NCBI RefSeq assembly: GCF_014643835.1
Contig: NZ_BMKD01000001.1
Coordinates: 372,001 to 436,000 of the forward strand
Source: Mucilaginibacter rubeus
Lineage (GTDB): Bacteria > Bacteroidota > Bacteroidia > Sphingobacteriales > Sphingobacteriaceae
DNA: 64,000 nt
Direction: 5' to 3'
The notes under the pieces were generated by a model. It ran no database searches. It was not told where the DNA came from and saw only the letters and a program-made list of their open reading frames with translations. Below are positions 1 to 64,000 of this stretch, in pieces. Both the position numbers and the translations under genes were made by a program. Positions within the stretch are counted from its first letter, which is position 1. The number at the start of each line of letters is the position of its first letter.

Positions 1-2
1 AC

Positions 3-728
3 GAGCTGTATCATTTCAACATAGCTTATGTAATCATCATAGCCAACATCCCTTTTATTATCATGGGCATGTTCCAGGTTAATAAATCATTTGCACTAAA
101 AACGCTTGCTTGTGTAATTGGACTTGGCTTATGTTTACAATTTATAGAATACCCAGTAATAACTCAGGATAAACTATTGGTGTCTATTTTTGGTGGCGTA
201 TTTATGGGCCTGGGCGTGGGGCTATCCATTCGTGGAGGGTGCGCGTTGGATGGTATCGAGATATTAGCTTTATACACCTTAAAACGCAGTAGTTTCACCA
301 TTAGCGAAATTATTTTAGGTATCAATATTATTATTTTCCTGATAGCAGCCGTTGAGTTGGGTTTACAAACAGCATTATATTCTATTTTAACTTATTACAC
401 TGCATCACGAACAATAACGTTTGTAATAGACGGATTAGAGGAGTATACGGCTGTAAATATCATTTCGGGCCAAAGTGAGATTATTAAAGAAAGACTGGTT
501 ATGGAACTCGGTCGCGGGATCACCATTTACAAAGGTGAACGTGGCTTTATGAAAGAAAGTTTTGATGTTCATCAACCGGTTGATATCATCTTTACGGTAG
601 TAACCCGTTTGGAAGTACGCAGGTTAAAAAACCTCGTACATGGCATTGACCCAAAGGCATTCGTTTTTACAAGTAGTATTAAAGAAGCCGCAGGCGGAGT
701 GTTGAAGAAGAAGGTAAGGGATCATTAA
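3..728 (+). CDS. YitT/DUF2179 family membrane protein, 5'-truncated by the window edge
   Basis: The reading frame is already open at base 3 (hydrophobic codons from there on), so the true start lies outside the window; the first internal ATG is at 63. Several hydrophobic helices come first, including a Gly-rich segment with GLGVGLSIRGGCALDG near residue 50 (counting from 63), typical of YitT membrane domains. A soluble C-terminal domain of about 85 residues follows, starting near EYTAVNIISG and containing GRGITIYKGERGF, which matches the DUF2179 regulatory domain. Family members are inner-membrane proteins of uncertain function, thought of as transporter-like. A strong hairpin terminator follows 50 bases after the stop. 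Family call fairly certain, function unknown. Confidence 0.85.
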   Translation, partial: ELYHFNIAYVIIIANIPFIIMGMFQVNKSFALKTLACVIGLGLCLQFIEYPVITQDKLLVSIFGGVFMGLGVGLSIRGGCALDGIEILALYTLKRSSFTISEIILGINIIIFLIAAVELGLQTALYSILTYYTASRTITFVIDGLEEYTAVNIISGQSEIIKERLVMELGRGITIYKGERGFMKESFDVHQPVDIIFTVVTRLEVRRLKNLVHGIDPKAFVFTSSIKEAAGGVLKKKVRDH

Positions 729-778
729 TTGGAAGTTCTAAGTATTTAGTTTCAAGTCATAAGTCGTTTACCGCGAAA

Positions 779-815
779 AACAGCAATGCCATCCCAAAAG
801 GATGGCATTGCTGTT
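779..815. terminator. Perfect 16-bp hairpin terminator
   Basis: Bases 779-794 are the exact reverse complement of 800-815, with a 5-base loop. The stem starts and ends with AACAG/CTGTT and is flanked by A-rich sequence on the left. It lies 50 bases after the YitT-family stop, and the facing minus-strand operon ends at 1029, so it probably ends transcription of the YitT-family gene. Confidence 0.8.
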
Positions 816-832
816 AAATAACAAAGCTGCTT

Positions 833-1013
833 CGGGTTTAGCGGAGCGTAACCCGGAGTGGGCATTACTTAAGCTTCCAGTTTAAGCGCAAAAGATTAGA
901 ACACCAACAACGGCCAATTCTTGCCATGTGTTCGTTATCTATAGTTTAAGTGATGGGATGGATGAAGTTGGAAACTTCAATGATGCTACACGGGTTACAC
1001 TATGCTAAACCCG
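833..1013. repeat. 181-bp element bounded by inverted copies of a REP-like palindrome
   Basis: The left arm (833-855) reads CGGGTTTAGC...GTAACCCG and the right arm (991-1013) CGGGTTACAC...CTAAACCCG, so the two arms are inverted imperfect copies of each other. Each arm is itself a partial palindrome. No open reading frame of note lies between them. The structure resembles REP/MITE-type dispersed elements common between Bacteroidota genes; whether it is mobile cannot be judged from one copy. Confidence 0.5.
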
Positions 1014-1028
1014 CGGTAGTTATTTTTA

Positions 1029-2072
1029 TTAATCAATCACCTCGTAAATCTCAACCGGCTTTAATTTATTCTTCAAACTTACTTCGCCAATTTTAGTAAG
1101 GGCGAAAGAGCCTTTTGCCTGCTCATAAACATCGGCGCTTACAATGATCTGGTTGGCTTGTGCCACGGTTTGGAGGCGCTGGGCCAGGTTAACCGCATCG
1201 CCAATTACTGTATAATCGAGCCGCTTTAATGTGGCCGAACCAATATTGCCTGAGATCATCTCGCCCGAATTGATACCGATAGAAACAGAAGGCTTGAAAG
1301 TTTTATCACCCGCCTGGATTTCATCGGCCTCGTGCATTTTATCGCGAACAGCGAGGGCTGCGTCAATAGCGCGGTCAAGGTGATATTCACCGCGGAAAAC
1401 GGCCATTACGGCATCACCCATAAACTTATCAATATGACCGTTTTGGGCAATGATCTCCTGTACCATTACATCAAAGTACTTATTGATCATACCTACAACC
1501 GTATTGGCGGCAACATGCTCGGTTATGGCGGTAAAGCCGCAGATATCAATAAATAGCACAGTTGCCTCGATAGTTTCATTACTCAAAAGGCTGTTCTCAA
1601 ACTCCTTATGGGTCATGAAGTTAAGTACATTTTCATCCACATACATCCGCAGGATATTGTTCTCCTTAATGGCCTGCATGGTTTTCTTAAGTTCGATAAC
1701 GTGTTGTAAAGTTTTCTCAATAGTAATGTCAAGATCTTCGAAGTTTACCGGCTTACAAACAAAATCAAATGCGCCGCGGTTCATGGCCGTGCGGATATTA
1801 TCCATATCGCTATATGCAGAAACCATCACTGCTTTTAATATAGGATTAGCATCGGGCAGTTTGGTAAGCAGGGTTAGTCCATCCATTTCCGGCATATTGA
1901 TGTCGCTTAAAACTACATCAATATCGGGGTGGGAGGCCAGTTGAGTTAATGCTTCAAAACCATTTTGGGCAAATACAAATTCATACACGCCTTCCCGTAT
2001 CTTTTTCCTGAATTTTTGCCTGATCAGTAATTCCAGGTCCTGCTCGTCATCTACTACCAGTATCTTGGCCAT
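1029..2072 (-). CDS. Response regulator with class III adenylate cyclase output domain
   Basis: An N-terminal receiver domain (residues 1-120) carries acidic residues D8/D9, phospho-acceptor D57 and K107. A helical linker (about 120-165) leads to a class III cyclase domain with metal-binding Asp in FIDICGF (D176) and in KFMGDAVMAVF (D220). The Lys at 216 and the LDYTVIGDAVNLA segment suggest ATP rather than GTP as substrate, and the N and R of VNLAQR are the expected transition-state residues. The product would be cAMP, made in the cytoplasm under control of phosphorylation. The start overlaps the stop of the upstream receiver by one base (TAATG), so the two are translationally coupled in an operon with the histidine kinase. 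Confidence 0.9.
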   Translation of the reverse strand: MAKILVVDDEQDLELLIRQKFRKKIREGVYEFVFAQNGFEALTQLASHPDIDVVLSDINMPEMDGLTLLTKLPDANPILKAVMVSAYSDMDNIRTAMNRGAFDFVCKPVNFEDLDITIEKTLQHVIELKKTMQAIKENNILRMYVDENVLNFMTHKEFENSLLSNETIEATVLFIDICGFTAITEHVAANTVVGMINKYFDVMVQEIIAQNGHIDKFMGDAVMAVFRGEYHLDRAIDAALAVRDKMHEADEIQAGDKTFKPSVSIGINSGEMISGNIGSATLKRLDYTVIGDAVNLAQRLQTVAQANQIIVSADVYEQAKGSFALTKIGEVSLKNKLKPVEIYEVID

Positions 2073-2449
2073 TATTGTTCTAAGTGTTTAAGTTTGTCTT
2101 TTAAGTTGCTAAAATCAAGCGGCTTGGTTAAAAAGTCGTCGGCTCCAAGTTCCATTGATTGTTTATAGTTTTCATCATCGCCGTAAGCGGTGATCATCAT
2201 CACTACCGGCGGTGGTTTTTCGTAATGCTGCCTGATGTTGCGCAATAGTTCAAGTCCGCTCATACCCGGCATATTGATATCAGATAAAATTAGTATGACC
2301 TGCGAGTGGTGGTCTTCCAAAAAATGAAGGGCCTCTTCACCTGATAGTGCGAAGTTGAACTCTATCCCGCCGCTTTTGATCTCTTTCCGGAAACGTTGTA
2401 AAAACAAGGGTTGAACATCGGCCTCGTCGTCAACAACAAGTATTTTCAT
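2072..2449 (-). CDS. Single-domain response regulator (CheY-like receiver)
   Basis: A stand-alone receiver of 125 residues with D7/D8, phospho-acceptor D57 in ILSDINMPGM, the T87/A88 switch region and K109. There is no output domain, so it may act as a phosphate shuttle or sink or by protein contact. It sits 63 bases downstream of the histidine kinase and overlaps the adenylate-cyclase response regulator by one base, which places all three in one signalling operon. Partner specificity within the trio cannot be read from sequence. Confidence 0.9.
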   Translation of the reverse strand: MKILVVDDEADVQPLFLQRFRKEIKSGGIEFNFALSGEEALHFLEDHHSQVILILSDINMPGMSGLELLRNIRQHYEKPPPVVMMITAYGDDENYKQSMELGADDFLTKPLDFSNLKDKLKHLEQ

Positions 2450-2512
2450 AGTACTTCAAAGTTAAATTTTTGTGTGGTTTTATTAGTGGTTAAACGCAAA
2501 AATTACCCGCGT

Positions 2513-3904
2513 TTAACTTTGGGCAACATTGCCAACAGGGATGCAAATTACAAACCGCGCAAATTCGCCTTCGGCCGTTTCAACCTTAAGTTCGCCACCA
2601 TGCCCTTTAGTGATAATATCATAACTCATGGAAAGACCAAGCCCGGTGCCCTGCCCGGTAGGCTTGGTGGTAAAAAAGGGCTGGTAAATTTTATCCAGAA
2701 CCTTTTGAGGGATGCCCGTACCATTATCTTCCACCGTAATTTGCACCATATTAACACCCGATGGCGATTTTACCTTTTTGGTATTAACTGTTACGGTTGG
2801 TTCGTACCCTTCTCCCAAAATCCGTTTCTTTTCGGTTACCGAGTAAAACGAATTGTTAAACAGGTTAAGCAGTACGCGGCCCAAATCCTGCGGAATAGCT
2901 TCTATTTTACCCAGATCAGGATCAAAACTGGTTTTCATGCCTGCATTAAATGATTTATCCTTGGCACGCAGACCGTGATAGCTCAGCCGGAGGTATTCAT
3001 CTGCAAGCGCATTGATATCTGTGGGCTCCTTTTTACCCGTTGTAGCACGCGAATGCTGCAGCATCCCTTTGACAATGGCATCAGCACGCTTGCCGTGCTG
3101 GTTTATTTTACTTAGGTTTTGGGTAATGTCGTTAATAATATCGCCGGCATCTTCCTTTACGTCGTCGGGCAGTTTATCAAGTACCTCGTCCTTTAGCTCC
3201 TCAAGCAGTTCGATACTTACTTCGCTAAAATTGTTTACAAAGTTCAGCGGGTTCTGAATTTCATGGGCAATACCGGCGGTGAGTTCACCCAGTGAGGCCA
3301 TTTTTTCCGATTGGATCAGCTGCGCCTGAGTGCTTTTAAGTTCGGACAGGGCTTGCTGTAATTCTTCTGTTTGGCGGGTAAGTTCGGCTGTGCGCTCACG
3401 AACTTCGCTTTCAAGGTTTACCTTCATGGCTGCCATCATGCGGTTCTGCTCCTGCTCGGCAAAGCGTTGTTTGCGTTCATTTTCAAGTGCTTTGGTTTGT
3501 TTGCGGCTGATGAGCCAAAGCGAAAATGCCCAGATAAGCGAGAACATTACCAGGCTTTGTATCAGGTTATCGTGGTTTTCGTAAAAATTAGGGAACCATT
3601 TTTCTAATACATCTTGTATCAAGCCGGCAATTGCATAAGGGATCAATGCGAAGGCAAGTTGTTTGCCCGATTTCAAATCTTCGATATAATAGGGTGATAT
3701 GACAACCCCTAAAAAGAACAGATGTGATATTATCGTGGTCAGCCTTTCTCCATGATCAAAACTTACACCGAATATGAAGATTGCTATAGCAATATAATAG
3801 CCTATGTTAAGGTATTTGTTCCACTTGGTTAGCAGCCCGTCATTCTTCAGGTGCCTCCTGAATTGAGTGATCACAAATACGGCAAGGAAAGGTTCTAAAC
3901 TCAT
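2513..3904 (-). CDS. Membrane-bound sensor histidine kinase
   Basis: Four predicted membrane helices (about residues 33-49, 59-77, 82-98, 112-132) form an N-terminal membrane sensor with no large periplasmic domain. A charged coiled coil (about 135-200) follows, then the HisKA H-box GIAHEIQNPLNFV with phosphorylated His at about 214, and a HATPase_c domain with N-box near 347-351, G1 DNGTGIP near 393 and G2 GQGTGLGLS near 418. It likely autophosphorylates and feeds one or both of the downstream receivers, one of which makes cAMP. The signal is unknown; a membrane-embedded sensor usually reads membrane state or a small lipophilic ligand. Confidence 0.9.
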   Translation of the reverse strand: MSLEPFLAVFVITQFRRHLKNDGLLTKWNKYLNIGYYIAIAIFIFGVSFDHGERLTTIISHLFFLGVVISPYYIEDLKSGKQLAFALIPYAIAGLIQDVLEKWFPNFYENHDNLIQSLVMFSLIWAFSLWLISRKQTKALENERKQRFAEQEQNRMMAAMKVNLESEVRERTAELTRQTEELQQALSELKSTQAQLIQSEKMASLGELTAGIAHEIQNPLNFVNNFSEVSIELLEELKDEVLDKLPDDVKEDAGDIINDITQNLSKINQHGKRADAIVKGMLQHSRATTGKKEPTDINALADEYLRLSYHGLRAKDKSFNAGMKTSFDPDLGKIEAIPQDLGRVLLNLFNNSFYSVTEKKRILGEGYEPTVTVNTKKVKSPSGVNMVQITVEDNGTGIPQKVLDKIYQPFFTTKPTGQGTGLGLSMSYDIITKGHGGELKVETAEGEFARFVICIPVGNVAQS

Positions 3905-4082
3905 GAAGGTTGTTTTACTTCTTTTATAAATGCGAAGCCGAAATTTAACAATTTTATAGAGATTATTAAACTATGCCTGTAATTTATCAAGAGTAACAGA
4001 TTAAACAATCTATTTTAATTGCTTTGGTGTTTTATCCCGCATTTATAAAGCAACCTTAAAGCTGTATAAAACGTAGTTAATA

Positions 4083-4130
4083 ATGAAACCAGTGATGAAC
4101 CTGGTTTTAATTGTTTTATCATCCTCTTGA
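4083..4130 (+). other. Possible 15-codon leader ORF overlapping the ABC exporter start
   Basis: ATG at 4083 opens a 15-codon hydrophobic reading frame that ends with TGA at 4128-4130. That stop overlaps the TTG (4127-4129) used as the only plausible start of the following ABC exporter. The layout would allow translational coupling to a weak TTG start. No independent evidence of translation, so chance is a real alternative. Confidence 0.25.
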
Positions 4131-5791
4131 AGCAAGTTTTAAAAAGTATTCTGCTCATCCTTAGTCAATCTGAAAAGCGGAGGCTTGCCAGGTTAATCAT
4201 TGTGGACATTATTGTCGCCCTTTTGGATGTTGCTTTTTTAGCAATGCTGTTGCTAATGGTTAATTTTTATACACAGCAAGGCATAAGGACTAACTATAAT
4301 TTTTTATCGGCCAGTTTTGTCGATAATAAATCGCTGTGGCTTATCGGGATCTTCCTTGTGCTTTTCGCGATAAAAAATTGCATCGGGTTCTTTGCCCAAA
4401 ACGCGCAGCATCATTTTTTTTACCAGGTAGCTTCGAGATTATCCGAACGTAATATCCGAACATACCTTGATGCAGGTTTTGATCAGTTCATCCACATCGA
4501 TTCATCAGTACATACCCGGCGAATCAGCCAGCAACCTATCGAATTTAGCCATTATATGCTCACTAATTTTCAGCTAATAATATCACAAACTGTATTGATC
4601 CTTTTTACTATTGGGGCTATTATGTTCTATCACCCGGCCTTGTTTGTTTTGTTGTTTGTGTTGCTGCTGCCGCCTGTTGCGGCTTTGGGTTGGTTCATTA
4701 AAACCAGGCTAAAATTTATCAGGGGGCAGATCAAAATCGTGAGTGAAAAAACGCTACAGCATTTAAACGAATCCTTATCAGGTTACGTGGAGAGCAATAT
4801 TTATCAAAAAAATGATTTCTTCAGTCGCCGGTTTTTTAGCTACCAACAGCAGCTTAATCAAAATATAGCTTCACAGCAAACCTGGCAAAACCTGCCTTCA
4901 CGATTGATGGAAGTATTTGCCGTTCTGGGTTTTTTTATCCTCATCGCTGTAAATAAACTAACGGGCGATACTCCGGTGGTTAGTATTCTGACTATCGGCA
5001 TTTTTGTGGCGGCAGCATATAAGATCATCCCAGGTATTGTAAAGATACTGAACAGCAGCGGGCAAATGAAGACCTATGAATTTATCCTGGCCGATTTGAT
5101 CATTGAAGAAGATGATAAACCACAGGTTAATGAGGTTGTTGACGAACAGATTTGGTCATTGAAACTTGAAAAAGTAAGTTTCAGTTATCCGGACAAAACT
5201 GTTTTGGATGAGCTTTACCTTGAGATAACTCCCGGTGATATTATGGGCATTTCGGGGAATTCAGGCAGGGGGAAAACTACTATCATTAACCTGTTAACCG
5301 GTTTTTTGGAGCCGGCCGAAGGGGGCATTTATATCAACAATAAAATTGCTGCCGCGCCAATGCGCCGGCTTTACCGTAAAAACATCTCCCTGGTTAAACA
5401 ACAACCGTTTCTTATATATGATACTATCCTAAAGAACATCATACTTGACGATAAAACTGCCGATGAGCAAAAGTTGACCAGTGTACTGGAGTTTTGCGGC
5501 TTAGATAAGCTGGTTGCGGAGTACCCAGAAGGCACAGCTAAAGTTATTACCGAAAACGGCAAAAACATCAGCGGCGGTCAGCGCCAAAGGATCATGCTGG
5601 CCCGGGCGCTTTATCATAATCATGATCTGTTAATTTTAGATGAGCCGTTTAGCGAAATGGATGCGGATGCGGAAAATGAATTGTTAACCAAATTGCAGCA
5701 ACTGGTCCGGCAGGGAAAAATGATCATCCTGATCACCCATAACAAGGCCAGCCTGGCTATCTGTAATAAAGTGATCTCGCCCAATGGATGA
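4127..5791 (+). CDS. ABC exporter, fused permease and ATPase
   Basis: The N-terminal half (about residues 20-310) holds about six membrane helices of an ABC type-1 exporter. The C-terminal ATPase has Walker A GNSGRGKTT (377-385), a Q-loop near 425, signature ISGGQ (481-485), Walker B LLILDEP (501-507) and the switch His at 538. Such half-transporters work as homodimers and flip lipid-linked glycans, lipids or peptides; there is no N-terminal C39 peptidase domain. The start is TTG: the frame is open from a stop at 4067 but holds no ATG before residue 40. The stop overlaps the next glycosyltransferase by 8 bases. The substrate is not shown by sequence; a glycan or glycolipid fits the locus. Confidence 0.85.
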   Translation: MKQVLKSILLILSQSEKRRLARLIIVDIIVALLDVAFLAMLLLMVNFYTQQGIRTNYNFLSASFVDNKSLWLIGIFLVLFAIKNCIGFFAQNAQHHFFYQVASRLSERNIRTYLDAGFDQFIHIDSSVHTRRISQQPIEFSHYMLTNFQLIISQTVLILFTIGAIMFYHPALFVLLFVLLLPPVAALGWFIKTRLKFIRGQIKIVSEKTLQHLNESLSGYVESNIYQKNDFFSRRFFSYQQQLNQNIASQQTWQNLPSRLMEVFAVLGFFILIAVNKLTGDTPVVSILTIGIFVAAAYKIIPGIVKILNSSGQMKTYEFILADLIIEEDDKPQVNEVVDEQIWSLKLEKVSFSYPDKTVLDELYLEITPGDIMGISGNSGRGKTTIINLLTGFLEPAEGGIYINNKIAAAPMRRLYRKNISLVKQQPFLIYDTILKNIILDDKTADEQKLTSVLEFCGLDKLVAEYPEGTAKVITENGKNISGGQRQRIMLARALYHNHDLLILDEPFSEMDADAENELLTKLQQLVRQGKMIILITHNKASLAICNKVISPNG

Positions 5792-6845
5792 TAACCGTAA
5801 AAAAGCATTGCTTATCCTGAGCCCCGGGTTCCCCGAAAGCGAAGCCGATACTACCTGTTTACCGCCTCAACAGGTTTTTGTACGGGCATTAAAAGCCGAA
5901 AATCCGGAATTGCATATCACTGTGCTAAGTTTTCAATATCCTTTTTTCGCTGCCGAATATGATTGGCATGGTGTACGGGTGATCAGTTTTGGAGGAAGAA
6001 GCCGTGGTAAATTATTCAGGCTGAATATTTGGCTAAAAGTATGGCGAGCTTTAGGGCTTTTAAGCAAGGAATACCAAATAATGGGCTTGCTAAGCTTTTG
6101 GCTTGGCGAATGTGCTTTGGTTGGTCATTATTTTGCCTGGATAAAAAATATTAAGCACCGTTGCTGGATGCTGGGGCAGGATGCTAAAGCCGGGAACAAA
6201 TATGCTAAGTGGATAAAGCCAAAAGGAGAGGAACTGATAGCGCTGTCGGATTTTATTGTACGTGAGTTCGCTAAAAATTACCAGGTAAGACCACTGAATG
6301 TTATCCCGGTGGGAATAGATACTTCATTATTTGCTGATTTATCTGCCGGAAAAGACATTCATATTTCAGGGGTAGGGTCGCTTATTCCCTTGAAACGGTT
6401 TCACCTGTTTATTGAAGCTGTTGCCATGCTGAAGCAATATTACCCGGATATAAAAACGGTGATATGCGGCGATGGCCCGGAAAAGGAAAAATTATTAAAA
6501 CAGATTAAATCAAAGCAACTTGAAAGTAACATAACCATTGCGGGCGAACTACCGCATCATGAAGTGCTTAAAATGATGCAGCGCTCAAGAGTGTTATTTC
6601 ACCCTTCGGAATATGAAGGCTTCGGCGCTGTTTGCCTTGAAGCCCTGTATGCGGGAGCTGAAGTAGTAAGTTTTGTTAAACCGATGGATAATAGTATTAC
6701 CAACTGGCATATTGTAAACGATATGGAAGAAGTCGGGCAAACTATCCGTTGGGTTTTGGATAAACCGGATTTGGTGAGGAAAAATGTATTGGTTTATGAG
6801 ATCAGGGATAATGTAAGGAAGATGATGGAGGTGTTTGAACAATAG
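5784..6845 (+). CDS. Glycosyltransferase, GT4-like (GT-B fold)
   Basis: 353 residues. The C-terminal half has the donor-binding GT4 signature: GVGSLIPLKRFHLFIEA, VICGDGPEKEKL and EYEGFGAVCLEALYAG, in which the two Glu (E-x7-E) bind the nucleotide-sugar. The N-terminal acceptor domain begins with a Rossmann strand (KALLILSPGFPESEAD). It overlaps the ABC exporter by 8 bases and is likely cotranscribed. It probably adds a sugar to a lipid-linked or lipid acceptor on the cytoplasmic face. Donor and acceptor are unknown. Confidence 0.85.
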   Translation: MDDNRKKALLILSPGFPESEADTTCLPPQQVFVRALKAENPELHITVLSFQYPFFAAEYDWHGVRVISFGGRSRGKLFRLNIWLKVWRALGLLSKEYQIMGLLSFWLGECALVGHYFAWIKNIKHRCWMLGQDAKAGNKYAKWIKPKGEELIALSDFIVREFAKNYQVRPLNVIPVGIDTSLFADLSAGKDIHISGVGSLIPLKRFHLFIEAVAMLKQYYPDIKTVICGDGPEKEKLLKQIKSKQLESNITIAGELPHHEVLKMMQRSRVLFHPSEYEGFGAVCLEALYAGAEVVSFVKPMDNSITNWHIVNDMEEVGQTIRWVLDKPDLVRKNVLVYEIRDNVRKMMEVFEQ

Positions 6846-6878
6846 ATTGGATTTGCGACTGCTAAAAGCAAGCAGTGC

Positions 6879-7979
6879 TTAAAGACTTTGCACTATCCCC
6901 TCAACCCTCTCGGCAATAGCCTCAAACGATAAGTTTTGATTATAATATTCAATGGATAATCTCCGCTTTTCTGCAACATTCATTTGTGTGGTTTGCAGGA
7001 GCGCAGCAAGCAATGCAGCTTCATTTCCCGGCTCATACAATACGCCGCATTCCCCATTGTTAGTGATCATCCTGAACGAAAGGATGTCTGTAACCAACGG
7101 CACGCATCCGCATGACATGGCCTCGCAAATAGCGGTACCGCTACCTTCATAATGTGAGCCGGAGAGGATGAAATCGGCACTGTTGTACCAGTATAATAAA
7201 TCGGCGTGTGGTACTTCGCCAATTAATTCAATAGCTTCTATATTTGGTGATGAGTTTAATAAGTCGTTGATCTTCGGCAGTAACTCTTCGGTATGGTAGA
7301 TCATAAAGAGCTTTGCCCCGGGCGAACTTTCGGCGAATTTCAAAAAGGCTCTCACTACATTTAACGGGTCTTTATTTTCGTTTAAGCGGCCTATCCATAA
7401 AAACACCGGTTTGCCTTTTGCACCCGTTTGGGAGTTGGCTTCCAGGCGGCTTATAGGATAAAAAACAGAGGAAACCTCCATTACCTCATGTATTTTACCG
7501 GGCGATTTGAGGTTGCCGGCGGCAATCCATTCCATCCCCATATCATGCGATGCAAACAAGTTGGCGTTAACCAACCGGTCGGCTGCCCGCTGAAGTATTT
7601 TTTTTATACCAGTAAAAGGTTTTTCAGCATGATTTTGTACAATGACCTTTACTTTGCGGCCAAGCATAAGCCGTAGCTGGATAACCTGCAAGGGGAAAAG
7701 CAAACCATGTACTATTACCACGTCGGGTTTCAGGCTTTTAATATACAAATGCAAAGCCCATGGAAAATATTTGAGCGCTGCTTTTGGGTATCTTCTGAAA
7801 TGATAGTTAACGCCATTTTGTGTCAATTCACCTTCGTAATTAATTTGTTCAATGCTGATCACCTCGTTGCTTCTGGCAAGGGCATCTAATATGCCGGTAT
7901 ACATGTTAATGCGCTTTAACCAGGCCTGTGGCTGGTTAAACTCTTTGGTGTACACATAACTGGCAAAAACGTATCTCAT
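6879..7979 (-). CDS. Glycosyltransferase, GT4-like (GT-B fold)
   Basis: 366 residues. GT4 features include FLWIGRLNENKDPLNVVRAF, EVPHADLLYWYNSADFILSGS and GSGTAICEAMSCGCVPL, where the usual first Glu (EGSG) and second Glu (CEAM) keep the E-x7-E spacing. The N-terminus starts directly with a Rossmann-like strand (MRYVFASYVYTK), so it is cytoplasmic or membrane-peripheral. It is the last gene of a minus-strand operon, after the methyltransferase, amidohydrolase and 36-residue peptide; the gap to the peptide stop is 38 bases. It converges on the plus-strand glycosyltransferase with only 33 bases between. Substrate unknown. Confidence 0.85.
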   Translation of the reverse strand: MRYVFASYVYTKEFNQPQAWLKRINMYTGILDALARSNEVISIEQINYEGELTQNGVNYHFRRYPKAALKYFPWALHLYIKSLKPDVVIVHGLLFPLQVIQLRLMLGRKVKVIVQNHAEKPFTGIKKILQRAADRLVNANLFASHDMGMEWIAAGNLKSPGKIHEVMEVSSVFYPISRLEANSQTGAKGKPVFLWIGRLNENKDPLNVVRAFLKFAESSPGAKLFMIYHTEELLPKINDLLNSSPNIEAIELIGEVPHADLLYWYNSADFILSGSHYEGSGTAICEAMSCGCVPLVTDILSFRMITNNGECGVLYEPGNEAALLAALLQTTQMNVAEKRRLSIEYYNQNLSFEAIAERVEGIVQSL

Positions 7980-8017
7980 TTAAAAAGCATCAATGGAGGC
8001 AAAAGCAAACGCTATTT

Positions 8018-8128
8018 TTATTTAGCGGTATCAAGGTCTTTATCCAGGCCCAAAACGTGGCATCCACCACCGCTTAAATAAATCGCTTTGCGTTTCGATT
8101 TTGACCATATTTTTTTTACGATATTCAT
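8018..8128 (-). CDS. 36-residue basic peptide coupled to the amidohydrolase; function unknown
   Basis: An unrecognised 36-residue peptide. Its ATG (8126-8128) overlaps the TGA of the amidohydrolase in the classic ATGA arrangement, and the next gene starts 38 bases after its TAA, so it sits cleanly in the operon. It begins MNIVKKIWSKSKRKAIYLS (net positive, amphipathic) and continues with GGGCH, then an acidic tail LGLDKDLDTAK. A basic leader-like half, a Gly-Gly-Gly-Cys-His core and an operon with a methyltransferase beside three radical-SAM enzymes are suggestive of a modified-peptide precursor, but this is inference. It could equally be a small accessory protein or a chance frame. Confidence 0.5.
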   Translation of the reverse strand: MNIVKKIWSKSKRKAIYLSGGGCHVLGLDKDLDTAK

Positions 8129-9282
8129 GCTGCTGGCAGGGCTGGATAGGGTATAGGAAAAACGGCATCCGGCTTGTATCGTTTTATTTCGGTTATCAAA
8201 CCAGGGATATCGCCCATCACGTATTTGAAATGATTGCCGGTAAAAACCTTGCTGTAATTTTGGTTAATGATACCGGTAAGCTGGTGGTAAAGCGACTCAT
8301 CAAACAGCAAAATCACGCCCTTATGCATCACCAGTAAAATATCATTGGGTGTTATATCATAAAAAGCCTGCAAACCGGCTTTGTCTTTTGCTTTAGCTAT
8401 TATAATATCCGCATCAAATCCGTTGATAATGCTGCCACTATTTAGTTTCCAGATTTGGGCAGGGGATGAAGTAAGAGAGCTGTACAATTCATCATCATTA
8501 AGCATTTGGGTTTTACGCGCAAGGCGAATGTGATGCCAGATGTCCCAATGCCCGGTAAGTGTGCTGTCTGTGCCAAATAAAATCGTTGTTTTGCTTTTTA
8601 GCTCATCAATGGCCGCTGTTTTATTAAGCAGAAAATAGTTTGATTCGGGGCACCAAACCACGGCTTCGAAATGTTTGGCTTGTTGAGGATCCATAGCTAC
8701 TCCATGGATCCCGATGAGCTTACGCTTAAGGATATTCCATTTAATTAGTTCATCTATTTCGGTATGGGCGATATCGTTTGTGCCCTCGCCTGTATGGATC
8801 ACAGCCGGTTTATTTATTTTAAGCGGGTTATTGAGCCGTTTTTTCCAGTTTTTTTCAAAGCGGACAGAATGGATGCTCTGGCAATTATCAAATATGGTGA
8901 TGAGAGGATCATTTATGGTAGCTTTTTCGCCATGGTTTACTACTGTAGTAATGCCGCAAAGCAGGTTTTTATAAACACCCCAGCGCTCGCGCAGGGCAAT
9001 AGGGATTTTTAGCACAGATGCAATCTCATCAGCGTAAACGCGGTGAATGTGTTTTCCCCATTCGGTATAACTTTCATAGGTTTTATTGCCAAGCTGCGGA
9101 AAAAGATTGAAATCAAGATGGTCATGCGAGTTGATCAGGCCCGGAAAGGCAATGGCATCCACAAAGGTCAGCTGTTCGCGGTCATCAGTATGTGAAGGGG
9201 AAACCTGTTTTATTTTACCCTCACTTATACTTATGCTTACCACGGCATCATTTCCCGGTATCATCACATTATTCAGTACCAT
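8125..9282 (-). CDS. Amidohydrolase-superfamily metal-dependent hydrolase
   Basis: A TIM-barrel amidohydrolase of 385 residues with the metal-binding set H53-x-H55 (NSHDHLDFN), H163 (VIHTGEGTND), H193 (GIHGVAMD) and D239 (FGTDSTLTG). The pattern is closest to the chlorohydrolase/cytosine-deaminase-like branch, which deaminates or hydrolyses ring compounds, but the substrate is not readable. The lack of a signal peptide indicates a cytoplasmic enzyme. It overlaps the upstream methyltransferase by 14 bases and the downstream 36-residue peptide by 4. An amidohydrolase within a glycan/radical-SAM block is unusual and points to a small-molecule or tailoring step. Confidence 0.85.
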   Translation of the reverse strand: MVLNNVMIPGNDAVVSISISEGKIKQVSPSHTDDREQLTFVDAIAFPGLINSHDHLDFNLFPQLGNKTYESYTEWGKHIHRVYADEIASVLKIPIALRERWGVYKNLLCGITTVVNHGEKATINDPLITIFDNCQSIHSVRFEKNWKKRLNNPLKINKPAVIHTGEGTNDIAHTEIDELIKWNILKRKLIGIHGVAMDPQQAKHFEAVVWCPESNYFLLNKTAAIDELKSKTTILFGTDSTLTGHWDIWHHIRLARKTQMLNDDELYSSLTSSPAQIWKLNSGSIINGFDADIIIAKAKDKAGLQAFYDITPNDILLVMHKGVILLFDESLYHQLTGIINQNYSKVFTGNHFKYVMGDIPGLITEIKRYKPDAVFPIPYPALPAA

Positions 9283-10021
9283 CAGTTCTCCTCAAGTGCA
9301 GCCCGTAAATAATGGGAAAGCCTTTATACTTATCATAAACATGAAGCGCGTTTTTATTGGCGTAATAATGCTTCATGGTTTCATCTATTTTAATTTCTTC
9401 TTCGGCAACCAGTATAAAGCTATTGTTCAGCAGCGCATCTTTAATAGTATTTACGGGGTGCACATAGTTTTCGACAGCTATAAAACTGCTGCCATGTTTA
9501 AATGTCCGCTTGCCGCCATTTGCCAGTGTCTGCGGATGGAAATCGGTAATGATGATGTCGCCGGTCGGTTTTAGGATCCGCATCCAGGCCTGCAAGGCAA
9601 CTTCAATATTTTTGATGTGCGCAACGGTAAGGGTTGAAACTATGGTGTCAAAACTCCCCGATGGCATGTCACCGAACAGGTCGTCGGTAATTCGGTAAAT
9701 ATTTGCCGATAGAAACTTTCGCTGTAAACGGGCCAGCATTCCGGCAGATGTGTCAAAGCCTGTTAACCGCCCCGGATTTAGCGCAAATATTTTTTCCCAA
9801 TGCCTGCCGGTACCGCAGCCAATATCGGCCACGTTTTTACCGGTGATAACTGTATCCGTAACCAGGCGGGGAAACAAAACTTCATCCAAATCGAGCATGA
9901 GGTTACCTGGCTGCGCATCATAATGCTCGGCCCAGATATCGTAGGCATCCACCGAGTTTTTCTCTATGATATCGGGCGGGAAAAAGCGCTGCTTAATATA
10001 ATTTTTTACAGTTTGGATCAC
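9269..10021 (-). CDS. Class I SAM-dependent methyltransferase
   Basis: 250 residues with the Rossmann methyltransferase motifs: motif I VADIGCGTGRHWEKIF (about residue 62), the acidic residue after strand 2 in LTGFDTSAGML, and motif IV/post-IV in FDTIVSTLTVAHI and LKPTGDIIITDFHP. It resembles the UbiE/Methyltransf_11 group that act on small molecules. The start codon is GTG (10021); no nearby ATG is in frame. It is the first gene of the operon with the amidohydrolase, the 36-residue peptide and a glycosyltransferase, and it is divergent from the radical-SAM genes. Substrate unknown. Confidence 0.85.
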   Translation of the reverse strand: MIQTVKNYIKQRFFPPDIIEKNSVDAYDIWAEHYDAQPGNLMLDLDEVLFPRLVTDTVITGKNVADIGCGTGRHWEKIFALNPGRLTGFDTSAGMLARLQRKFLSANIYRITDDLFGDMPSGSFDTIVSTLTVAHIKNIEVALQAWMRILKPTGDIIITDFHPQTLANGGKRTFKHGSSFIAVENYVHPVNTIKDALLNNSFILVAEEEIKIDETMKHYYANKNALHVYDKYKGFPIIYGLHLRRTDGTE

Positions 10022-10331
10022 AATTGCGGGATATTAGTAACATCTTATATCAGCAAATACGGCCGTTAAATAATAATGGTTGCCAGCTATTTTATTTATA
10101 AAGGCAGGCAACCTGTGTGAAAGCCAGGGCGTATTTATTAGTGTGAAAGTGATAGTGTAGAAGCTCAGATTAATTGTTGAATGGGCAATCCCCCTCATTT
10201 GTGATTGGGTATGGCAGTTGGTTTTATTTTGTGTGCAGACTTTGTAATGGCAGGGGTGCTTTACAGGTTGCTTAAACTAAAAGATAAACCCATTGCCGGG
10301 GGGATTGAAAGCAAAGTATTGATACTAACAG
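10022..10331. other. Divergent intergenic region of the methyltransferase and radical-SAM operons
   Basis: 310 bases that must carry the promoters of both operons. No convincing TAnnTTTG box, hairpin or repeat was found. One 47-codon frame (10211-10354, ATG to TAA) overlaps the start of the radical-SAM gene by 23 bases; its product would have a short hydrophobic start and no recognisable motif, and it is not called as a gene. Confidence 0.5.
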
Positions 10332-11834
10332 ATGAACAAGATATTATTATTTAACCCGCGTAGTGCAAATAACAAGTATCGCATACCTAATTCGATACTA
10401 AATATAGCGGCTTCAGTTGATGGAAAATATGACTGGGTAATTGTTGACGGCAATTGTGAGCATGACCCTATGATTAAGATAGATAGCTATTTAAGCACCG
10501 GCGAGTTTAAATACTTTGGGTTTACAGTTATGCCCGGTCCGCAGTTAAAACAGGCTATTACTGCGGCAAAAACTATAAAGCAAAGATATCCCAATACCAA
10601 AATGATCTGGGGCGGGTATTTTCCATCAAATCAGCCTAACGCGGTTTTATATTCCGGTTATGTCGATTTTATTATCAACGGGCCTGGTGATCACGCTTTC
10701 CCCGCCTTGATTGATGCCCTGGAGAAAAACGAACCTTATGAGTTTATCCGCAACCTCATCTATAAAGCAACCGATGGTAAGATTATCAAAACCGCTAAGG
10801 AGGACCTTTTAGACCAGGATAATCTGCCGCCTTTACCATATGATAAGCTGAACACTTTTTATCCCATTACCAAGTTTTTGGGTAAAACCTATCTGGGCGA
10901 AAAAACAATGGCCTATCACTCCAGTATCGGCTGCCCCTTCACCTGCTCCTTTTGTGCTGTAGTGCCGATATATGAGGCAAGGTGGAAGGCAAAATCAGCT
11001 CAGAATGTTTACAAGGATGTAAAATATATTAAAGATAAATGGGGTGCAGATGCCATTGAGTTTCATGATAACAACTTTTTTGTATCAGAAAAGCGCGCGG
11101 TTGAGTTTGCCCGTTTAATCAAACCCGAAAACATGACCTGGTGGGGTATGGCCCGTATCGATACCATGTCGAAATTTAAAGATTCATCCCTCGCTGCAAT
11201 CCGCGAATCAGGATGTAAGATCATCTTTTTCGGAGCCGAAAGTGGTAACAATGCCATTTTAGAACAGATGGATAAGGGCGGAACGCAAACAGGCGACCAG
11301 ATCATTGAGTTTGCCGAACGTCTTAAAAAGTTTGACATCATACCCGAATATTCTTTTGTATTAGGCACTCCGGCGCCAACCCAGGAACAGGTTCAGTCGC
11401 AAATTGATTTTGAAATAGACTTTATAAAAAAGGTAAAGGCTGTTAACCCTAAAACCGAGATCGTGATTTATACCTACAGTCCTGTGCCTACGGAAGGGTC
11501 AGAATTGTTTAAGCAGGTAATGAAAAGCGGCTTCCGTTTTCCCGAAACACTGGAGGACTGGATAAGCCCGGCATGGGAAGCCTTTGATCTTCGTAAAAAT
11601 CCGCTCACGCCATGGCTTACACCGGAAATGATCGATAAGATCAGGAATTTTGAAACGGTGCTGAACGGGGTGTATCCAACGGTAACGGATATCAGGCTCA
11701 ATATGATTAAACGTATGGCCATTAAACTGGTAGCTACCATGCGCTATAAGGCGAGCATGTACCATTATCCTTATGAAATAAAGTTGCTACAAAAGGTTTG
11801 GCGTTACAGGCAACCCGAAATACAGGGATTTTAA
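10332..11834 (+). CDS. B12-binding-domain-type radical SAM protein
   Basis: 500 residues. The N-terminal 170 residues look like the Rossmann-type cobalamin-binding domain (MNKILLFNPR start, MIWGGYFPSNQPN, NGPGDHAFPAL), but the classic DxHxxG cobalamin-ligand motif is not seen. The radical-SAM core follows with CPFTCSFC (C201, C205, C208) binding the 4Fe-4S cluster, and FFGAESGN as the SAM-contacting GGE-like/ESGN strand. Family members methylate unactivated carbons or rearrange carbon skeletons in lipids, peptides and antibiotics. It is three bases upstream of a second radical-SAM gene. The reaction cannot be named. Confidence 0.85.
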   Translation: MNKILLFNPRSANNKYRIPNSILNIAASVDGKYDWVIVDGNCEHDPMIKIDSYLSTGEFKYFGFTVMPGPQLKQAITAAKTIKQRYPNTKMIWGGYFPSNQPNAVLYSGYVDFIINGPGDHAFPALIDALEKNEPYEFIRNLIYKATDGKIIKTAKEDLLDQDNLPPLPYDKLNTFYPITKFLGKTYLGEKTMAYHSSIGCPFTCSFCAVVPIYEARWKAKSAQNVYKDVKYIKDKWGADAIEFHDNNFFVSEKRAVEFARLIKPENMTWWGMARIDTMSKFKDSSLAAIRESGCKIIFFGAESGNNAILEQMDKGGTQTGDQIIEFAERLKKFDIIPEYSFVLGTPAPTQEQVQSQIDFEIDFIKKVKAVNPKTEIVIYTYSPVPTEGSELFKQVMKSGFRFPETLEDWISPAWEAFDLRKNPLTPWLTPEMIDKIRNFETVLNGVYPTVTDIRLNMIKRMAIKLVATMRYKASMYHYPYEIKLLQKVWRYRQPEIQGF

Positions 11835-11837
11835 TTT

Positions 11838-12890
11838 ATGCAGATGACAGGCCAATCGTTATATCATACCTTTCAGCGTCTCCGCACATTGCAAACGCAC
11901 CGCGTCGCTGCGCTACCCATCGTGATTTTGATGCCGCACAGTGCCTGCAACTGCCGTTGCGTAATGTGCGATATCTGGAAGGATAATAAAAACCTGAAGC
12001 AGCTTACCGAAGCAGATATAACTGATCTGTTAGGCGCTTTACGAAAGTTTGGTACAAAGCAGGTATTGATGTCGGGTGGGGAGGCGTTGCTGAATGCCAA
12101 TTTTTTCAGGCTTTGCGAAATTTTGCGTGCTGAAAAGATCAAGGTTACGCTGCTGTCGACAGGTTTGTCTATCAAGAAAAACGCGTTCGATATTTTAAGA
12201 CGGATTGATGATTTGATTGTTTCTTTAGATGGCGATGAACTTTTACATGATGCCATCCGAAATGTTCCAGGGGCATTCAATAAATTGAAGGAGGGAGTGG
12301 AGTACATTAAATCTCTCGAACCCCAATACCGCATTACAGCCCGTACCGTAATTCACCGTTTAAATTTCAGGAATTGGCCGGCCATTATTGAAGCGGCAAG
12401 GCAAATGGGTATTGACCAGGTGAGCTTTTTACCTGCCGATGTGAGCAGCCATGCCTTTAACCGCCAAACTGCATGGGCCGAGCCTCGGCAACATGAGATA
12501 CTACCGACTGAAAATGAACTTGCCGAATTTCAGGAAATGACAAACCAGGTGTTGGCTAATAAAAGCGATTTTGCCAACAGGTTCATTGCCGAATCTCCGG
12601 CTAAGATCCGGGATATTTATGGTTATTATGCTGCTTTTTATGGCCATAATGCATTCCCGTTTAAAAAGTGTAATGCACCATGGGTGTCGGCAGTGATTGA
12701 GGCTGATGGCGCGGTAAGGCCTTGCTTTTTTCATGAGGCGATAGGTAACATCAGGGATAATTCATTAAATGATATTTTGAACAGCAAAGAGGCGATCAAT
12801 TTTCGCAAAACACTGGATATGGCTAATGACCCTACCTGTGTTAAATGTGTATGCTCGCTTAATTTATCACCGCTGGCGAGGTTGGATTGA
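11838..12890 (+). CDS. Radical SAM protein with SPASM-like C-terminal cluster domain
   Basis: 350 residues. CxxxCxxC at C37, C41, C44 (CNCRCVMC) binds the radical-SAM cluster; LMSGGEALL is the GGE motif and IDDLIVSLDG the next barrel strand. The C-terminus has a Cys cluster (KKCNAPWVSAVIEADGAVRP..., then PCFF, then CVKCVC), matching a SPASM or twitch auxiliary-cluster domain. Such enzymes often modify peptides or proteins, but Bacteroidota also use them in polysaccharide loci for unknown steps. The start follows the previous stop by three bases. The close spacing implies cotranscription with 10332-11834. Confidence 0.85.
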   Translation: MQMTGQSLYHTFQRLRTLQTHRVAALPIVILMPHSACNCRCVMCDIWKDNKNLKQLTEADITDLLGALRKFGTKQVLMSGGEALLNANFFRLCEILRAEKIKVTLLSTGLSIKKNAFDILRRIDDLIVSLDGDELLHDAIRNVPGAFNKLKEGVEYIKSLEPQYRITARTVIHRLNFRNWPAIIEAARQMGIDQVSFLPADVSSHAFNRQTAWAEPRQHEILPTENELAEFQEMTNQVLANKSDFANRFIAESPAKIRDIYGYYAAFYGHNAFPFKKCNAPWVSAVIEADGAVRPCFFHEAIGNIRDNSLNDILNSKEAINFRKTLDMANDPTCVKCVCSLNLSPLARLD

Positions 12891-12924
12891 TAAATAGAAA
12901 TTATAACAGCACGGGATTTGTGCG

Positions 12925-13035
12925 ATTCCCTCTTGAGAGGGATGTAGGGGGGGCGTTTCTTTCAAGATTGCTCGCATGCGGAATAACACACCCTGCAATT
13001 ACACAGCCTCACGCGCCCCCTCTCAAGAGGGGAAT
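12925..13035. repeat. Inverted dispersed repeat with CTCTTGAGAGG core
   Basis: The left arm (12925-12955) and right arm (13011-13035) are imperfect inverted copies, each containing a short palindrome (CCCTCTTGAGAGGG and CCCCTCTCAAGAGGGG). It fills most of the 166-base gap between two radical-SAM genes. The arms resemble small REP/MITE-like elements frequent between Bacteroidota genes. It could form a large hairpin in the transcript and attenuate the downstream genes. Confidence 0.6.
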
Positions 13036-13056
13036 GAAATCAGGTCTTTAAACACG

Positions 13057-14520
13057 ATGAACAATATACTGTTTACACATTCTTACTTTTTACGGTTCGA
13101 CCCAAAGCAATGGGGCATAGGGCAACCTTATGCGCCGCTGGGTACTATATACGCTGCTGCGCTGATGCGGGAGCGCGGTTACCGGGTAAGCCTGTTTGAT
13201 ACCATGTTTGTGAGCAATCCTGACGGGGTGATAGCCGCTATTGAGTTGAATAAACCGGATTTTTTTGTGGTTTATGATGATGGGTTCAACTACCTGACCA
13301 AAATGTGCCTCACCAATATGCGCGAGGCTGCATTTAAAATGTGCAAGCTGGCTAAGGAACGTGGCTGTACAGTTATCGTTTCCAGCTCAGATTCAACCGA
13401 CAGGTATGCAGCATATCTTGCCGAAGGAGCTGATTTTGTGATATTGGGTGAAGCCGAACAAACGCTGACAGAACTTACTGACCATATCCGAAGTGGCAAT
13501 ACTGATCATTTTGAGATAAAAGGATTAGCTTACACGAGCGGCAGCGAGATTATTAAAACACCCGGCCGCGCGGTAATGAAGAAACTGGATAGTTTGCCAA
13601 TGCCCGCCTGGGATTTGGTGAATATGGATACCTACCGGGATATGTGGATGAAGAATGCAGGCTATTTTTCAATTAATGTGGTAACCACCCGCGGTTGTCC
13701 GTTCAAGTGTAACTGGTGCGCCAAGCCTATTTATGGCAACCGGTATAATTCTCACAGTCCGCAGTATATTGTTAATGAGCTTAAAATGCTTAAGGAGCGG
13801 TGCCAGATGGATCATATCTGGTTTTGTGATGATATTTTTGGGTTGAAACCCGGCTGGGTGCAGGAATTTGCCAAACTGCTGGCACAGGAGGGAATTAAGG
13901 TCCGTTTCAAGATCCAGTCGCGGGCCGATTTATTGGCAGAGGAAGAAGCTGTAGCAGCCCTGGCCGCCGCCGGTTGTGAAAACGTGTGGATAGGGGCCGA
14001 AAGCGGATCGCAGAAGGTACTGGACGCCATGGATAAGGGTATCACTATCGATCAGATCCATACGGCTACGCACCTCATGAAAGCGCATGGCATTAAGCCA
14101 TCGTTCTTTATCCAGTTTGGCTACCCCGAAGAAACGCGGGATGATATTACGCTTACCATAGATATGATTAACCGGTTGCTGCCATTTGAGATTGGTATTT
14201 CGGTATCCTATCCGTTGCCGGGTACCGGTTTTTACGAGCGCGTTAAAACCGAGTTGAAAAAGAAAACCAACTGGACAGACTCCGACGAGATGGCGCTGAT
14301 GTTTAAAAACACCTACCCGCCTTTTTACTACAAGCAATTACATAAATATGTACACCGCAACTATCACAAGCACCTGGCTAAAAACAGCTTCCAAAAACTG
14401 CTAAAAGATCCGTTTGGGAGTTCGGTAAAAAATATCAGGAAAGCGTTATCGGTGTTTTATTATGCGCCGCTTACTTATCTTGAAAAGTTGAAGCTGGAAA
14501 AATTTGAAAAGGCAATATGA
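13057..14520 (+). CDS. B12-binding-domain radical SAM protein
   Basis: 487 residues from the ATG at 13057; an upstream ATG at 12976 is in frame but would add residues encoded by the inverted repeat, so it is not used. The N-terminal cobalamin-binding-like domain has the typical PYAPLGTIYAAALMRERGY and ILGEAEQTLTEL. The radical-SAM core has GCPFKCNWC (C214, C218, C221), VWIGAESGSQKVLDAMDKG and FIQFGYPEET. This architecture is shared with BchE/HpnJ-type and many glycan- or lipid-locus enzymes. The stop overlaps the methyltransferase start (ATGA), which makes a coupled rSAM-methyltransferase pair. Specific reaction unknown. Confidence 0.85.
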   Translation: MNNILFTHSYFLRFDPKQWGIGQPYAPLGTIYAAALMRERGYRVSLFDTMFVSNPDGVIAAIELNKPDFFVVYDDGFNYLTKMCLTNMREAAFKMCKLAKERGCTVIVSSSDSTDRYAAYLAEGADFVILGEAEQTLTELTDHIRSGNTDHFEIKGLAYTSGSEIIKTPGRAVMKKLDSLPMPAWDLVNMDTYRDMWMKNAGYFSINVVTTRGCPFKCNWCAKPIYGNRYNSHSPQYIVNELKMLKERCQMDHIWFCDDIFGLKPGWVQEFAKLLAQEGIKVRFKIQSRADLLAEEEAVAALAAAGCENVWIGAESGSQKVLDAMDKGITIDQIHTATHLMKAHGIKPSFFIQFGYPEETRDDITLTIDMINRLLPFEIGISVSYPLPGTGFYERVKTELKKKTNWTDSDEMALMFKNTYPPFYYKQLHKYVHRNYHKHLAKNSFQKLLKDPFGSSVKNIRKALSVFYYAPLTYLEKLKLEKFEKAI

Positions 14521-15338
14521 CCGGCACCGCATCACCTATAAACGAACAATTTGCCGAGGCTGCATTCAGTAACCAGTCGGTAGTTTTTGATGAGCTGTAC
14601 TCAGGCGACACGATAATTGCGTACAAGCGCAAACGCGTGCGTGATCATATCCTGCAATACCTGAAGCCTGGAAGCAACATCCTTGAACTGAATAGTGGTA
14701 CCGGTGAAGATGCGCTGTTTTTTGCACAAAAAGGATTTAAAGTACATGCTACCGATATTTCAAAAGGGATGCAGCAGCAACTACGCGAAAAGGTGGTAAA
14801 GTATGATATGCAGCATGCCGTAAGCAATGAGCTTTGTTCATATACGCAGCTTGAACAGCTAAACAATAAAGGCCCTTATGATCTGATCTTTTCCAACTTT
14901 GCAGGCCTCAATTGTACCGGCGAACTGGAAAAAGTATTGAGCTCATTTGCCGGGCTACTAAATCCGGGAGGCACGGTGACCCTGGTGGCGCTGCCCAAAT
15001 TCTGCCTCTGGGAAACTTTACTGGTATTTAAAGGGAAATTTAAAACTGCTTTTCGCCGGTTTTTTAGCAGTAATGGCCGCAAGGCGCATGTTGAAGGTGT
15101 ATACTTTGATTGTTTCTATTACAACCCATCCTACATTAAAAAACGTTTAAAATCCGACTTTAAAGTATTGGATGTTGAGGGCTTGTGTACCATCGTGCCG
15201 CCATCATATATTGAAGGCTTTGCCGAAAAACATCCGCGTGCCTATAAAACACTTGCCCGTTGGGAGAACAGGTTGAAGGCCACCTGGCCGTTTAAGTACG
15301 TGGGCGATTATTATATTATTTCGCTGAGGAAAATGTAA
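14517..15338 (+). CDS. Class I SAM-dependent methyltransferase
   Basis: 273 residues with motif I ILELNSGTGEDALFFAQKG (near residue 55), the acidic residue in VHATDISKGM, and the post-motif LIFSNFAGLNC and LNPGGTVTLVALP segments of Methyltransf_11/25 enzymes. It overlaps the preceding radical-SAM gene by four bases. With the methyltransferase at 9269-10021 it makes two methyltransferases flanking three radical-SAM genes. After it comes a 680-base repeat-rich gap, so it probably ends the operon. Confidence 0.85.
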   Translation: MTGTASPINEQFAEAAFSNQSVVFDELYSGDTIIAYKRKRVRDHILQYLKPGSNILELNSGTGEDALFFAQKGFKVHATDISKGMQQQLREKVVKYDMQHAVSNELCSYTQLEQLNNKGPYDLIFSNFAGLNCTGELEKVLSSFAGLLNPGGTVTLVALPKFCLWETLLVFKGKFKTAFRRFFSSNGRKAHVEGVYFDCFYYNPSYIKKRLKSDFKVLDVEGLCTIVPPSYIEGFAEKHPRAYKTLARWENRLKATWPFKYVGDYYIISLRKM

Positions 15339-16016
15339 TTGAGAACGTCATGCTGAGTTTTGGAATCCAGCGGACTGTGAAGGGCTAATGACAAAAAGAT
15401 GTGGTCACCCTGAGCTTGTCGAAGGGTCGCGCGCAGAGGCCTTGCCCGCCATGCTTCGACTGGCTACCCATGACAAGATAAAAAATGTGGTTTTTCGCAG
15501 CAGATCAGCTTCGGGTGAAAACGAACAGAACGATGCTGGGCGGTGCGGCTGCAGGGGCATAGCAAGTTTTTGCAGAAGCGGAGGCATTGCGTGCGAATCG
15601 GGGCAAAATAATTGCAGCCCGTGGTTCTGTTCGTTTTGCAGGGTGAAGGCCGCGCCGATGGCTACGGGGCCAGGTTGTGCGCAAAGAAGCCTCTCTGCTG
15701 CAAGCCTTTTTGGTTACTTTTGTGGCGACAAAAGTAACTGGCCCCGCGCGGCAAGAGCGCGACGATGTAAGTCAAATACTAATGAAGCCCGTTACCAGCC
15801 TGTCGGGGATTGCTTCATTCCTTGAAGCAATGACATGAACGCAGATGTCATTTTACCTTCAGAGGCCACGGGATTTAAATCACTCAGCATGACAGCTGTT
15901 TTAAATTATGCCAAAAGTAACTTGTTTCAGGAACCCATAGAACAGGTATTGTATACAGGGTTTAGACTTAGCATTTTAGGGCCGAAATAATTTCGGTATG
16001 ACGATAAGGAGGAGTT
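15339..16016. repeat. Repeat-rich gene-free region with several dispersed elements
   Basis: 678 bases with no credible gene. It holds a TCACCCTGAGCTTGTCGAAG-type element (15404-15425), the well-known dispersed repeat read in frame as HPELVEG. A perfect 11-bp hairpin, GTTACTTTTGT/ACAAAAGTAAC with a GGCG loop (15713-15738), and GC-rich flanks follow. Further on are GATTGCTTC.../...GAAGCAATGACA-type stretches (about 15810-15840). A 145-codon open frame across this region is composed of these repeats and is rejected as a gene. The region separates the plus-strand radical-SAM block from the minus-strand polysaccharide operon. Confidence 0.65.
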
Positions 16017-16979
16017 TTATTGCGCCATCCGCTCTTCAAATTGCTGTAACAGCATGGAAACTTTAATCCGGTATTTTTCTATCAGTTTAATTTGAAAGTT
16101 CTCGGGAGAGGGCTTGGCAAAATGTTTGCTTGCGGCCATGCTCATTACCGTACCCCGCATATTCAATTTCTTCATTTCAGTTTTCTTGTTCCATCGCCCG
16201 GAGGTGATTTTCATCAATACATTATCCAGCCAATCGCCGAATGGATTATTGAACAGGCTTTCTGCAAATGTTTTATACCACCGCTTTTTTAATGGTTTAG
16301 CAGTAGCGAGGCGCATACATTTGTTAGGCAGGAAACCGGAGGTCCAGGCATTAGATTTATAAAAGCTTTCAAAGGTAAGGTCACCCTCTAATGGGATAAT
16401 AGTTGCTACTTCAATTGCTGTATAAATGTTCTTTTCAACTATCTGCAGTTGGGCCTCATCAATATAGTAGTTCATGCAGTAGTTGTGCTGTTTACCAACC
16501 AAAAAGGTAAGTTTTTTGAACATATGCATAAACGTACGTGCAAGCCAAAGCCTGTTGCGTTCGGTAATGATAAAAAAATCAATGTCCGAATTGTCATCGG
16601 CAAAGTTTTTGGACAAAGAACCTGAAATGCCTATACCACGAACGTAAGGAAACCGGATCAGGAACGCGCCTATTTCTTTAGCTTTATTGATTAGCCCGGC
16701 AGCTTTTTTGTTTCCTTTATTACGCCTCACCGCTATCATATAATCGTTTTTGAGCGAATAAAACCTATCGAAATGAAATACCAGCTTATTGACGATAAGT
16801 TGATCAAGCGCTTCAGTGAAATCATGTCGGCCATACTTGTTTTCCAAAAACAGGAATATCTCGCCGTAGGTTAACGGGTAGTCCCACATGTCAAAATAGG
16901 CAAGGGTAGCTAAAATATTATTCCTGGTATTTAACAATCGTTTATTGTTTTGTTCAACTAAGATGACTGTACTTTTCAC
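16017..16979 (-). CDS. Nucleotidyltransferase-fold protein
   Basis: 320 residues. The centre carries the pol-beta nucleotidyltransferase signature: IGISGSLSKNFADDNSDIDFFII, with G120-S121 and the metal-binding pair D132/D134. This family includes minimal nucleotidyltransferases and antitoxin-like or tailoring enzymes; the flanking helices were not recognised. The start is GTG (16979). It lies 61 bases after the O-antigen-ligase-like gene as the last gene of the minus-strand glycan operon. In Bacteroidota polysaccharide loci such proteins occur repeatedly with unknown role. The family call is good, the substrate unknown. Confidence 0.75.
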   Translation of the reverse strand: MKSTVILVEQNNKRLLNTRNNILATLAYFDMWDYPLTYGEIFLFLENKYGRHDFTEALDQLIVNKLVFHFDRFYSLKNDYMIAVRRNKGNKKAAGLINKAKEIGAFLIRFPYVRGIGISGSLSKNFADDNSDIDFFIITERNRLWLARTFMHMFKKLTFLVGKQHNYCMNYYIDEAQLQIVEKNIYTAIEVATIIPLEGDLTFESFYKSNAWTSGFLPNKCMRLATAKPLKKRWYKTFAESLFNNPFGDWLDNVLMKITSGRWNKKTEMKKLNMRGTVMSMAASKHFAKPSPENFQIKLIEKYRIKVSMLLQQFEERMAQ

Positions 16980-17040
16980 GTCTTTGTATATATAATGATG
17001 ACGTACCCCTTGCAGCTTTGGTTGCCTGTTAATAAACTAA

Positions 17041-18306
17041 TTACACAATATTCTTAGCGTGGGTAGCTGTTGTTTCTGAGCTTGCAGAAAATATTAGTAG
17101 TGAGAAAAATACACTGTAAAAAAAGATGCCTTTATCCACATCTAAAAAGTTTTCTGAAAAGGAAACGGCGGTTATAATAACCATAAAAGCCATGAGCAAT
17201 AGGTCGCGTTTTGTAACGGCTGCCCTGATGCCAAATGCCAGCACGCACAGGTAAACCATCAACCCAACGACCCCCGATTTAATAAAAAAGCTGATAAACT
17301 GGTTATGTGCATTTAACCCGGCCAGGTACGACCGGTAAAATTGATGGTCAAAAAATGGGTCTTTGAGCAAACCAATTTCAGTGCCTGCGCCATGACCTAT
17401 AACAGGCGATTGTGCTCCCACGCTAATGGCCACGCTCCAGCGCGCTAATCGCGGATCGGTGAGTTCGGCGTCGGTTGATTGGCTCAGGTCTTTTTTTAGC
17501 TCGGTTACATAACGTTCCTTAAAAGTATCCCGGGTATAAATGCCTGCCATCACCACAATAAATAATGCTGCGCTAATGGCCATAAACCTGAAGCGGTTTC
17601 GCCCTTTTAGTATAAACAAAGGCAGCGCGATATTTATAATAAGCAGCAAAGCTATAAATATCGATTTTGAACTAAGCTGCAAAATGCCCATTGCTAAAAT
17701 ACCGCAGCAAGTAAGCCAGAAAAATTTACGGGGCATTACTGTTTCCGTTACTAAAACATACAGCAGATAAACCAGTGCTATGGCTATCTGCATGGAAAAA
17801 AATGTAGCATGGATTTCCAGCGGTTCCGAAAAATTGTGGTTTGTGAACGCTGGGGACGCTAATGCTTTTAAAGGCAGATGATAATATTTTATCGTAACAA
17901 GCGCCTGTAAAAAAAGATAAGTGATAGTGATGGTACAGCCTAATGAAAATACGAATAAAAAATTATGCCGGTATTTTTTTAGATCGAGCGGGTTAAAACA
18001 AAAGATTAATGGGATAAGCAAAATGGTAACCTGCCTGCCTAATTCTGTAAAAGCCTGGGGTTTATTGGTGGTGTAAATAATGCTCAAAAGTGTTACAAAA
18101 AAAACAGCAGCCAAAGCAAAGTTAGCCCTTGTTAATAGCGGATTTATAGTTGTTTTGCGAATTTGGATAATAGTATGCAGGGCCAGGCCTATTAAAAACA
18201 GGTGGCTGTAAAACAGGTTGAAGGGCAGGCTCAGCAATAACAGCATCAGCAGGTAATAGCTTATCCTGTTGTTTAGCGTATCATCAGGCTTTAATAGCTT
18301 TTCCAT
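17041..18306 (-). CDS. O-antigen ligase/polymerase-like membrane protein
   Basis: 421 residues with about ten to twelve hydrophobic helices and the Wzy_C/WaaL-type periplasmic loop containing SPVIGHGAGTEIGLLKDPFFDHQFYRSYLAGLNAHNQFISFFIKSGVVG. The GHG and the conserved H-N-Q near the loop end are typical. These proteins join or polymerise lipid-linked glycans on the periplasmic side. Its start overlaps the upstream glycosyltransferase end by 23 bases. A second protein of this general type is encoded at 21551-23266, so one may be the polymerase and the other a ligase. Confidence 0.85.
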   Translation of the reverse strand: MEKLLKPDDTLNNRISYYLLMLLLLSLPFNLFYSHLFLIGLALHTIIQIRKTTINPLLTRANFALAAVFFVTLLSIIYTTNKPQAFTELGRQVTILLIPLIFCFNPLDLKKYRHNFLFVFSLGCTITITYLFLQALVTIKYYHLPLKALASPAFTNHNFSEPLEIHATFFSMQIAIALVYLLYVLVTETVMPRKFFWLTCCGILAMGILQLSSKSIFIALLLIINIALPLFILKGRNRFRFMAISAALFIVVMAGIYTRDTFKERYVTELKKDLSQSTDAELTDPRLARWSVAISVGAQSPVIGHGAGTEIGLLKDPFFDHQFYRSYLAGLNAHNQFISFFIKSGVVGLMVYLCVLAFGIRAAVTKRDLLLMAFMVIITAVSFSENFLDVDKGIFFYSVFFSLLIFSASSETTATHAKNIV

Positions 18307-19408
18307 GTTGTTGCTGATAGCATTCCAGTATAAAATCTTCGTAATCGTTGATCACTACCTCCCAGCTAAACTGGTATTGTATCTTATGAAGGTTATTTTT
18401 CACCATTTCGCGTTCGGTATCCTTGCGCTGCACATTCTCAACCAAATGGCGTACCTCGTTAGCATTATCAAAATAAAAAGCATCTGAATTGAGTACCGAT
18501 TTATTGAAGGGATTATTATGGGCCGCAATCAGGGCTTCGCTGGCCATGGCTTCAAGCAGCGACGGATTAGTGCCACCCACGCTATGCCCGTGGAAATACA
18601 GGTAGCTGTTATTCTGTAGCGCGCGCACAACCGAATTATCAAAATTGGCCCCCTTAAACTGGATGCGGTCATCGTTTTTAAACCTGTGGGTTATGAATTT
18701 GCCAAAGCGGTTGCTGGTATCGCCCAAAACCATAAAGCTTTTTTTTGATGAACTGTTGTTAAAGCCTTCTAAAATAGTTTCGATGTTGTTTTCGGGCTCC
18801 ATGCGGGCCATCAGCAAAAAATAATCTTCTTTAAGCACCTCGCTTTTATCAAACTGCTCACGTTCCTGGTCTGAAAACAGATCGGCACCATAGGGGATAT
18901 ACCGGCTGTCGACCTCGTACTTATCCTTAAGGTATGACCTGATTACCCTTGAGTCGGAAATATAATACTGACTATGTTTCACGGCCAGCTTTTCCGCGTA
19001 CTTCAAAAATTGTTGTACAGGCTTTGAGTACTTGGAGCGTTTCCACTCCAGTCCATCCATATTGGTAATGATAACGCTGTTGGACGGGTAAAGGTGCCCC
19101 CAAACCGAGCTGCTGGTGTAGCCCATAAGCAGTACTACATCAAACTTACGTTTACGGGCATCCATAAGGCAGTTAAAATCATAGGCAAACTGCCCGGCAG
19201 TGCCTATCAGATACTCCGGATCGTAACAATGTACAATGTTAACGCCGTTCCAGGTATCGGCTTCATAAGGGTGGTTATGGGAGTTATAAACGGTAACTGA
19301 ATGTCCTTTTTTTACCAAGCCGGCCGATACATATTCGGAAATATGCTCAAACCCGCCATAGTAGTTCGGGATGCCCCTCGTGCCTAAGATCGCTATTTTT
19401 AGTTTCAT
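18284..19408 (-). CDS. Glycosyltransferase with N-terminal DUF1972 domain
   Basis: 374 residues from ATG 19408; the longer frame to 19483 would add 25 unlikely residues. The N-terminus KLKIAILGTRGIPNYYGGFE is the hallmark of DUF1972-type GT4 enzymes such as rhamnosyltransferases. The C-terminal donor-binding part has YFLLMARMEPENNIETIL, SYLYFHGHSVGGTNPSLLEAMASEALI and E-x7-E-like acidic residues. It likely transfers a deoxysugar to a lipid-linked oligosaccharide on the cytoplasmic face. The gene overlaps the preceding glycosyltransferase by 62 bases and the following polymerase-like gene by 23, so expression is tightly coupled. Confidence 0.85.
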   Translation of the reverse strand: MKLKIAILGTRGIPNYYGGFEHISEYVSAGLVKKGHSVTVYNSHNHPYEADTWNGVNIVHCYDPEYLIGTAGQFAYDFNCLMDARKRKFDVVLLMGYTSSSVWGHLYPSNSVIITNMDGLEWKRSKYSKPVQQFLKYAEKLAVKHSQYYISDSRVIRSYLKDKYEVDSRYIPYGADLFSDQEREQFDKSEVLKEDYFLLMARMEPENNIETILEGFNNSSSKKSFMVLGDTSNRFGKFITHRFKNDDRIQFKGANFDNSVVRALQNNSYLYFHGHSVGGTNPSLLEAMASEALIAAHNNPFNKSVLNSDAFYFDNANEVRHLVENVQRKDTEREMVKNNLHKIQYQFSWEVVINDYEDFILECYQQQHGKAIKA

Positions 19409-20549
19409 GACAATGAAAATTTGCTTGTAACAAGTTGTAAAATATGGTGCTGCTTTTTTGCCAGTGGTATTGCTGTTCAACATGCCGCGCTACTTGGCTG
19501 GTGAAGGCATCGCCGGGTGGTTGCTGTGCGGCAAGTAATAGCTTTTGCTCAAAATCGGCATGATTGGCCGGGTTAAAAGTATATGGCGCAAAAAAATAGA
19601 AATTTTTCATAGCCGTTTCTGCCGAGCATAATACAGGTGCACCACAAATGGCTGCTTCAAGCGGCGGGATCCCAAAGCCTTCGGCTTTTGAGGGATATAC
19701 AAACAGCCTGCAGGCCCGGTAAAAGGCCGCCAGATCGGCCTGTTCTGCCTGCGGTATCCACCTGAAAAACCGCTCTTGCTCAGGCGTAAGGCTCTTGATG
19801 AGCCTGGCTAAGCCCGGTGTTTTTATGGATGCTTTACCAATGAACACCAGGCCAATGCCTTTTTCGTACAGCTTCAGTTTCAAATATTTTTGCAGTAACA
19901 AAAGGTGGTTTTTGCGGGGTTCAATGCGGCTGGTGTACAGGATGAAATTTCTTATGCCGAATTTTTCCGCTATCCAATCTTCTGCCTCTGGTTTTGATGA
20001 CTGGTATTGCAGCAATGAGTTACTTACCCCGTTTTGGATAATATGCACCTCGTCAGCGGGGATTTGGTAATAATCACAGATCCTGTCTTTTGAATAGTCG
20101 GATACAGTGGTTTTGATATCTGCATTTTTAATGCTGCGGCCAAAAAGGTAATTGCGCGTTAAGCTGAACAGGATGGGGAAATCTGTCCTGAAATCGTTAA
20201 ACAGCAAATCGTGCATGGTTACTATGTACCTGCAGCCCGCCATTTTTTTAGGGCTGACGTATTGAAAATGTGCAAAATCAAACCTGTATTTTTTGATGTA
20301 GGCCGGTATATCAAATACAAAGCGCAGGATGTTGATTCCCCTGTTTTTATAAGGCAATATGTTTTGCGGCGGCAGCAGGGGGAACAATCTGCGGACATTA
20401 TCGGTATCGTGGGCGCCGATGTAAATATCTATGTCCGGGCGGTGGGCCAGCAGATGGTTGTATAATTCGCGTATAAAAGTTTGCGCTCCTTGAAATTCTT
20501 TGTCAAAGGAGTGGGCATCAACAAACAGTTTTATCTTTTTAGCTGCCAT
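19347..20549 (-). CDS. Glycosyltransferase, GT4-like
   Basis: 400 residues. The N-terminal half has the FVDAHSFDKEFQGAQTFIRELYNHL start of GT4 mannosyl/glucosyltransferases; the C-terminal half has ILYTSRIEPRKNHLLLLQ and FVYPSKAEGFGIPPLEAAICGAPVLCS, with E-x7-E in AEGFGIPPLE. The last 20 residues are read from the start region of the next gene in another frame (62-base overlap). Lower conservation would be expected there. The gene overlaps the GT2 gene upstream by 11 bases. Donor sugar unknown. Confidence 0.85.
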   Translation of the reverse strand: MAAKKIKLFVDAHSFDKEFQGAQTFIRELYNHLLAHRPDIDIYIGAHDTDNVRRLFPLLPPQNILPYKNRGINILRFVFDIPAYIKKYRFDFAHFQYVSPKKMAGCRYIVTMHDLLFNDFRTDFPILFSLTRNYLFGRSIKNADIKTTVSDYSKDRICDYYQIPADEVHIIQNGVSNSLLQYQSSKPEAEDWIAEKFGIRNFILYTSRIEPRKNHLLLLQKYLKLKLYEKGIGLVFIGKASIKTPGLARLIKSLTPEQERFFRWIPQAEQADLAAFYRACRLFVYPSKAEGFGIPPLEAAICGAPVLCSAETAMKNFYFFAPYTFNPANHADFEQKLLLAAQQPPGDAFTSQVARHVEQQYHWQKSSTIFYNLLQANFHCHETKNSDLRHEGHPELLWRV

Positions 20550-21558
20550 AATTCAATTCGTTTTGATTTAAAACAGCGGTTGGCAGCTCGGCGTCGGCTA
20601 ATCGGAAATTGCGTTTACCTAATTGGTATAAACTCATCAGCATACGCTCGGGCAGAAATGACATCAGCAGCAAAAAATAATTTTTGAGATGCAGCGGGCT
20701 GATAGAAAGTGTTTTCAGCAGGTTTTCCCTTGCCTTTTCCGGCTGATAATTATTCCACAGGTATTTTTTGCCGAGCAGGGCATAATAAGCTCCTTTTTTG
20801 ATGCGTGGAGATAACTGTTTAATGCCGATCTCAGACAACTGCCTTCCTTCGGCTTCAGTAATGCTCCCCTTGCGCAGGGCATTGTACTTGATCTGCCTAA
20901 ATTTACCTGTACGCCATTTTTCATCAATGGTAACAGATTCGGCATTGAGCCTCACCTTAATGAGCGGTTGATTAAGGTTAAAAGCTTTTTCGTGTTTAAG
21001 GATACCTGCCCACAAAAAATGATCTTCAAAAGTGTAGGCCAACTCATTGTAGCCACCGGCATTTAAAACGGTATCACGCTTATAAAATACACTGGAGTGA
21101 ATGAAGGGACAAATCCTGTAACTGAGCTGCCTTATCTGGTTATGGCTCAGGGCGTCAGGTTGCCAGGTAAATATCAGATCGCCGTTAACATCGGTATAGT
21201 CAACTCCCGAACCAATAATGCTATAATAGGGATGAGATGTGATGAAATCATACTGCACCTGCAGGCGGTAAGGATAACATACATCGTCGGCATCGAAACG
21301 GGCTATATAAGGCGCCCGCGCGTGGCGTAAACCGTTGTTGAGGGCTGCAGCTACGCCTTTGTTTTCCTGGCTCAAAATCACTATACGCTCATCGTTAAAT
21401 GAGTTAATAATATCTGCCGTGTCATCAGTTGAGCCATCATTTACAATCAGCAATTCAAAATCAGCAAACGATTGTTCAAGTACCGATGTAATAGCTTCGC
21501 GAATATATTTACCGGCATTATAAGCAGGCATTAAAACAGTAATTTGAGGGCTATGCAT
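20539..21558 (-). CDS. Glycosyltransferase family 2 (GT-A fold)
   Basis: 339 residues from the ATG at 21558; a TTG two codons upstream also exists. GT2 features are QITVLMPAYNAGKYIREAI, LIVNDGSTDDTADII, and ARFDADDVCYPYRLQ with the DxD metal-nucleotide motif at about 95. A downstream HSSVFYKRDTVLNAGGYNE and EDHFLWAGIL complete the fold (ED as catalytic base). It adds sugars such as glucose or galactose to a lipid-linked acceptor. It overlaps the polymerase-like gene upstream by 8 bases and the GT4 gene downstream by 11. Confidence 0.9.
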   Translation of the reverse strand: MHSPQITVLMPAYNAGKYIREAITSVLEQSFADFELLIVNDGSTDDTADIINSFNDERIVILSQENKGVAAALNNGLRHARAPYIARFDADDVCYPYRLQVQYDFITSHPYYSIIGSGVDYTDVNGDLIFTWQPDALSHNQIRQLSYRICPFIHSSVFYKRDTVLNAGGYNELAYTFEDHFLWAGILKHEKAFNLNQPLIKVRLNAESVTIDEKWRTGKFRQIKYNALRKGSITEAEGRQLSEIGIKQLSPRIKKGAYYALLGKKYLWNNYQPEKARENLLKTLSISPLHLKNYFLLLMSFLPERMLMSLYQLGKRNFRLADAELPTAVLNQNELNYGS

Positions 21559-23266
21559 ACGCAAGTTCCTCCTGCACTGTAGTTTTTGTTTTCAAGTGGG
21601 GTGTAGTAGTTTCTTTTATATTGAGGAGTAACATCAATTCAAAAATTACCAGTACCGAGAGCTGCTCGAACCAGTAATCGAGAAAGAATATGCCCGTTAC
21701 CATCATTAGGATGGGCAAACCATAACTAAGCTTTTTATAATGCCGGGCAAAAAAGCCAATGTAAAATATAAGCAGGGCAAGCAACCCGAGGATACCGTAT
21801 TCACTAAGCATTTGATCGTAAGTGGAGTAGGGGTTATTGCGTACCGAACGGAAACCTGCGTCCTTGCTGAAAAAGCTCAGGTACAGGTCTAAATGATTGT
21901 GCATAAATGCCGGGTTGATATAGATGTATTTTTGGGGATAATTGCCCCTTATACCGGCACCAACCGCCCTGAAAGCTATTTTGGATGAAAAATTTCCGGG
22001 AGCTAAACCCACTATACTTTGTAAAGGATGACTGATAAGATAATTAAAGGTTTGTATTGCACCGGTAATCTTTCCAGGCAATGCAGGATTGAAGGGCTCA
22101 AGCCGGCAAAGTGGTAGCTGATCCTTGTGAGCAGCTATACAGTCGATAAGCTGTTGCCTGTCGGGAGTCATTTCGCCGGTGTTATAAAATTCGGCAAAGT
22201 GTGTGTTTGGCCCCGGGATGTATAGCCTGCCGTCATCGGTAAGCGGCAAGCTTTTGATCTTTTTGTCAAGTGCGCTTGGTTTTTCCTGTTGGGCCTTTAT
22301 CCTGCTCAGGCTGTCCAGATAGTTTTGTGCAAATTTTCTCCTTTGTTCATCCCTGGTTATGAATCGCCCGCCGGGATTGGCAGTTGTTGCCTGCCCTGCT
22401 GCATGGCCCTGTTTTTCAATACGATTTTCCCGCAGCGTACTTTTAGTCACTTCGTTAATATACTTTTCATTTTGCGGCGATATTTTGACGAGGGAGATCA
22501 CATAAAGCAGCAATGCCACTACTATCATGCTTTTTTGATTGCGCGTGGTTTTATAAACAAAAATGAAAGCGAGGAGCAGCAGTACCAAAATGCTGATGAG
22601 GTTACTGTAGGTAAGTGCCAGCGTGCTCATGCACACGATCATCATGGGCAAATTATTCTTATAAATGAAGTAAAACACACCGAAAGCGCAGATAACAGCA
22701 TTGGTTGATGAAATGTCAAAGCTTATGCCCATTACATCATCGCCGGTATTGATATAATAGCGCTGATGCATTCCCATAAAAGCATAGGGGTTAATGCTTT
22801 TAGTGATCCACATAATATGCATTAGGTTACCTGCCGAGAAAACTGCGTTTATGATAAAAAAAATGATCAGTGTACGGTAAATGGTTTCGGCATCTGTTTT
22901 ATCAACCATCAGCTTAACCTGGTGAACGGCCAGCAGGGCCAGCGCCCAGCATATCAAAGCCCAGCCAAAAACAGGTATATAATACAGGTTGGAAAAATTT
23001 TGGTTGATGACTGCTGCGGCAATAGCTATAGGGAAAACCAGCAGATAGAATAACGGGATCCTTGAATTGCGCAGCTTAAAGCCAAATTGAAAGTTAAACT
23101 GGCTTATGTAAACAAAAATCAACGCAACTATCTTAAATGGGATCCGCACGTTGATAAACAGCAGCAGGAAGATCAGCAGCCGCCAATCGGCATAAGTTTT
23201 CCACCTCTTAATATCAAAACCCGGCAAACTGATTGTCATTATTCCTTTGTATTTATTGATGTTCAT
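21551..23266 (-). CDS. Large O-antigen-polymerase-like membrane protein
   Basis: 571 residues from ATG 23266; the open frame extends nine codons further to a TTG. About ten hydrophobic helices are seen, and one long soluble loop (about 200 residues after helix 7 or 8) rich in charge and Gln. Near its end is PAFMHNHLDLYLSFFSKDAGFRS followed by YDQMLSEYGILGLLALLIF, similar to the periplasmic loop of Wzy/WaaL proteins. The best guess is a polysaccharide polymerase of an exopolysaccharide pathway, acting on the periplasmic face. The loop is longer than in typical Wzy proteins and was not recognised. It is the first gene of the six-gene minus-strand operon. Confidence 0.65.
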   Translation of the reverse strand: MNINKYKGIMTISLPGFDIKRWKTYADWRLLIFLLLFINVRIPFKIVALIFVYISQFNFQFGFKLRNSRIPLFYLLVFPIAIAAAVINQNFSNLYYIPVFGWALICWALALLAVHQVKLMVDKTDAETIYRTLIIFFIINAVFSAGNLMHIMWITKSINPYAFMGMHQRYYINTGDDVMGISFDISSTNAVICAFGVFYFIYKNNLPMMIVCMSTLALTYSNLISILVLLLLAFIFVYKTTRNQKSMIVVALLLYVISLVKISPQNEKYINEVTKSTLRENRIEKQGHAAGQATTANPGGRFITRDEQRRKFAQNYLDSLSRIKAQQEKPSALDKKIKSLPLTDDGRLYIPGPNTHFAEFYNTGEMTPDRQQLIDCIAAHKDQLPLCRLEPFNPALPGKITGAIQTFNYLISHPLQSIVGLAPGNFSSKIAFRAVGAGIRGNYPQKYIYINPAFMHNHLDLYLSFFSKDAGFRSVRNNPYSTYDQMLSEYGILGLLALLIFYIGFFARHYKKLSYGLPILMMVTGIFFLDYWFEQLSVLVIFELMLLLNIKETTTPHLKTKTTVQEELAYA

Positions 23267-23442
23267 TTCCCGGTTTTGCCGGCCTTGTCGCAATTGTTTC
23301 GTTTAAATAGGTTACGTGCCAAAAAATGGAATGGTTGCCTCGTTAATGTGCTGATATATGCAGATATTTAACCGGGATATTAAAATGTTACAGGCAACCG
23401 GCCGATAAAAACAATAGTATAAGAGTATAAACATATACGTCG

Positions 23443-24855
23443 TTGTTCAGGAGTAAAGCGTTCATCAGGTTTTTTTCGTCAGGTTTGCAGGCACTTGCCT
23501 TGCAGGTGCTTGGCAGTATCTTTTTTTATATTATTTCTGTTTACCTGAGTAAGGACAGCTTTGGAGCCATTAGCTGGATGAATGCCTTATCTATATTTGT
23601 TACCACCATCTTGGGGTTTGGACTGGAACAGGTAGTGATCAGGCGTATAGCAGCCTCACAACGGTCGGATTGGGCGGCGGCGGCATTTTTGTTCCATTCG
23701 CTCGCTACTTTTTTTGTAACCCTGGGCGTATTGTTATTATTAAGTTTAATATTGCACGACAATATCTACCAGGCGCTGCCATGGTTTTTTATAGCCCAGG
23801 GCCTGCTTTTCCTGGGTATTCCGTTAAAACAGTTTCTAAACGCAAAGGAAAAATTTACGCCCTATGGTATAATCGCCGTTATAAGTAACAGCTTAAGGGT
23901 TTGTGGTGCATTCTATCTTATTACTATACAGCAATTACAAGTTCGTTCTGTAGTAATGGTAATGATAGGCACAGCCGGGGCCGAATTGCTGGCACTGCTC
24001 ATGTATGTTATCACGAAAACAGATTTTAGTTTTAAATTTCAACTTCGGGCTTATAAAAAGTTGCTTAAAGAGGCCTCGGCGCAGTATGTATCGGTAATAT
24101 TTGATATGAGCTTGTCGCGGATGGACTGGCTGTTGCTGGGTTTTATGGCAAGCAAAACCGTGTTGGCCGACTATAGTTTTGCATACCGGGCTTATGAGCT
24201 TTCGCGCCTGCCCATGCTTGTTATAGCTCCCGTTATTTTACCGCGCCTGTCAAGGCTGATGGCCTTAAAGCCATCTAACCAATTGCAGGAGCAGGTAAAT
24301 TCCTTTAATACAGTCGAGTTGCTGTTGGCTATGCTCTTACCACTTGTCCTTAATATACTTTGGACACCTGTAGTGGGGATGATAACCGGCGGCAAATATG
24401 GCGCTGCCAATGCTACCGAATTTTTGATCCTGTCATTGTGTATACCCCTGCAGTTTTTCATAAACCTGCTTTGGTCGTTAAGTTTTAGCGTTAAAAAGTA
24501 CAAGGCTGTATCATCTGTTACCGTAATCTGTGCTACAACAAATATTGCGCTTAACCTGATATTGATCCCGCTACTGGATGGTATTGGTTCGGCTGTGGCA
24601 TTTTTAATTACCAATATATTACAGGCGGTGCTTTATTACAGGTTGGTGAATGAAAATATTATGCATATCAGCTTACGGCCATTTGTGATACTACTTCCTG
24701 CTGCTTTGGCCGGCTGGTTTATAACAGCTTCAATCAACATACATTTCTTGTTCAGGCTTTTATTGGGGATAGTTTTTTATCTGTTAATAGCTTTAATATC
24801 AAAACAATTGAGCAGTCGTAATATTCAAAACAGTAAACAGTTTTTAGCGCAATGA
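23443..24855 (+). CDS. Wzx-type oligosaccharide flippase
   Basis: 470 residues with about twelve to fourteen hydrophobic helices and the MATE/PST flippase look (FRSKAFIRFFSSGLQALALQVLGS at the start; SLSRMDWLLLGFMASKTVLADYSFAYR near the middle). It would translocate a lipid-linked oligosaccharide from cytoplasm to periplasm, feeding the polymerase-like proteins encoded next to it. The start is TTG (23443): the frame is stopped at 23428 and no ATG precedes conserved sequence. It is divergent from the polymerase-like gene and overlaps the next glycosyltransferase by four bases (ATGA). Confidence 0.85.
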   Translation: MFRSKAFIRFFSSGLQALALQVLGSIFFYIISVYLSKDSFGAISWMNALSIFVTTILGFGLEQVVIRRIAASQRSDWAAAAFLFHSLATFFVTLGVLLLLSLILHDNIYQALPWFFIAQGLLFLGIPLKQFLNAKEKFTPYGIIAVISNSLRVCGAFYLITIQQLQVRSVVMVMIGTAGAELLALLMYVITKTDFSFKFQLRAYKKLLKEASAQYVSVIFDMSLSRMDWLLLGFMASKTVLADYSFAYRAYELSRLPMLVIAPVILPRLSRLMALKPSNQLQEQVNSFNTVELLLAMLLPLVLNILWTPVVGMITGGKYGAANATEFLILSLCIPLQFFINLLWSLSFSVKKYKAVSSVTVICATTNIALNLILIPLLDGIGSAVAFLITNILQAVLYYRLVNENIMHISLRPFVILLPAALAGWFITASINIHFLFRLLLGIVFYLLIALISKQLSSRNIQNSKQFLAQ

Positions 24856-26069
24856 ACATTTTATACCTGTGCGATGAATATCCTCCCGGACCGCATGGCG
24901 GTATTGGAACCTATGTGCGGCTCATTGCCCGGCAAATGGTAAAGCTGGGACATAAGGTAATTGTTGCCGGGTTGTATAGCCGCGGATACGGAGGCGCGGA
25001 TGAATTTGAGGATGAAGGTGTAAAAGTTTTGAGATATCGCTGGAGCATTGATGATAAGTGGTTTGAAAATCAGCGGTCTGCCGGGGTACGGATGCTCAAC
25101 AGGATATTACTGGATACAGGTATCACGCAACGGGATATAAAAAGAAGCCTTGCGGCTTATCAAAAAAAACTGGAACATATGATAGCCGATGAGCAGATCA
25201 ATATTATTGAAATGCCCGATTATAATGACTATATCAGGTTTTGTAAATCATATGTGCCGTTCCCCACATTGCCTGTTCCTATAGTTGTTAAATTAAATGG
25301 TTCCATTACTTACTTCAATGCTGAGGCAGGAACACCGGTGGCACCGTATGTTTTGAAAATGGAGCAGGATATTTTAAACCGCGCAGCGGCTGTTAGCAGC
25401 GCAAGCGCCTATACTGCAAAAAAAAGCGCTGATTACCTGTCGTATAACAAGTTCATCACGGTGTTATATAATGGTATAGATATAAACTTAGCAGTTGGAA
25501 ACAGTACACCGGCCGATACCAAACAGGTGGTATTTACGGGGAGCCTTGTTCAAAAGAAAGGGATTTTTCAGTTAGCGGAGGCCTGGAATATAGTTATAAA
25601 ACAGGTCCCTGATGCCCGGTTACTGATACTGGGGAAAGGCCCGGTAAGTAAAGTAATCGCCTGCTTGCAGAAGGATGCAAAAAGCAGTGTTGTGTTTAAA
25701 GGACATGTGGAGAGGGATGAACTTTATGCCTGTTTAAGTAATTCGGCAGTGGCGGTATTCCCCTCGTATGCCGAAGCTTTTGCACTTGCGCCGTTAGAAG
25801 CCATGGCATGCGGAACGGCGGTGATCAATTCAAACCGCACATCCGGCCCCGAACTTATTGATGATGGCGTTAACGGGCTGCTGATAGATCCGGACAATAT
25901 TGAGCAATTGGCATCGGCAATAGTTACATTGCTCAATGAGCCTGAAAAACGCCTGCGACTTGCTTTAGCTGGCAATGAAAAGGTAAAAGGATGTTTTGAT
26001 ATCGATATGGTGGCCAGACAAACCCTGCAGTTTTACCAACAGGTTCTGGACAAAGTTTTAAGTCGATAG
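24852..26069 (+). CDS. Glycosyltransferase, GT4-like
   Basis: 405 residues. The start MNILYLCDEYPPGPHGGIGT with GGIGTYVR is the acceptor-domain signature of many GT4 enzymes, and the C-terminal half has VFTGSLVQKKGIFQLAEAW, ARLLILGKGPVSK and SYAEAFALAPLEAMACGTAVI, giving E-x7-E. It likely acts at the cytoplasmic membrane in building the repeat unit. It is coupled to the flippase by an ATGA overlap. The next gene converges from the other strand. Confidence 0.88.
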   Translation: MNILYLCDEYPPGPHGGIGTYVRLIARQMVKLGHKVIVAGLYSRGYGGADEFEDEGVKVLRYRWSIDDKWFENQRSAGVRMLNRILLDTGITQRDIKRSLAAYQKKLEHMIADEQINIIEMPDYNDYIRFCKSYVPFPTLPVPIVVKLNGSITYFNAEAGTPVAPYVLKMEQDILNRAAAVSSASAYTAKKSADYLSYNKFITVLYNGIDINLAVGNSTPADTKQVVFTGSLVQKKGIFQLAEAWNIVIKQVPDARLLILGKGPVSKVIACLQKDAKSSVVFKGHVERDELYACLSNSAVAVFPSYAEAFALAPLEAMACGTAVINSNRTSGPELIDDGVNGLLIDPDNIEQLASAIVTLLNEPEKRLRLALAGNEKVKGCFDIDMVARQTLQFYQQVLDKVLSR

Positions 26070-26141
26070 TACTTAGCCTCAGGTCAAAAGTCCTGTTTAA
26101 TTTTGACTTCAGACTACCAACTATACGATATCATACCTTGG

Positions 26142-26945
26142 TTAGTTAATTTGCTCTATAGCCAACTCATTACGATAGGTGTTTCGCGTTTGAGACAGCT
26201 CTTTATATTGTTTCAGATAAGCGTATTTAAGGCGTGTGTTTTTATAAATAACACGCGCTATAGCCAATCCTTCAGCTCCATCTAAAAAACCAAGCCTGAT
26301 AATGTAATTGCGTAAAAAGCCAAAAGCGGGCGAGAAATGTAGCTTGATAAATGTAGCCTTTTTACCGGCTTTGTAATATTTGGCTGCGCTTAGCTGCGCA
26401 TACAGAATAGCTTTACGCTTAAAGTCATCTATATCAGTTACAGAGTGGTGTTGGATATAACCCGCTATGCTTTTGATCTCGGCATCGGAAGGCAAAAGCA
26501 AGGTTTCGTGTACTTCGGTTTCGCCCCATTTTACCAATGAACGATTAAACAAACGCAGGTGATGATCATTTCCCCAATTACCAAAGCGGATCAGCTTTTT
26601 GCTAAAGTATGATTTGAATTTGATATCGTAAACAACATTCGGTTTGTCAAAGGTTAAATCATGGAGCGATTTAATAAGCTCCAAATCAGGTATCTCATCA
26701 GCATCAATACTTAAGATCCAGTTGTAACGGGCCTGGGCTATCCCTTTATTTTTGTTTGCGCCGTATCCGCTCCAGCTTTTTTGAAATACCCTGCAGCCAT
26801 AACGGGAGGCAATAAGCGGTGTGCCATCGGTACTGTCATTATCAATCACAACAATATCATCCGTAATTAAAGAAGCCATTTTTATACAATCTTCAATTAA
26901 GGCAGCTTCGTTTTTAGTAATGATCACAACAGACACCGGTACCAT
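26142..26945 (-). CDS. Glycosyltransferase family 2, WaaE/KdtX-like
   Basis: 267 residues with VSVVIITKNEAALIEDCI, IVVIDNDSTDGT and WILSIDADEIPDLELI, where the DAD at about 98 is the metal-binding motif. The total length and the RFGNWGNDHHLRLFNRSLVKWGETEVHETL segment match the lipopolysaccharide core glucosyltransferase (WaaE/KdtX) group. It probably adds a sugar to LPS core or a related glycolipid. It lies 115 bases downstream of a small zinc-ribbon gene on the same strand and may be cotranscribed with it. Not part of the large overlapping operon. Confidence 0.85.
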   Translation of the reverse strand: MVPVSVVIITKNEAALIEDCIKMASLITDDIVVIDNDSTDGTPLIASRYGCRVFQKSWSGYGANKNKGIAQARYNWILSIDADEIPDLELIKSLHDLTFDKPNVVYDIKFKSYFSKKLIRFGNWGNDHHLRLFNRSLVKWGETEVHETLLLPSDAEIKSIAGYIQHHSVTDIDDFKRKAILYAQLSAAKYYKAGKKATFIKLHFSPAFGFLRNYIIRLGFLDGAEGLAIARVIYKNTRLKYAYLKQYKELSQTRNTYRNELAIEQIN

Positions 26946-27059
26946 GCAACAGTAGTATTAGTAATATAAATTATTAAGGCTTGTTATGCCCTTTTATAAT
27001 ATATATCGTGCATGTTCCGGGGATGGTTGCCTTAAGATAAATAAACCGGCGAAAAAACA

Positions 27060-27236
27060 TTATGGATTTTGCTTATTCCATTCTGTTATATTAATCAGTT
27101 TGTCAGAAATGGCATTTCGACAATTCGGATTGGGACACAAGATAATCCAGCGATCTTTAGCTTGTTCAATTACCGGACGGGTCCCGCAAGTTTTACAATT
27201 TTTTACAGGGAAGTTTGGGTTTATATCGATTCTCAT
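27060..27236 (-). CDS. Small zinc-ribbon protein, 58 residues, function unknown
   Basis: A short frame on the minus strand, ATG 27236 to TAA 27060. The product has two Cys pairs with zinc-knuckle geometry: NCKTCG (residues 13-18) and CPNPNCRN (34-41), the second with a longer five-residue spacing. The middle (RPVIEQAKDRWIIL) looks like a helix and strand. Zinc ribbons of this size can bind nucleic acid or proteins. It is upstream of, and in the same direction as, the GT2 gene. Overlapping plus-strand frames show no motif, and the Cys pattern favours this one. Confidence 0.55.
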   Translation of the reverse strand: MRIDINPNFPVKNCKTCGTRPVIEQAKDRWIILCPNPNCRNAISDKLINITEWNKQNP

Positions 27237-27527
27237 AAAAGGCCTTTCAAACAGGCGGGATTTACATGGTATTACGCTATAAACACACGTACCGGTTGCC
27301 TCATTATCAAAAATATAATTATTTGTAGGGATTTATTGAGGCTGTATTAACTTGTGCATATTTTGTATATATGATTTCTGTAGGTGAGAAAAGTGTGCAT
27401 GATTTTATCCAACAGTGTGAAAAAATTAAATTATTTTGCACAACAGGCAACCTTTTAATAATAGTTGCCGTGATGTGCGTAGATAAGGTTAAATTTATGT
27501 GTTTGATTCTGAGTTTATAAACCCCAT

Positions 27528-28175
27528 ATGGGCGAAGAAGAGTTACATCAACTGATCAATGGCTGCGTAAAGCAGGACAGGAAAAGTCAGAAAATGCTCT
27601 ATAAGGCGTTTTATGGCTTTTCTATGGGTATTTGCCTGCGTTACGCGGGCAACCGTGATGAGGCTGCAGAAGTAATGAACCAGGGCTTTATGAAGGTATT
27701 TACCCATATAGACAGGTTTGATACTTCCAGGCCGTTTAAAGCATGGATTGGCCGCATTATGATGAATGTTTCTATTGATTATTACCGGGCCAATTTAAAA
27801 ATGGCTTACACGGAAGATCTGGAGAAGGCAGAAAATGTGAGCGAGGGGGACCTGACAGATAAAAATTTAAATTATGAAGACCTGCTGGCTATGGTACAGC
27901 AGTTGCCGCAGGCTTATCGTACTGTATTTAACCTTTTTGCGATTGACGGATATTCGCATGAAGAAATAGGCGAAATGTTGAATATCAGCCCCGGAACTTC
28001 TAAATCAAACCTGCATAAAGCACGTCAAAAACTAAAACAAATGATATTAAAAGCAGAGGAAACTGCTAATAAAACCAAATACAACAGGGGTATGGATTTT
28101 AACCCGATTGTGGCCTATAATGGCATAGGTATAGATGTAAGGACAACTTTTTTTAATAATGGTATCAGAGGATGA
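27528..28175 (+). CDS. ECF-type RNA polymerase sigma factor
   Basis: 215 residues. Sigma region 2 is seen in FYGFSMGICLRYAGNRDEAAEVMNQGFMKVF and FDTSRPFKAWIGRIMMNVSIDYYR; region 4 in LPQAYRTVFNLFAIDGYSHEEIGEMLNISPGTSKSNLHKARQKLKQM with its helix-turn-helix. It directs RNA polymerase to a stress or surface regulon. Its stop overlaps the next gene by four bases (ATGA). That neighbour starts with a soluble segment and one membrane helix, as an anti-sigma factor would. The gene is preceded by a 291-base gap with no clear promoter box. Confidence 0.92.
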   Translation: MGEEELHQLINGCVKQDRKSQKMLYKAFYGFSMGICLRYAGNRDEAAEVMNQGFMKVFTHIDRFDTSRPFKAWIGRIMMNVSIDYYRANLKMAYTEDLEKAENVSEGDLTDKNLNYEDLLAMVQQLPQAYRTVFNLFAIDGYSHEEIGEMLNISPGTSKSNLHKARQKLKQMILKAEETANKTKYNRGMDFNPIVAYNGIGIDVRTTFFNNGIRG

Positions 28176-29464
28176 AAAGCGAAGAAGATTTAGATAACAT
28201 TTTTAAGAAGAGGCTGGAAGACCCGGCAAATCATCGATCGTTTAACGAGGATGACTGGGATGCGCTTGAACAAATGCTTGACACGGGCAAGAAACGTCGT
28301 GGAATTGTTTACTGGTTGCCAATTGCAAGCGGAATAGCAGCGATGTTGCTGCTGTTTTTAGGATGGTGGTTTTTTAAACCTAATGTAAAGGATGATAATA
28401 CAACAGGGCAACAACAGGTTAAGGTTAAGCCCGCTGCGCCTAAAACAAATCCCGGAGCCAGTGGCGGGGTTACGCCGCAACCACCAACAGACAGTTTATT
28501 AACAACCCGGCCGGCCGGGAACAGCAACATAGCTGCCAACAGCAATACAGGCAATCATGCTCATACAGGTCAAATAAGTTTAACGCCATCTGTTGCCGGC
28601 TCCCACCATAATATTCCAGGTGTAAATAAAAAGGGAATTAGCCGGGATACCATTATGCAACACGATCACGCCCTGATGGCAGGTACCGAGCCAACTGGTA
28701 ATAATGGTACCATTTCAAATTTGCTGGCAAATAGGGCATTATCACTTGACATACAATCTTCTCCTTTAGCTGTTCCTGATTTTAAAACAAATATTGAAAG
28801 GCAACCTTTTCAAGCATCTGCAACAAAACCTAATAAAAAAATAACTAAACAGAGCTTTGGTTACCGGCCGCAATGGGCTATTACGGCGCTGGCATCATCT
28901 GATGTTAATGGTACAAATTCCTTTCAGGGTAAAGTTGGCAGCAACTATGGTTTACTGCTTTCATTTGGTGCCACTAAAAAGTTAACTATTACAAGTGGTG
29001 TTGTGTATTCGTCAAAGCCTTACAGTACAAGCTTTGCTAATTATAATACTACATATAGCTTTAAGCATGACCCAATTGATGTAACTGCCGATTGCAAAAT
29101 GCTTGATATCCCAGTTAATATAGCTTACCAGGTGTACGGTAATTTTCGCAATAAATTATCGGTGGGTACTGGTTTATCCTCATACCTGATGCTGCATGAA
29201 AAGTATACTTATAACTATGGCGATGGTGCTAATAGTGCCGCATGGCCTCAAACTTATACTGTACCTAACAGCAAGGGGTATTTATTGAGTATTATCAACA
29301 TAAATGCAACTTATGAGCACAAAATAAACTCAAAGTTTGGGGTAAGCGTTCAGCCTTATATGAAAGTGCCAATTTCAGGAGTTGGATATTCTGATATTAA
29401 ACTGCAGTCTACGGGGGTAGCGGTGGGGGTAACGTATAATCTTAATTCGTTCAGAAAGCCGTAA
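28172..29464 (+). CDS. Putative anti-sigma-like membrane protein with C-terminal outer-membrane barrel domain
   Basis: 430 residues coupled to the ECF sigma factor. Residues 1-45 are soluble and charged (MKSEEDLDNIFKKRLEDPAN..., DDWDALEQML), one membrane helix follows (about 46-66, YWLPIASGIAAMLLLFLGWWF), then a Pro/Asn/Gly-rich linker of about 150 residues. The last 200 residues resemble a small Bacteroidota barrel (GVVYSSKPYSTSFANYNTTYSF, LDIPVNIAYQVYGNFRNKLSVGTGLSSYLML). If real, this could bridge from the cytoplasm through the inner membrane towards the outer membrane. An anti-sigma function is inferred only from position and N-terminal architecture. Confidence 0.65.
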   Translation: MKSEEDLDNIFKKRLEDPANHRSFNEDDWDALEQMLDTGKKRRGIVYWLPIASGIAAMLLLFLGWWFFKPNVKDDNTTGQQQVKVKPAAPKTNPGASGGVTPQPPTDSLLTTRPAGNSNIAANSNTGNHAHTGQISLTPSVAGSHHNIPGVNKKGISRDTIMQHDHALMAGTEPTGNNGTISNLLANRALSLDIQSSPLAVPDFKTNIERQPFQASATKPNKKITKQSFGYRPQWAITALASSDVNGTNSFQGKVGSNYGLLLSFGATKKLTITSGVVYSSKPYSTSFANYNTTYSFKHDPIDVTADCKMLDIPVNIAYQVYGNFRNKLSVGTGLSSYLMLHEKYTYNYGDGANSAAWPQTYTVPNSKGYLLSIININATYEHKINSKFGVSVQPYMKVPISGVGYSDIKLQSTGVAVGVTYNLNSFRKP

Positions 29465-29552
29465 GCATTTTGTACAACCCTTACGGTGAGGCAGGGAAAT
29501 CGCGTTTAAAATAATTCGATCTGTTTTACTAATCTCATACTGAAAAAATTCT

Positions 29553-29649
29553 ACACTAATGCTTTGCAAACTCTCCACAATTAATCGAATTACACGAATC
29601 TTAAATTGATTCAATTCGTGTAATTCGATTAATACGTAAAAATTAGTGT
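29553..29649. repeat. Nested inverted repeat (dispersed-element type)
   Basis: Inner arms 29580-29599 and 29614-29633 are a perfect 20-bp inverted repeat with a 14-base loop, and outer arms 29553-29560/29642-29649 (ACACTAAT/ATTAGTGT) extend the structure. It fills the gap between the barrel-type membrane protein and the lipoprotein peptidase gene. Similar ATTAATCG...CGATTAAT elements are frequent in Bacteroidota intergenic regions. It could act as a transcription terminator or a mobile REP-like element. Confidence 0.65.
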
Positions 29650-29782
29650 GAAAATTTTTCATTTATTGTTTTCCAATCTGCACCTGGTTAAAAGCAATTT
29701 CCCCAGGGTAGAGACCCGTATTCCTCTTATACTAAATGGAATTATTATCTTGCGCCACATTTACCGCACAAGATCAATCTCC

Positions 29783-31093
29783 ATGAAAAAACTACTGTTT
29801 TTTGCCCCCTTGTTATTACTATTTTCATGTGGGCATGGCCCGGCACAGCAACTCGAAAATAAAAAACTCAACGGCCTTGCCGTTGAATATGTAAAGCTTG
29901 GCCTTGCAATAGGGCAATACGACGGCGATTTTGTAGATGCTTATTACGGGCCGGATTCACTGAAACCCAAATCCGAGCCTCTTAAAACTTTCCCTAAGGA
30001 TAGCCTGCTGGCATCGGCAAACAGCCTGATGAATGACCTGCGTACCATCGCCAACACTTCGAAAATTGATACCAATAAGATCCGTGCTAACTGGATGGCC
30101 GATCAACTGGTGGCATTTAGCCGCCGGATTCGTATTTTTTCGGGAGAGGAGAGGCCTTTTGATGAAGAATCGCGCGAGTTATTCGGTGTAGCAGCCCCGG
30201 TTTATACCGATGATTTTTTTAAAGGGCAGATAGCTCTGCTCGACAGCATTTTACCGGGTAAAGGAAACGTGAACGACAGGTTTCAAAAACTGGCTAATAA
30301 GTTTATTATCCCAAAAGATAAATTAGACCTTGTTATAAAAGCGGCTATTGCCGAAGCCCGCAAGCGCACAATTGCACATTACCAGCTGCCTGCCGGCGAA
30401 ACATTTACGCTGGAGTACGTAACTAATAAGCCATGGTCGGGCTATAACTGGTATAAAGGAGGTTACAAAAGCACTGTACAGATCAATACCGACCTGAAGA
30501 TCTTTATTGACCGAGCTATTGATGTGGGCAGTCATGAAAGCTATCCCGGGCACCATGTATACAACATGCTGCTGGAGAAAAACCTTTATCATGATAAAGG
30601 CTGGGTTGAAATTTCTCTGTACCCGTTGTTTAGTCCGCAATCGTTAATTGCCGAGGGCAGTGCCAATTACGGTATCGAGGTAGCGTTCCCTGGTGATGAT
30701 AAAATAAAGTTTGCCAAAAATGTATTGCTGCCGCTGGCTGGCTTGGATACCGCCGGTGCCGACCTGTATTTCAAGGCCCTCGCCATAAAAGGAACTTTAA
30801 ACTATGCACGTAATGAGGCTGCAAGAGGGCTGATCAATAATACCATGAGCCAGGATAAAGCATTGTCGTACCTTAGAAAGTATTGCCTCATGAACGATGA
30901 GACAGCTCAAAAATCAATCAGCTTTATCAAAAAATACCGCAGCTATGTTATCAACTACAATTACGGCCAGGATTTAGTGAAAAACTACATTGAATCAAAC
31001 GGAGGCACGGCCAAAGCTCCTGCAAAGCGTTGGGAATTGTTTGGCAAATTGCTGAGCCAGGAAGTTGAACCGGTAAGCTTGGTAAAGAAGTAA
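29783..31093 (+). CDS. Lipoprotein with DUF885-like gluzincin (zinc metallopeptidase) motif
   Basis: 436 residues from ATG 29783, chosen because it begins a lipoprotein signal (MKKLLFFAPLLLLFSC) with the lipid-anchored Cys at 15; the longer open frame from 29648 would add 45 residues of intergenic sequence. H251-E252 in SHESYPGHH (251-258) and E291 in EGSANYGIE fit the gluzincin HExxxxxH/E pattern used by DUF885 and related zinc peptidases. The family is usually nearer 550-600 residues, so this is a shortened or divergent member. It probably sits on the periplasmic face. The natural substrate is unknown. Confidence 0.7.
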   Translation: MKKLLFFAPLLLLFSCGHGPAQQLENKKLNGLAVEYVKLGLAIGQYDGDFVDAYYGPDSLKPKSEPLKTFPKDSLLASANSLMNDLRTIANTSKIDTNKIRANWMADQLVAFSRRIRIFSGEERPFDEESRELFGVAAPVYTDDFFKGQIALLDSILPGKGNVNDRFQKLANKFIIPKDKLDLVIKAAIAEARKRTIAHYQLPAGETFTLEYVTNKPWSGYNWYKGGYKSTVQINTDLKIFIDRAIDVGSHESYPGHHVYNMLLEKNLYHDKGWVEISLYPLFSPQSLIAEGSANYGIEVAFPGDDKIKFAKNVLLPLAGLDTAGADLYFKALAIKGTLNYARNEAARGLINNTMSQDKALSYLRKYCLMNDETAQKSISFIKKYRSYVINYNYGQDLVKNYIESNGGTAKAPAKRWELFGKLLSQEVEPVSLVKK

Positions 31094-31512
31094 ACGGCGT
31101 TTTACTGTTTGGGGGATGTTGTGTCCGTTTGAACGGATGTTTATATAGAAGAAGCTGCGTCATAAATCAAATTGACAACCCCGGTGCTGTGTTACCTATG
31201 AGTTAAAATTAGCCGATAATATTTATACAAAAGGGGTTAACATATTTTTGCTATAAAATTATATCAATTAATTGATTATAAATATTTTTAATAAATATTA
31301 ACCCTGAATTGTGTTAATCCTGTTAACCCCTATTTGTTAGAAAAATTAATTTAACAGAAACTATAATATCGCTTAAGGTATTTGGATTAAAAAATGAAGC
31401 TTATCATTTATAATACCGCCTCCTTCTATTTATAAGATAATTTTTATTCATACATTAGAAGGCATCATATTCCTGATGACGGAACCAATTTGACATCAAA
31501 ATTGCCTTATAA
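31094..31512. other. AT-rich 5' region of the PQQ dehydrogenase gene
   Basis: 419 bases with no gene. About 31200-31480 is strongly AT-rich and includes short GTTAA repeats (GTTAACAT..., GTGTTAATCC, TGTTAACCCC around 31235-31330) that could bind a regulator. No clear TAnnTTTG promoter was assigned and no hairpin with a strong stem was found. Confidence 0.4.
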
Positions 31513-33717
31513 ATGATTAAGCCACGGTATTTTATAACCATGTGTTTTGTGGCAGGTATTTATGCTTCCTGTAAAAATCAGCATAGCAATAACCTATACA
31601 GCGGCTGGTCGGCTTATGCAGGTTCAAAAGAAGGGCTTCGATATTCATCCAACGATGAAATTACTTTAAATAATGTAAACAAGCTAAAAGTGATGTGGAC
31701 TTTTAGCACGGGCGATAAGGACACTGCCAACCGCAGCCAAAATCAATGCAACCCAATTATGGTTGATGGTATTTTGTATGGCACCAGTCCTAAATTGAAG
31801 CTATTTGCGCTCAATGCTGTCACGGGCCAGCAAAAGTGGCTGTTTGATCCAGCAAAGGATGATACCACCAATAACGGCGACCCGATGGCTTATTATAAAG
31901 TGAGCCGTGGAGTAATATACTGGCAAAATGATAATGGCGGCGAAAAGAGGATTTTCTACAGCGTGGGTGCTAAAACCTGGGCTATTGATGCCGAAAACGG
32001 CACTCCGGTGCGCTCATTTGGCAAGGGTGGCTATCTCGACCTCACTAAGAATTTAGACAGGGATATCAAATCATTTGTCGCAGGAACTACGCCCGGCGTG
32101 GTTTATAAAGATGTATTGATTGTTGGTGATCGTGTATCCGAATCAGCCGATGCAGCCCCTGGGCATGTGCGTGCTTACGATGCCCGTACAGGAAAGTTAA
32201 AATGGATCTTCCACACCATACCGCATCCCGGCGAAGTGGGTTACAATACCTGGAAAGATACAACGGCTTACAAAAAATTTGGCGGAGCTAACAATTGGGC
32301 GGGTATGGCTTTAGATGAAAAGCGGGGGATCGTGTACATTCCAACCGGCTCAGTAGGTGGCGACTTTTATGGTGGGTTCAGGAAAGGGCAAAATCTGTTT
32401 GCCAATTCATTGCTGGCACTTGATGCAGCTACGGGTAAGCTGAAATGGTATTACCAATTTGTGCACCATGATCTGTGGGACCGGGATTTGCCCGCTAACC
32501 CTAACCTGGTAACTATTGTTAAAGGCGGTAAAAAGATTGATGCTGTAACCCAAATTACCAAACATGGGTATGTATTTATGTTCGACAGAACGAATGGCAA
32601 ACCTATATTCCCGATAGTGGAAACACCTGTGCCAACCAAAGCCCTTCCCGGCGAAGAAGTTTGGCCTACGCAACCCATCCCAACTTTGCCGCAACCTTTC
32701 GCCCGGCAAATGTTTAATCCCGAAGATGTTACCGGCCGTACGCCCGAAGTGCACAGGGAAATGCTGTCAAAATATAACCAGGTTAAAAACCGGATCATGT
32801 TCACCCCGCCAAGCAAGGAGGGAGGCTGGATCTTCCCCGGTTTTGACGGCGGGGGCGAGTGGGGCGGAGCTGCTGTCGATCCTGAAAGTAAGATACTATA
32901 CGTAAACTGCTCTGAAATGCCATGGGCGCAGGTGATGATAGATGTACCTAAAACCAACACTAACGATCATTCACCGCAGGCATTAGGACATGTAGTGTAT
33001 AATACGAATTGCATTGGCTGTCACGGCGCCGAACTGAAGGGTAATGGCACGTCCTATCCATCGTTGGTAAACATCGGCAAAAAGTATACTGCCGATCAGG
33101 TGAGCAGTATTGTTGCCGCCGGGCGCAACATGATGCCCTCTTTTAAACAGATTTCGCCTGCGGATAAAAAGAACCTGCTTGCTTTCCTGCTCAAGATCCC
33201 GGAAACTAATGCTGCGAAAGACGTGGCCAAAGAGCCAGCCGGCAATCACGCCGCCGGTTCGGAGGCGGAAAAGAAAATACTTGATGAAGTACCTTATGCC
33301 ATGAATGGTTATAACCGTTTTTTAGATAAGGATGGATATCCCGGTATAAAACCGCCATGGGGTACCCTCAATGCTATCAACCTTACATCGGGCAAGTTGC
33401 TTTGGAAAGTGCCGCTGGGTGAGTATCCTGAGTTAACCAAAAAAGGAATCCCCCTAACCGGCACGGAAAACTATGGTGGTCCGGTGGTTACCAAAGGTGG
33501 CTTGGTATTTATTGCGGCCACTAAGGATGAAAAGATCCGTGCGTTTGATAAACGTACCGGCAAAGTGGTTTGGGAAGCTAATTTGCCGGCAGCGGGTTAT
33601 GCTACCCCTGCAACTTATTCAATTGATGGTAAACAGTACATAGTTATTGCCTGTGGCGGTGGAAAAATTGGAAGTAAGTCGGGAGATAGTTATGTTTGTT
33701 TTGGATTAACCGACTAA
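31513..33717 (+). CDS. PQQ-dependent dehydrogenase (quinoprotein) with cytochrome c domain
   Basis: 734 residues. A lipoprotein-like signal (ITMCFVAGIYASC, Cys at about 19) leads into an eight-bladed PQQ beta-propeller: WSAYAGSKEGLRYS at the start, FALNAVTGQQKWLFDP, VRAYDARTGKLKWIFHTIPHPGE and KWYYQFVHHDLWDRDLPANP. A cytochrome c domain with CIGCH (C500, C503, H504) and an axial-Met candidate in NMMPSF is inserted before the last blades, which end in AFDKRTGKVVWEANLP. The enzyme oxidises an alcohol or sugar in the periplasm and passes electrons to haem. No PQQ-biosynthesis genes are in the window. The small gene downstream follows by 9 bases. Confidence 0.9.
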   Translation: MIKPRYFITMCFVAGIYASCKNQHSNNLYSGWSAYAGSKEGLRYSSNDEITLNNVNKLKVMWTFSTGDKDTANRSQNQCNPIMVDGILYGTSPKLKLFALNAVTGQQKWLFDPAKDDTTNNGDPMAYYKVSRGVIYWQNDNGGEKRIFYSVGAKTWAIDAENGTPVRSFGKGGYLDLTKNLDRDIKSFVAGTTPGVVYKDVLIVGDRVSESADAAPGHVRAYDARTGKLKWIFHTIPHPGEVGYNTWKDTTAYKKFGGANNWAGMALDEKRGIVYIPTGSVGGDFYGGFRKGQNLFANSLLALDAATGKLKWYYQFVHHDLWDRDLPANPNLVTIVKGGKKIDAVTQITKHGYVFMFDRTNGKPIFPIVETPVPTKALPGEEVWPTQPIPTLPQPFARQMFNPEDVTGRTPEVHREMLSKYNQVKNRIMFTPPSKEGGWIFPGFDGGGEWGGAAVDPESKILYVNCSEMPWAQVMIDVPKTNTNDHSPQALGHVVYNTNCIGCHGAELKGNGTSYPSLVNIGKKYTADQVSSIVAAGRNMMPSFKQISPADKKNLLAFLLKIPETNAAKDVAKEPAGNHAAGSEAEKKILDEVPYAMNGYNRFLDKDGYPGIKPPWGTLNAINLTSGKLLWKVPLGEYPELTKKGIPLTGTENYGGPVVTKGGLVFIAATKDEKIRAFDKRTGKVVWEANLPAAGYATPATYSIDGKQYIVIACGGGKIGSKSGDSYVCFGLTD

Positions 33718-33726
33718 CACCTCTTT

Positions 33727-34173
33727 ATGGATTTATTTGAAGCAGTTTTTGATTTGTACGAGCAGATACGGTTAAAGGCCGAAAATGATTTTCAGGATCT
33801 GATCAAATGCCAGTACACGCAGCAATGTTATAGCGATAATGGCGCTTTTTGCCTTGTATTGGAGATCACTGTTTTAAAAAATATCTCTGATGATGATTAT
33901 GGGTTGGTATTTTCCATCAATGCTCAAACAGAACCAAATTACCCCGACCATAAAAGTGATGCTAAAGGTATATTTTTAATTGCCGATGTGCATCGTGGCG
34001 ATAATAAGGCGATCAGTAATTTGGATGAGCTTGTTTTTGACCCGCAGAATGAAGATGCCGTTGAGGAGGCTTATGCTAAGATTGAGCAATTTGTTAAACC
34101 ATTTACCACGAGCGTGAGTGATCTGCTTGTCCAGGGGTATGATATTAAGGTAGAGGATAATTCGGTAAATTAG
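33727..34173 (+). CDS. Conserved-looking hypothetical protein, acidic, 148 residues
   Basis: Not recognised. The product is soluble and acidic, with no signal peptide and no membrane helix. It looks like an alpha/beta protein (DLFEAVFDLYEQIRLKAENDF at the start, YGLVFSINAQTEPNYP in the middle). It starts 9 bases after the PQQ dehydrogenase and ends just before a strong terminator, so the two are likely cotranscribed. Base use matches its neighbours. Position suggests a cytoplasmic accessory, but no function is supported. Confidence 0.7.
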   Translation: MDLFEAVFDLYEQIRLKAENDFQDLIKCQYTQQCYSDNGAFCLVLEITVLKNISDDDYGLVFSINAQTEPNYPDHKSDAKGIFLIADVHRGDNKAISNLDELVFDPQNEDAVEEAYAKIEQFVKPFTTSVSDLLVQGYDIKVEDNSVN

Positions 34174-34191
34174 GAATAATCGCCCACATTA

Positions 34192-34231
34192 AAACAACGT
34201 CATTATAAGGTATGAAACAATGACGTTGTTT
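34192..34231. terminator. 13-bp hairpin terminator between convergent genes
   Basis: AAACAACGTCATT (34192-34204) is the exact reverse complement of AATGACGTTGTTT (34219-34231), with a 14-base loop. It lies between the convergent stops at 34173 (plus) and 34267 (minus), so it can end both transcripts. Confidence 0.75.
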
Positions 34232-34266
34232 AAGGTCTTTTAGTTGACGATCGCGAGCGGCCTCTC

Positions 34267-35547
34267 TTAAAACTGCTCCTCATAAACCGCTCCTCCGGGT
34301 GTTTGCAGCTTATAATGTTTTACCTGCCCAGGCCCTTCAAATTCAAAACGGATGCCTACAATACGGCCCATGGTGTGAGCCTGTTTAAATTCAAAGATCT
34401 GTTTGTTATTAAGATATATTTTCAGGTAATGGTCTTTAACGCTGCATCTCAGGTTTTGAAATTGTGACATATCTGTACCAAAGGCACTCAGGTCATGGTT
34501 TTTTCCATCAACCCATTCTTCACCGGTTAAAATGCCCATATCGGCGATACATCCTTTGTTTACTATGGGGATCACAATGGCAGTACCGTTACCTAAAATG
34601 GTAAGGTCGGCTTTGGCGCAGGCCGATTGGCCGGGCGTTGAGGTATTGCGCAAGGTGCAATCCATGGTGAAATTATCTGCATTAATTCCCGGAAATTCGC
34701 GGATGTTAGCAAATTTTACCCTCGTATTGTTAAAAACAGGCGTTCCTGATTTTTGCTCCATGACATCTGCTGTAATTCCCATAAACCCTTGCCCTTTAAT
34801 TTCTTCCGGCGAAAGATAAACAGGTATCGGCTGGTGATCAAGGATGCCTTTCCAGCCCTTGGTTTTAATAAATACCGATGTTTCCTTTCGCACATGTTTG
34901 TCTACAATGAGCTTTGCTATAAAATAGCCGGGATCATAATAGATGGAGGTATACTGTTTGCCGTCACCGGGCACCTGTTCGCGGCGATTAGGGTCCCATG
35001 ATTGCTGAATAAAAACGCTATCAGAATGATATGCTGAGGCATCATAATTAAATACAACTGAGTTAGGCAAACCGTCAGAAACTTTCTTGCTGGTGAATTT
35101 TATTGAGCCTGGATCAATTGGTTTATTGCGCTTGCTGCTCATGAAAAACAATGCGCCTAATACCAGCAGCAATGCGCTGCCAAACCATATATAGCGTAAA
35201 CCGGGTTTTGAAAGCGGAGCCGCAACTGAGGTATCTGAATCATTTATTTTAACCGGGTGCTCAATTACGCCGTTAACCTGGTGGTGCTGCCTGAAATCGC
35301 GCCAACTGGTGTAGTCAAGGAAACGGGCAAGGGCATTCAGCGTTGCAGCATTGGGGAAGCTTTCGTAGCGCACCTTACCCCAGATCCTTTTCAGGGTTGA
35401 TACACTGAGCTGTACCCGTGTTTTATCAAAGATCTGCTGGCTTAGCTGCTCAAAGTCATTATTACCCCAAATATCACTATCACCCCAATTTAAGGTTCGC
35501 TCAATAAGCTGCCGGCATAACAAAAGCAATTGTTTTTCCTTTTCCAT
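34267..35547 (-). CDS. Membrane-anchored HTH-like protein with ConA-like extracytoplasmic domain
   Basis: 426 residues. The N-terminal cytoplasmic part (about 1-90) looks like a DNA-binding helix-turn-helix domain seen in Bacteroidota: VQLSVSTLKRIWGKVRYESF and NALARFLDYTSWRDFRQHH. One membrane helix follows (about 115-135, YIWFGSALLLVLGALFFM). The extracytoplasmic remainder is beta-rich and ends in a segment like ConA-like lectin/DUF1080 domains (LKIYLNNKQIFEFKQ, GIRFEFEGPGQVKHYKLQ). The next, divergent genes encode two secreted ConA-like proteins. This suggests a one-component transmembrane sensor of a glycan, but ligand and target promoters are inferred. Confidence 0.7.
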   Translation of the reverse strand: MEKEKQLLLLCRQLIERTLNWGDSDIWGNNDFEQLSQQIFDKTRVQLSVSTLKRIWGKVRYESFPNAATLNALARFLDYTSWRDFRQHHQVNGVIEHPVKINDSDTSVAAPLSKPGLRYIWFGSALLLVLGALFFMSSKRNKPIDPGSIKFTSKKVSDGLPNSVVFNYDASAYHSDSVFIQQSWDPNRREQVPGDGKQYTSIYYDPGYFIAKLIVDKHVRKETSVFIKTKGWKGILDHQPIPVYLSPEEIKGQGFMGITADVMEQKSGTPVFNNTRVKFANIREFPGINADNFTMDCTLRNTSTPGQSACAKADLTILGNGTAIVIPIVNKGCIADMGILTGEEWVDGKNHDLSAFGTDMSQFQNLRCSVKDHYLKIYLNNKQIFEFKQAHTMGRIVGIRFEFEGPGQVKHYKLQTPGGAVYEEQF

Positions 35548-35590
35548 TGATCTACAGGTAATAATGTGGTTTAAAAATCCCTAAAATGCT

Positions 35591-35678
35591 TTGAACAAAC
35601 TTGAACTTAACTTGAAATGCCGCCCGTGCTTTATTGTAATGACAATTTGCAAGTTTTGATTAAAGTTAAAATCAAAAC
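35591..35678. promoter_or_regulatory. Phased TTGAA repeats and hairpin before the ConA-like gene
   Basis: TTGAA occurs at 35591, 35601 and 35612, i.e. spaced 10 and 11 bases, about one helical turn apart; AACTTGAA is repeated exactly at 35598-35605 and 35609-35616. Further on, GTTTTGATT (35653-35661) and AATCAAAAC (35670-35678) form a 9-bp hairpin ending two bases before the ATG at 35681. The phased sites are a candidate operator for the divergent HTH membrane protein, and the hairpin may mask the ribosome site. Inference only. Confidence 0.4.
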
Positions 35679-35680
35679 CC

Positions 35681-36331
35681 ATGAACAACAAGATTTTATT
35701 GTTTGCCATACTAAGCATGACGCTTGGCAGCGGCTTTTGTTACAGTCAGCAAAAAAAAGTTACATATGATATTAACCAATTGCTGAAGGAAAATAAACTG
35801 GTGAAAGCCTACAGCCGCCAAACTGTTAAAGAACTTACTGACGGCAATAAACAAGGCCTAACATTAGATGGTATTTTATGGCTTAAAGATGTGGATTTTA
35901 AAACAGGCACTATTGATATCGATTTACGGGGCAGAGATGTTTTCCAGGAAAGCTTTTTAGGCATAGCTTTTCATGGTGTTGATACTACAACCAATGATGT
36001 TATTTATTTTCGCCCTTTTAATTTTCAAACTTCGGATACGCTTCGCCGCAAACATACAGTACAATACATCAGCGAGCCTGATTTTCCCTGGGATAAACTC
36101 CGTAAGGAACATCCGCTGGTTTATGAAAATGCAGTAAATCCTTTTCCGCTGGCGGAGGCCTGGTTTCATGCGCGCATTGTAGTTAATGCCGATAATATTG
36201 CTGTGTATGTTGACCATTCCCATCAACCATCGCTTACAGTAAAAAAACTGAATAACCGGCAAAGCGGGCTCGTTGGCCTTTGGTCGTCCGGGCTGCCGGG
36301 CGATTTTGCCAACCTTGTTATTACTCAATAA
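35681..36331 (+). CDS. Secreted ConA-like (DUF1080/lectin-type) protein
   Basis: 216 residues with a signal peptide (KILLFAILSMTLGSGFCYSQ). The beta-sandwich reads GTIDIDLRGRDVFQESFLGIAFHGVD, WFHARIVVNADNIAVYVD and SGLVGLWSSGLPGDFANLVIT, matching the ConA-like jelly roll of 3-keto-disaccharide hydrolase (DUF1080) and related lectins. It is a paralogue of the next protein. No catalytic residues are assigned, so it may bind or cleave a glycan. It follows the divergent membrane HTH protein across a 133-base region with phased repeats. Confidence 0.75.
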   Translation: MNNKILLFAILSMTLGSGFCYSQQKKVTYDINQLLKENKLVKAYSRQTVKELTDGNKQGLTLDGILWLKDVDFKTGTIDIDLRGRDVFQESFLGIAFHGVDTTTNDVIYFRPFNFQTSDTLRRKHTVQYISEPDFPWDKLRKEHPLVYENAVNPFPLAEAWFHARIVVNADNIAVYVDHSHQPSLTVKKLNNRQSGLVGLWSSGLPGDFANLVITQ

Positions 36332-36350
36332 GTATAAAACAACCATCATC

Positions 36351-36998
36351 ATGAAAAAATTAGTCTTAATGTTAACGCTGTTTGCTGCCGTAAAAACACA
36401 GGCACAGCAAAAGCGCCAGGTATACAACCTTTCGGCTGTAAATCCTAAACAATGGATCATCCCTAAAAACGATACGCTTGGCTATGAGCTGGGCACTTTC
36501 CAGGGGCAAAAAGCGCTGCTCATCAAACGGAAAATTGGCGACTACAAATCGGCCAGTTTAGCATATAAACCGGGTTTAAATTTTAAGGATGGGATTATTG
36601 AAATGGATGTAGCTTGTGTAAATCCTAAAGGAGGCTTTGTTGGTTTGGCTTTTCATATCCGGGATGCCCATCATTATGAAACAGTTTACTTCAGGCCAGG
36701 ATCATCGGGTACAATTAACGCTATCCAGTATATGCCCGAAAAAAAGGCCGAGTTTAACTGGTGGGATTATGAGGCAACAAAGTACCAGGCTAAAGCTATA
36801 ATCCCGCAAAATAAGTGGTTTCACATTAAGGTGCTGGTTCAGGGCAGCAAAATGGAGGTTTATATAGATAATGCCCCGAAGCCGGCGATGGTGTACACCC
36901 CGCTTGATCCGTCATTGAAAAGCGGTGCGGTAGGTTACTGGCACGGCAACTGCCCCAAAGGTGCTTACAAAAATCTTATTGTAACGGCTTTTAATTAA
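36351..36998 (+). CDS. Secreted ConA-like (DUF1080/lectin-type) protein, paralogue of its neighbour
   Basis: 215 residues from ATG 36351; the frame also opens at 36273, but that would overlap the previous gene and give no signal peptide. The signal MKKLVLMLTLFAAVKTQAQ is clear. DGIIEMDVACVNPKGGFVGLAF, WFHIKVLVQGSKMEVYID and SGAVGYWHGNCPKGAYKNLIVT align with the neighbour's core strands, so the pair is a tandem duplication. Likely periplasmic or surface glycan binding or hydrolysis. It lies 19 bases downstream of its paralogue, in the same operon. Confidence 0.75.
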   Translation: MKKLVLMLTLFAAVKTQAQQKRQVYNLSAVNPKQWIIPKNDTLGYELGTFQGQKALLIKRKIGDYKSASLAYKPGLNFKDGIIEMDVACVNPKGGFVGLAFHIRDAHHYETVYFRPGSSGTINAIQYMPEKKAEFNWWDYEATKYQAKAIIPQNKWFHIKVLVQGSKMEVYIDNAPKPAMVYTPLDPSLKSGAVGYWHGNCPKGAYKNLIVTAFN

Positions 36999-37035
36999 GA
37001 ACTATGGTGAGGGATTTGTGCGCGCTCTATCCGGC

Positions 37036-37064
37036 CTTGCGAGGTTTTTAAACTTCGTAAGTCT
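37036..37064. repeat. Copy of an AAACTTCGTAAG-core hairpin repeat
   Basis: CTTGCGAGGTTTTT followed by AAACTTCGTAAGTCT (37050-37064) forms an imperfect hairpin. The same core occurs at 54756-54770 and 61934-61948, always next to a gene end. It follows the second ConA-like gene and may terminate that operon before the GH88 gene. Confidence 0.5.
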
Positions 37065-37215
37065 TCAACTGCAAAAAATCGCCCTAACTACATCGATGTA
37101 GTAGAAATATATAGTCAAATGGCTGTCCTGTGCTTGTTTTTATTGAACCAAAATCTGCACTTTTATAACTTGAAATGTGCCCTGCATAAGCACTTTAACC
37201 AGTTATTTATAGTCT

Positions 37216-38424
37216 ATGAAATTTAAACACCTGTACAAATCAACAATTACTGCATGTTTATTAGCGCTAAGCCTCAATTCTTTTTCGCAAAATAGTTTTA
37301 AACCCCAAAAGGATGTATTGGCAACCATCAAAAAAAACTTTGCTGATGCGGATGTACAATATAAGTATATGGCCAAACAGTTTGGGCCGGAGCAATTTCC
37401 CAAAACGTATCACCCTAATACCGATAAGTTTGAAACAAGCAACAGCAGCTGGTGGTGCAGTGGTTTTTATTCAGGTACATTACTAAATCTATATCAGCAA
37501 ACTAAAGATGCTGAGCTGCTTAACCAGGCTAATGAAAACTTGAAAGGCCTCGAAAAAGAACAATATAATAAAGGAACGCATGACCTCGGCTTTATGATGT
37601 ATTGCAGCTTCGGTACAGCAAACCATCTTGAGCCGAAACCTGAGTATAAAGAAATTCTGATTAATAGTGCCAAATCACTTTCAACAAGGTTTAACCCAAC
37701 GGTTGGCTGTATCCGTTCATGGAATTCAAAGGCTAATGATTTTCTGGTGATCATTGACAATATGATGAACCTGGAACTGTTGTTTTACGCTACCAAGGCA
37801 ACCGGCGACTCGAGCTTTTATAAAATAGCGGTTACCCATGCCAATACCACTATGAAAAACCACTTCCGCCCGGATTTTAGCTCGTATCACGTAATTAACT
37901 ATGATGAACAAACAGGGGCGGTAAAAGAAAAGAAAACCGCACAGGGCTTTGCTAATGAGTCGGCATGGGCAAGGGGACAATCCTGGGGGCTATACGGCTA
38001 TACAGTTATGTACCGCGAAACTAAAGACAAAAAATACCTTGAGCAGGCAAAAAATATAGCTCATTTTATATTGACCAATCCAAACTTGCCTGCCGATAAA
38101 ATACCTTACTGGGATTATAACGCACCAAACATCCCCAATGCGTTGCGCGATGCTTCTGCAGCATCAGTTATGGCCTCGGCCTTGCTTGAACTTTGCCGTT
38201 ATGTTGATAAAAAGGATGGCCAGGAGTATTTTAATACAGCTCAAACTATCATCAAAAACTTATCTGCACCGGCATATAAAGCTGACTTGAACACTAACGG
38301 AGGTTTTATTTTGAAACACAGCGTGGGCCATTTTCCGGCAGGTACCGAAGTTGACGTACCTTTAACTTATGCCGATTATTACTTTGTTGAGGCCATGGAG
38401 CGTTATAAAGCTTTTGCTAAATAA
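37216..38424 (+). CDS. Glycoside hydrolase family 88-like (unsaturated glucuronyl hydrolase)
   Basis: 402 residues with signal peptide (LLALSLNSFSQ) and an (alpha/alpha)6-barrel. Typical GH88 segments: SWWCSGFYSGTLLNLYQQTKD, the catalytic Asp in HDLGFMMYCSFG, IIDNMMNLELLFYATKATGD, WARGQSWGLYGYTVMYRETKD and DASAASVMASALLEL. Family members remove the unsaturated uronic acid left by polysaccharide lyases, acting on glycosaminoglycan- or ulvan/xanthan-like oligosaccharides. It is the main enzyme of this small glycan locus; no lyase is in the window. The stop is 15 bases before the TMEM175-type channel gene. Confidence 0.9.
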   Translation: MKFKHLYKSTITACLLALSLNSFSQNSFKPQKDVLATIKKNFADADVQYKYMAKQFGPEQFPKTYHPNTDKFETSNSSWWCSGFYSGTLLNLYQQTKDAELLNQANENLKGLEKEQYNKGTHDLGFMMYCSFGTANHLEPKPEYKEILINSAKSLSTRFNPTVGCIRSWNSKANDFLVIIDNMMNLELLFYATKATGDSSFYKIAVTHANTTMKNHFRPDFSSYHVINYDEQTGAVKEKKTAQGFANESAWARGQSWGLYGYTVMYRETKDKKYLEQAKNIAHFILTNPNLPADKIPYWDYNAPNIPNALRDASAASVMASALLELCRYVDKKDGQEYFNTAQTIIKNLSAPAYKADLNTNGGFILKHSVGHFPAGTEVDVPLTYADYYFVEAMERYKAFAK

Positions 38425-38439
38425 CGCTATATTTATTGC

Positions 38440-39021
38440 ATGGCATTAGGCAAAGGTAGGTTAGAAGCATTTAGTGATGGCGTAATAGCCATCATTATTA
38501 CCATTATGGTGTTGGAAATGAAGGTTCCGCATGGCGAAAGCCTGGAAGCTTTGAAACCGCTTATCCCGGTTTTTTTAAGCTATCTGCTCAGTTTTGTATA
38601 TGTAGGTATTTACTGGAACAATCATCACCATACCTTGCAGGCGGTACGCTCTGTAAACGGTAAAATATTGTGGGCCAACCTACACCTGTTATTCTGGCTA
38701 TCGTTGATACCTTTTGTAACCGGCTGGATGGGAGAGACCCACCTCACCCAATGGCCGGTTTTCTTTTATGGTGTGGTGCTCATCATGAATGGTATTGCCT
38801 ATCGCATCCTGGCGTTAATGCTCATTAAACATCACGGTGAAGACTCGTTAATAGCAAAAGCCTTCGGCAATGATTTTAAGGGGAAAATTTCTGTGGTGCT
38901 GTACGCGGTTGCTATATTATGTACCTGGCTAAATCCTGTTGTCAGCGTTTTAATTTATGTAGTGGTAGCCGGGAGTTGGTTTATACCCGATAAACGTTTC
39001 GAACGTCTCCTCGAATCTTAA
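38440..39021 (+). CDS. TMEM175/DUF1211-family channel-like protein
   Basis: 193 residues with about five or six membrane helices and the family signature FSDGVIAIIITIMVLEMKVP at the start. Bacterial homologues of lysosomal TMEM175 carry this motif and conduct potassium or protons. It lies 15 bases after the GH88 gene, so it is cotranscribed, though a functional link to glycan use is not obvious. Inner-membrane location. Confidence 0.85.
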   Translation: MALGKGRLEAFSDGVIAIIITIMVLEMKVPHGESLEALKPLIPVFLSYLLSFVYVGIYWNNHHHTLQAVRSVNGKILWANLHLLFWLSLIPFVTGWMGETHLTQWPVFFYGVVLIMNGIAYRILALMLIKHHGEDSLIAKAFGNDFKGKISVVLYAVAILCTWLNPVVSVLIYVVVAGSWFIPDKRFERLLES

Positions 39022-39089
39022 CAGTTGCCTGAATTAAGATCGGGATCCCGGTATGATAAAAAGTGCAGTAACCCTGCTTACTTGGTGCA

Positions 39090-39121
39090 CATAGTTAAAA
39101 AGCAGTTCACTTTTAACTATG
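39090..39121. terminator. 11-bp hairpin terminator between convergent genes
   Basis: CATAGTTAAAA (39090-39100) pairs with TTTTAACTATG (39111-39121) around a 10-base loop. It follows the plus-strand TMEM175-type gene and abuts the stop of the minus-strand haloperoxidase gene at 39124. The U-rich arm suits bidirectional termination. Confidence 0.7.
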
Positions 39122-39123
39122 CT

Positions 39124-40461
39124 TTATTTACCCAAATAGTTTATTCCGGCTGTTTTTAATTTTTTAATAACCGCTGCTGCCACATCGCGCCCCTGCTGAT
39201 TGCCGTTAACAATGGCATCATTAAAATGAATACCGCCATAAAAACGGGACAAAGAAGCCTCTTCAGCAGCCTGCTTAAACGATTTGAAATCGCGGGGGCC
39301 AACACCATAGGGGATTTCCGAATCATCTGTGTAAGCAAAGTTATCACCCAACAGATAACTTAATACTCCAGCCGACGAATTTGACAACACGGCATGGCCG
39401 CTTGGATACTCCGGGAATGGCGGGGTTTGCAACATGGGCACCCATTTAATATCAATGTATTTGTTAATATAGGTTTCGGGACGGATGCCGTTACTGCGAT
39501 ATTTTTCGTCCCAGCAACTGATAAATGCATCCATTTCGGTCATGGCTACCAGCGTTGCTACTTGTATCGATTTATCAAAACTAAGCCCGGCTTTTTTTAC
39601 GGCAATACCGACAATGTTCATCCAGTGCCCACCCGGACTGATTTTTTTAAAACCGATCATCATGTGTCCCGATGTGGTGACAGCAAAAGGGTTGCAATCC
39701 CAAAAGTTGGCAATCATGATCTGCTCTGTCGACATGTTTTTGGATACCTTGTAAACTGCATATGCTTCCTTGTAAAAGTCGCTGGTGCTGTCAGTGCTGA
39801 ATACGGCGGGCCTTATAGGCACAAACTGGTTAGAGGAGTCGATAAACATAGGCCGAATGGTTTTCCAGTTGGGTTCAACGGCCTCCATATACATCGGCGG
39901 GGTAGGGAACCAGTTTTTACCACCTTTAATAGGCGAATACCGAAGCCGGCCGCTCAACTTATTGTAATTATCTGATTTAGAATATTTAATAACCTTAGCC
40001 GTCATTTCGGTGGCAGCGGCTATCGATTGCTTGACCACATCTTCGCTGATTCCGTTCTCTTTAAGAAGGGCTACATACTTATCCTCATCATCCTGCAGCA
40101 TAAAGCCCGATGGGAGCATCTGCTTTCCTGTTTCCAGTATACAATACATAGCGGCTATGCGATAATCGTACTTATCGGCCGGGATGCTGATCTGGTTATC
40201 CAGTGTGTAGCTTTTGATGAAATTGCCAACCGGTATTACCTGTTTATTGTTGAGACTAACCAAATTATAAGCCCCCAGGGTTACATAAGCATAATAGCGG
40301 GAGGCTGCGGGCGGGTTTACAACATCATGGATCATAACCGCCGAAATAGCGTTTACAGCCTGATCGATATGCAGGTACGGAAGAATGTTTTTTTTACTCT
40401 TTTGCGCATAGGCTGTTGTGCTTATCAGCGCTAAAAACAATATGGATATTTGTTTGATCAT
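39124..40461 (-). CDS. Vanadium-dependent haloperoxidase/PAP2-family protein
   Basis: 445 residues with signal peptide (ISILFLALISTTAYAQ). The PAP2/haloperoxidase signature is seen in EYPSGHAVLSNSSAG (His356, acid-base) and SRFYGGIHFNDAIVNGNQQGRD (His412, vanadate or phosphate ligand), and an upstream DEKYRSNGIRPETY provides the Lys/Arg phosphate contacts. Members either halogenate with vanadate or act as phosphatases; sequence does not decide. It is the last gene downstream of the FG-GAP, SusD and SusC genes, a recurrent arrangement in Bacteroidota. Likely periplasmic. Confidence 0.85.
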   Translation of the reverse strand: MIKQISILFLALISTTAYAQKSKKNILPYLHIDQAVNAISAVMIHDVVNPPAASRYYAYVTLGAYNLVSLNNKQVIPVGNFIKSYTLDNQISIPADKYDYRIAAMYCILETGKQMLPSGFMLQDDEDKYVALLKENGISEDVVKQSIAAATEMTAKVIKYSKSDNYNKLSGRLRYSPIKGGKNWFPTPPMYMEAVEPNWKTIRPMFIDSSNQFVPIRPAVFSTDSTSDFYKEAYAVYKVSKNMSTEQIMIANFWDCNPFAVTTSGHMMIGFKKISPGGHWMNIVGIAVKKAGLSFDKSIQVATLVAMTEMDAFISCWDEKYRSNGIRPETYINKYIDIKWVPMLQTPPFPEYPSGHAVLSNSSAGVLSYLLGDNFAYTDDSEIPYGVGPRDFKSFKQAAEEASLSRFYGGIHFNDAIVNGNQQGRDVAAAVIKKLKTAGINYLGK

Positions 40462-40562
40462 CTGTTTTAATTTTTGTTTCGAGTTCCAAGCATTAAGGCA
40501 GAAGCTAATAGTTCTCTAACACACTAAAGCTCCCGATTCCAGACTTTAGACTTACTTAAAAC

Positions 40563-43500
40563 TTAGTATTTATAAAACTGCAAAGCCTGGCCCGATGCAC
40601 CTATCATTACATAATTTGCGCCGTTTATTTTTATTTCCGTGGCCGATTTTACGTCACCGTTTACCGATAGCCCTGCAACCGGTTGGCTTTGGTATGTGAA
40701 ATTACCCTTCCCGTCGCCGGTAAGCAGGCAGCCATAATTTGCATCAAAGCTTCCCAATTTCAGGCGGTTATCTGAATGGTTGCCCAGCAGCAGGAAGTCT
40801 GTTTTACCGTCATGATTAAAATCGCCGGTGAGGATCTCTGATACCGATGAATATTGGGCCTGCAACGGCAGCTCAGCTTTTACAAACTTTCCACCACGGT
40901 TCATGAACAGGCATGTTGCAACCTCATTAGCTGTAAGCTTAGTAGCTTTAGCAAGCTCTTCGGGCGTGAAAATATCTTTCATAGTAGCATCGCAATAAGC
41001 TTTATATGAAGCGAACCTTTTACGCATCGGGTAAATCTGGTCGTTCAATTCGTCGCGGCTTACAAAAGGGTAGCTTACGCCCTGTATATAAAAGTTAAAA
41101 AACGGATCGATTGAGCCGTTGCCGTCAAAATCGGCAAAATACATTTCGGCAGGCTCTGTTTGGCTGGCATGGATTTGTGTGTTTTCGCCAAGGTTGCCAG
41201 CAATAATATCAGGCTTGCCATCGCTATCCACATCGGTAATGGTTAGCGTGTTCCAGAAACCGCTAACGGGATGGTCAAAGTATTTGACTGTTTCATCAAC
41301 AAAACCAGCTTTGGTGTTGGTAAATACCATGATGGACATAAATTCGCCGCATACTACCAGGTCTTTACGGCCATCGCCATTCAAGTCGGCCCATTGAGCA
41401 TCTTTGATCATACCTATGCCTGTAAATGGTGCATCGGTAATTTCAAAATGACCACTGCCCGTATTGGTAAGCAGGTAGCTTTTTGGTGCAGATGGATAAG
41501 AACCCGGTGTAACGTTTGATCCGACAAACAGGTCAATTTTTCCGTCGTTGTTATAATCACAAGGGCGTACACATGATTTACTGCTGGCGGTTAATATCGG
41601 GAGGGAGGTGCTTGAAAAGCTGAAATTGCCTTTACCATCGTTTAGATAAAGCTTGTCCTGCAGTTCATTGGCGCCGGGTTCTAATAGTGAATAGCCGCCT
41701 TTGGCTATGTACAGATCGGGAAAACCATCGCCATTGGCGTCAAAAAACGCCGCTGCTGATGTGTTTTCTTTATTAACGTCCGATATCTCCTGAACGGCAT
41801 AATTGCCACCTGCTTTTTGAATAAACATCTTGCTCGGTGTATTCTGATCACCGGCAATAAATAGGTCCTCAAGACCATCTTTGTTTACATCAGCTTTGGC
41901 TATCACCGGCCCTGTTTTTGAGCTCATGAACAGCATTAAAGGCTGGCGCTTAAAATCATTGATGCTGTTTTCGGTATGGGTATAATCGATAGCGGGTTTA
42001 GCTAACGTGAACAGAGCTTTTTGATTGCTTTTGCTATCGGTTTTAAACATAGAATTGCCTGTTTTATAGGTAATGTTTAAGCGTTGATTTGCTTTAACGT
42101 CGCTAAGCAATTGCGATGTTTGATCGGGCCAGATGATCCGTACTGAATCTGCCTGCTGCTGATTGCCTAATCCAAAACTTAAAACTGTGGATACGCATGA
42201 AAGATACCCCCTGTTAGGGTTAACCTCCTGGTATTGTACTTGTTTACCGCTATATACGAATACTTTTGAGCCTATGGCATTGGTATTTCCTTCCGGCTGT
42301 TTAAGGTTTATTGCCAGGTAGTTCTTTTTACCGGTTTCCATGGTCATGTTTTGTAATATGGAAGCCTCGCTGTTGATATTATTGGTAACCAGGTCAAGAT
42401 CGCCGTCGTTATCAAGGTCGGCATAAACAGAGCCGCTGGAAATGCCTCCTTTATTGATCCCCCAATCTTGTTTTTTATCGCTGAAGGTAAGGTTATGATT
42501 ATTTTGGAAAATATAGTTTGACAGGGTAGTAGAGGGCATAGCTTTAACCAGGTCCATGAGCAGGAATGGTTCGCGGTTCATGGCTTTTTTTAGCTTATAA
42601 TCGCCCCAGTACCGTAAAAAATCCTTGTTGGTATAATCGCGGAAGTAACCGTTGGAGATGAAGATATCCTTGTAGCCGTCGTTGTCAAAATCGGCAATAA
42701 GCGGGCACCAGCTCCAATCAGTATTGGAAACACCCGCCAACTGACCGATTTCGCTGAAAGTACCATCGCCATTATTAACCTGCAACATGTTGCGCATATA
42801 TTGTTTGTACAGGTTCTGGTTCAGCATCAGTTCAAACGACTCGTAGTTTTCCTGTAGTTGCAACAGCTTTTGACGCCGGTTATCAGGAGGCAGCATGTCA
42901 AGCGTCATCATATCAGGAAGGCCGTCATTATTGATATCGGCGATATCAACCCCCATTGAAAATTGTGACAAATGTTTGAAGCACTTTTTGCTATCCTCGG
43001 TAAAAGTGCCGTTTCCGTTGTTTATGTATAGGTAGTCGGGTTCGTTGTAATCGTTGGTTACATAAATATCCTGTAATCCATCTTTGTTAATATCAGCAAT
43101 GGCAACGCCAAGGCCAAAGGTGAGGGGATTTTGAATGATGCCCACTTTTTTGGATACGTCAACAAAATGACCATCCTGGTTTTCAAAAAGTTTATTGCTG
43201 GCCAATTCGTCAGTTTCGGCTTTGGCCTGCGCAAATTCAAGGTTGCTGATTTTTTTAACGTTATGGTTAAGCAGGAACATATCCAGCTTGCCATCATTAT
43301 TATAGTCAAAAAATACAGCCTGGGTACTATAGCCCGGATCATCAAGGCCGTATTGTTTGGCCATTTCAACAAATTTGCTGTTGCCTTTGTTGATGAAAAG
43401 CTGGTTGCGGCGTTTGGCATTATCACCAAGGCCGGAGTAACATACATAAATATCCAGGAGACCGTCACCGTTAACATCAGCCATGGTGACGCCGGTTTTC

Positions 43501-43886
43501 CAGTCGCCGGGCCTTCCGGCGAGGCCGCTGCCGGCTTGCTGAGTAATATCTTTAAATTTCAGGTTCCCTAAGTTGAGATACAGTTTATTTTGACCAAGGT
43601 TGCTGGTAAAAAATAGGTCTTCGAGGCCGTCATTGTTGATATCACCAACGGCAACACCACCGCCATTGTACAGGTACTCATAGGAGAGCACATTGAGCTT
43701 TTCGTCCTCAACCAGGTCATTCCGGAATTTAATATTGGTTTCTTCGGGTGTACGCAGCTTAAAAAGCGGTTGCTGCGCATTACCGCGCATACTTTGTAAT
43801 GTAAACAGCGCAACAGTACAAAATGTAAAAGTGTTTAACCTTTTAAGTTTAAAATTAACGAGGGGAGAAGAACAACACATTATCAA
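40563..43886 (-). CDS. CRTAC1-like protein with FG-GAP/VCBS repeats and ASPIC domain
   Basis: 1107 residues with a signal peptide (FTFCTVALFTLQSMRGNAQ). Repeated D-x-N-x-D-G-x-x-D calcium-binding motifs run throughout (GDINNDGLEDLF, DVNGDGLLDIYV, DYNNDGKLDMF, DFDNDGYKDIF, DLDNDGDLDL, DFNHDGKTDF), forming two beta-propellers. An ASPIC/UnbV-type segment (SVRIIWPDQTSQLL) lies between them. Such proteins are extracellular or outer-membrane-associated and bind calcium; in SusCD loci they may aid substrate capture. The gene begins 96 bases after the SusD terminator and ends about 100 bases before the haloperoxidase. Confidence 0.88.
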   Translation of the reverse strand: MIMCCSSPLVNFKLKRLNTFTFCTVALFTLQSMRGNAQQPLFKLRTPEETNIKFRNDLVEDEKLNVLSYEYLYNGGGVAVGDINNDGLEDLFFTSNLGQNKLYLNLGNLKFKDITQQAGSGLAGRPGDWKTGVTMADVNGDGLLDIYVCYSGLGDNAKRRNQLFINKGNSKFVEMAKQYGLDDPGYSTQAVFFDYNNDGKLDMFLLNHNVKKISNLEFAQAKAETDELASNKLFENQDGHFVDVSKKVGIIQNPLTFGLGVAIADINKDGLQDIYVTNDYNEPDYLYINNGNGTFTEDSKKCFKHLSQFSMGVDIADINNDGLPDMMTLDMLPPDNRRQKLLQLQENYESFELMLNQNLYKQYMRNMLQVNNGDGTFSEIGQLAGVSNTDWSWCPLIADFDNDGYKDIFISNGYFRDYTNKDFLRYWGDYKLKKAMNREPFLLMDLVKAMPSTTLSNYIFQNNHNLTFSDKKQDWGINKGGISSGSVYADLDNDGDLDLVTNNINSEASILQNMTMETGKKNYLAINLKQPEGNTNAIGSKVFVYSGKQVQYQEVNPNRGYLSCVSTVLSFGLGNQQQADSVRIIWPDQTSQLLSDVKANQRLNITYKTGNSMFKTDSKSNQKALFTLAKPAIDYTHTENSINDFKRQPLMLFMSSKTGPVIAKADVNKDGLEDLFIAGDQNTPSKMFIQKAGGNYAVQEISDVNKENTSAAAFFDANGDGFPDLYIAKGGYSLLEPGANELQDKLYLNDGKGNFSFSSTSLPILTASSKSCVRPCDYNNDGKIDLFVGSNVTPGSYPSAPKSYLLTNTGSGHFEITDAPFTGIGMIKDAQWADLNGDGRKDLVVCGEFMSIMVFTNTKAGFVDETVKYFDHPVSGFWNTLTITDVDSDGKPDIIAGNLGENTQIHASQTEPAEMYFADFDGNGSIDPFFNFYIQGVSYPFVSRDELNDQIYPMRKRFASYKAYCDATMKDIFTPEELAKATKLTANEVATCLFMNRGGKFVKAELPLQAQYSSVSEILTGDFNHDGKTDFLLLGNHSDNRLKLGSFDANYGCLLTGDGKGNFTYQSQPVAGLSVNGDVKSATEIKINGANYVMIGASGQALQFYKY

Positions 43887-43981
43887 CAGATTTTATTTTT
43901 CCGGGTCGCAGGGGGATTTAAATTTACTTATTTGTATTGATAATTGCCACCGGATGATTAATCCTTTTTGTTGTAAAAACT

Positions 43982-44015
43982 AAAAACAAGGCTATGAAGC
44001 CATAGCCTTGTTTTT
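43982..44015. terminator. Perfect 15-bp terminator after the SusCD operon
   Basis: AAAAACAAGGCTATG (43982-43996) and CATAGCCTTGTTTTT (44001-44015) are exact reverse complements around AAGC. On the minus strand the stem ends in a T-run, giving a canonical intrinsic terminator 22 bases after the SusD stop. It partly insulates the FG-GAP gene downstream. Confidence 0.85.
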
Positions 44016-44036
44016 AAAGTGAATTATATAGGGGTA

Positions 44037-45659
44037 TTATTTATCCCACCATACACGTGATGAAAATTTATCACCACCAGATAATGATTGAACTCCGCTT
44101 GCCAAACCATTAGGGTTTGTTGATTGCAGCGAAATAGGATAAATTACACGACGCGGGATTTCAGTATCAAACTGAGATGGATATTTAACTGGGGTTAACA
44201 CAGGGAAACCTGATCTTCTCCAGTTTGTCCAATTTTCGTTGAACATAAATAGTGTTGAAGTTTCAACCCAATATTCGGTATTAATTTGCTGCAAAGCTGA
44301 TGCACCAAGCGGGTGGGTGGCAACATACGCAGTTATCGCAGCGTCGCTGATAGTGGCGGCTGTATTAATCTGCGCTATCGACTTCATATCGGCAGCTAAG
44401 GCGTTAGCATAGTGTGTAGCCGCGCTACCGCCTACGCTCCAGCCCCTTGTCGCTGCTTCGGCCAATAGTAGTTCAGTTTCGCCGTAAGTTAAAAGCATAT
44501 TGATGGTGCTTTTGTCAACCGGGTTAATATTACTTGATGATGTGTAATAAACTTGTAAACGGGGACGTGAATACCTGCCGAGCGGGGCTGGAGCGTCGTC
44601 TTTAACAGCCGGGTCGGCCGGGGATGCACCTGGATAGTTTGGATCTGTAGTTACATCGGTAGCGCCGCCGTTTAAATCTAAGCCATTAGGCAAACCAATC
44701 TGCTTTGCGTAGGAGTTATCACCTGCAACCGTTTCAGTTTCGTTAGCTGCCCTACCGGTACCGCTTGAAATTTCGGCAATAGCGCTTACGCGGGGATCTG
44801 TAGTTGATTTCATAAAATTAATCAACGTTTTTGACCAGCGTACTTCGCGGAAGTCGTCAACCGTTAGCAACGCGTTAACAATAGCGTTTGAATAGCCATT
44901 AGCATTATTTGTTTTTACTTTCGCATTATCATCAATACTAACCATAGTACCGGCTGCGGCAGCCTTTTCAACATATTTTTGAGCTGTTGCCGGGTCAACT
45001 TTAGTTAACCTCATAGCTACGCGTACCATTAGTGAGTAACCAAACCTTTTCCACTTGGCAATGTCGCCGCTATAAAACAAATCAGAACTTGGCTTGTCTT
45101 TGGCCGGATTCAAAGCAGTTAGGGCCGCATCGAGATCGGTTAACATAGCTGTATAAATAGCCTGCTGTTTATCGAACTTAGGGAAGAAAACGCCTTGTTT
45201 AGCCTGGCCTGCTTCTGAGTAAGGCACATCGCCATAAGTATCTGTTATACGTTGTACAATCAATACTTTCATAATGGTGGCAATGTTGTTCAGATTGTCA
45301 TACCCGGTTTTGCCTTTGGTAAGATTTTTTATTTCCTCAACGTAGGTCTCAGCACCATAACCTTCGCTGTAAACGCGGCCTATGTAATCGTTAAACGATC
45401 CGCTTTGCTGATATTTATCGCCATTGCCGTAATAACTAAATGTTGACGCTAACGACTGTGTCCACATACTTTGAAACAGCAACTGCGAGTAACCCGTTTG
45501 CGAATAATTCAATTGTGCCTGGGCCAGTAAAAAGTTTGGATTAAACTGATCGGCAATGGTAGCATTAGGGTCGGTATTTATTTTAGTGAAGTCTTTGGTG
45601 CAACCGGCAAACAGTGTTGCTGCCAGGCAAAGGCCACTATATATAAGTCTCTTTTTCAT
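44037..45659 (-). CDS. SusD/RagB-like nutrient-binding outer-membrane lipoprotein
   Basis: 540 residues with lipoprotein signal MKKRLIYSGLCLAATLFAGC (lipid-modified Cys at 20). The mature start KDFTKINTDPNATIADQFNPNF and the helical repeats (FLLAQAQLNYSQTGYSQLLFQSMW) match SusD-like_2 proteins. It sits at the outer-membrane surface as a lid over the SusC barrel and binds the glycan or peptide. It follows susC by five bases. Substrate not readable. Confidence 0.92.
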   Translation of the reverse strand: MKKRLIYSGLCLAATLFAGCTKDFTKINTDPNATIADQFNPNFLLAQAQLNYSQTGYSQLLFQSMWTQSLASTFSYYGNGDKYQQSGSFNDYIGRVYSEGYGAETYVEEIKNLTKGKTGYDNLNNIATIMKVLIVQRITDTYGDVPYSEAGQAKQGVFFPKFDKQQAIYTAMLTDLDAALTALNPAKDKPSSDLFYSGDIAKWKRFGYSLMVRVAMRLTKVDPATAQKYVEKAAAAGTMVSIDDNAKVKTNNANGYSNAIVNALLTVDDFREVRWSKTLINFMKSTTDPRVSAIAEISSGTGRAANETETVAGDNSYAKQIGLPNGLDLNGGATDVTTDPNYPGASPADPAVKDDAPAPLGRYSRPRLQVYYTSSSNINPVDKSTINMLLTYGETELLLAEAATRGWSVGGSAATHYANALAADMKSIAQINTAATISDAAITAYVATHPLGASALQQINTEYWVETSTLFMFNENWTNWRRSGFPVLTPVKYPSQFDTEIPRRVIYPISLQSTNPNGLASGVQSLSGGDKFSSRVWWDK

Positions 45660-45664
45660 CTCCG

Positions 45665-48600
45665 TTATTTTCTAAATTTAAAGTTAACATTAATACCGAA
45701 TGTGCGGGTTGCCGGTAAGCTGGTACCTTCGATGCCTGCATAGTTGATATTGTTTGAGAAGCCTGATTCTGGGTCGATGTTATCAGAATGTTTCATGATA
45801 GTCCAAAGGTTACGACCTACTGCCGAAACTGTGATGGCGTTGAATGGTGAGCCATTCAGGAAACTGCTGGTGAAAGTGTAGCCAAAGGTAACCTGACGTA
45901 ACTTGATAAAATCGCCGTTTAACACGTTAAGCGCCGAAACATTGTATAACCCTTTTTGGTAGTAATCTTGTGCTTCAACACTTTTAGTGTTTGGCGTACC
46001 AGCGTCGGTAACACCTTTACCTACTACACCACCTTCACGGCCATCAAGCGTTAATTTGTTTAAACCGCGGAAAATACTATAAGCATTTGTTGCTGAAAGG
46101 ATCTTATTGCCAAAACGGTAATCAACCAGGAATGACAGGTTAAAATGTTTGTAGCTGAAATCGTTGTTTAAACCACCGTATATTTTTGGCACAGTTGAAC
46201 CCATAGGGATACGGGCCGTGGTTTCAGGGTAACCGTCCTTGTCAAAAATTACGTTGCCCGAAGCATCACGTTTGTAATCGTTAGCCATAATTTGTGGGCC
46301 AGGTAAGCCTACAACGTAAGCCAAGTTGGCATTTAACGGCCTGTAAGTACCTAACGGTTGGGTGGTATTCAAATCGTCGGTTTTTAAAACTTTGTTTTTA
46401 ACATACGTAAAGTTGATTGCGGGGGTCCAGCTGAAATTTGCTGTTTGAACGGGCGTACCTTTAATCTCAACTTCTACACCGCGGTTTTGAAAGGATTGTG
46501 TACCGATAAGATGAGTATTGTAACCTACAGATGGGTCTGTTTGGCTGCGAACGATCTCGTTTTTAGTTTTACGCGTAAAGTAATCAACATCGGCACTTAA
46601 ACGACCGTTAAAGAACTTTAACTCGGTACCAACCTCGATTTCATCAAGCGTATATGGCTTTAAGTTAAGGTTGAAAAGATCTGCCGAATAATTACCAATT
46701 GTGGTGCCGTTGATTTGGTTGCCCAGGTTATAATAAGCGGAGGTTAAGTAAGGTTTATCCGGCTCGCCACTGGTTTTGGCGTACGAAAGGCGCAACTTTC
46801 CAAAATCAAGCGAAGGAAGCTTTAACATGTCTGCAAAAAGGAAACTTGCCGAAACCGATGGTGTAAAGATGCCCATGTTGCCGGCCGGAAGTTTTGAATA
46901 AGCATCATATCTGCCGCTCGTGCTTAAGGTAAGGAAGCTTTTGATGTTAAAATCAGCCGTGTAATACGCCGAATGAACTTCAGATTTACTAAACTGGTAG
47001 GTAGGCGCGTTTTTTACGCTTACGTTGCTGAAACTGTAAAAGAAAGGCAGCGTAAAGGGTCCACCGCTAAGGCTGGTGTATTCCGATTGATTTTTGCGGA
47101 TGTTAGCACCGGCTGAAAAATCAAACGCGAGGAGATCTTTCACGATATCATGTTTTACACCAATCAAACCATCGGCATTTAACTCAAAGCTTTGAGCTGT
47201 TGATTGCTCATCCAAACCACCCATTAAACCGGTGTAGTAAGCGGTACCGGTAGGGGTTACTTTAAAGCGGCTATCATTGATATTGTCATAACCTAAACGG
47301 GCCTGAGCGTAAATCCAATCGGTAAAATTATAACGTGCGGTTAATGATGAAATTAAACGTTTACGACCGGTGTTATTAATGAATTTGTTGGCCGCAAAAT
47401 ATGGATTGGTTACATATGGGTCATCAGTCCACACTTGTTCATAACCATTAGCTGCGGTACCAGGGCTAAGTATTGACTGGTTGATGTTAGGTGCAAGGAA
47501 CCAGATGTTGTTCGGGTTACCCGGGCCATCGCTCAAACTCGGCCTGTTTTTTGAATTTTCGATCAAATAGTTGGCTACAACAGCGATATTCAATTTTGGC
47601 GTAACATTTTGATTTACGTTTAAGTTGAAAGTTTTCCTGTCTAAGTTACTGTTGCGTACAATTGAACCTGCATTCAAATCAGAAATTGATAAACGGAAGG
47701 CTCCGTTTTCACCGCCGCCATCAAATGATACCGTATTGGTGTAAGTATTACCGGTACGGTAAAAGTTTTGCAGGTTATCGGTGCCTGTAGCAGAGTAAGG
47801 ATACATTTTGCCGTCAAACTGTATAGTTGACGAACCATCAAGTTTAGAGCCCCATGCCAAGCGGGTCGCATCTTTAGCTGCTGCTACAGTTAAAGGTTTT
47901 GCTCCATGTTGGCCCTGACCGTAAGTGGTCTGGAAATCAGTAGTGTTGTTAACCTTATCTGCCTGGTAGTTAGTATTAAATTCAACACCAAAGCCCGAAT
48001 TTTTTTTGCCGCCTTTAGTGGTGATCAAAATTACACCATTTGATGCACGGCTACCATACAGCGCAGATGCCGATTGGCCTTTTAATACAGTGATTGTTTC
48101 AACGTCATCCGGGTTGATGTTGCTGATGCCATCCCCATAGTCGGCACCTCCCCATTCGCCCGATGAACCACGCTGAGTGTTATCCATTGGTACGCCGTTA
48201 ATAACAAACAATGGCGAACCGGCGCTGCCGCTGGTAACGCCACGTAATAAAATACGAGCTGATGAACCCGGGCCACCGCTAACACCGCTAATGCTCACAC
48301 CTGCAACTCGGCCTTCTAATGAATAGGCAACGTTGGTTTCTTTCGCTTTATCAAGCAGGTCGCCTTTTACTGTTGTTACAGCATAACCTAATTTTTTCTC
48401 TTCCTTTTTTATACCTAAAGCCGTTACAACTACCTCATTCAGGTTAGTGTTTGATTTTAGGGTAATGGTAATAGTTGATTTACCACCAACCGCTACATCT
48501 ACAGTTGCGTAGCCTATGTAACTTAAGGTTAACACAGTGTTTGGCTGAACATCAAGCGTAAAGTTACCGTTGGCATCAGTTTGGGTACCGGTGGTGGTGC

Positions 48601-48838
48601 CTTTGATCCTGATGCTTACGCCTACGAGTGGTTCGCCTTTTTCGTCAACAACCTTACCTGTAAGTTTAGCGAAGTTTAAGTTAAAATTATAGTTTGATTT
48701 AGCATTTGCTTTTGGCGCTTCAGCAGCCGAAGCCTGCACGTTCAAGAGCACCATACCTGCAAGGGCAAATTTACACAGGTTGATGGATTGTGATACCCAT
48801 GGCCTGTGTACACCCACCGGGTGTTTGAAAAATTTCAT
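45665..48838 (-). CDS. SusC/RagA-type TonB-dependent outer-membrane transporter
   Basis: 1057 residues. Signal region up to about 40 (FALAGMVLLNVQASAAEA), a carboxypeptidase-regulatory-like domain (LTGKVVDEKGEPLVGVSIRI...), then the SusC signature NEVVVTALGIKKEEKKLGYAV and a plug with RGSSGEWGGADYGDGISNINPDDVETITVLKGQSASALYGSRASNG. A long 22-stranded barrel ends in ...FGINVNFKFRK. It imports a substrate too large for porins, powered by TonB-ExbBD. With the SusD lipoprotein it forms a substrate-specific pair. There is no sigma/anti-sigma or HTCS regulator adjacent. Confidence 0.95.
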   Translation of the reverse strand: MKFFKHPVGVHRPWVSQSINLCKFALAGMVLLNVQASAAEAPKANAKSNYNFNLNFAKLTGKVVDEKGEPLVGVSIRIKGTTTGTQTDANGNFTLDVQPNTVLTLSYIGYATVDVAVGGKSTITITLKSNTNLNEVVVTALGIKKEEKKLGYAVTTVKGDLLDKAKETNVAYSLEGRVAGVSISGVSGGPGSSARILLRGVTSGSAGSPLFVINGVPMDNTQRGSSGEWGGADYGDGISNINPDDVETITVLKGQSASALYGSRASNGVILITTKGGKKNSGFGVEFNTNYQADKVNNTTDFQTTYGQGQHGAKPLTVAAAKDATRLAWGSKLDGSSTIQFDGKMYPYSATGTDNLQNFYRTGNTYTNTVSFDGGGENGAFRLSISDLNAGSIVRNSNLDRKTFNLNVNQNVTPKLNIAVVANYLIENSKNRPSLSDGPGNPNNIWFLAPNINQSILSPGTAANGYEQVWTDDPYVTNPYFAANKFINNTGRKRLISSLTARYNFTDWIYAQARLGYDNINDSRFKVTPTGTAYYTGLMGGLDEQSTAQSFELNADGLIGVKHDIVKDLLAFDFSAGANIRKNQSEYTSLSGGPFTLPFFYSFSNVSVKNAPTYQFSKSEVHSAYYTADFNIKSFLTLSTSGRYDAYSKLPAGNMGIFTPSVSASFLFADMLKLPSLDFGKLRLSYAKTSGEPDKPYLTSAYYNLGNQINGTTIGNYSADLFNLNLKPYTLDEIEVGTELKFFNGRLSADVDYFTRKTKNEIVRSQTDPSVGYNTHLIGTQSFQNRGVEVEIKGTPVQTANFSWTPAINFTYVKNKVLKTDDLNTTQPLGTYRPLNANLAYVVGLPGPQIMANDYKRDASGNVIFDKDGYPETTARIPMGSTVPKIYGGLNNDFSYKHFNLSFLVDYRFGNKILSATNAYSIFRGLNKLTLDGREGGVVGKGVTDAGTPNTKSVEAQDYYQKGLYNVSALNVLNGDFIKLRQVTFGYTFTSSFLNGSPFNAITVSAVGRNLWTIMKHSDNIDPESGFSNNINYAGIEGTSLPATRTFGINVNFKFRK

Positions 48839-49202
48839 ATTTTATTGAATTTAAAGGGAGTTAATAGCGAAGCGCCCTGGAAGCACAACGCAGTTATAAA
48901 CATTCAAAAATCTTTTTCGGGGCAGTAATTCCCTCCGGGTAATTATTGCCTGTAGCGGGGAGAGTAAGCTTTTTTTACATAGGCATCAGTTTTCCTGGGT
49001 TTATTAATAATGTCATATAGTTTGGTTAATGATCACTGTGCTAAAGGAAATCTATCCTTTGTAGGGATGCACTTTAGTGATTTAAAGTGAGGACAATTAA
49101 ATTTCAGCGATTGCCTACAAACCCATGAAAAATATTTTGCAATTATTAATTACCGGTATTTTAAACTGCTGTATGGAAAAAAAGAGATTGGTAAGAAGTG
49201 GA
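48839..49202. other. Upstream region of the SusC gene
   Basis: 364 bases carrying the SusC promoter. CACTTTA (49070-49076) and TAAAGTG form a small palindrome about 230 bases before the SusC start (minus strand), a possible operator. A 32-codon frame at 49125-49223 overlaps the transpeptidase gene and is not called. Nothing else is supported. Confidence 0.4.
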
Positions 49203-50858
49203 TTAGTATTGCCCGCTGCCTGACATGATCATAGATGCAAGCTGTTCATCGCGGTCATAAATATCTTTGCGGAAGTTGAGCAGATTATTCCTGTCGGTAA
49301 AGGCGGTAAAATAAGCTATAAATACAGGCATCTTTTGTTTGAGTGTAACCTGCTGTTCTTTACCAAGATGCATGGCTTTATTAATGCGGGAGGTTGTCCA
49401 GGTGCTGTCGTACTTTAAAAGAAATGAAGCCAGTTTTATTGGTTCGCCAACGCGGATACAGCCGTGGCTAAACGCCCGTGAGGATTCGCCAAACAACGAC
49501 CTTGAAGGCGTATCGTGCAAATAGATACTGTAACTATTAGGGAACAGGAATTTTACCAGCCCCAAAGAGTTTGCCGGTCCGGGTTTTTGCTGAATTACCG
49601 GAAGTCCGTTTTCCCGGCCGGTAATGACCATATTATGCTCGTTAAGATAATTTGGGTTGCTGCTCATGGCCGGCAACACTTCATTGCGCACAATACTTTC
49701 GGGCAGGTTCCAGTAAGGACTGAATACCACGTACTGCATTTCGCCGTAAAATATTACTGTTTGATGTACTTTTTCCCCCACTACCACATTGCAACTCCAT
49801 AATAAGCTATCGGCATGGTAAACGTGTAGTTTAAATTCGGGGATATTCACAGCGAGGTAGTCGGTAGTTAAACTTACAGGCAGCCAGCGGCAGCGCTCCA
49901 TGTTTACAATGATCTGTTTGATCCGTGATTTGAGCGGTACATTCATTTCGGCCATAGTTCCGGGGCCGGGTAAGCCATCGGCGCTAAGGCCGTGCCTGAG
50001 CTGGAATTGGGTTATGGCTGCTTTAAACTCGTCATCAAACCTATTGTTGAGCGTATCGCCTTTAAAATCTTCCAGTTTATATAGGCGGGCTTTTATGCGG
50101 GCAACTACGGCCGACGAGTCGCCGGGTTTGAGTTTTTTGCTGATAATAATTGGTTCCCAGCTCTCATGGGCATCAAGCCGGCGGTATTTGGCCAGAAAGC
50201 TTTTTAGCAGATCGTACTGACGGTATACCGGCTCGCTTATAGCAGGGGTTTTCGAAGGTCTTTTTAAGAGCGTATCCAGGTAATCATCATATGCTATCTT
50301 CTTACGCGGCAGGAACCAGTTTACCGAACGGCTAACCGAATCGCTCATGCCCCGGAAAGCCAGTTTTGAAAACGCGAAATATTGGGCAGTGAGCATTAAC
50401 TCGGTGCCGATATCAGGTTTTTTGACCCTTGTTTTTGAATGATTGTCAAATATCAGGGAGTCTAAATCTTTTTGATAGGGGATACCTTTATATATGCCTT
50501 CATTTTGCAGGTTCATAAGCCTGTCGTTCAGGTTACCGGCCTGTTCAATTAAGGTGCCTTTTTCGTACCATGCATATGCAAATTTACGCTTACGGTAAAA
50601 ACTCCGCAGATCCTGCTCATAGGGGACCAAAGCGGGGTGCTTTTGAAGAAATGTGACGATACGGGTACTGTCAAATACAACTTCAGTTTGATCACTAAAG
50701 TTACCGGGAATGGTTTTTGTCCACTCTTTAACCATTTTCTTTTTTAGGGAATCAGCTATATAATTGTGATGTTTTTTGCTGTTGTTTTTGCAGTTGGAGA
50801 GGACTAAAACACTTAAAGCAAGTACGATAATATATTGTGATTTCAGCCTGTTCTGCAT
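49203..50858 (-). CDS. L,D-transpeptidase, YcbB/LdtD-like lipoprotein
   Basis: 551 residues from ATG 50858, chosen because it starts a lipoprotein signal (IIVLALSVLVLSNC); the frame extends 48 codons further without one. A scaffold domain is followed by a peptidoglycan-binding motif (FDDEFKAAITQFQLRHGLSADGLPGPGTM) and the YkuD catalytic domain with AFSHGCIRVGEPIKLA, where Cys467 is the nucleophile and His465 its partner. These enzymes form 3-3 crosslinks in peptidoglycan or attach proteins to it, making beta-lactam-tolerant bonds. It is divergent from the polycysteine-leader/redoxin gene. Confidence 0.92.
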   Translation of the reverse strand: MQNRLKSQYIIVLALSVLVLSNCKNNSKKHHNYIADSLKKKMVKEWTKTIPGNFSDQTEVVFDSTRIVTFLQKHPALVPYEQDLRSFYRKRKFAYAWYEKGTLIEQAGNLNDRLMNLQNEGIYKGIPYQKDLDSLIFDNHSKTRVKKPDIGTELMLTAQYFAFSKLAFRGMSDSVSRSVNWFLPRKKIAYDDYLDTLLKRPSKTPAISEPVYRQYDLLKSFLAKYRRLDAHESWEPIIISKKLKPGDSSAVVARIKARLYKLEDFKGDTLNNRFDDEFKAAITQFQLRHGLSADGLPGPGTMAEMNVPLKSRIKQIIVNMERCRWLPVSLTTDYLAVNIPEFKLHVYHADSLLWSCNVVVGEKVHQTVIFYGEMQYVVFSPYWNLPESIVRNEVLPAMSSNPNYLNEHNMVITGRENGLPVIQQKPGPANSLGLVKFLFPNSYSIYLHDTPSRSLFGESSRAFSHGCIRVGEPIKLASFLLKYDSTWTTSRINKAMHLGKEQQVTLKQKMPVFIAYFTAFTDRNNLLNFRKDIYDRDEQLASMIMSGSGQY

Positions 50859-51029
50859 AGCTAATTTATTAGTTATACGGAACGTAAATGACAAGGTTTT
50901 GTTTTGGAAAAGGAAAGGGTACTGAATGTTAACCGATATAAAATACCCGTAGAGCACAGGAAATCCCGATATTGAAAAAAAGGATGAATATTTTTTAAAC
51001 AAACACTACTAAGTTTATAGATATTATAG

Positions 51030-51037
51030 TATATTTG
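51030..51037 (+). promoter_or_regulatory. Bacteroidota -7 promoter box (TAnnTTTG)
   Basis: TATATTTG is an exact match to the Bacteroidota -7 consensus TAnnTTTG. No good TTTG -33 box lies at the usual spacing. Transcription from here would start near 51044, about 15 bases before the first Cys-ending mini-ORF. This supports that the mini-ORF lies at the 5' end of the redoxin transcript. Confidence 0.5.
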
Positions 51038-51058
51038 TTGTGTGACATTCAAAAACAG

Positions 51059-51145
51059 ATGACAGGCAACAGTTTAATCAGCAGCAACAAATATGCACCA
51101 GCCGAAAACCGGGGGCTGTACATGCCCATGTGTTGCTGTTGTTGA
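51059..51145 (+). CDS. Polycysteine leader peptide 1 (28 residues)
   Basis: A complete small frame, ATG 51059 to TGA 51145, starting MTGNSLISSNKY and ending MPMCCCC, i.e. four consecutive Cys codons (TGT TGC TGT TGT) directly before the stop. It lies 15 bases after a predicted transcription start and upstream of a redoxin-fold gene. Bases 51131-51141, covering the Cys codons, can pair with 51079-51089 (11 bp, one G-U). Similar short Cys-ending leaders control cysteine/sulfur genes by attenuation in actinobacteria; here the same logic is inferred, not shown. Confidence 0.6.
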   Translation: MTGNSLISSNKYAPAENRGLYMPMCCCC

Positions 51146-51213
51146 AATTCTCTCCAATACAAAATAAGCTGTTACGCACCTTTAAATTTACTGGCCTCAA
51201 TTAATATATTTTT

Positions 51214-51309
51214 ATGAATACATCCCGCAATAAACAATTAAGCAACGCCATCCCGCCGGGCTTGCTCATGCGTTACCGGATAATTTATGGATTATGCCGT
51301 TGTTGTTGA
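51214..51309 (+). CDS. Polycysteine leader peptide 2 (31 residues)
   Basis: A second small frame in tandem, ATG 51214 to TGA 51309, ending GLCRCC just before the stop. It has no sequence likeness to leader 1 except the terminal Cys run, so two independent frames end alike. Bases 51285-51296, immediately before the Cys codons, match 51341-51352 in 11 of 12 pairs; the second arm lies 20 bases before the redoxin ATG. A ribosome stalled at the Cys codons would cover the first arm and free the second. That would switch translation on when Cys-tRNA is scarce. Inference. Confidence 0.55.
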   Translation: MNTSRNKQLSNAIPPGLLMRYRIIYGLCRCC

Positions 51310-51371
51310 ACAATACAACTTAACTACGATTACCTAAAAACATTATCCATAACATCATAATCTATTTTAAA

Positions 51372-52016
51372 ATGCAAACCACAAATAATAATAAATATCC
51401 TTTTTTTGACCTGCTTGAAGTTGTTGCCGAACCCGATCTTAAGTTTCGTAAGCTGAAATCATTACATCCTGTAAAAGCGGGCAATTTGGTCCCTGAATTT
51501 AAGTTAAGTAACGATTATAGCCGCTGGCAGCAATTTTACAATGGCGGCGAAACACATGGGCCTATTTCGCAAAGAAATTTATTAAATAAACCGCTGGTTA
51601 TTTCTTTTTATTCGCGTCATTGGGGGCAGCAAGGTCTGGCGCAACTTAAACAACTGAATAATTTGCAGCATGAGGTTAAGGCAAGCGGCGGCAACCTGCT
51701 TATTATTATTGATGAGCGCACCGAAGAGCTTGAAAAATGGGCATGGGAGCAAAGCCTCACCCTTAATTTTTATCACGATGCCGATAAAGAATTAGCACAG
51801 CAATTCAGGGTTTATTCTGACGATTACCCGGTGTGGGACAGGTTTTCGGGCATCGACGAAAATGCGCCGTTATTGGCCACCTATATTATTGAACCATCAA
51901 AACAGGTTATCTACAGCCATATCGACTGGGATTTCCTGGGTACTTTTTCTGCCGAAGACATCATCAGCACTGTTTATGAATCAGCATTGATCAGTAATAG
52001 CCGCAGATCGGCATAA
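51372..52016 (+). CDS. Redoxin-fold (peroxiredoxin-like) protein lacking all cysteines
   Basis: 214 residues. The core matches the AhpC/TSA thioredoxin fold: VPEFKLSNDY, PLVISFYSRHWGQQGLAQL, LLIIIDERTEELEKWAWE, LNFYHDADKELAQQFRVYSDDYPVWDRF. At the place of the peroxidatic or CxxC motif (family FYxGxWCPYC) it has WGQQG (84-88), and the whole protein contains no Cys. It therefore cannot be a classical peroxidase or thiol reductase and may be a pseudoenzyme, binding protein or sensor. No signal peptide is seen. It sits downstream of the two polycysteine mini-ORFs and ends at a 12-bp hairpin terminator. Confidence 0.8.
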   Translation: MQTTNNNKYPFFDLLEVVAEPDLKFRKLKSLHPVKAGNLVPEFKLSNDYSRWQQFYNGGETHGPISQRNLLNKPLVISFYSRHWGQQGLAQLKQLNNLQHEVKASGGNLLIIIDERTEELEKWAWEQSLTLNFYHDADKELAQQFRVYSDDYPVWDRFSGIDENAPLLATYIIEPSKQVIYSHIDWDFLGTFSAEDIISTVYESALISNSRRSA

Positions 52017-52045
52017 ACACCAGAAGGTTAAGCGCCTTACACAAC

Positions 52046-52088
52046 AGCAATCTTATAAGTGTTTACTAAGTGCACGTATAAGATTGCT
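52046..52088. terminator. 12-bp hairpin terminator after the redoxin gene
   Basis: AGCAATCTTATA (52046-52057) and TATAAGATTGCT (52077-52088) are exact reverse complements with a 19-base loop. It separates the convergent redoxin (ending 52016) and AraC regulator (ending 52122) genes. Confidence 0.65.
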
Positions 52089-52121
52089 TCTTACCTTCCG
52101 AATAATATCTTTATTAGTCTG

Positions 52122-53054
52122 TTAATTCAGGTGCCCACCCCGCAGCCTGGCCTTGTAATAACTTGGCGTAATGCCCTCTATCTTTTTAAATGCGCGGCTA
52201 AAGTAGTTAAGGTTATTGAACCCGGCTTTAAAACAGGCTTCAGAGATACTGTTATGCGGATTGTTCATGAGCTGCTTGGCTAATTGCAGGCGCTCTTTAA
52301 TGATATAGTCAACCGGCGAAATCCCCAACTCGTGCCTAAACGCCCGGAAAAAGCTGGCTTTGCTCATAAAGGCCATCTGGCTCAATGCATCAATATTAAG
52401 CTTATCGCTTAAATGCACCCTAATGTATTCCAGTACATAGGCAAATCGGCTGCTGCTTGATAACTCATGCAGGTTATCGCTGATCTCGTTAATGTTTTGC
52501 ATCTGCATAATGCGGATTAGCAACTCTTTTAAAGTGAGGTTAGCCAGCACATCTTTGGTCAGCGCATCGCCGGTACTGATGCGGATGAGTTTATTAATGA
52601 GCTGTGCCAGCTCATAATTATTAAAAAAGTGGAACTGGTTATAGTTCAGCTGCCAAACCCGCTTATCTTCCCTTGGATAATTCTCATTTAAGAAATCAAG
52701 CGTATTGGTAATTTCCTGGTGGTTAATAGCCAAAGCTGTGCACTGAGATGGCTGGTTGATAGTAGCCTCCGGGAAATCAATTTTCATCGTAATATTTGGC
52801 GGTACTATAACGGTTTCGCCGGGGAGGTAATCAAACCCCGGTTTATCAAACAGATGCATCACCTTTTTGCCGCGCAGCATGCTTGTTATTACCAGATCGC
52901 TAAAAGTTAAGGGCACCAGTTCGCTGCGCTCAAAAGTTTCAAAAACGTTGAGTTCGCAATGGTTCATGGTATAAGCCCTGCGGTTTTCAACCAGGGTATT
53001 CAGTTCTTTTCCGTGTGAGAGGCTTAGTGGAGATAACAGGGTTTTGTTATTCAT
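52122..53054 (-). CDS. AraC-family transcriptional regulator
   Basis: 310 residues. The C-terminal 100 residues contain two helix-turn-helix units typical of AraC: LNIDALSQMAFMSKASFFRAF and NSISEACFKAGFNNLNYFSRAFKKIEGITPSYY. The N-terminal part (about 1-190) is a ligand-binding region with a cupin-like FDYLPGETVIVPPNITMKIDFPE stretch. It is divergent from an aldehyde dehydrogenase/DUF779 pair across a 154-base region, a common AraC-ALDH arrangement, so it probably controls these genes in response to an alcohol or aldehyde. Confidence 0.9.
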   Translation of the reverse strand: MNNKTLLSPLSLSHGKELNTLVENRRAYTMNHCELNVFETFERSELVPLTFSDLVITSMLRGKKVMHLFDKPGFDYLPGETVIVPPNITMKIDFPEATINQPSQCTALAINHQEITNTLDFLNENYPREDKRVWQLNYNQFHFFNNYELAQLINKLIRISTGDALTKDVLANLTLKELLIRIMQMQNINEISDNLHELSSSSRFAYVLEYIRVHLSDKLNIDALSQMAFMSKASFFRAFRHELGISPVDYIIKERLQLAKQLMNNPHNSISEACFKAGFNNLNYFSRAFKKIEGITPSYYKARLRGGHLN

Positions 53055-53208
53055 AGCCGTTTATAATTTATACCAAATTAGGCATACTTATCCTGATTAA
53101 CAAGCGGGTGCAAAAAATGCGACCATTGTGCTATCATTTGAGAACATAATGCAAATGCCCTACAGCAAGGTAGCTCTACATTAGTGTTACCAAAAAACCA
53201 TAAAAATT

Positions 53209-54711
53209 ATGAGCGCTGTTTCTAAACCATCCTTCAAGGATAAATACGACAATTTTATCGGCGGAAAATTTGTCCCGCCGGTTAAAGGCGAATATTTTGA
53301 TAACGTTTCGCCTATCGACGGTAAAGTATTCACCAAAGCTGCACGATCAGGAAAGGAAGATGTTGAACTGGCTCTGGACGCCGCTCATGCCGCATTCCCA
53401 GCGTGGGGCAAAACTTCAGCAGCGCACAGGGCATCGCTATTAAATAAAATAGCCGATGTTATTGAAGCCAACCTGGAGTTTTTGGCTGCGGTAGAATGCA
53501 TTGATAACGGAAAAGCCATTCGTGAATGTCGCGCTGCCGACTTGCCGCTGGTGATTGATCATTTTCGTTATTTCGCTGGTGTAATTCGTGCCGAAGAAGG
53601 CGGGATTTCCGAGCATGATGAATATACCGTAAGTATTTGTTTAAATGAGCCGTTGGGTGTGGTAGGACAAATCATCCCCTGGAATTTTCCGCTGTTGATG
53701 GCTACCTGGAAAATTGCCCCTGCGCTGGCTGCAGGTAATTGCTGTGTTGTAAAACCGGCCGAACAAACCCCGACATCCATCATGGTATTGATGGAATTGA
53801 TCCAGGATATTTTGCCGCCGGGTGTTTTAAATATTATTACAGGTTTTGGTCCGGAGGCAGGTAAGCCGCTGGCTTCATCGCCGAGGGTTGCCAAAGTTTC
53901 TTTTACGGGCGAAACCACAACAGGCCGCTTAATTATGCAGTACGCATCTGAAAACCTCATTCCGGTTACGATGGAATTGGGTGGGAAATCACCAAATATC
54001 TTTTTTGAATCGGTAGCCGATGCCGATGATGAGTTTTTTGACAAAGCCGTTGAAGGCGCCGTATTATTTGCCCTTAACCAGGGCGAGGTTTGTACCTGTC
54101 CGTCGAGGATCCTGGTACACGAAAACATCTACGATAAATTTATGTCGAAGGTGATAGAACGCACTAATGCTATCATTATGGGCAACCCGCTTGACGGGAA
54201 TACCATGATGGGTGCGCAGGCATCTAACGATCAATACGAAAAAATCCAGTCGTACCTGAAAATTGGTAAAGAAGAGGGAGCAGAGGTACTTTGCGGCGGC
54301 GAGGTTAAAAAGCTTGATGGCGAGCTGGAAGGCGGTTATTATATTCAGCCTACGTTATTTAAAGGCAATAACAAAATGCGCATTTTTCAGGAGGAGATCT
54401 TTGGTCCGGTGGCTTGTGTAACCACATTCAAAACTACTGAAGAAGCCATCGCGATAGCCAATGACACACTGTACGGGTTGGGCGCCGGTGTGTGGACCCG
54501 CGATGCGCACGAGCTTTACCAGGTGCCGCGTGCTATACTGGCCGGCAGGGTTTGGGTAAATAACTACCACGCTTATCCTGCACATGCTCCATTCGGTGGC
54601 TACAAAAAATCAGGTTTTGGCCGCGAAAATCATAAAATGATGCTTGGTCACTACCGTCAAACAAAAAACATGCTGATCTCATATAATAAGAACAAGTTGG
54701 GATTTTTTTAA
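53209..54711 (+). CDS. NAD(P)+-dependent aldehyde dehydrogenase, acetaldehyde-type
   Basis: 500 residues, the usual ALDH length. NAD-binding site in [35 protein letters not shown], general base Glu256 ([11 protein letters not shown]), and catalytic Cys295 in [13 protein letters not shown]. The N-terminus and [31 protein letters not shown] tail fit acetaldehyde dehydrogenases such as ExaC/Ald. It oxidises an aldehyde to the acid in the cytoplasm. The next gene encodes DUF779, which accompanies such ALDHs in other bacteria. Regulated probably by the AraC protein encoded divergently. Confidence 0.92.
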
Positions 54712-54737
54712 TCCCGGCTTTAATCCCCCCGTTCCCC

Positions 54738-54770
54738 AGACTTGCGAAGTTTCTGAAACTTCGTAAGTCT
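54738..54770. repeat. AAACTTCGTAAG-core hairpin between ALDH and DUF779
   Basis: AGACTTGCGAAGTTT (54738-54752) and AAACTTCGTAAGTCT (54756-54770) form a 15-bp stem with one G-T pair around a 3-base loop. Same core as at 37050-37064 and 61934-61948. It lies between two genes expected to be cotranscribed, so it may only partly terminate transcription. Confidence 0.6.
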
Positions 54771-54825
54771 TTATGTGTTTGAATATTTCTTTACTTATCT
54801 GCTTCTTCGCGCGAAATTTGAAGAC

Positions 54826-55197
54826 ATGATCAAAAGAGTAACCATAACCCCCGAAGCTTCAAAGCTGATAGCCGAACTCAAATCCCGCTTTGGCGACCTG
54901 ATGTTTCATCAAAGCGGTGGTTGCTGCGATGGCTCATCGCCTATGTGCTTTGAAAAGGGCGAGTTTAAACTCGGCGGCAGCGATGTGAAAATAGGAGAGG
55001 TGGATGACTGTGAATTTTGGATGAGTAGGGACCAGTTTGAATACTGGCAGCATACCCAGCTCCAGCTCGATATTACCAAAGGCCGTGGTTCAAGTTTTTC
55101 AATAGAAATACCGACGGGTTTTAGGTTTATGATCCATTCAAGATTGTTTACCGAAGACGAGTTGAAAGATTTAGAACCGGTGAGTTTTATAGATTAG
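54826..55197 (+). CDS. DUF779 protein, aldehyde-dehydrogenase-associated
   Basis: 123 residues from ATG 54826; the frame extends 17 codons upstream to 54775 through non-conserved sequence. FHQSGGCCDGSSPMCFEKGEF is the DUF779 signature with three Cys that may bind a metal, followed by GEVDDCEFWMSRDQFEYW. DUF779 genes are regularly found directly after acetaldehyde-type ALDH genes, and the same is seen here. The biochemical role is not established; an accessory or metal-binding function is plausible. Confidence 0.85.
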   Translation: MIKRVTITPEASKLIAELKSRFGDLMFHQSGGCCDGSSPMCFEKGEFKLGGSDVKIGEVDDCEFWMSRDQFEYWQHTQLQLDITKGRGSSFSIEIPTGFRFMIHSRLFTEDELKDLEPVSFID

Positions 55198-55212
55198 CCT
55201 CCTCCAAATCTC

Positions 55213-56445
55213 TTACTGCTCTGCCTGCACCTTATCCAGCTTATCCATGATCTCTTTTGTATACTTTATTGATAAAGCTTTCTTAAAATACTTTTCGGCA
55301 TTTGCTTTATCCCCACGGGCTAAAAAGCAATCGCCCATACTGTCATAAACGTTGAAGTTTTTCGGGTAATTATCTATGTTCACCTGGAAAAACATGGCCG
55401 CTTTTTCATAATCTTTTTGTTGCAAAAACGCGTAGCCTATGCTATTCATCTCCGGCTCGGGGGGGCGTACGGTGTAACCCATTTCAGCGGACATCATTTT
55501 GTAATGGGCAGTTATCATTTGTCTTAGCTGCACGGCATTATACTGTTTATCAAAATATTGGTTATAAGGCTGGTTTCGAGGAAAGCGGTTGTTTTTGAAA
55601 ATAAACCGTAAGGCATCATACTCGGCATTGAATGAAACAGAATTATGATCGTCGTCAGGATAATACTTTTTAGCCCATTGCAGATTGTTTGTTTTATTGA
55701 CAGAAAGATCATCAGCCAGTTTCATGATAGACCGGATATGATGTGATATTTCGGCCGTGTCCTTTTTTACTTGTATAGTATCCATACCTGCATTCATCGT
55801 ATTGGCAAAACCGAGGAAAAGCTTTTTACCGCCAAAATTCTTTTGCTTAAGGATAATTGTTGCCTGTTTAAGTAAATTATCGTTATCATAAAACATGCTG
55901 GGATCTATAGCCACATATGCATTAAAAACCTGTGTATGTTTTGATAATAAATTGATTACCGTTAATCCTCCCAACGAATGACCGATCATAGTGCGATAGG
56001 GCGCAGTTGGATTTGTTTTGTCGATATATGGGATTAGTTCTTTTTCCATAAAGGCGGCAAAGTTTTCCCCTCCGCCTGATGACTTGTCCATAGCGCTGCT
56101 GGTAGGCGTCAGGTCCCGGGTACGATTTCCGGGTGTATTCAAAATACCAACTATGATCATTTGCGGCAGCACCGTATTGCCTGCAGTTGCGCTAAGTTCT
56201 TTGATCATAGTAACCAGCGACATGAAATGATCATCGGCATCTAAAACGTACAAAACCGGAAATTCCGGTTTTGAAAAGTAGTTGGTATCATATCCTGGCG
56301 TATAAACCCAAAGGGGTCGTTTCTCTTTCAGGATGTTGGAATAAATGGTATCCACCCTCCCCAAAACTATAGGTTGCTGTGGTGGCTGCGCCTTCAACAG
56401 GTATGCAATGGTGAGATGAATGAGTATCAGGATGAGCTTTTTCAT
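55213..56445 (-). CDS. Secreted esterase D-like alpha/beta hydrolase with C-terminal TPR
   Basis: 410 residues from ATG 56445, which starts a signal peptide (LILILIHLTIAYLLKAQ); the frame extends 44 codons further without one. The N-terminal two thirds match the esterase/PF00756 family: FPVLYVLDADDHFMSLVTMIKEL, MIGHSLGGLTVINLLSKH (nucleophile Ser), and a candidate His in KYYPDDDHNSVSF. The last 70 residues form about two TPR-like helices (NSIGYAFLQQKDYEKAAMFF, YDSMGDCFLARGDKANAEKYF). Likely periplasmic. Related enzymes hydrolyse esters of siderophores or acylated sugars; substrate unknown. Confidence 0.85.
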   Translation of the reverse strand: MKKLILILIHLTIAYLLKAQPPQQPIVLGRVDTIYSNILKEKRPLWVYTPGYDTNYFSKPEFPVLYVLDADDHFMSLVTMIKELSATAGNTVLPQMIIVGILNTPGNRTRDLTPTSSAMDKSSGGGENFAAFMEKELIPYIDKTNPTAPYRTMIGHSLGGLTVINLLSKHTQVFNAYVAIDPSMFYDNDNLLKQATIILKQKNFGGKKLFLGFANTMNAGMDTIQVKKDTAEISHHIRSIMKLADDLSVNKTNNLQWAKKYYPDDDHNSVSFNAEYDALRFIFKNNRFPRNQPYNQYFDKQYNAVQLRQMITAHYKMMSAEMGYTVRPPEPEMNSIGYAFLQQKDYEKAAMFFQVNIDNYPKNFNVYDSMGDCFLARGDKANAEKYFKKALSIKYTKEIMDKLDKVQAEQ

Positions 56446-56591
56446 GTGACTGTTGATTTTATGATTCAATGGTACAGCAACAATATGACCTTCAGAATTA
56501 AATGTGACGAATGTTGTCGTTGGCGTGACGGAAATAATTTGGAGCTTGTTTTCGTTTAAAAAAAGGACCGAAAACATGTTTTGGTAAGTTT

Positions 56592-57320
56592 TTGTTAGTT
56601 ATTACAATCATTCATAAAATTATCGCCGTGCTCAATACTTATAATACTGCCCGTAAAAAGAATAGCTTAACAAAGTTTGAGACGTTGATATTCGGATTAA
56701 TGATCGTGTTCACTATAGGGGCTATCATACTCTTCTTCATTGATAAAGGATATTTTGAGATGATATACAATCGCCATGGCGGTTTTATAGGATACTTCAC
56801 GGTATTGTTGTTACTTGTAATTTTTGTAGTGTCGGCAGCATATATTGTAAGGCTTTCGCGCTATCGCAGCATCCAGTTTTGTGTGGTTTTAATTTTAACC
56901 GGGATAGCAAGCCTGTTTTTCATCACCGAAAAAATGAGCAGTTTACCTGACCTTTTTCATCTGTCAACCCATTCGCTTTTTAAAGCCAACCCCGCAATAT
57001 TGGGGGCAAATGCAAATGGAATAATTAAAATTAATGAGACCGGAAAAATTGTGCTCTATTGGATTTTGATAGCTGCAAGTGCTTTTTACTTTTTGATATT
57101 GCCGTTTATATATCGGAGTAATTTTAGGGCTAAACGCTTTATTGATAGAATCGGAATTCCTATCCCTCACCGCAACCACGTTATCGCAATAATTATATTA
57201 ACTATTTTGATAATGCTATTTTCGGCAGTAAACGAGTCGGAAGTTTTACCATTTGATTTTGCTGCAATATTTTTGCTGATACTGCTTTGCCCGGAAAATA
57301 TCGGTGTTTTCAGGCGATAG
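56592..57320 (+). CDS. Multi-pass membrane protein, function unknown
   Basis: 242 residues with about six hydrophobic helices (e.g. FGLMIVFTIGAIILFFI, FTVLLLLVIFVVSAAYIV, FCVVLILTGIASLFFI, AIIILTILIMLFSAV). No recognisable motif. The start is uncertain: TTG at 56592 or GTG at 56628, no ATG near. It lies between the divergent esterase and the MFS exporter with no overlaps. No function is supported. Confidence 0.6.
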   Translation: MLVITIIHKIIAVLNTYNTARKKNSLTKFETLIFGLMIVFTIGAIILFFIDKGYFEMIYNRHGGFIGYFTVLLLLVIFVVSAAYIVRLSRYRSIQFCVVLILTGIASLFFITEKMSSLPDLFHLSTHSLFKANPAILGANANGIIKINETGKIVLYWILIAASAFYFLILPFIYRSNFRAKRFIDRIGIPIPHRNHVIAIIILTILIMLFSAVNESEVLPFDFAAIFLLILLCPENIGVFRR

Positions 57321-57424
57321 TCATATTTTTTTGCAACACTTTAAATTGTTTTTTTAGGCTCCGTTTAATCCGATCATTTACTGCAACTTTGTAATAAACC
57401 TTTCAGTTACAACCTTATAAAAAT

Positions 57425-58966
57425 ATGGCTACAGTTTCATTGGGCAGCCCGGCAGGCAAATGGATCATGGTTTCGGCTATACTGGCTTCGGCCATGGCAT
57501 TTATTGATGGAACAGCGCTTAATGTGGTGCTGCCGGCATTACAACAAAGCCTTGATGCCAAAGGAGCTGATCTCTTTTGGATCCTAAACGCCTACCTGTT
57601 GATGCTTGCCTCTCTTATTTTAATAGGCGGCTCGCTTGGCGATAAATTGGGGCGAAAGAAGGTCTTCATGATTGGGATTTTTATTTTTATAACCGGATCA
57701 GCCCTTTGCGGGCTTTCACCAGGTGTTTTTTATCTCATTGTTTTCCGGATCATACAGGGTATAGGAGGGGCACTGATGATTCCGGGGAGCCTTTCGCTTA
57801 TTTCATCATCCATCGATGCAAAAGAAAGGGGCAAGGCTATCGGAACATGGTCGGCCATTACCACGGTAGTTACTATGGGCGGCCCGGTATTGGGTGGCGC
57901 CTTAGCCGATGCCGGTTTATGGCGGTACATATTCTTTATTAATATACCCATAGGGATAGTAGCTTTAGTTATCCTGTGGCGCAAGGTTGCCGAAAGCAAG
58001 GATGATAGCACCGATCAAACTATCGATTTTCCGGGCGCTATTTCCATTGCATCAGGGCTTGCTTTGCTAACATTTGGTTTTCTGCGAATGCCGGCGGTTG
58101 GATTTAATAACTGGCAGGTTTATGGATCATTAGCCCTGGGCTTATTATTGCTCATTGTTTTTATTTGCATAGAAGGTACAAGCACACATCCCATGATGCC
58201 GCTAAGCCTGTTTAGCAATAAAACCTTTAGCGGGATAAACCTGCTTACATTTTTTCTGTATGCGGGTTTGGGCGGCGGTATGCTGTTCATGTCACTAAAC
58301 ATGGTGCAGGTGCAGGGGTATAGCCAACTGCAATCTGGGTTAACATTTTTACCTTTTACTGTGCTCATGATCTCCATTGCGCGTTATGCAGGAGCTATTG
58401 CCGATAAAAAAGGTCCGCGTTTATTGCTCATCATCGGTCCGGCTTTGGCGGGAGCAGGGTTACTAATGTTGTCGTTCATCAAACAAACTGCAGGCCCTTC
58501 CGATTATTGGACAAGCTTTTTCCCCGGCGTACTTGTTTTTGGCTTCGGCATGTCATTAACGGTAGCGCCGCTTACGGCAACGGTAATGGGATCGGTAAGT
58601 GATCATTTTTCGGGTACAGCGTCGGGTATTAATAATGCTATGACCCGCATTTCGAATGTTTTTGCCAATGCCATTTTTGGTGCCCTGGCAGTTTTGTTTT
58701 TTTCGGGAGCGATGCAGGGGGAGTTGAAAAAGTTATCCTTTAATGAAAAAGATAAAAAGACGGTTATGGAACAATCGGCCAACTTGGGCAATGCTAAAGT
58801 GCCCGCCGGCATCGACGGAACCAATAAAAAGGCAGTCGGGATTGCCTATCACAACGGATTTATTTCAGCCTATGGCAATATTATGCGGATCTGCGCCGGC
58901 CTTGGTTTCCTGGGTGCGCTGATGTCGGTTATTTTTATCAGGAATAGTGCTGTTAAGAAGGAGTGA
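57425..58966 (+). CDS. MFS drug exporter, DHA2 (14-helix, EmrB/QacA-like)
   Basis: 513 residues with about 14 hydrophobic helices. MFS motif A is seen in GGSLGDKLGRKKVFMIG and the antiporter motif C in GWSAITTVVTMGGPVLGGALAD-like context, both typical of DHA2 proton-coupled drug exporters. It likely exports drugs or lipophilic compounds. No TetR-type regulator lies next to it. Confidence 0.9.
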   Translation: MATVSLGSPAGKWIMVSAILASAMAFIDGTALNVVLPALQQSLDAKGADLFWILNAYLLMLASLILIGGSLGDKLGRKKVFMIGIFIFITGSALCGLSPGVFYLIVFRIIQGIGGALMIPGSLSLISSSIDAKERGKAIGTWSAITTVVTMGGPVLGGALADAGLWRYIFFINIPIGIVALVILWRKVAESKDDSTDQTIDFPGAISIASGLALLTFGFLRMPAVGFNNWQVYGSLALGLLLLIVFICIEGTSTHPMMPLSLFSNKTFSGINLLTFFLYAGLGGGMLFMSLNMVQVQGYSQLQSGLTFLPFTVLMISIARYAGAIADKKGPRLLLIIGPALAGAGLLMLSFIKQTAGPSDYWTSFFPGVLVFGFGMSLTVAPLTATVMGSVSDHFSGTASGINNAMTRISNVFANAIFGALAVLFFSGAMQGELKKLSFNEKDKKTVMEQSANLGNAKVPAGIDGTNKKAVGIAYHNGFISAYGNIMRICAGLGFLGALMSVIFIRNSAVKKE

Positions 58967-59093
58967 TTGTTTTTGAAAAGACGTATATAGAGTTAGGATG
59001 CCTCTGTGTAGAGCCTAAAAAAATCAGATCGGGGTTGCAACCATTTGTTTATCACTATCGTCTACCTTACAAATCCATCTAAAGCTTATTGTT

Positions 59094-59675
59094 ATGTTCA
59101 AGTCGATATTCTCCCGAAATTCTGTAAAACTCTTTGCCTTATGTTTTTTTTGCTTTGTTGCCGTTAGCGTATCCGCCCAGGATAAAACCAAAACGATAGG
59201 CAACAAGCCCAGAAGCGGCTCATCCAATAATACCTTTGATGCTGTTAAAGGTGCGCAGGTTGGTATTGAAATGAATGCTGGTAAAAAGCAGGTACAATTA
59301 CTTACGCTGAACTTTCATACTCAAAACCGATCAAGCGATAGCATTCCTTTTAAAGTAAATGTTTACCAAATGGCCGGGAAGTTTCCAAATGAAGCTAATT
59401 TGGTTAAAGACGAAATAAAAGGCTATATTAAAAAATACGACAATGTGGAAAACCATCAATTAACCACTGTCGACTTATCGCCATACAATGTTAAAGTGGC
59501 CGGTGATATTGTGGTTTCTATTGAATTTTTGACAACCAAAACCAACTCCAACGTTGGATTTGCCTGCGGCTTATTTAACGGCGGTACCTTCCATAAGGAT
59601 GGTGAAACCCAACCCTGGAAGAAGATTCCGATTGTTGGTGTTGATTTTAATGTACTGGTGAAAAAGTTGAAGTAG
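59094..59675 (+). CDS. Secreted beta-rich protein, function unknown
   Basis: 193 residues with a signal peptide (VKLFALCFFCFVAVSVSAQ). The mature part is beta-rich: GAQVGIEMNAGKKQVQLLTLNF, IPFKVNVYQMAGKFPNEANLV, TTVDLSPYNVKVAGDIVVSIEFL. The DLSPYN and VVSIEFL segments resemble a Bacteroidota beta-sandwich accessory domain found in TonB-system-associated proteins, but I cannot name the family. It is followed by a hairpin and the convergent DNA glycosylase gene. Confidence 0.6.
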   Translation: MFKSIFSRNSVKLFALCFFCFVAVSVSAQDKTKTIGNKPRSGSSNNTFDAVKGAQVGIEMNAGKKQVQLLTLNFHTQNRSSDSIPFKVNVYQMAGKFPNEANLVKDEIKGYIKKYDNVENHQLTTVDLSPYNVKVAGDIVVSIEFLTTKTNSNVGFACGLFNGGTFHKDGETQPWKKIPIVGVDFNVLVKKLK

Positions 59676-59715
59676 ATACCCCTCTAAATCTGCCCTAAAG
59701 GAGAGACTTTTAACA

Positions 59716-59742
59716 ACTGCGCTCATTGCAAACGAGCGCAGT
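59716..59742. terminator. 9-bp GC-rich hairpin between convergent genes
   Basis: ACTGCGCTC (59716-59724) and GAGCGCAGT (59734-59742) form a GC-rich stem with a 9-base loop between the secreted-protein gene and the convergent Fpg-like gene. Followed by a short A-run. Probably bidirectional. Confidence 0.6.
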
Positions 59743-59780
59743 AAAATACGCTAAATACTCTTCTTTAAACCCTGCGAGAT

Positions 59781-60551
59781 TTACTCGAACAATTCCTGCT
59801 CATCAGTATAATATGTTTTCCGCGATGCTTCGTTAATTATGATCGCGGCGCCTGTAGGGCTGTGTTTTTTCTTTGAATTGTGAATATCCATGAAATCACG
59901 AACTTCACCGTTAATGATGTCGGGGTTTGATTTAAGGATATTTTGTTCTGCATCTTCCAATACCGATTTTATTGCCTTAACCAGGTCTTTCAGTTTGGCC
60001 TCCGGTATTTTACTGCTTATGGAGAACGGAGAAATGCGGGCGTGCCATAAAATCTCATCGGCGTATGCATTGCCGATGCCTCTCATGATCTTTTGATCAA
60101 GCAGTACAGTTTTAATATTGGTTTTTGTTTTTGCCAGGCGCTTTTTTAAATATTCAGCATCGGCATCAAGCGCGTCGGGGACATCCTTTTTTTCGGGGTC
60201 GAGGGTAGGTGTTGCTATCCCCTGGAAATCTGTAAGTACTAATCCGCTGCCATCATCAAAGTGCAGCTCGATGATGCTGTACTTGTTGTCGTTTTTGGTA
60301 TCGAACAAAAACAGTTTACCGTGCAACATTAGGTGCAGACCCAGTACATCGCCTTTGCTAAATTTAATGTGCAGTTCCTTCCCTTCGCGATATACTTTTT
60401 CGAGCTTTTGTCCGCATAATACCTCGTTTAATTCGTGTACGCTAACATTTAGTTTTTTAGCGTTAGGTACTTCTATTTTTTTAACGGTTTTACCTGCAAG
60501 TATTTTTTGCAGGTTATGGCTAAAAGCCTGCAGATCGGGTAGTTCGGGCAT
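59781..60551 (-). CDS. Fpg/Nei-family DNA glycosylase with zincless finger
   Basis: 256 residues. The start MPELPD carries the catalytic Pro2 and Glu3 of the Fpg/MutM/Nei family, and IMRGIGNAYADEILWHARISP is the helix-two-turn-helix. The usual C-terminal zinc finger (Cys4) is replaced by KHSPTGAAIIINEASRKTYY, with no Cys, so it is a zincless finger as in NEIL1-type enzymes. It would excise oxidised bases from DNA. It lies 45 bases from the AlkZ-like glycosylase gene on the same strand. Confidence 0.85.
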   Translation of the reverse strand: MPELPDLQAFSHNLQKILAGKTVKKIEVPNAKKLNVSVHELNEVLCGQKLEKVYREGKELHIKFSKGDVLGLHLMLHGKLFLFDTKNDNKYSIIELHFDDGSGLVLTDFQGIATPTLDPEKKDVPDALDADAEYLKKRLAKTKTNIKTVLLDQKIMRGIGNAYADEILWHARISPFSISSKIPEAKLKDLVKAIKSVLEDAEQNILKSNPDIINGEVRDFMDIHNSKKKHSPTGAAIIINEASRKTYYTDEQELFE

Positions 60552-60596
60552 AATATGTTGTTTTTATAAGTAACTTGTTGATGTAGTTAATGTTTG

Positions 60597-61652
60597 TTAT
60601 CCGACACCATTAAACTTTTTAAAACGTTGTATGGCGTTTTCAATAGACTGGTTTTGAGCCTTATTGAGTTTGTTAAATGGTTTGAGCTCAATATCAATAT
60701 TCTTTTTGCCCATATTCCGGCTCCAGTTGCCAACCACCTGGTTATTGACCATTATAGTTGGGAAAAAGGTAATAGCCCCCATTTTATCCCGAAAGCTGGC
60801 TGGTACCATGGCATCGCGATTTTTATAAGCTATAATTAACTCATCGTAAACAGGCAGAAGGTAAGCCCCCCTTTTTTTTGCTGTACTGAAATCGACATCA
60901 GTATCCATCCAATAGCCTACCCCTTCAATGATGATATTACTTAGCTGGTCTTTATTTATTTCGATCCCGGTTTTGGCATCGGCAACTGTAAGGCCGCTCC
61001 AATGTACAAAATCATTTATTGTAGCGGGGCCATGGCTTGTAAAATACCGCAAAACCAGTCTGGTTACCGCTTCGTCACGAGATATGGCTGGTGTCACAGG
61101 TGCCCGTTCGTTGAGCAGAGCATAGGTGAACTGTTTGCCCTGCCTTGCCCCGCTGCAAATTAATTGCTCCAGTTCGGCTTTCATCAGTAATATGGTAAGC
61201 CTGAGATCGTTGGTAGCTATTTTTGCCTTATTTAGCGCAGCGGCAATTTCTGTACGGGTTAGCTGTTTGCCGCCTTGCAGGGCTTTTGTAAACACATCAA
61301 AGCTTTTATTAAAAATGGCATCTGTAACCTCCTGCTTTTTATACATGGCGGCATTACCGGCATTAATTCGTGGTGCGGTAAGGCTAAGCATCCAGCGGAT
61401 ATCCTGAGGTAAAACAAAATGCCAGGTTGGTCTTAATACATGGGTTCGTAAAATAGCACCGGTGGTCATCGCTTTTTCCACAGCCCCGTCCGATGGAGAT
61501 GACATACGTAACCCAATTGCCCATTTGGCATGGGCATATTCCTGCGCCTGCATGGCGCACATATGACCAACCACTTCTTCGGGCTTTTTGAATTTATTGT
61601 GGTTAAGATGTTGGTTATAAACCCGGAGATTAGCTATATCACGTATGGTCAT
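60597..61652 (-). CDS. AlkZ/YcaQ-like winged-helix DNA glycosylase
   Basis: 351 residues. The N-terminal region has MCAMQAQEYAHAKWAIGLRM (Q35-A-Q37) and VLRPTWHFVLPQDIRWMLSL, features of the HTH_42 superfamily that includes AlkZ and YcaQ, whose catalytic motif is QxQ or QxD. Such enzymes remove alkylated or crosslinked bases, often linked to self-resistance against a DNA-damaging natural product. Upstream in the operon of the Fpg-like gene, so two base-excision enzymes are coupled. Family call good, activity inferred. Confidence 0.8.
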   Translation of the reverse strand: MTIRDIANLRVYNQHLNHNKFKKPEEVVGHMCAMQAQEYAHAKWAIGLRMSSPSDGAVEKAMTTGAILRTHVLRPTWHFVLPQDIRWMLSLTAPRINAGNAAMYKKQEVTDAIFNKSFDVFTKALQGGKQLTRTEIAAALNKAKIATNDLRLTILLMKAELEQLICSGARQGKQFTYALLNERAPVTPAISRDEAVTRLVLRYFTSHGPATINDFVHWSGLTVADAKTGIEINKDQLSNIIIEGVGYWMDTDVDFSTAKKRGAYLLPVYDELIIAYKNRDAMVPASFRDKMGAITFFPTIMVNNQVVGNWSRNMGKKNIDIELKPFNKLNKAQNQSIENAIQRFKKFNGVG

Positions 61653-61753
61653 GTCTGTCTGCTTTGATACTATTCAAAATAAATATATATTAATGACAAC
61701 TGTTTGTCAGCAGGAAAAATGATTTAATTTGAGAGGCTTATTTTGATGGACAG

Positions 61754-61900
61754 ATGAACAGGATAGATCCTAATTATTTTGCAGGTGGGCTGGTGGTTGG
61801 CACAGCTATCGGTTTGGCTTTGCATAGCCTTGCTGTGGGTATAGCAATTGGTGTAGCCGTCGGGGTATCTGTAGGCTCAAGAAAAAAGAAAAGGGAGTAA
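61754..61900 (+). CDS. 48-residue glycine-zipper membrane peptide
   Basis: ATG 61754 to TAA 61900, below the size used for most gene finders. A single Gly/Ala/Val-rich helix (FAGGLVVGTAIGLALHSLAV, then GIAIGVAVGVSVG) carries repeated GxxxG spacing and ends in a positive SRKKKRE tail. Small glycine-zipper proteins pack in the membrane. It lies between divergent genes with a short gap on each side and is followed by a hairpin terminator. Codon use looks normal. Role unknown. Confidence 0.55.
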   Translation: MNRIDPNYFAGGLVVGTAIGLALHSLAVGIAIGVAVGVSVGSRKKKRE

Positions 61901-61916
61901 AGATTCTCTGGTTTAT

Positions 61917-61950
61917 AGCCTCACAAAGGTTTTAAACTTCGTAAGGCTTT
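61917..61950. repeat. AAACTTCGTAAG-core hairpin with T-run
   Basis: AGCCTCACAAAGGTTT followed by AAACTTCGTAAGGCT (61934-61948) forms an imperfect stem and runs into TTTTTATC. It follows the glycine-zipper gene and faces the convergent Wzi/RemB-like gene. Third copy in this window of the core also at 37050 and 54756. Confidence 0.6.
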
Positions 61951-61957
61951 TTATCGA

Positions 61958-63586
61958 TTAAAAATCGTGATATAAATTTCTGAACGAGCTTCTTATCCCG
62001 AAGGTGATCATAGTGTTTTTTGAATCTTTCTGATCATTTTTTTCCTGGCGATATAACGCGCCGAGTTCCAGGCGTAAATTATACTTTGGGTTAAGTATGT
62101 AAGCAACAGTTCCTTCACCATAATAAAGCTGTGTGCTTATACCCTGGCCTATGGTAGTCGTAGTATTTTCCGATGGTACAAAAGGTTTGGTAATTATTTT
62201 GCCGTTATTTGCAGCCTTTGTGGCATCAAGTCCATATTTGGCATAATTAAGTTGCCCCTGGAAATCAAACCGGCCAACCGAATAATTCAAAATGCCTAAA
62301 AGTTCCCTGAAGTTTGCTCCGTAAGGATGGGCCAGAGGATCGCCGTAAAACGAATAACTGCTTATTGACTGCTGGTTACTGTAAGTGTATGGCTTAACAG
62401 TGTTATATTCAAATAGATAGTTTAACCTTTTAACTTTAAAAATATCTGCCCCACGGATCCCCAGTTGCCAGCCGTTGGTGTTATCGGTACTGTTGCCCGA
62501 AAAGAAATTGCTGCCTTTGAACCTGTCGAACATGATCTGTCCGTACAGGGCAGCTTTATCAAAAATCTTGTATTTGGCATTGAACCCTAAAAATACGTTA
62601 TCCTTTTTGTTCCCGCCCGGGCCCAATGAGCTTGCAAATAAAATAGGGTTTACAAAATTGGCGTCAAAGCCTGCCCGGTTGCCCTGGTTATCAGCTTCGG
62701 GAGCTATCAGGGCGTTAAACATACCAAACGAGGCGCGTTTGGTTATATTCCAGTCAATATAATGGAATAAAGCCCATTTGCGGCGGTTACTTCCAAAACT
62801 GTCAAATTTTTGTGCAACATTATTGAGGTCTTCAATATAGGCCCACGCTACCATATAACGTACGGGGCCAAGGTCGGCTGTAAGCCTGAGAAGCGGCATA
62901 TTGGCGGCAAAGTCAGATAAGAGCACCGACCGGTACCCGTCACCAATAAACATTTTATCTTCGCCTAATGTAATATTCAGTTTTTTTGTTACTGAATAGG
63001 AGAGTATTGCAGTTACGTACGACCAATCTTGTGAGTTGCGTGGTTGGCCTGTATACTTCCTGGCATATGCCTGGCCGGGTATAAAACCATTGGTATTGAC
63101 ATAGTTGTTATAATACGATACAAACTTGGCCGAATTTTCAAAACCGCTTGTGTAAAATGAAAATTTGCTGCCTACTGTTCCCCCAATTTGATAGCCACGT
63201 ACATTTAAGTTGGTCGAATTACTGTTAGTGAAATCCCTGCCGGCCTGCAGATCAGTAATATAGTCGGCATAAAAGGTATATTCTTTTGCTTTTACGTCAA
63301 AAAGGTGTTCATTAAATAATTTACGCCCGCCCCAGGTTTTGCGGTCTTTAACACCAACATTCATTACCGAATCATAGGTATGCAAAATGGTGCTGTCAAT
63401 TAAAAAAGGACGCAATGAAGTATGGACCGAGTTTTTTACAGAATAAATATCCGAATTGAACTTTTGATACAACTGGTATGAATTAGGTAAATAAACTGAT
63501 TGAGCTTTTGCTAATTGCGATGTAAATAAGGCAATTACAGCTATGATAAATGTTTTTCGAAAGCTTAGGAAGTAGAGTTTTTGCAT
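61958..63586 (-). CDS. Wzi/RemB-like outer-membrane beta-barrel protein
   Basis: 542 residues with a signal peptide (FIIAVIALFTSQLAKAQ) and a beta-barrel of many amphipathic strands. LNITLGEDKMFIGDGYRSVLLSDFAANMPLLRL is the family segment shared by capsule-assembly Wzi proteins and gliding protein RemB of Bacteroidota. It likely sits in the outer membrane and anchors or senses surface polysaccharide. It is not adjacent to the exopolysaccharide locus but may act on its product. The C-terminus ends in Phe as in barrels. Confidence 0.75.
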   Translation of the reverse strand: MQKLYFLSFRKTFIIAVIALFTSQLAKAQSVYLPNSYQLYQKFNSDIYSVKNSVHTSLRPFLIDSTILHTYDSVMNVGVKDRKTWGGRKLFNEHLFDVKAKEYTFYADYITDLQAGRDFTNSNSTNLNVRGYQIGGTVGSKFSFYTSGFENSAKFVSYYNNYVNTNGFIPGQAYARKYTGQPRNSQDWSYVTAILSYSVTKKLNITLGEDKMFIGDGYRSVLLSDFAANMPLLRLTADLGPVRYMVAWAYIEDLNNVAQKFDSFGSNRRKWALFHYIDWNITKRASFGMFNALIAPEADNQGNRAGFDANFVNPILFASSLGPGGNKKDNVFLGFNAKYKIFDKAALYGQIMFDRFKGSNFFSGNSTDNTNGWQLGIRGADIFKVKRLNYLFEYNTVKPYTYSNQQSISSYSFYGDPLAHPYGANFRELLGILNYSVGRFDFQGQLNYAKYGLDATKAANNGKIITKPFVPSENTTTTIGQGISTQLYYGEGTVAYILNPKYNLRLELGALYRQEKNDQKDSKNTMITFGIRSSFRNLYHDF

Positions 63587-63948
63587 TACAACAAAATAAG
63601 TATTAATTGTTCTAAGTTAAAAATTTCATTGGTAAATAAGGATATATACATACATGCCCCGCAGGTTGTTTCTGATATATATTAAAATTATGCAAATTGA
63701 TTTGGACATTGATACCTGGTTAACCGTTCATAATCATTGAATTAATTATTCAATAAAGCAGGTTTATAGTTATTAAATAAATGGATTGAAATATGCCTGT
63801 TCGTGGAGATCGGTAAATAAAATTTCTTTAATCCCAGTACTTCAAAAAGTTAATTAATGTTAAATTTTGTCACGTGCAGGTGTTTTTTTTAAATAAGTTA
63901 TAAAAATCATGATATTTGCCGCGCTATTAAATCAATTGATATTATTAA
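63587..63948. other. Divergent promoter region between the Wzi-like and DUF2723 genes
   Basis: 362 bases, AT-rich, no gene. GATATTTG at 63911-63918 is one mismatch from the TAnnTTTG -7 consensus and would give a start about 25 bases before the DUF2723 ATG; no good -33 box is seen. Confidence 0.4.
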
Positions 63949-64000
63949 ATGCAGTACAAAAAAATCAATAACCTGTTAGGCTGGCTTTGTTTTGTTATAG
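63949..64000 (+). CDS. DUF2723 family membrane protein, N-terminus only (cut by window end)
   Basis: ATG 63949 starts MQYKKINNLLGWLCFVI and runs off the window with 17 codons. This opening (KKINNLLGWLCF) is the conserved start of Bacteroidota DUF2723 proteins, large PMT/GT-C-like membrane glycosyltransferase-related proteins. The rest lies outside. Call based on only 17 residues, so moderate. Confidence 0.6.
   Translation, partial: MQYKKINNLLGWLCFVI

Follow-up and report, generated by a model that had tools for sequence, protein, structure and literature searches.

Two mini-ORFs ending in runs of Cys codons (uORF1 and uORF2) precede the gene of a redoxin-fold protein in Mucilaginibacter rubeus, raising the question of what such short reading frames do there and whether other genes carry them too. 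Our starting point was a window of 64,000 nt, i.e., the whole stretch of DNA analysed, for which the original prediction had proposed a cysteine-responsive attenuator at this locus. All of its landmarks were found again, namely TATATTTG, which we take to be a Bacteroidota-type -7 box, the redoxin-fold gene and the two complete Cys-ending mini-ORFs, whose coordinates proved exact (Table 1). The redoxin ORF matches Pfam AhpC-TSA (E 5.2e-14). A search for Rfam cis-regulatory RNAs gave 0 matches at the gathering score across the whole window, the redoxin locus included.

Table 1. Features of the redoxin locus and further short Cys-tail ORFs of the window
Feature	Position	Strand	Description
Operator-like dyad CTACTAAGTTTATAG (CTAC-N7-ATAG)	51006-51020	.	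In a conserved block extending to the -7 box (24-leader alignment)
Presumed -7 box TATATTTG	51030-51037	+	Ends 21 nt 5' of the uORF1 ATG
uORF1	51059-51145	+	28 codons; translation MTGNSLISSNKYAPAENRGLYMPMCCCC (stop); tail ...YMPMCCCC-stop
Four Cys codons of uORF1	51131-51142	+	Abut the stop; TGT/TGC vary among relatives
Spacer 1	51146-51213	+	68 nt, without strong structure; fold z 0.73 in the window
uORF2	51214-51309	+	31 codons; translation MNTSRNKQLSNAIPPGLLMRYRIIYGLCRCC (stop); tail ...YRIIYGLCRCC-stop
uORF2 tail YGLCRCC	51286-51306	+	YGL motif and Cys codons
Spacer 2	51310-51371	+	62 nt with one G and 13 C; + strand terminator not found
Redoxin gene (AhpC/TSA-fold protein)	51372-52016	+	214 aa, no Cys, initiator as the only Met
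Further 12-codon Cys-tail ORF	39762-39800
Further 12-codon Cys-tail ORF	58260-58298

A strict Cys-tail uORF was defined by an ATG start, a length of 10-60 codons and at least three Cys among the last five codons. On both strands of the window, four ORFs satisfied this definition (uORF1, uORF2 and two others of 12 codons), compared with a mean of 0.45 per shuffled window in 20 dinucleotide shuffles. Homologs of the redoxin gene were found in 58 of 149 related genomes, all of them Mucilaginibacter (58 of 90 genomes of the genus), and in 0 of the 59 other genomes. The leader set comprised 52 stretches of 450 nt each (the window, 50 of 59 redoxin places and L037; contigs L031-L036, copies or near copies of included loci, were left out). 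At least one strict uORF was present in 40 of the 52 leaders and two in 8, whereas 100 dinucleotide shuffles of each gave expectations of 0.12 and 0.00 leaders, respectively, and the reverse strand gave 0 of 52. Under a looser definition of the tandem arrangement, which asks for an upstream uORF with at least two Cys in its last six codons and a downstream uORF with a YGL/YSM-like motif, it was seen in 28 redoxin leaders. Twelve leaders failed the strict criterion; seven of them (L018, L019, L039, L041, L046, L049 and L050) have a weaker or non-ATG Cys-tail uORF, and no convincing one was seen in the other five (L024, L028, L043, L045 and L047). These counts confirm that the Cys-tail mini-ORFs are real and lie far above chance, as had been argued from the two Cys-run frames of the window, and they reduce a chance origin of the Cys runs to a negligible possibility, even though two further short ORFs in the window also satisfy the criterion.

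The conservation check that the original prediction had proposed was run on the relatives, and what it revealed has the marks that a leader peptide leaves in sequence: a short ORF with Cys codons, with the frame and the regulatory codons at its tail kept and the remainder drifting. Codon differences among seven uORF2 sequences (21 non-independent pairs) were 58 synonymous and 152 non-synonymous. For uORF1 they were 63 and 154 in 15 non-independent pairs of six relatives, a comparison from which the uORF1 of the window, one codon shorter, is absent. The uORF bodies thus show little sign of apparent amino-acid constraint, and the Cys tails persist in relatives with interchange of TGT and TGC (121/46). 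Because constraint is limited to the tails, Ka/Ks over whole uORFs is uninformative. Among 91 uORFs selected for Cys tails, the last Cys abuts the stop in 75 and lies one residue away in 14 and two residues away in 2; Cys makes up 2.3% of the residues in the bodies and 72% of the last five, the part by which the uORFs were selected. Met is also concentrated in the upstream uORFs, with 26% at residues -10 to -5 and 2% elsewhere (n=32). The high Cys content would suit functional small Cys-rich peptides, metal-binding or secreted, as the role of the mini-ORFs in place of regulation, but bodies with so little constraint, Cys limited to the last codons and the recurrence of such uORFs before unrelated genes make this very improbable.

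The 91 distinct uORF-target pairs, picked for Cys tails, came from pattern matches and individually read loci. They comprise 46 redoxin rows (34 distinct targets), 13 MetY, 6 porin, three groups of SusC-like receptors (SusC-B 7, SusC-A 4, SusC-C 3) and 12 others, which include five redoxin relatives (L044, L048, L052, L054 and L055). Pfam and NCBIfam searches on representatives identified SusC/RagA, Porin_O_P, an AhpC-TSA/DUF4369 protein, a serine carboxypeptidase and, in L239, CysH, and they identified the gene next after the porin as a PstS-like binding protein; beyond these representatives, the class names are our reading of the sequences. TlpA-like and carboxypeptidase-like proteins are also among the targets. 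CysH was found behind a Cys-tail uORF in a distant Bacteroidota genome (G472), and the genes 3' of CysH in L239 resemble CysD and CysN by eye. In L237, the SusC-B gene adjoins a convergent cluster read as CysH/siroheme/sulfite reductase, whose Rrf2 regulator scores under the CymR cut-off. In L234, a sulfatase gene follows the SusC-A gene at a distance of four genes; L236 has a similar-looking gene, and none was seen in the L235 stretch. The notion of an isolated double leader was therefore not borne out: with similar leaders at MetY, SusC, porin and CysH genes, the redoxin locus appears as one member of a regulon. In L060 (position 1428), a uORF ending in CCCCC was also observed directly 5' of a phytanoyl-CoA dioxygenase-like ORF (by eye); the gap is 57 nt, like other spacers, if the gene starts at the next Met.

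Pattern searches were of varying use for gauging how far such uORFs are distributed. The bare pattern TGYTGYTGYTRA gave 79-105 hits per genome in 7 genomes and the reversed pattern 9-24, and these counts were set aside, the reversed-pattern control being unmatched to coding composition. An MCCC-stop pattern was searched in 149 genomes, and ten of 30 loci read had longer uORFs before a fitting gene; most of the 30 were chance ORFs of 4-5 codons. The narrow pattern TGYATGTGYTGYTGYTRA was found in 17 of 301 family genomes (15 of 69 in the genus and 2 of 232 others) and in 3 of 395 in the phylum, and of eight loci inspected, L208, L213, L230 and L231 were rejected as lying inside long ORFs. This pattern is too specific to gauge distribution, and MetY orthologs were therefore used. 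In other genera of the family, MetY was placed in 28 of 30 genomes and its start located in 26; judged by eye, 17 of these 26 leaders have a Cys-tail uORF, 3 a Met-rich one and 6 neither. Met-rich tails (MSMRMRMHMH-like) occur at three of the four places of genus g69 (L265, L267 and L268). Beyond the family, 26 MetY places were found in 25 of 30 genomes, with the start located in 19, and 7 of these 19 leaders pass a loose Cys/Met criterion that carries no shuffle control. L291 was discarded though passing it, and six uORFs were counted (L274, L275, L276, L284, L287 and L289). The leader of L289, from a distant Bacteroidota genome, has two tandem Met/Cys-rich uORFs (MMCMMM and MMCMCMMMRM) 5' of the MetY gene.

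The MetY leaders carry a further element. A SAM riboswitch (RF00162) ends 7-10 nt 5' of the ATG of the Cys-tail uORF in all 8 MetY leaders scanned (L100, L101, L105, L165, L177, L179, L181 and L186; the distance in L165 was measured to the second ATG of the uORF), and RF00162 was absent from seven other loci in the same scan. Riboswitch and Cys uORF would act as two sulfur sensors in series at MetY and, if SAM blocks the start of the uORF, they could form an AND gate that opens when SAM and Cys are both low.

Most targets are nearly free of sulfur. Cys and internal Met per 100 aa amount to 0.010 and 0.112 in the redoxins (the 46 rows with 34 distinct targets), 0.00 and 0.25 in MetY, 0 and 0.18 in the porins, 0 and 0.05 in SusC-A, 0 and 0.61 in SusC-B and 0.47 and 0.51 in the remaining class; the reference values, taken from 149 window and long-locus proteins with a minimum length of 200 aa (targets included), are 0.65 and 1.68. 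Across 14 long loci, which were picked for uORFs or dyads and describe the regulon rather than survey it without bias, the median (Cys+Met)/length was 0.0041 in 11 uORF genes and 0.0237 in 96 others (p 1.4e-6). When the 45 non-overlapping ORFs of the window with 150 codons or more are compared, the redoxin gene alone lacks both Cys and internal Met, and 50 non-redundant full-length homologs include 47 without Cys and 39 with at most one Met, the maximum being five Met. The SusC protein of L235, with 1037 residues, has no Cys and only the initiator Met; CysH of L239 has 6 Cys despite its Cys-tail uORF. A low sulfur content is not confined to uORF targets, because MetY is also sulfur-poor at L280, L283 and L288, where no uORF was seen. 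A 282-aa short-chain-dehydrogenase-like protein (by eye) encoded in L245 (7744-8590, + strand) likewise has no Cys and no internal Met, and a Cys-tail uORF was not found upstream of its gene.

Because similar uORFs precede sulfur-related genes in relatives, we read the mini-ORFs as a switch responding to Cys/Met shortage, and this reading gains support from the uORFs of MetY, SusC and CysH genes and from the near absence of sulfur from most targets. The mini-ORFs are likely tandem leader peptides that gauge charged tRNA-Cys (in uORF1 probably tRNA-Met as well), with the locus belonging to a sulfur-starvation regulon. The tandem Cys-tRNA sensor of the original prediction is supported in this respect by tails and targets; considering the Met-rich uORF1 tails and the YGL motif in uORF2, however, sensing may not rest on Cys codons alone. 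Translation of the uORFs, stalling and the direction of the response, as we infer them from sequence, would take the following course. With ample sulfur amino acids, the ribosome would complete each uORF and be released, leaving the downstream gene low. When they are scarce, it would stall on the Cys run beside the stop, which would fix its position relative to the spacer, and the redoxin-fold protein would be expressed, its translation itself requiring almost no sulfur amino acid. Besides the redoxin gene, the putative regulon would take in MetY, SusC-type receptors, porin and further genes, in many cases preceded by a common CTAC-N7-RTAG-like dyad. We discarded a reinitiation model, as it predicts less sulfur-free protein under starvation.

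How a stalled ribosome might be coupled to expression was approached through the spacers. In 28 leaders, the distance from the uORF1 stop to the uORF2 ATG is 65.5 +/- 6.0 nt (range 41-80) and that from the uORF2 stop to the gene 57 +/- 6 nt; elsewhere, uORF-gene spacers measure 64-67 nt (porin), 66-73 nt (SusC-B) and 66 nt (SusC-C), and longer leaders are found at MetY (114-155 nt) and SusC-A (252-270 nt). The mean fold z was -0.11 for 25 redoxin leaders (fixed stretches, base-composition shuffles) and 0.03 for the spacer 1 stretch (19 leaders), the porin, SusC-B and SusC-C spacers have MFE values of 0 to -2.4, and RNAalifold gave no consensus pair in the 25 redoxin leaders. In the window, folding of the uORF1 region was equalled by 7 of 200 shuffles and that of the uORF2-gene region by 20 of 200, a slight advantage over shuffled sequence, and some structure may therefore exist there. 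Two possible pairings were rejected. A window helix joining the 5' part of uORF1 to the Cys codons of that uORF does not appear kept in relatives, and for the pairing of the uORF2 tail with the stretch 5' of the redoxin start, a stem visible in several close leaders, RNAalifold gave no consensus pair. The MetY leaders have paired elements 3' of the uORF (mean z -1.6, n=13), and a strong hairpin is present in the SusC-A leaders (n=4, z between -1.05 and -3.06). In the latter (L128, L214, L235 and L236), the stretch from the Cys-tail uORF to the nearly sulfur-free SusC gene contains a perfect hairpin, ACCGGCAAGG-AAG-CCTTGCCGGT, conserved in all four; a second dyad (TGATGgATCAG / CTGATCATCA) follows 3' of it in three of the four, not in L128.

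In classical attenuation, stalling would toggle an antiterminator against an intrinsic terminator. Such a mechanism may hold at MetY and SusC-A, whose leaders are longer and structured, so that coupling may differ there. At the redoxin locus, however, no terminator-like site was found on the + strand and the fold z averages close to zero, as given above, and classical attenuation is quite improbable. What stands of the proposed attenuator is a probable Cys-sensing leader; termination at a hairpin is not supported at this locus, and the word attenuator would here name an outcome, not a demonstrated mechanism.

The YGL motif points to another kind of sensing. Y, G and L are each present in 29 of 30 uORF2 rows, an invariance that is partly selection because these rows were picked by a YGL-like pattern; the same does not apply to the synonymous codons, which vary freely (Leu in six codons, Gly in four). 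The Cys codon after YGL is TGT in 30 of 30 rows. The motif appears to be kept at the peptide level, and uORF2 might accordingly be imagined as a nascent-chain arrest peptide (YGLxxCC) answering a small molecule, with uORF1 as a plain codon sensor. It persists, written in many synonymous codons, even at redoxin homologs of ~31-47% identity, and this exceeds what a pure Cys-codon sensor needs. However, the preselection inflates the counts, and YGL is absent from the non-redoxin uORFs listed; we consider an arrest peptide unlikely.

The spacers themselves are poor in G. Class-A spacers have 6% G and 24% C (36 leaders), compared with 15% and 18% in 94 control leaders, and C-G skews above the control 95th percentile are found in a fraction of 0.24 of the redoxin rows, 0.33 of the porin, 0.86 of the SusC-B and 1.00 of the SusC-C rows, and in 0 of the MetY and SusC-A rows. 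The Rho RNA-binding domain is encoded in 3 of 3 genomes. As the most likely coupling, we tentatively propose that each stop is followed by a Rho loading site, formed by the G-poor unstructured spacer and masked by the stalled ribosome; we go no further because an unstructured leader also suits efficient initiation and most redoxin C-G skews are within the control range. A somewhat doubtful but possible alternative is that the uORFs sense sulfur amino acids and act through mRNA stability or downstream translation, without transcription termination; for example, a ribosome stalled near the 5' end would shield the mRNA. The missing + strand terminator-like site, the lack of an RNAalifold consensus structure and the position of the first uORF near the presumed promoter fit this. 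The near-constant spacer lengths are not obviously needed for it, and nothing is directly contrary.

An AlphaFold2 model of the redoxin-fold protein, built on an alignment of 25 sequences, has a mean pLDDT of 79, with values below 50 at residues 1-27 and 158-165. It resembles peroxiredoxins and ResA, with a best E of 2.0e-8 and TM scores, taken by query length, of 0.45-0.57 among the 50 matches listed. No peroxidatic Cys is present in the window redoxin, which has FYSRHWGQQG at the likely active-site region; without any Cys it cannot be a Cys-dependent peroxidase. The protein may itself be part of cysteine metabolism.

Canestrari et al. 2020 are said to have described polycysteine leaderless short ORFs as cysteine-responsive attenuators in mycobacteria. 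The likeness is the Cys run in a short upstream ORF; the differences are the other phylum and the tandem, Met-rich or YGL tails seen here, and the nearly sulfur-free targets and the combination of SAM riboswitch and uORF at MetY are also features of the present system. In the tna operon of E. coli, the TnaC peptide stalls next to its stop, ahead of a Rho-sensitive spacer, and free tryptophan is sensed via the nascent chain. A short peptide, stop-adjacent stalling and a Rho-sensitive spacer are the logic proposed here as well, but here the tail consists of codons for scarce amino acids, and Rho would be a presumed partner. According to PMC8632094, the uORFC-8-2 motif 5' of cysS in Rhodobacterales has tandem Cys codons and was proposed to sense charged tRNA-Cys, with two stems and a 3' U run interpreted as an intrinsic terminator. 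Tandem Cys codons are also present in the redoxin leader, which shows neither the stems nor the U-run terminator. Transcriptome maps of Bacteroidota contain hints of leader-peptide attenuation and, in the parts available, mention neither a cysteine leader peptide nor a sulfur regulon (PMC9723704, PMC7366714). The view that such leaders are apparently not described in Bacteroidota held up, in that no report of cysteine leader peptides in the phylum was found among the papers listed in searches of an open-licence library, most subscription journals lying outside it. Leader peptides with Cys codons are a known kind; what appears to be new, within this scope, is their occurrence in this phylum, together with the stacking of modules, the mixing of Met and Cys in the tails and the sulfur-poor regulon.

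For Bacteroidota as a whole, we regard it as evenly balanced whether there is a widespread sulfur-starvation regulon built of stackable, hairpin-free modules (a Cys/Met-tail ORF with a ~65-nt spacer), one type having a YGLxxCC arrest motif. In such a regulon, MetY would receive a second input from the SAM riboswitch immediately 5' of its uORF, and many structural genes would have been purged of sulfur. If true, a tRNA-charging sensor would be tied to a set of proteins depleted of sulfur in the course of evolution, and a directly testable sulfur regulon of receptors, a porin with a binding-protein gene and MetY would be at hand. The uORF would be a stackable module, seemingly independent of hairpins, with a possible two-input gate of SAM riboswitch and Cys uORF at MetY, and the cysteine-less redoxin and similar genes would gain a physiological context.

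The promoter block suggests a second, transcription-factor layer beside the uORFs, formed by the dyad. A looser dyad (CTAY-N7-RTAG or MTAC-N7-RTAG, at most 150 nt 5' of the first uORF) was found in 23 of 26 first-uORF redoxin rows and, with uORF2 rows included, in 28 of 46 redoxin rows, compared with 0.80 in base-composition shuffles. It is present in 4 of 4 SusC-A, 4 of 6 porin, 3 of 3 SusC-C and 9 of 12 other rows, rare at SusC-B (1 of 7) and absent from the MetY leaders (0 of 13); the shuffle expectation is 0.04-0.80 per class. CTAY-N7-RTAG occurs at three further places in the window. The motif TAnnTTTG ends 17-23 nt 5' of the ATG in 18 of 26 first-uORF redoxin, 7 of 7 SusC-B and 3 of 4 SusC-A rows, and at the same distance in 0 of 6 porin, 0 of 3 SusC-C and 0 of 13 MetY rows. 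The whole block (at most 3 mismatches) was found in 30 of 100 genomes, mostly at redoxin genes, and 4 of 12 non-redoxin matches examined have a Cys-tail uORF before the gene (L152, L153, L154 and L157). Because class counts and block matches coincide only partly, the dyad and uORF regulons overlap without being the same set. As for an Rrf2/CymR-like protein as the dyad regulator, no dyad was found near its cluster in L237. At G010:C1:55647-55686 (~L236 1650-1690), ~550 nt upstream of the nearest Cys-tail uORF, the dyad takes the form of an overlapping, perfect palindrome, CTATTAAATCTATAGATTTAATAG, and overlapping palindromes also make up the dyad at position 2912 of L240.
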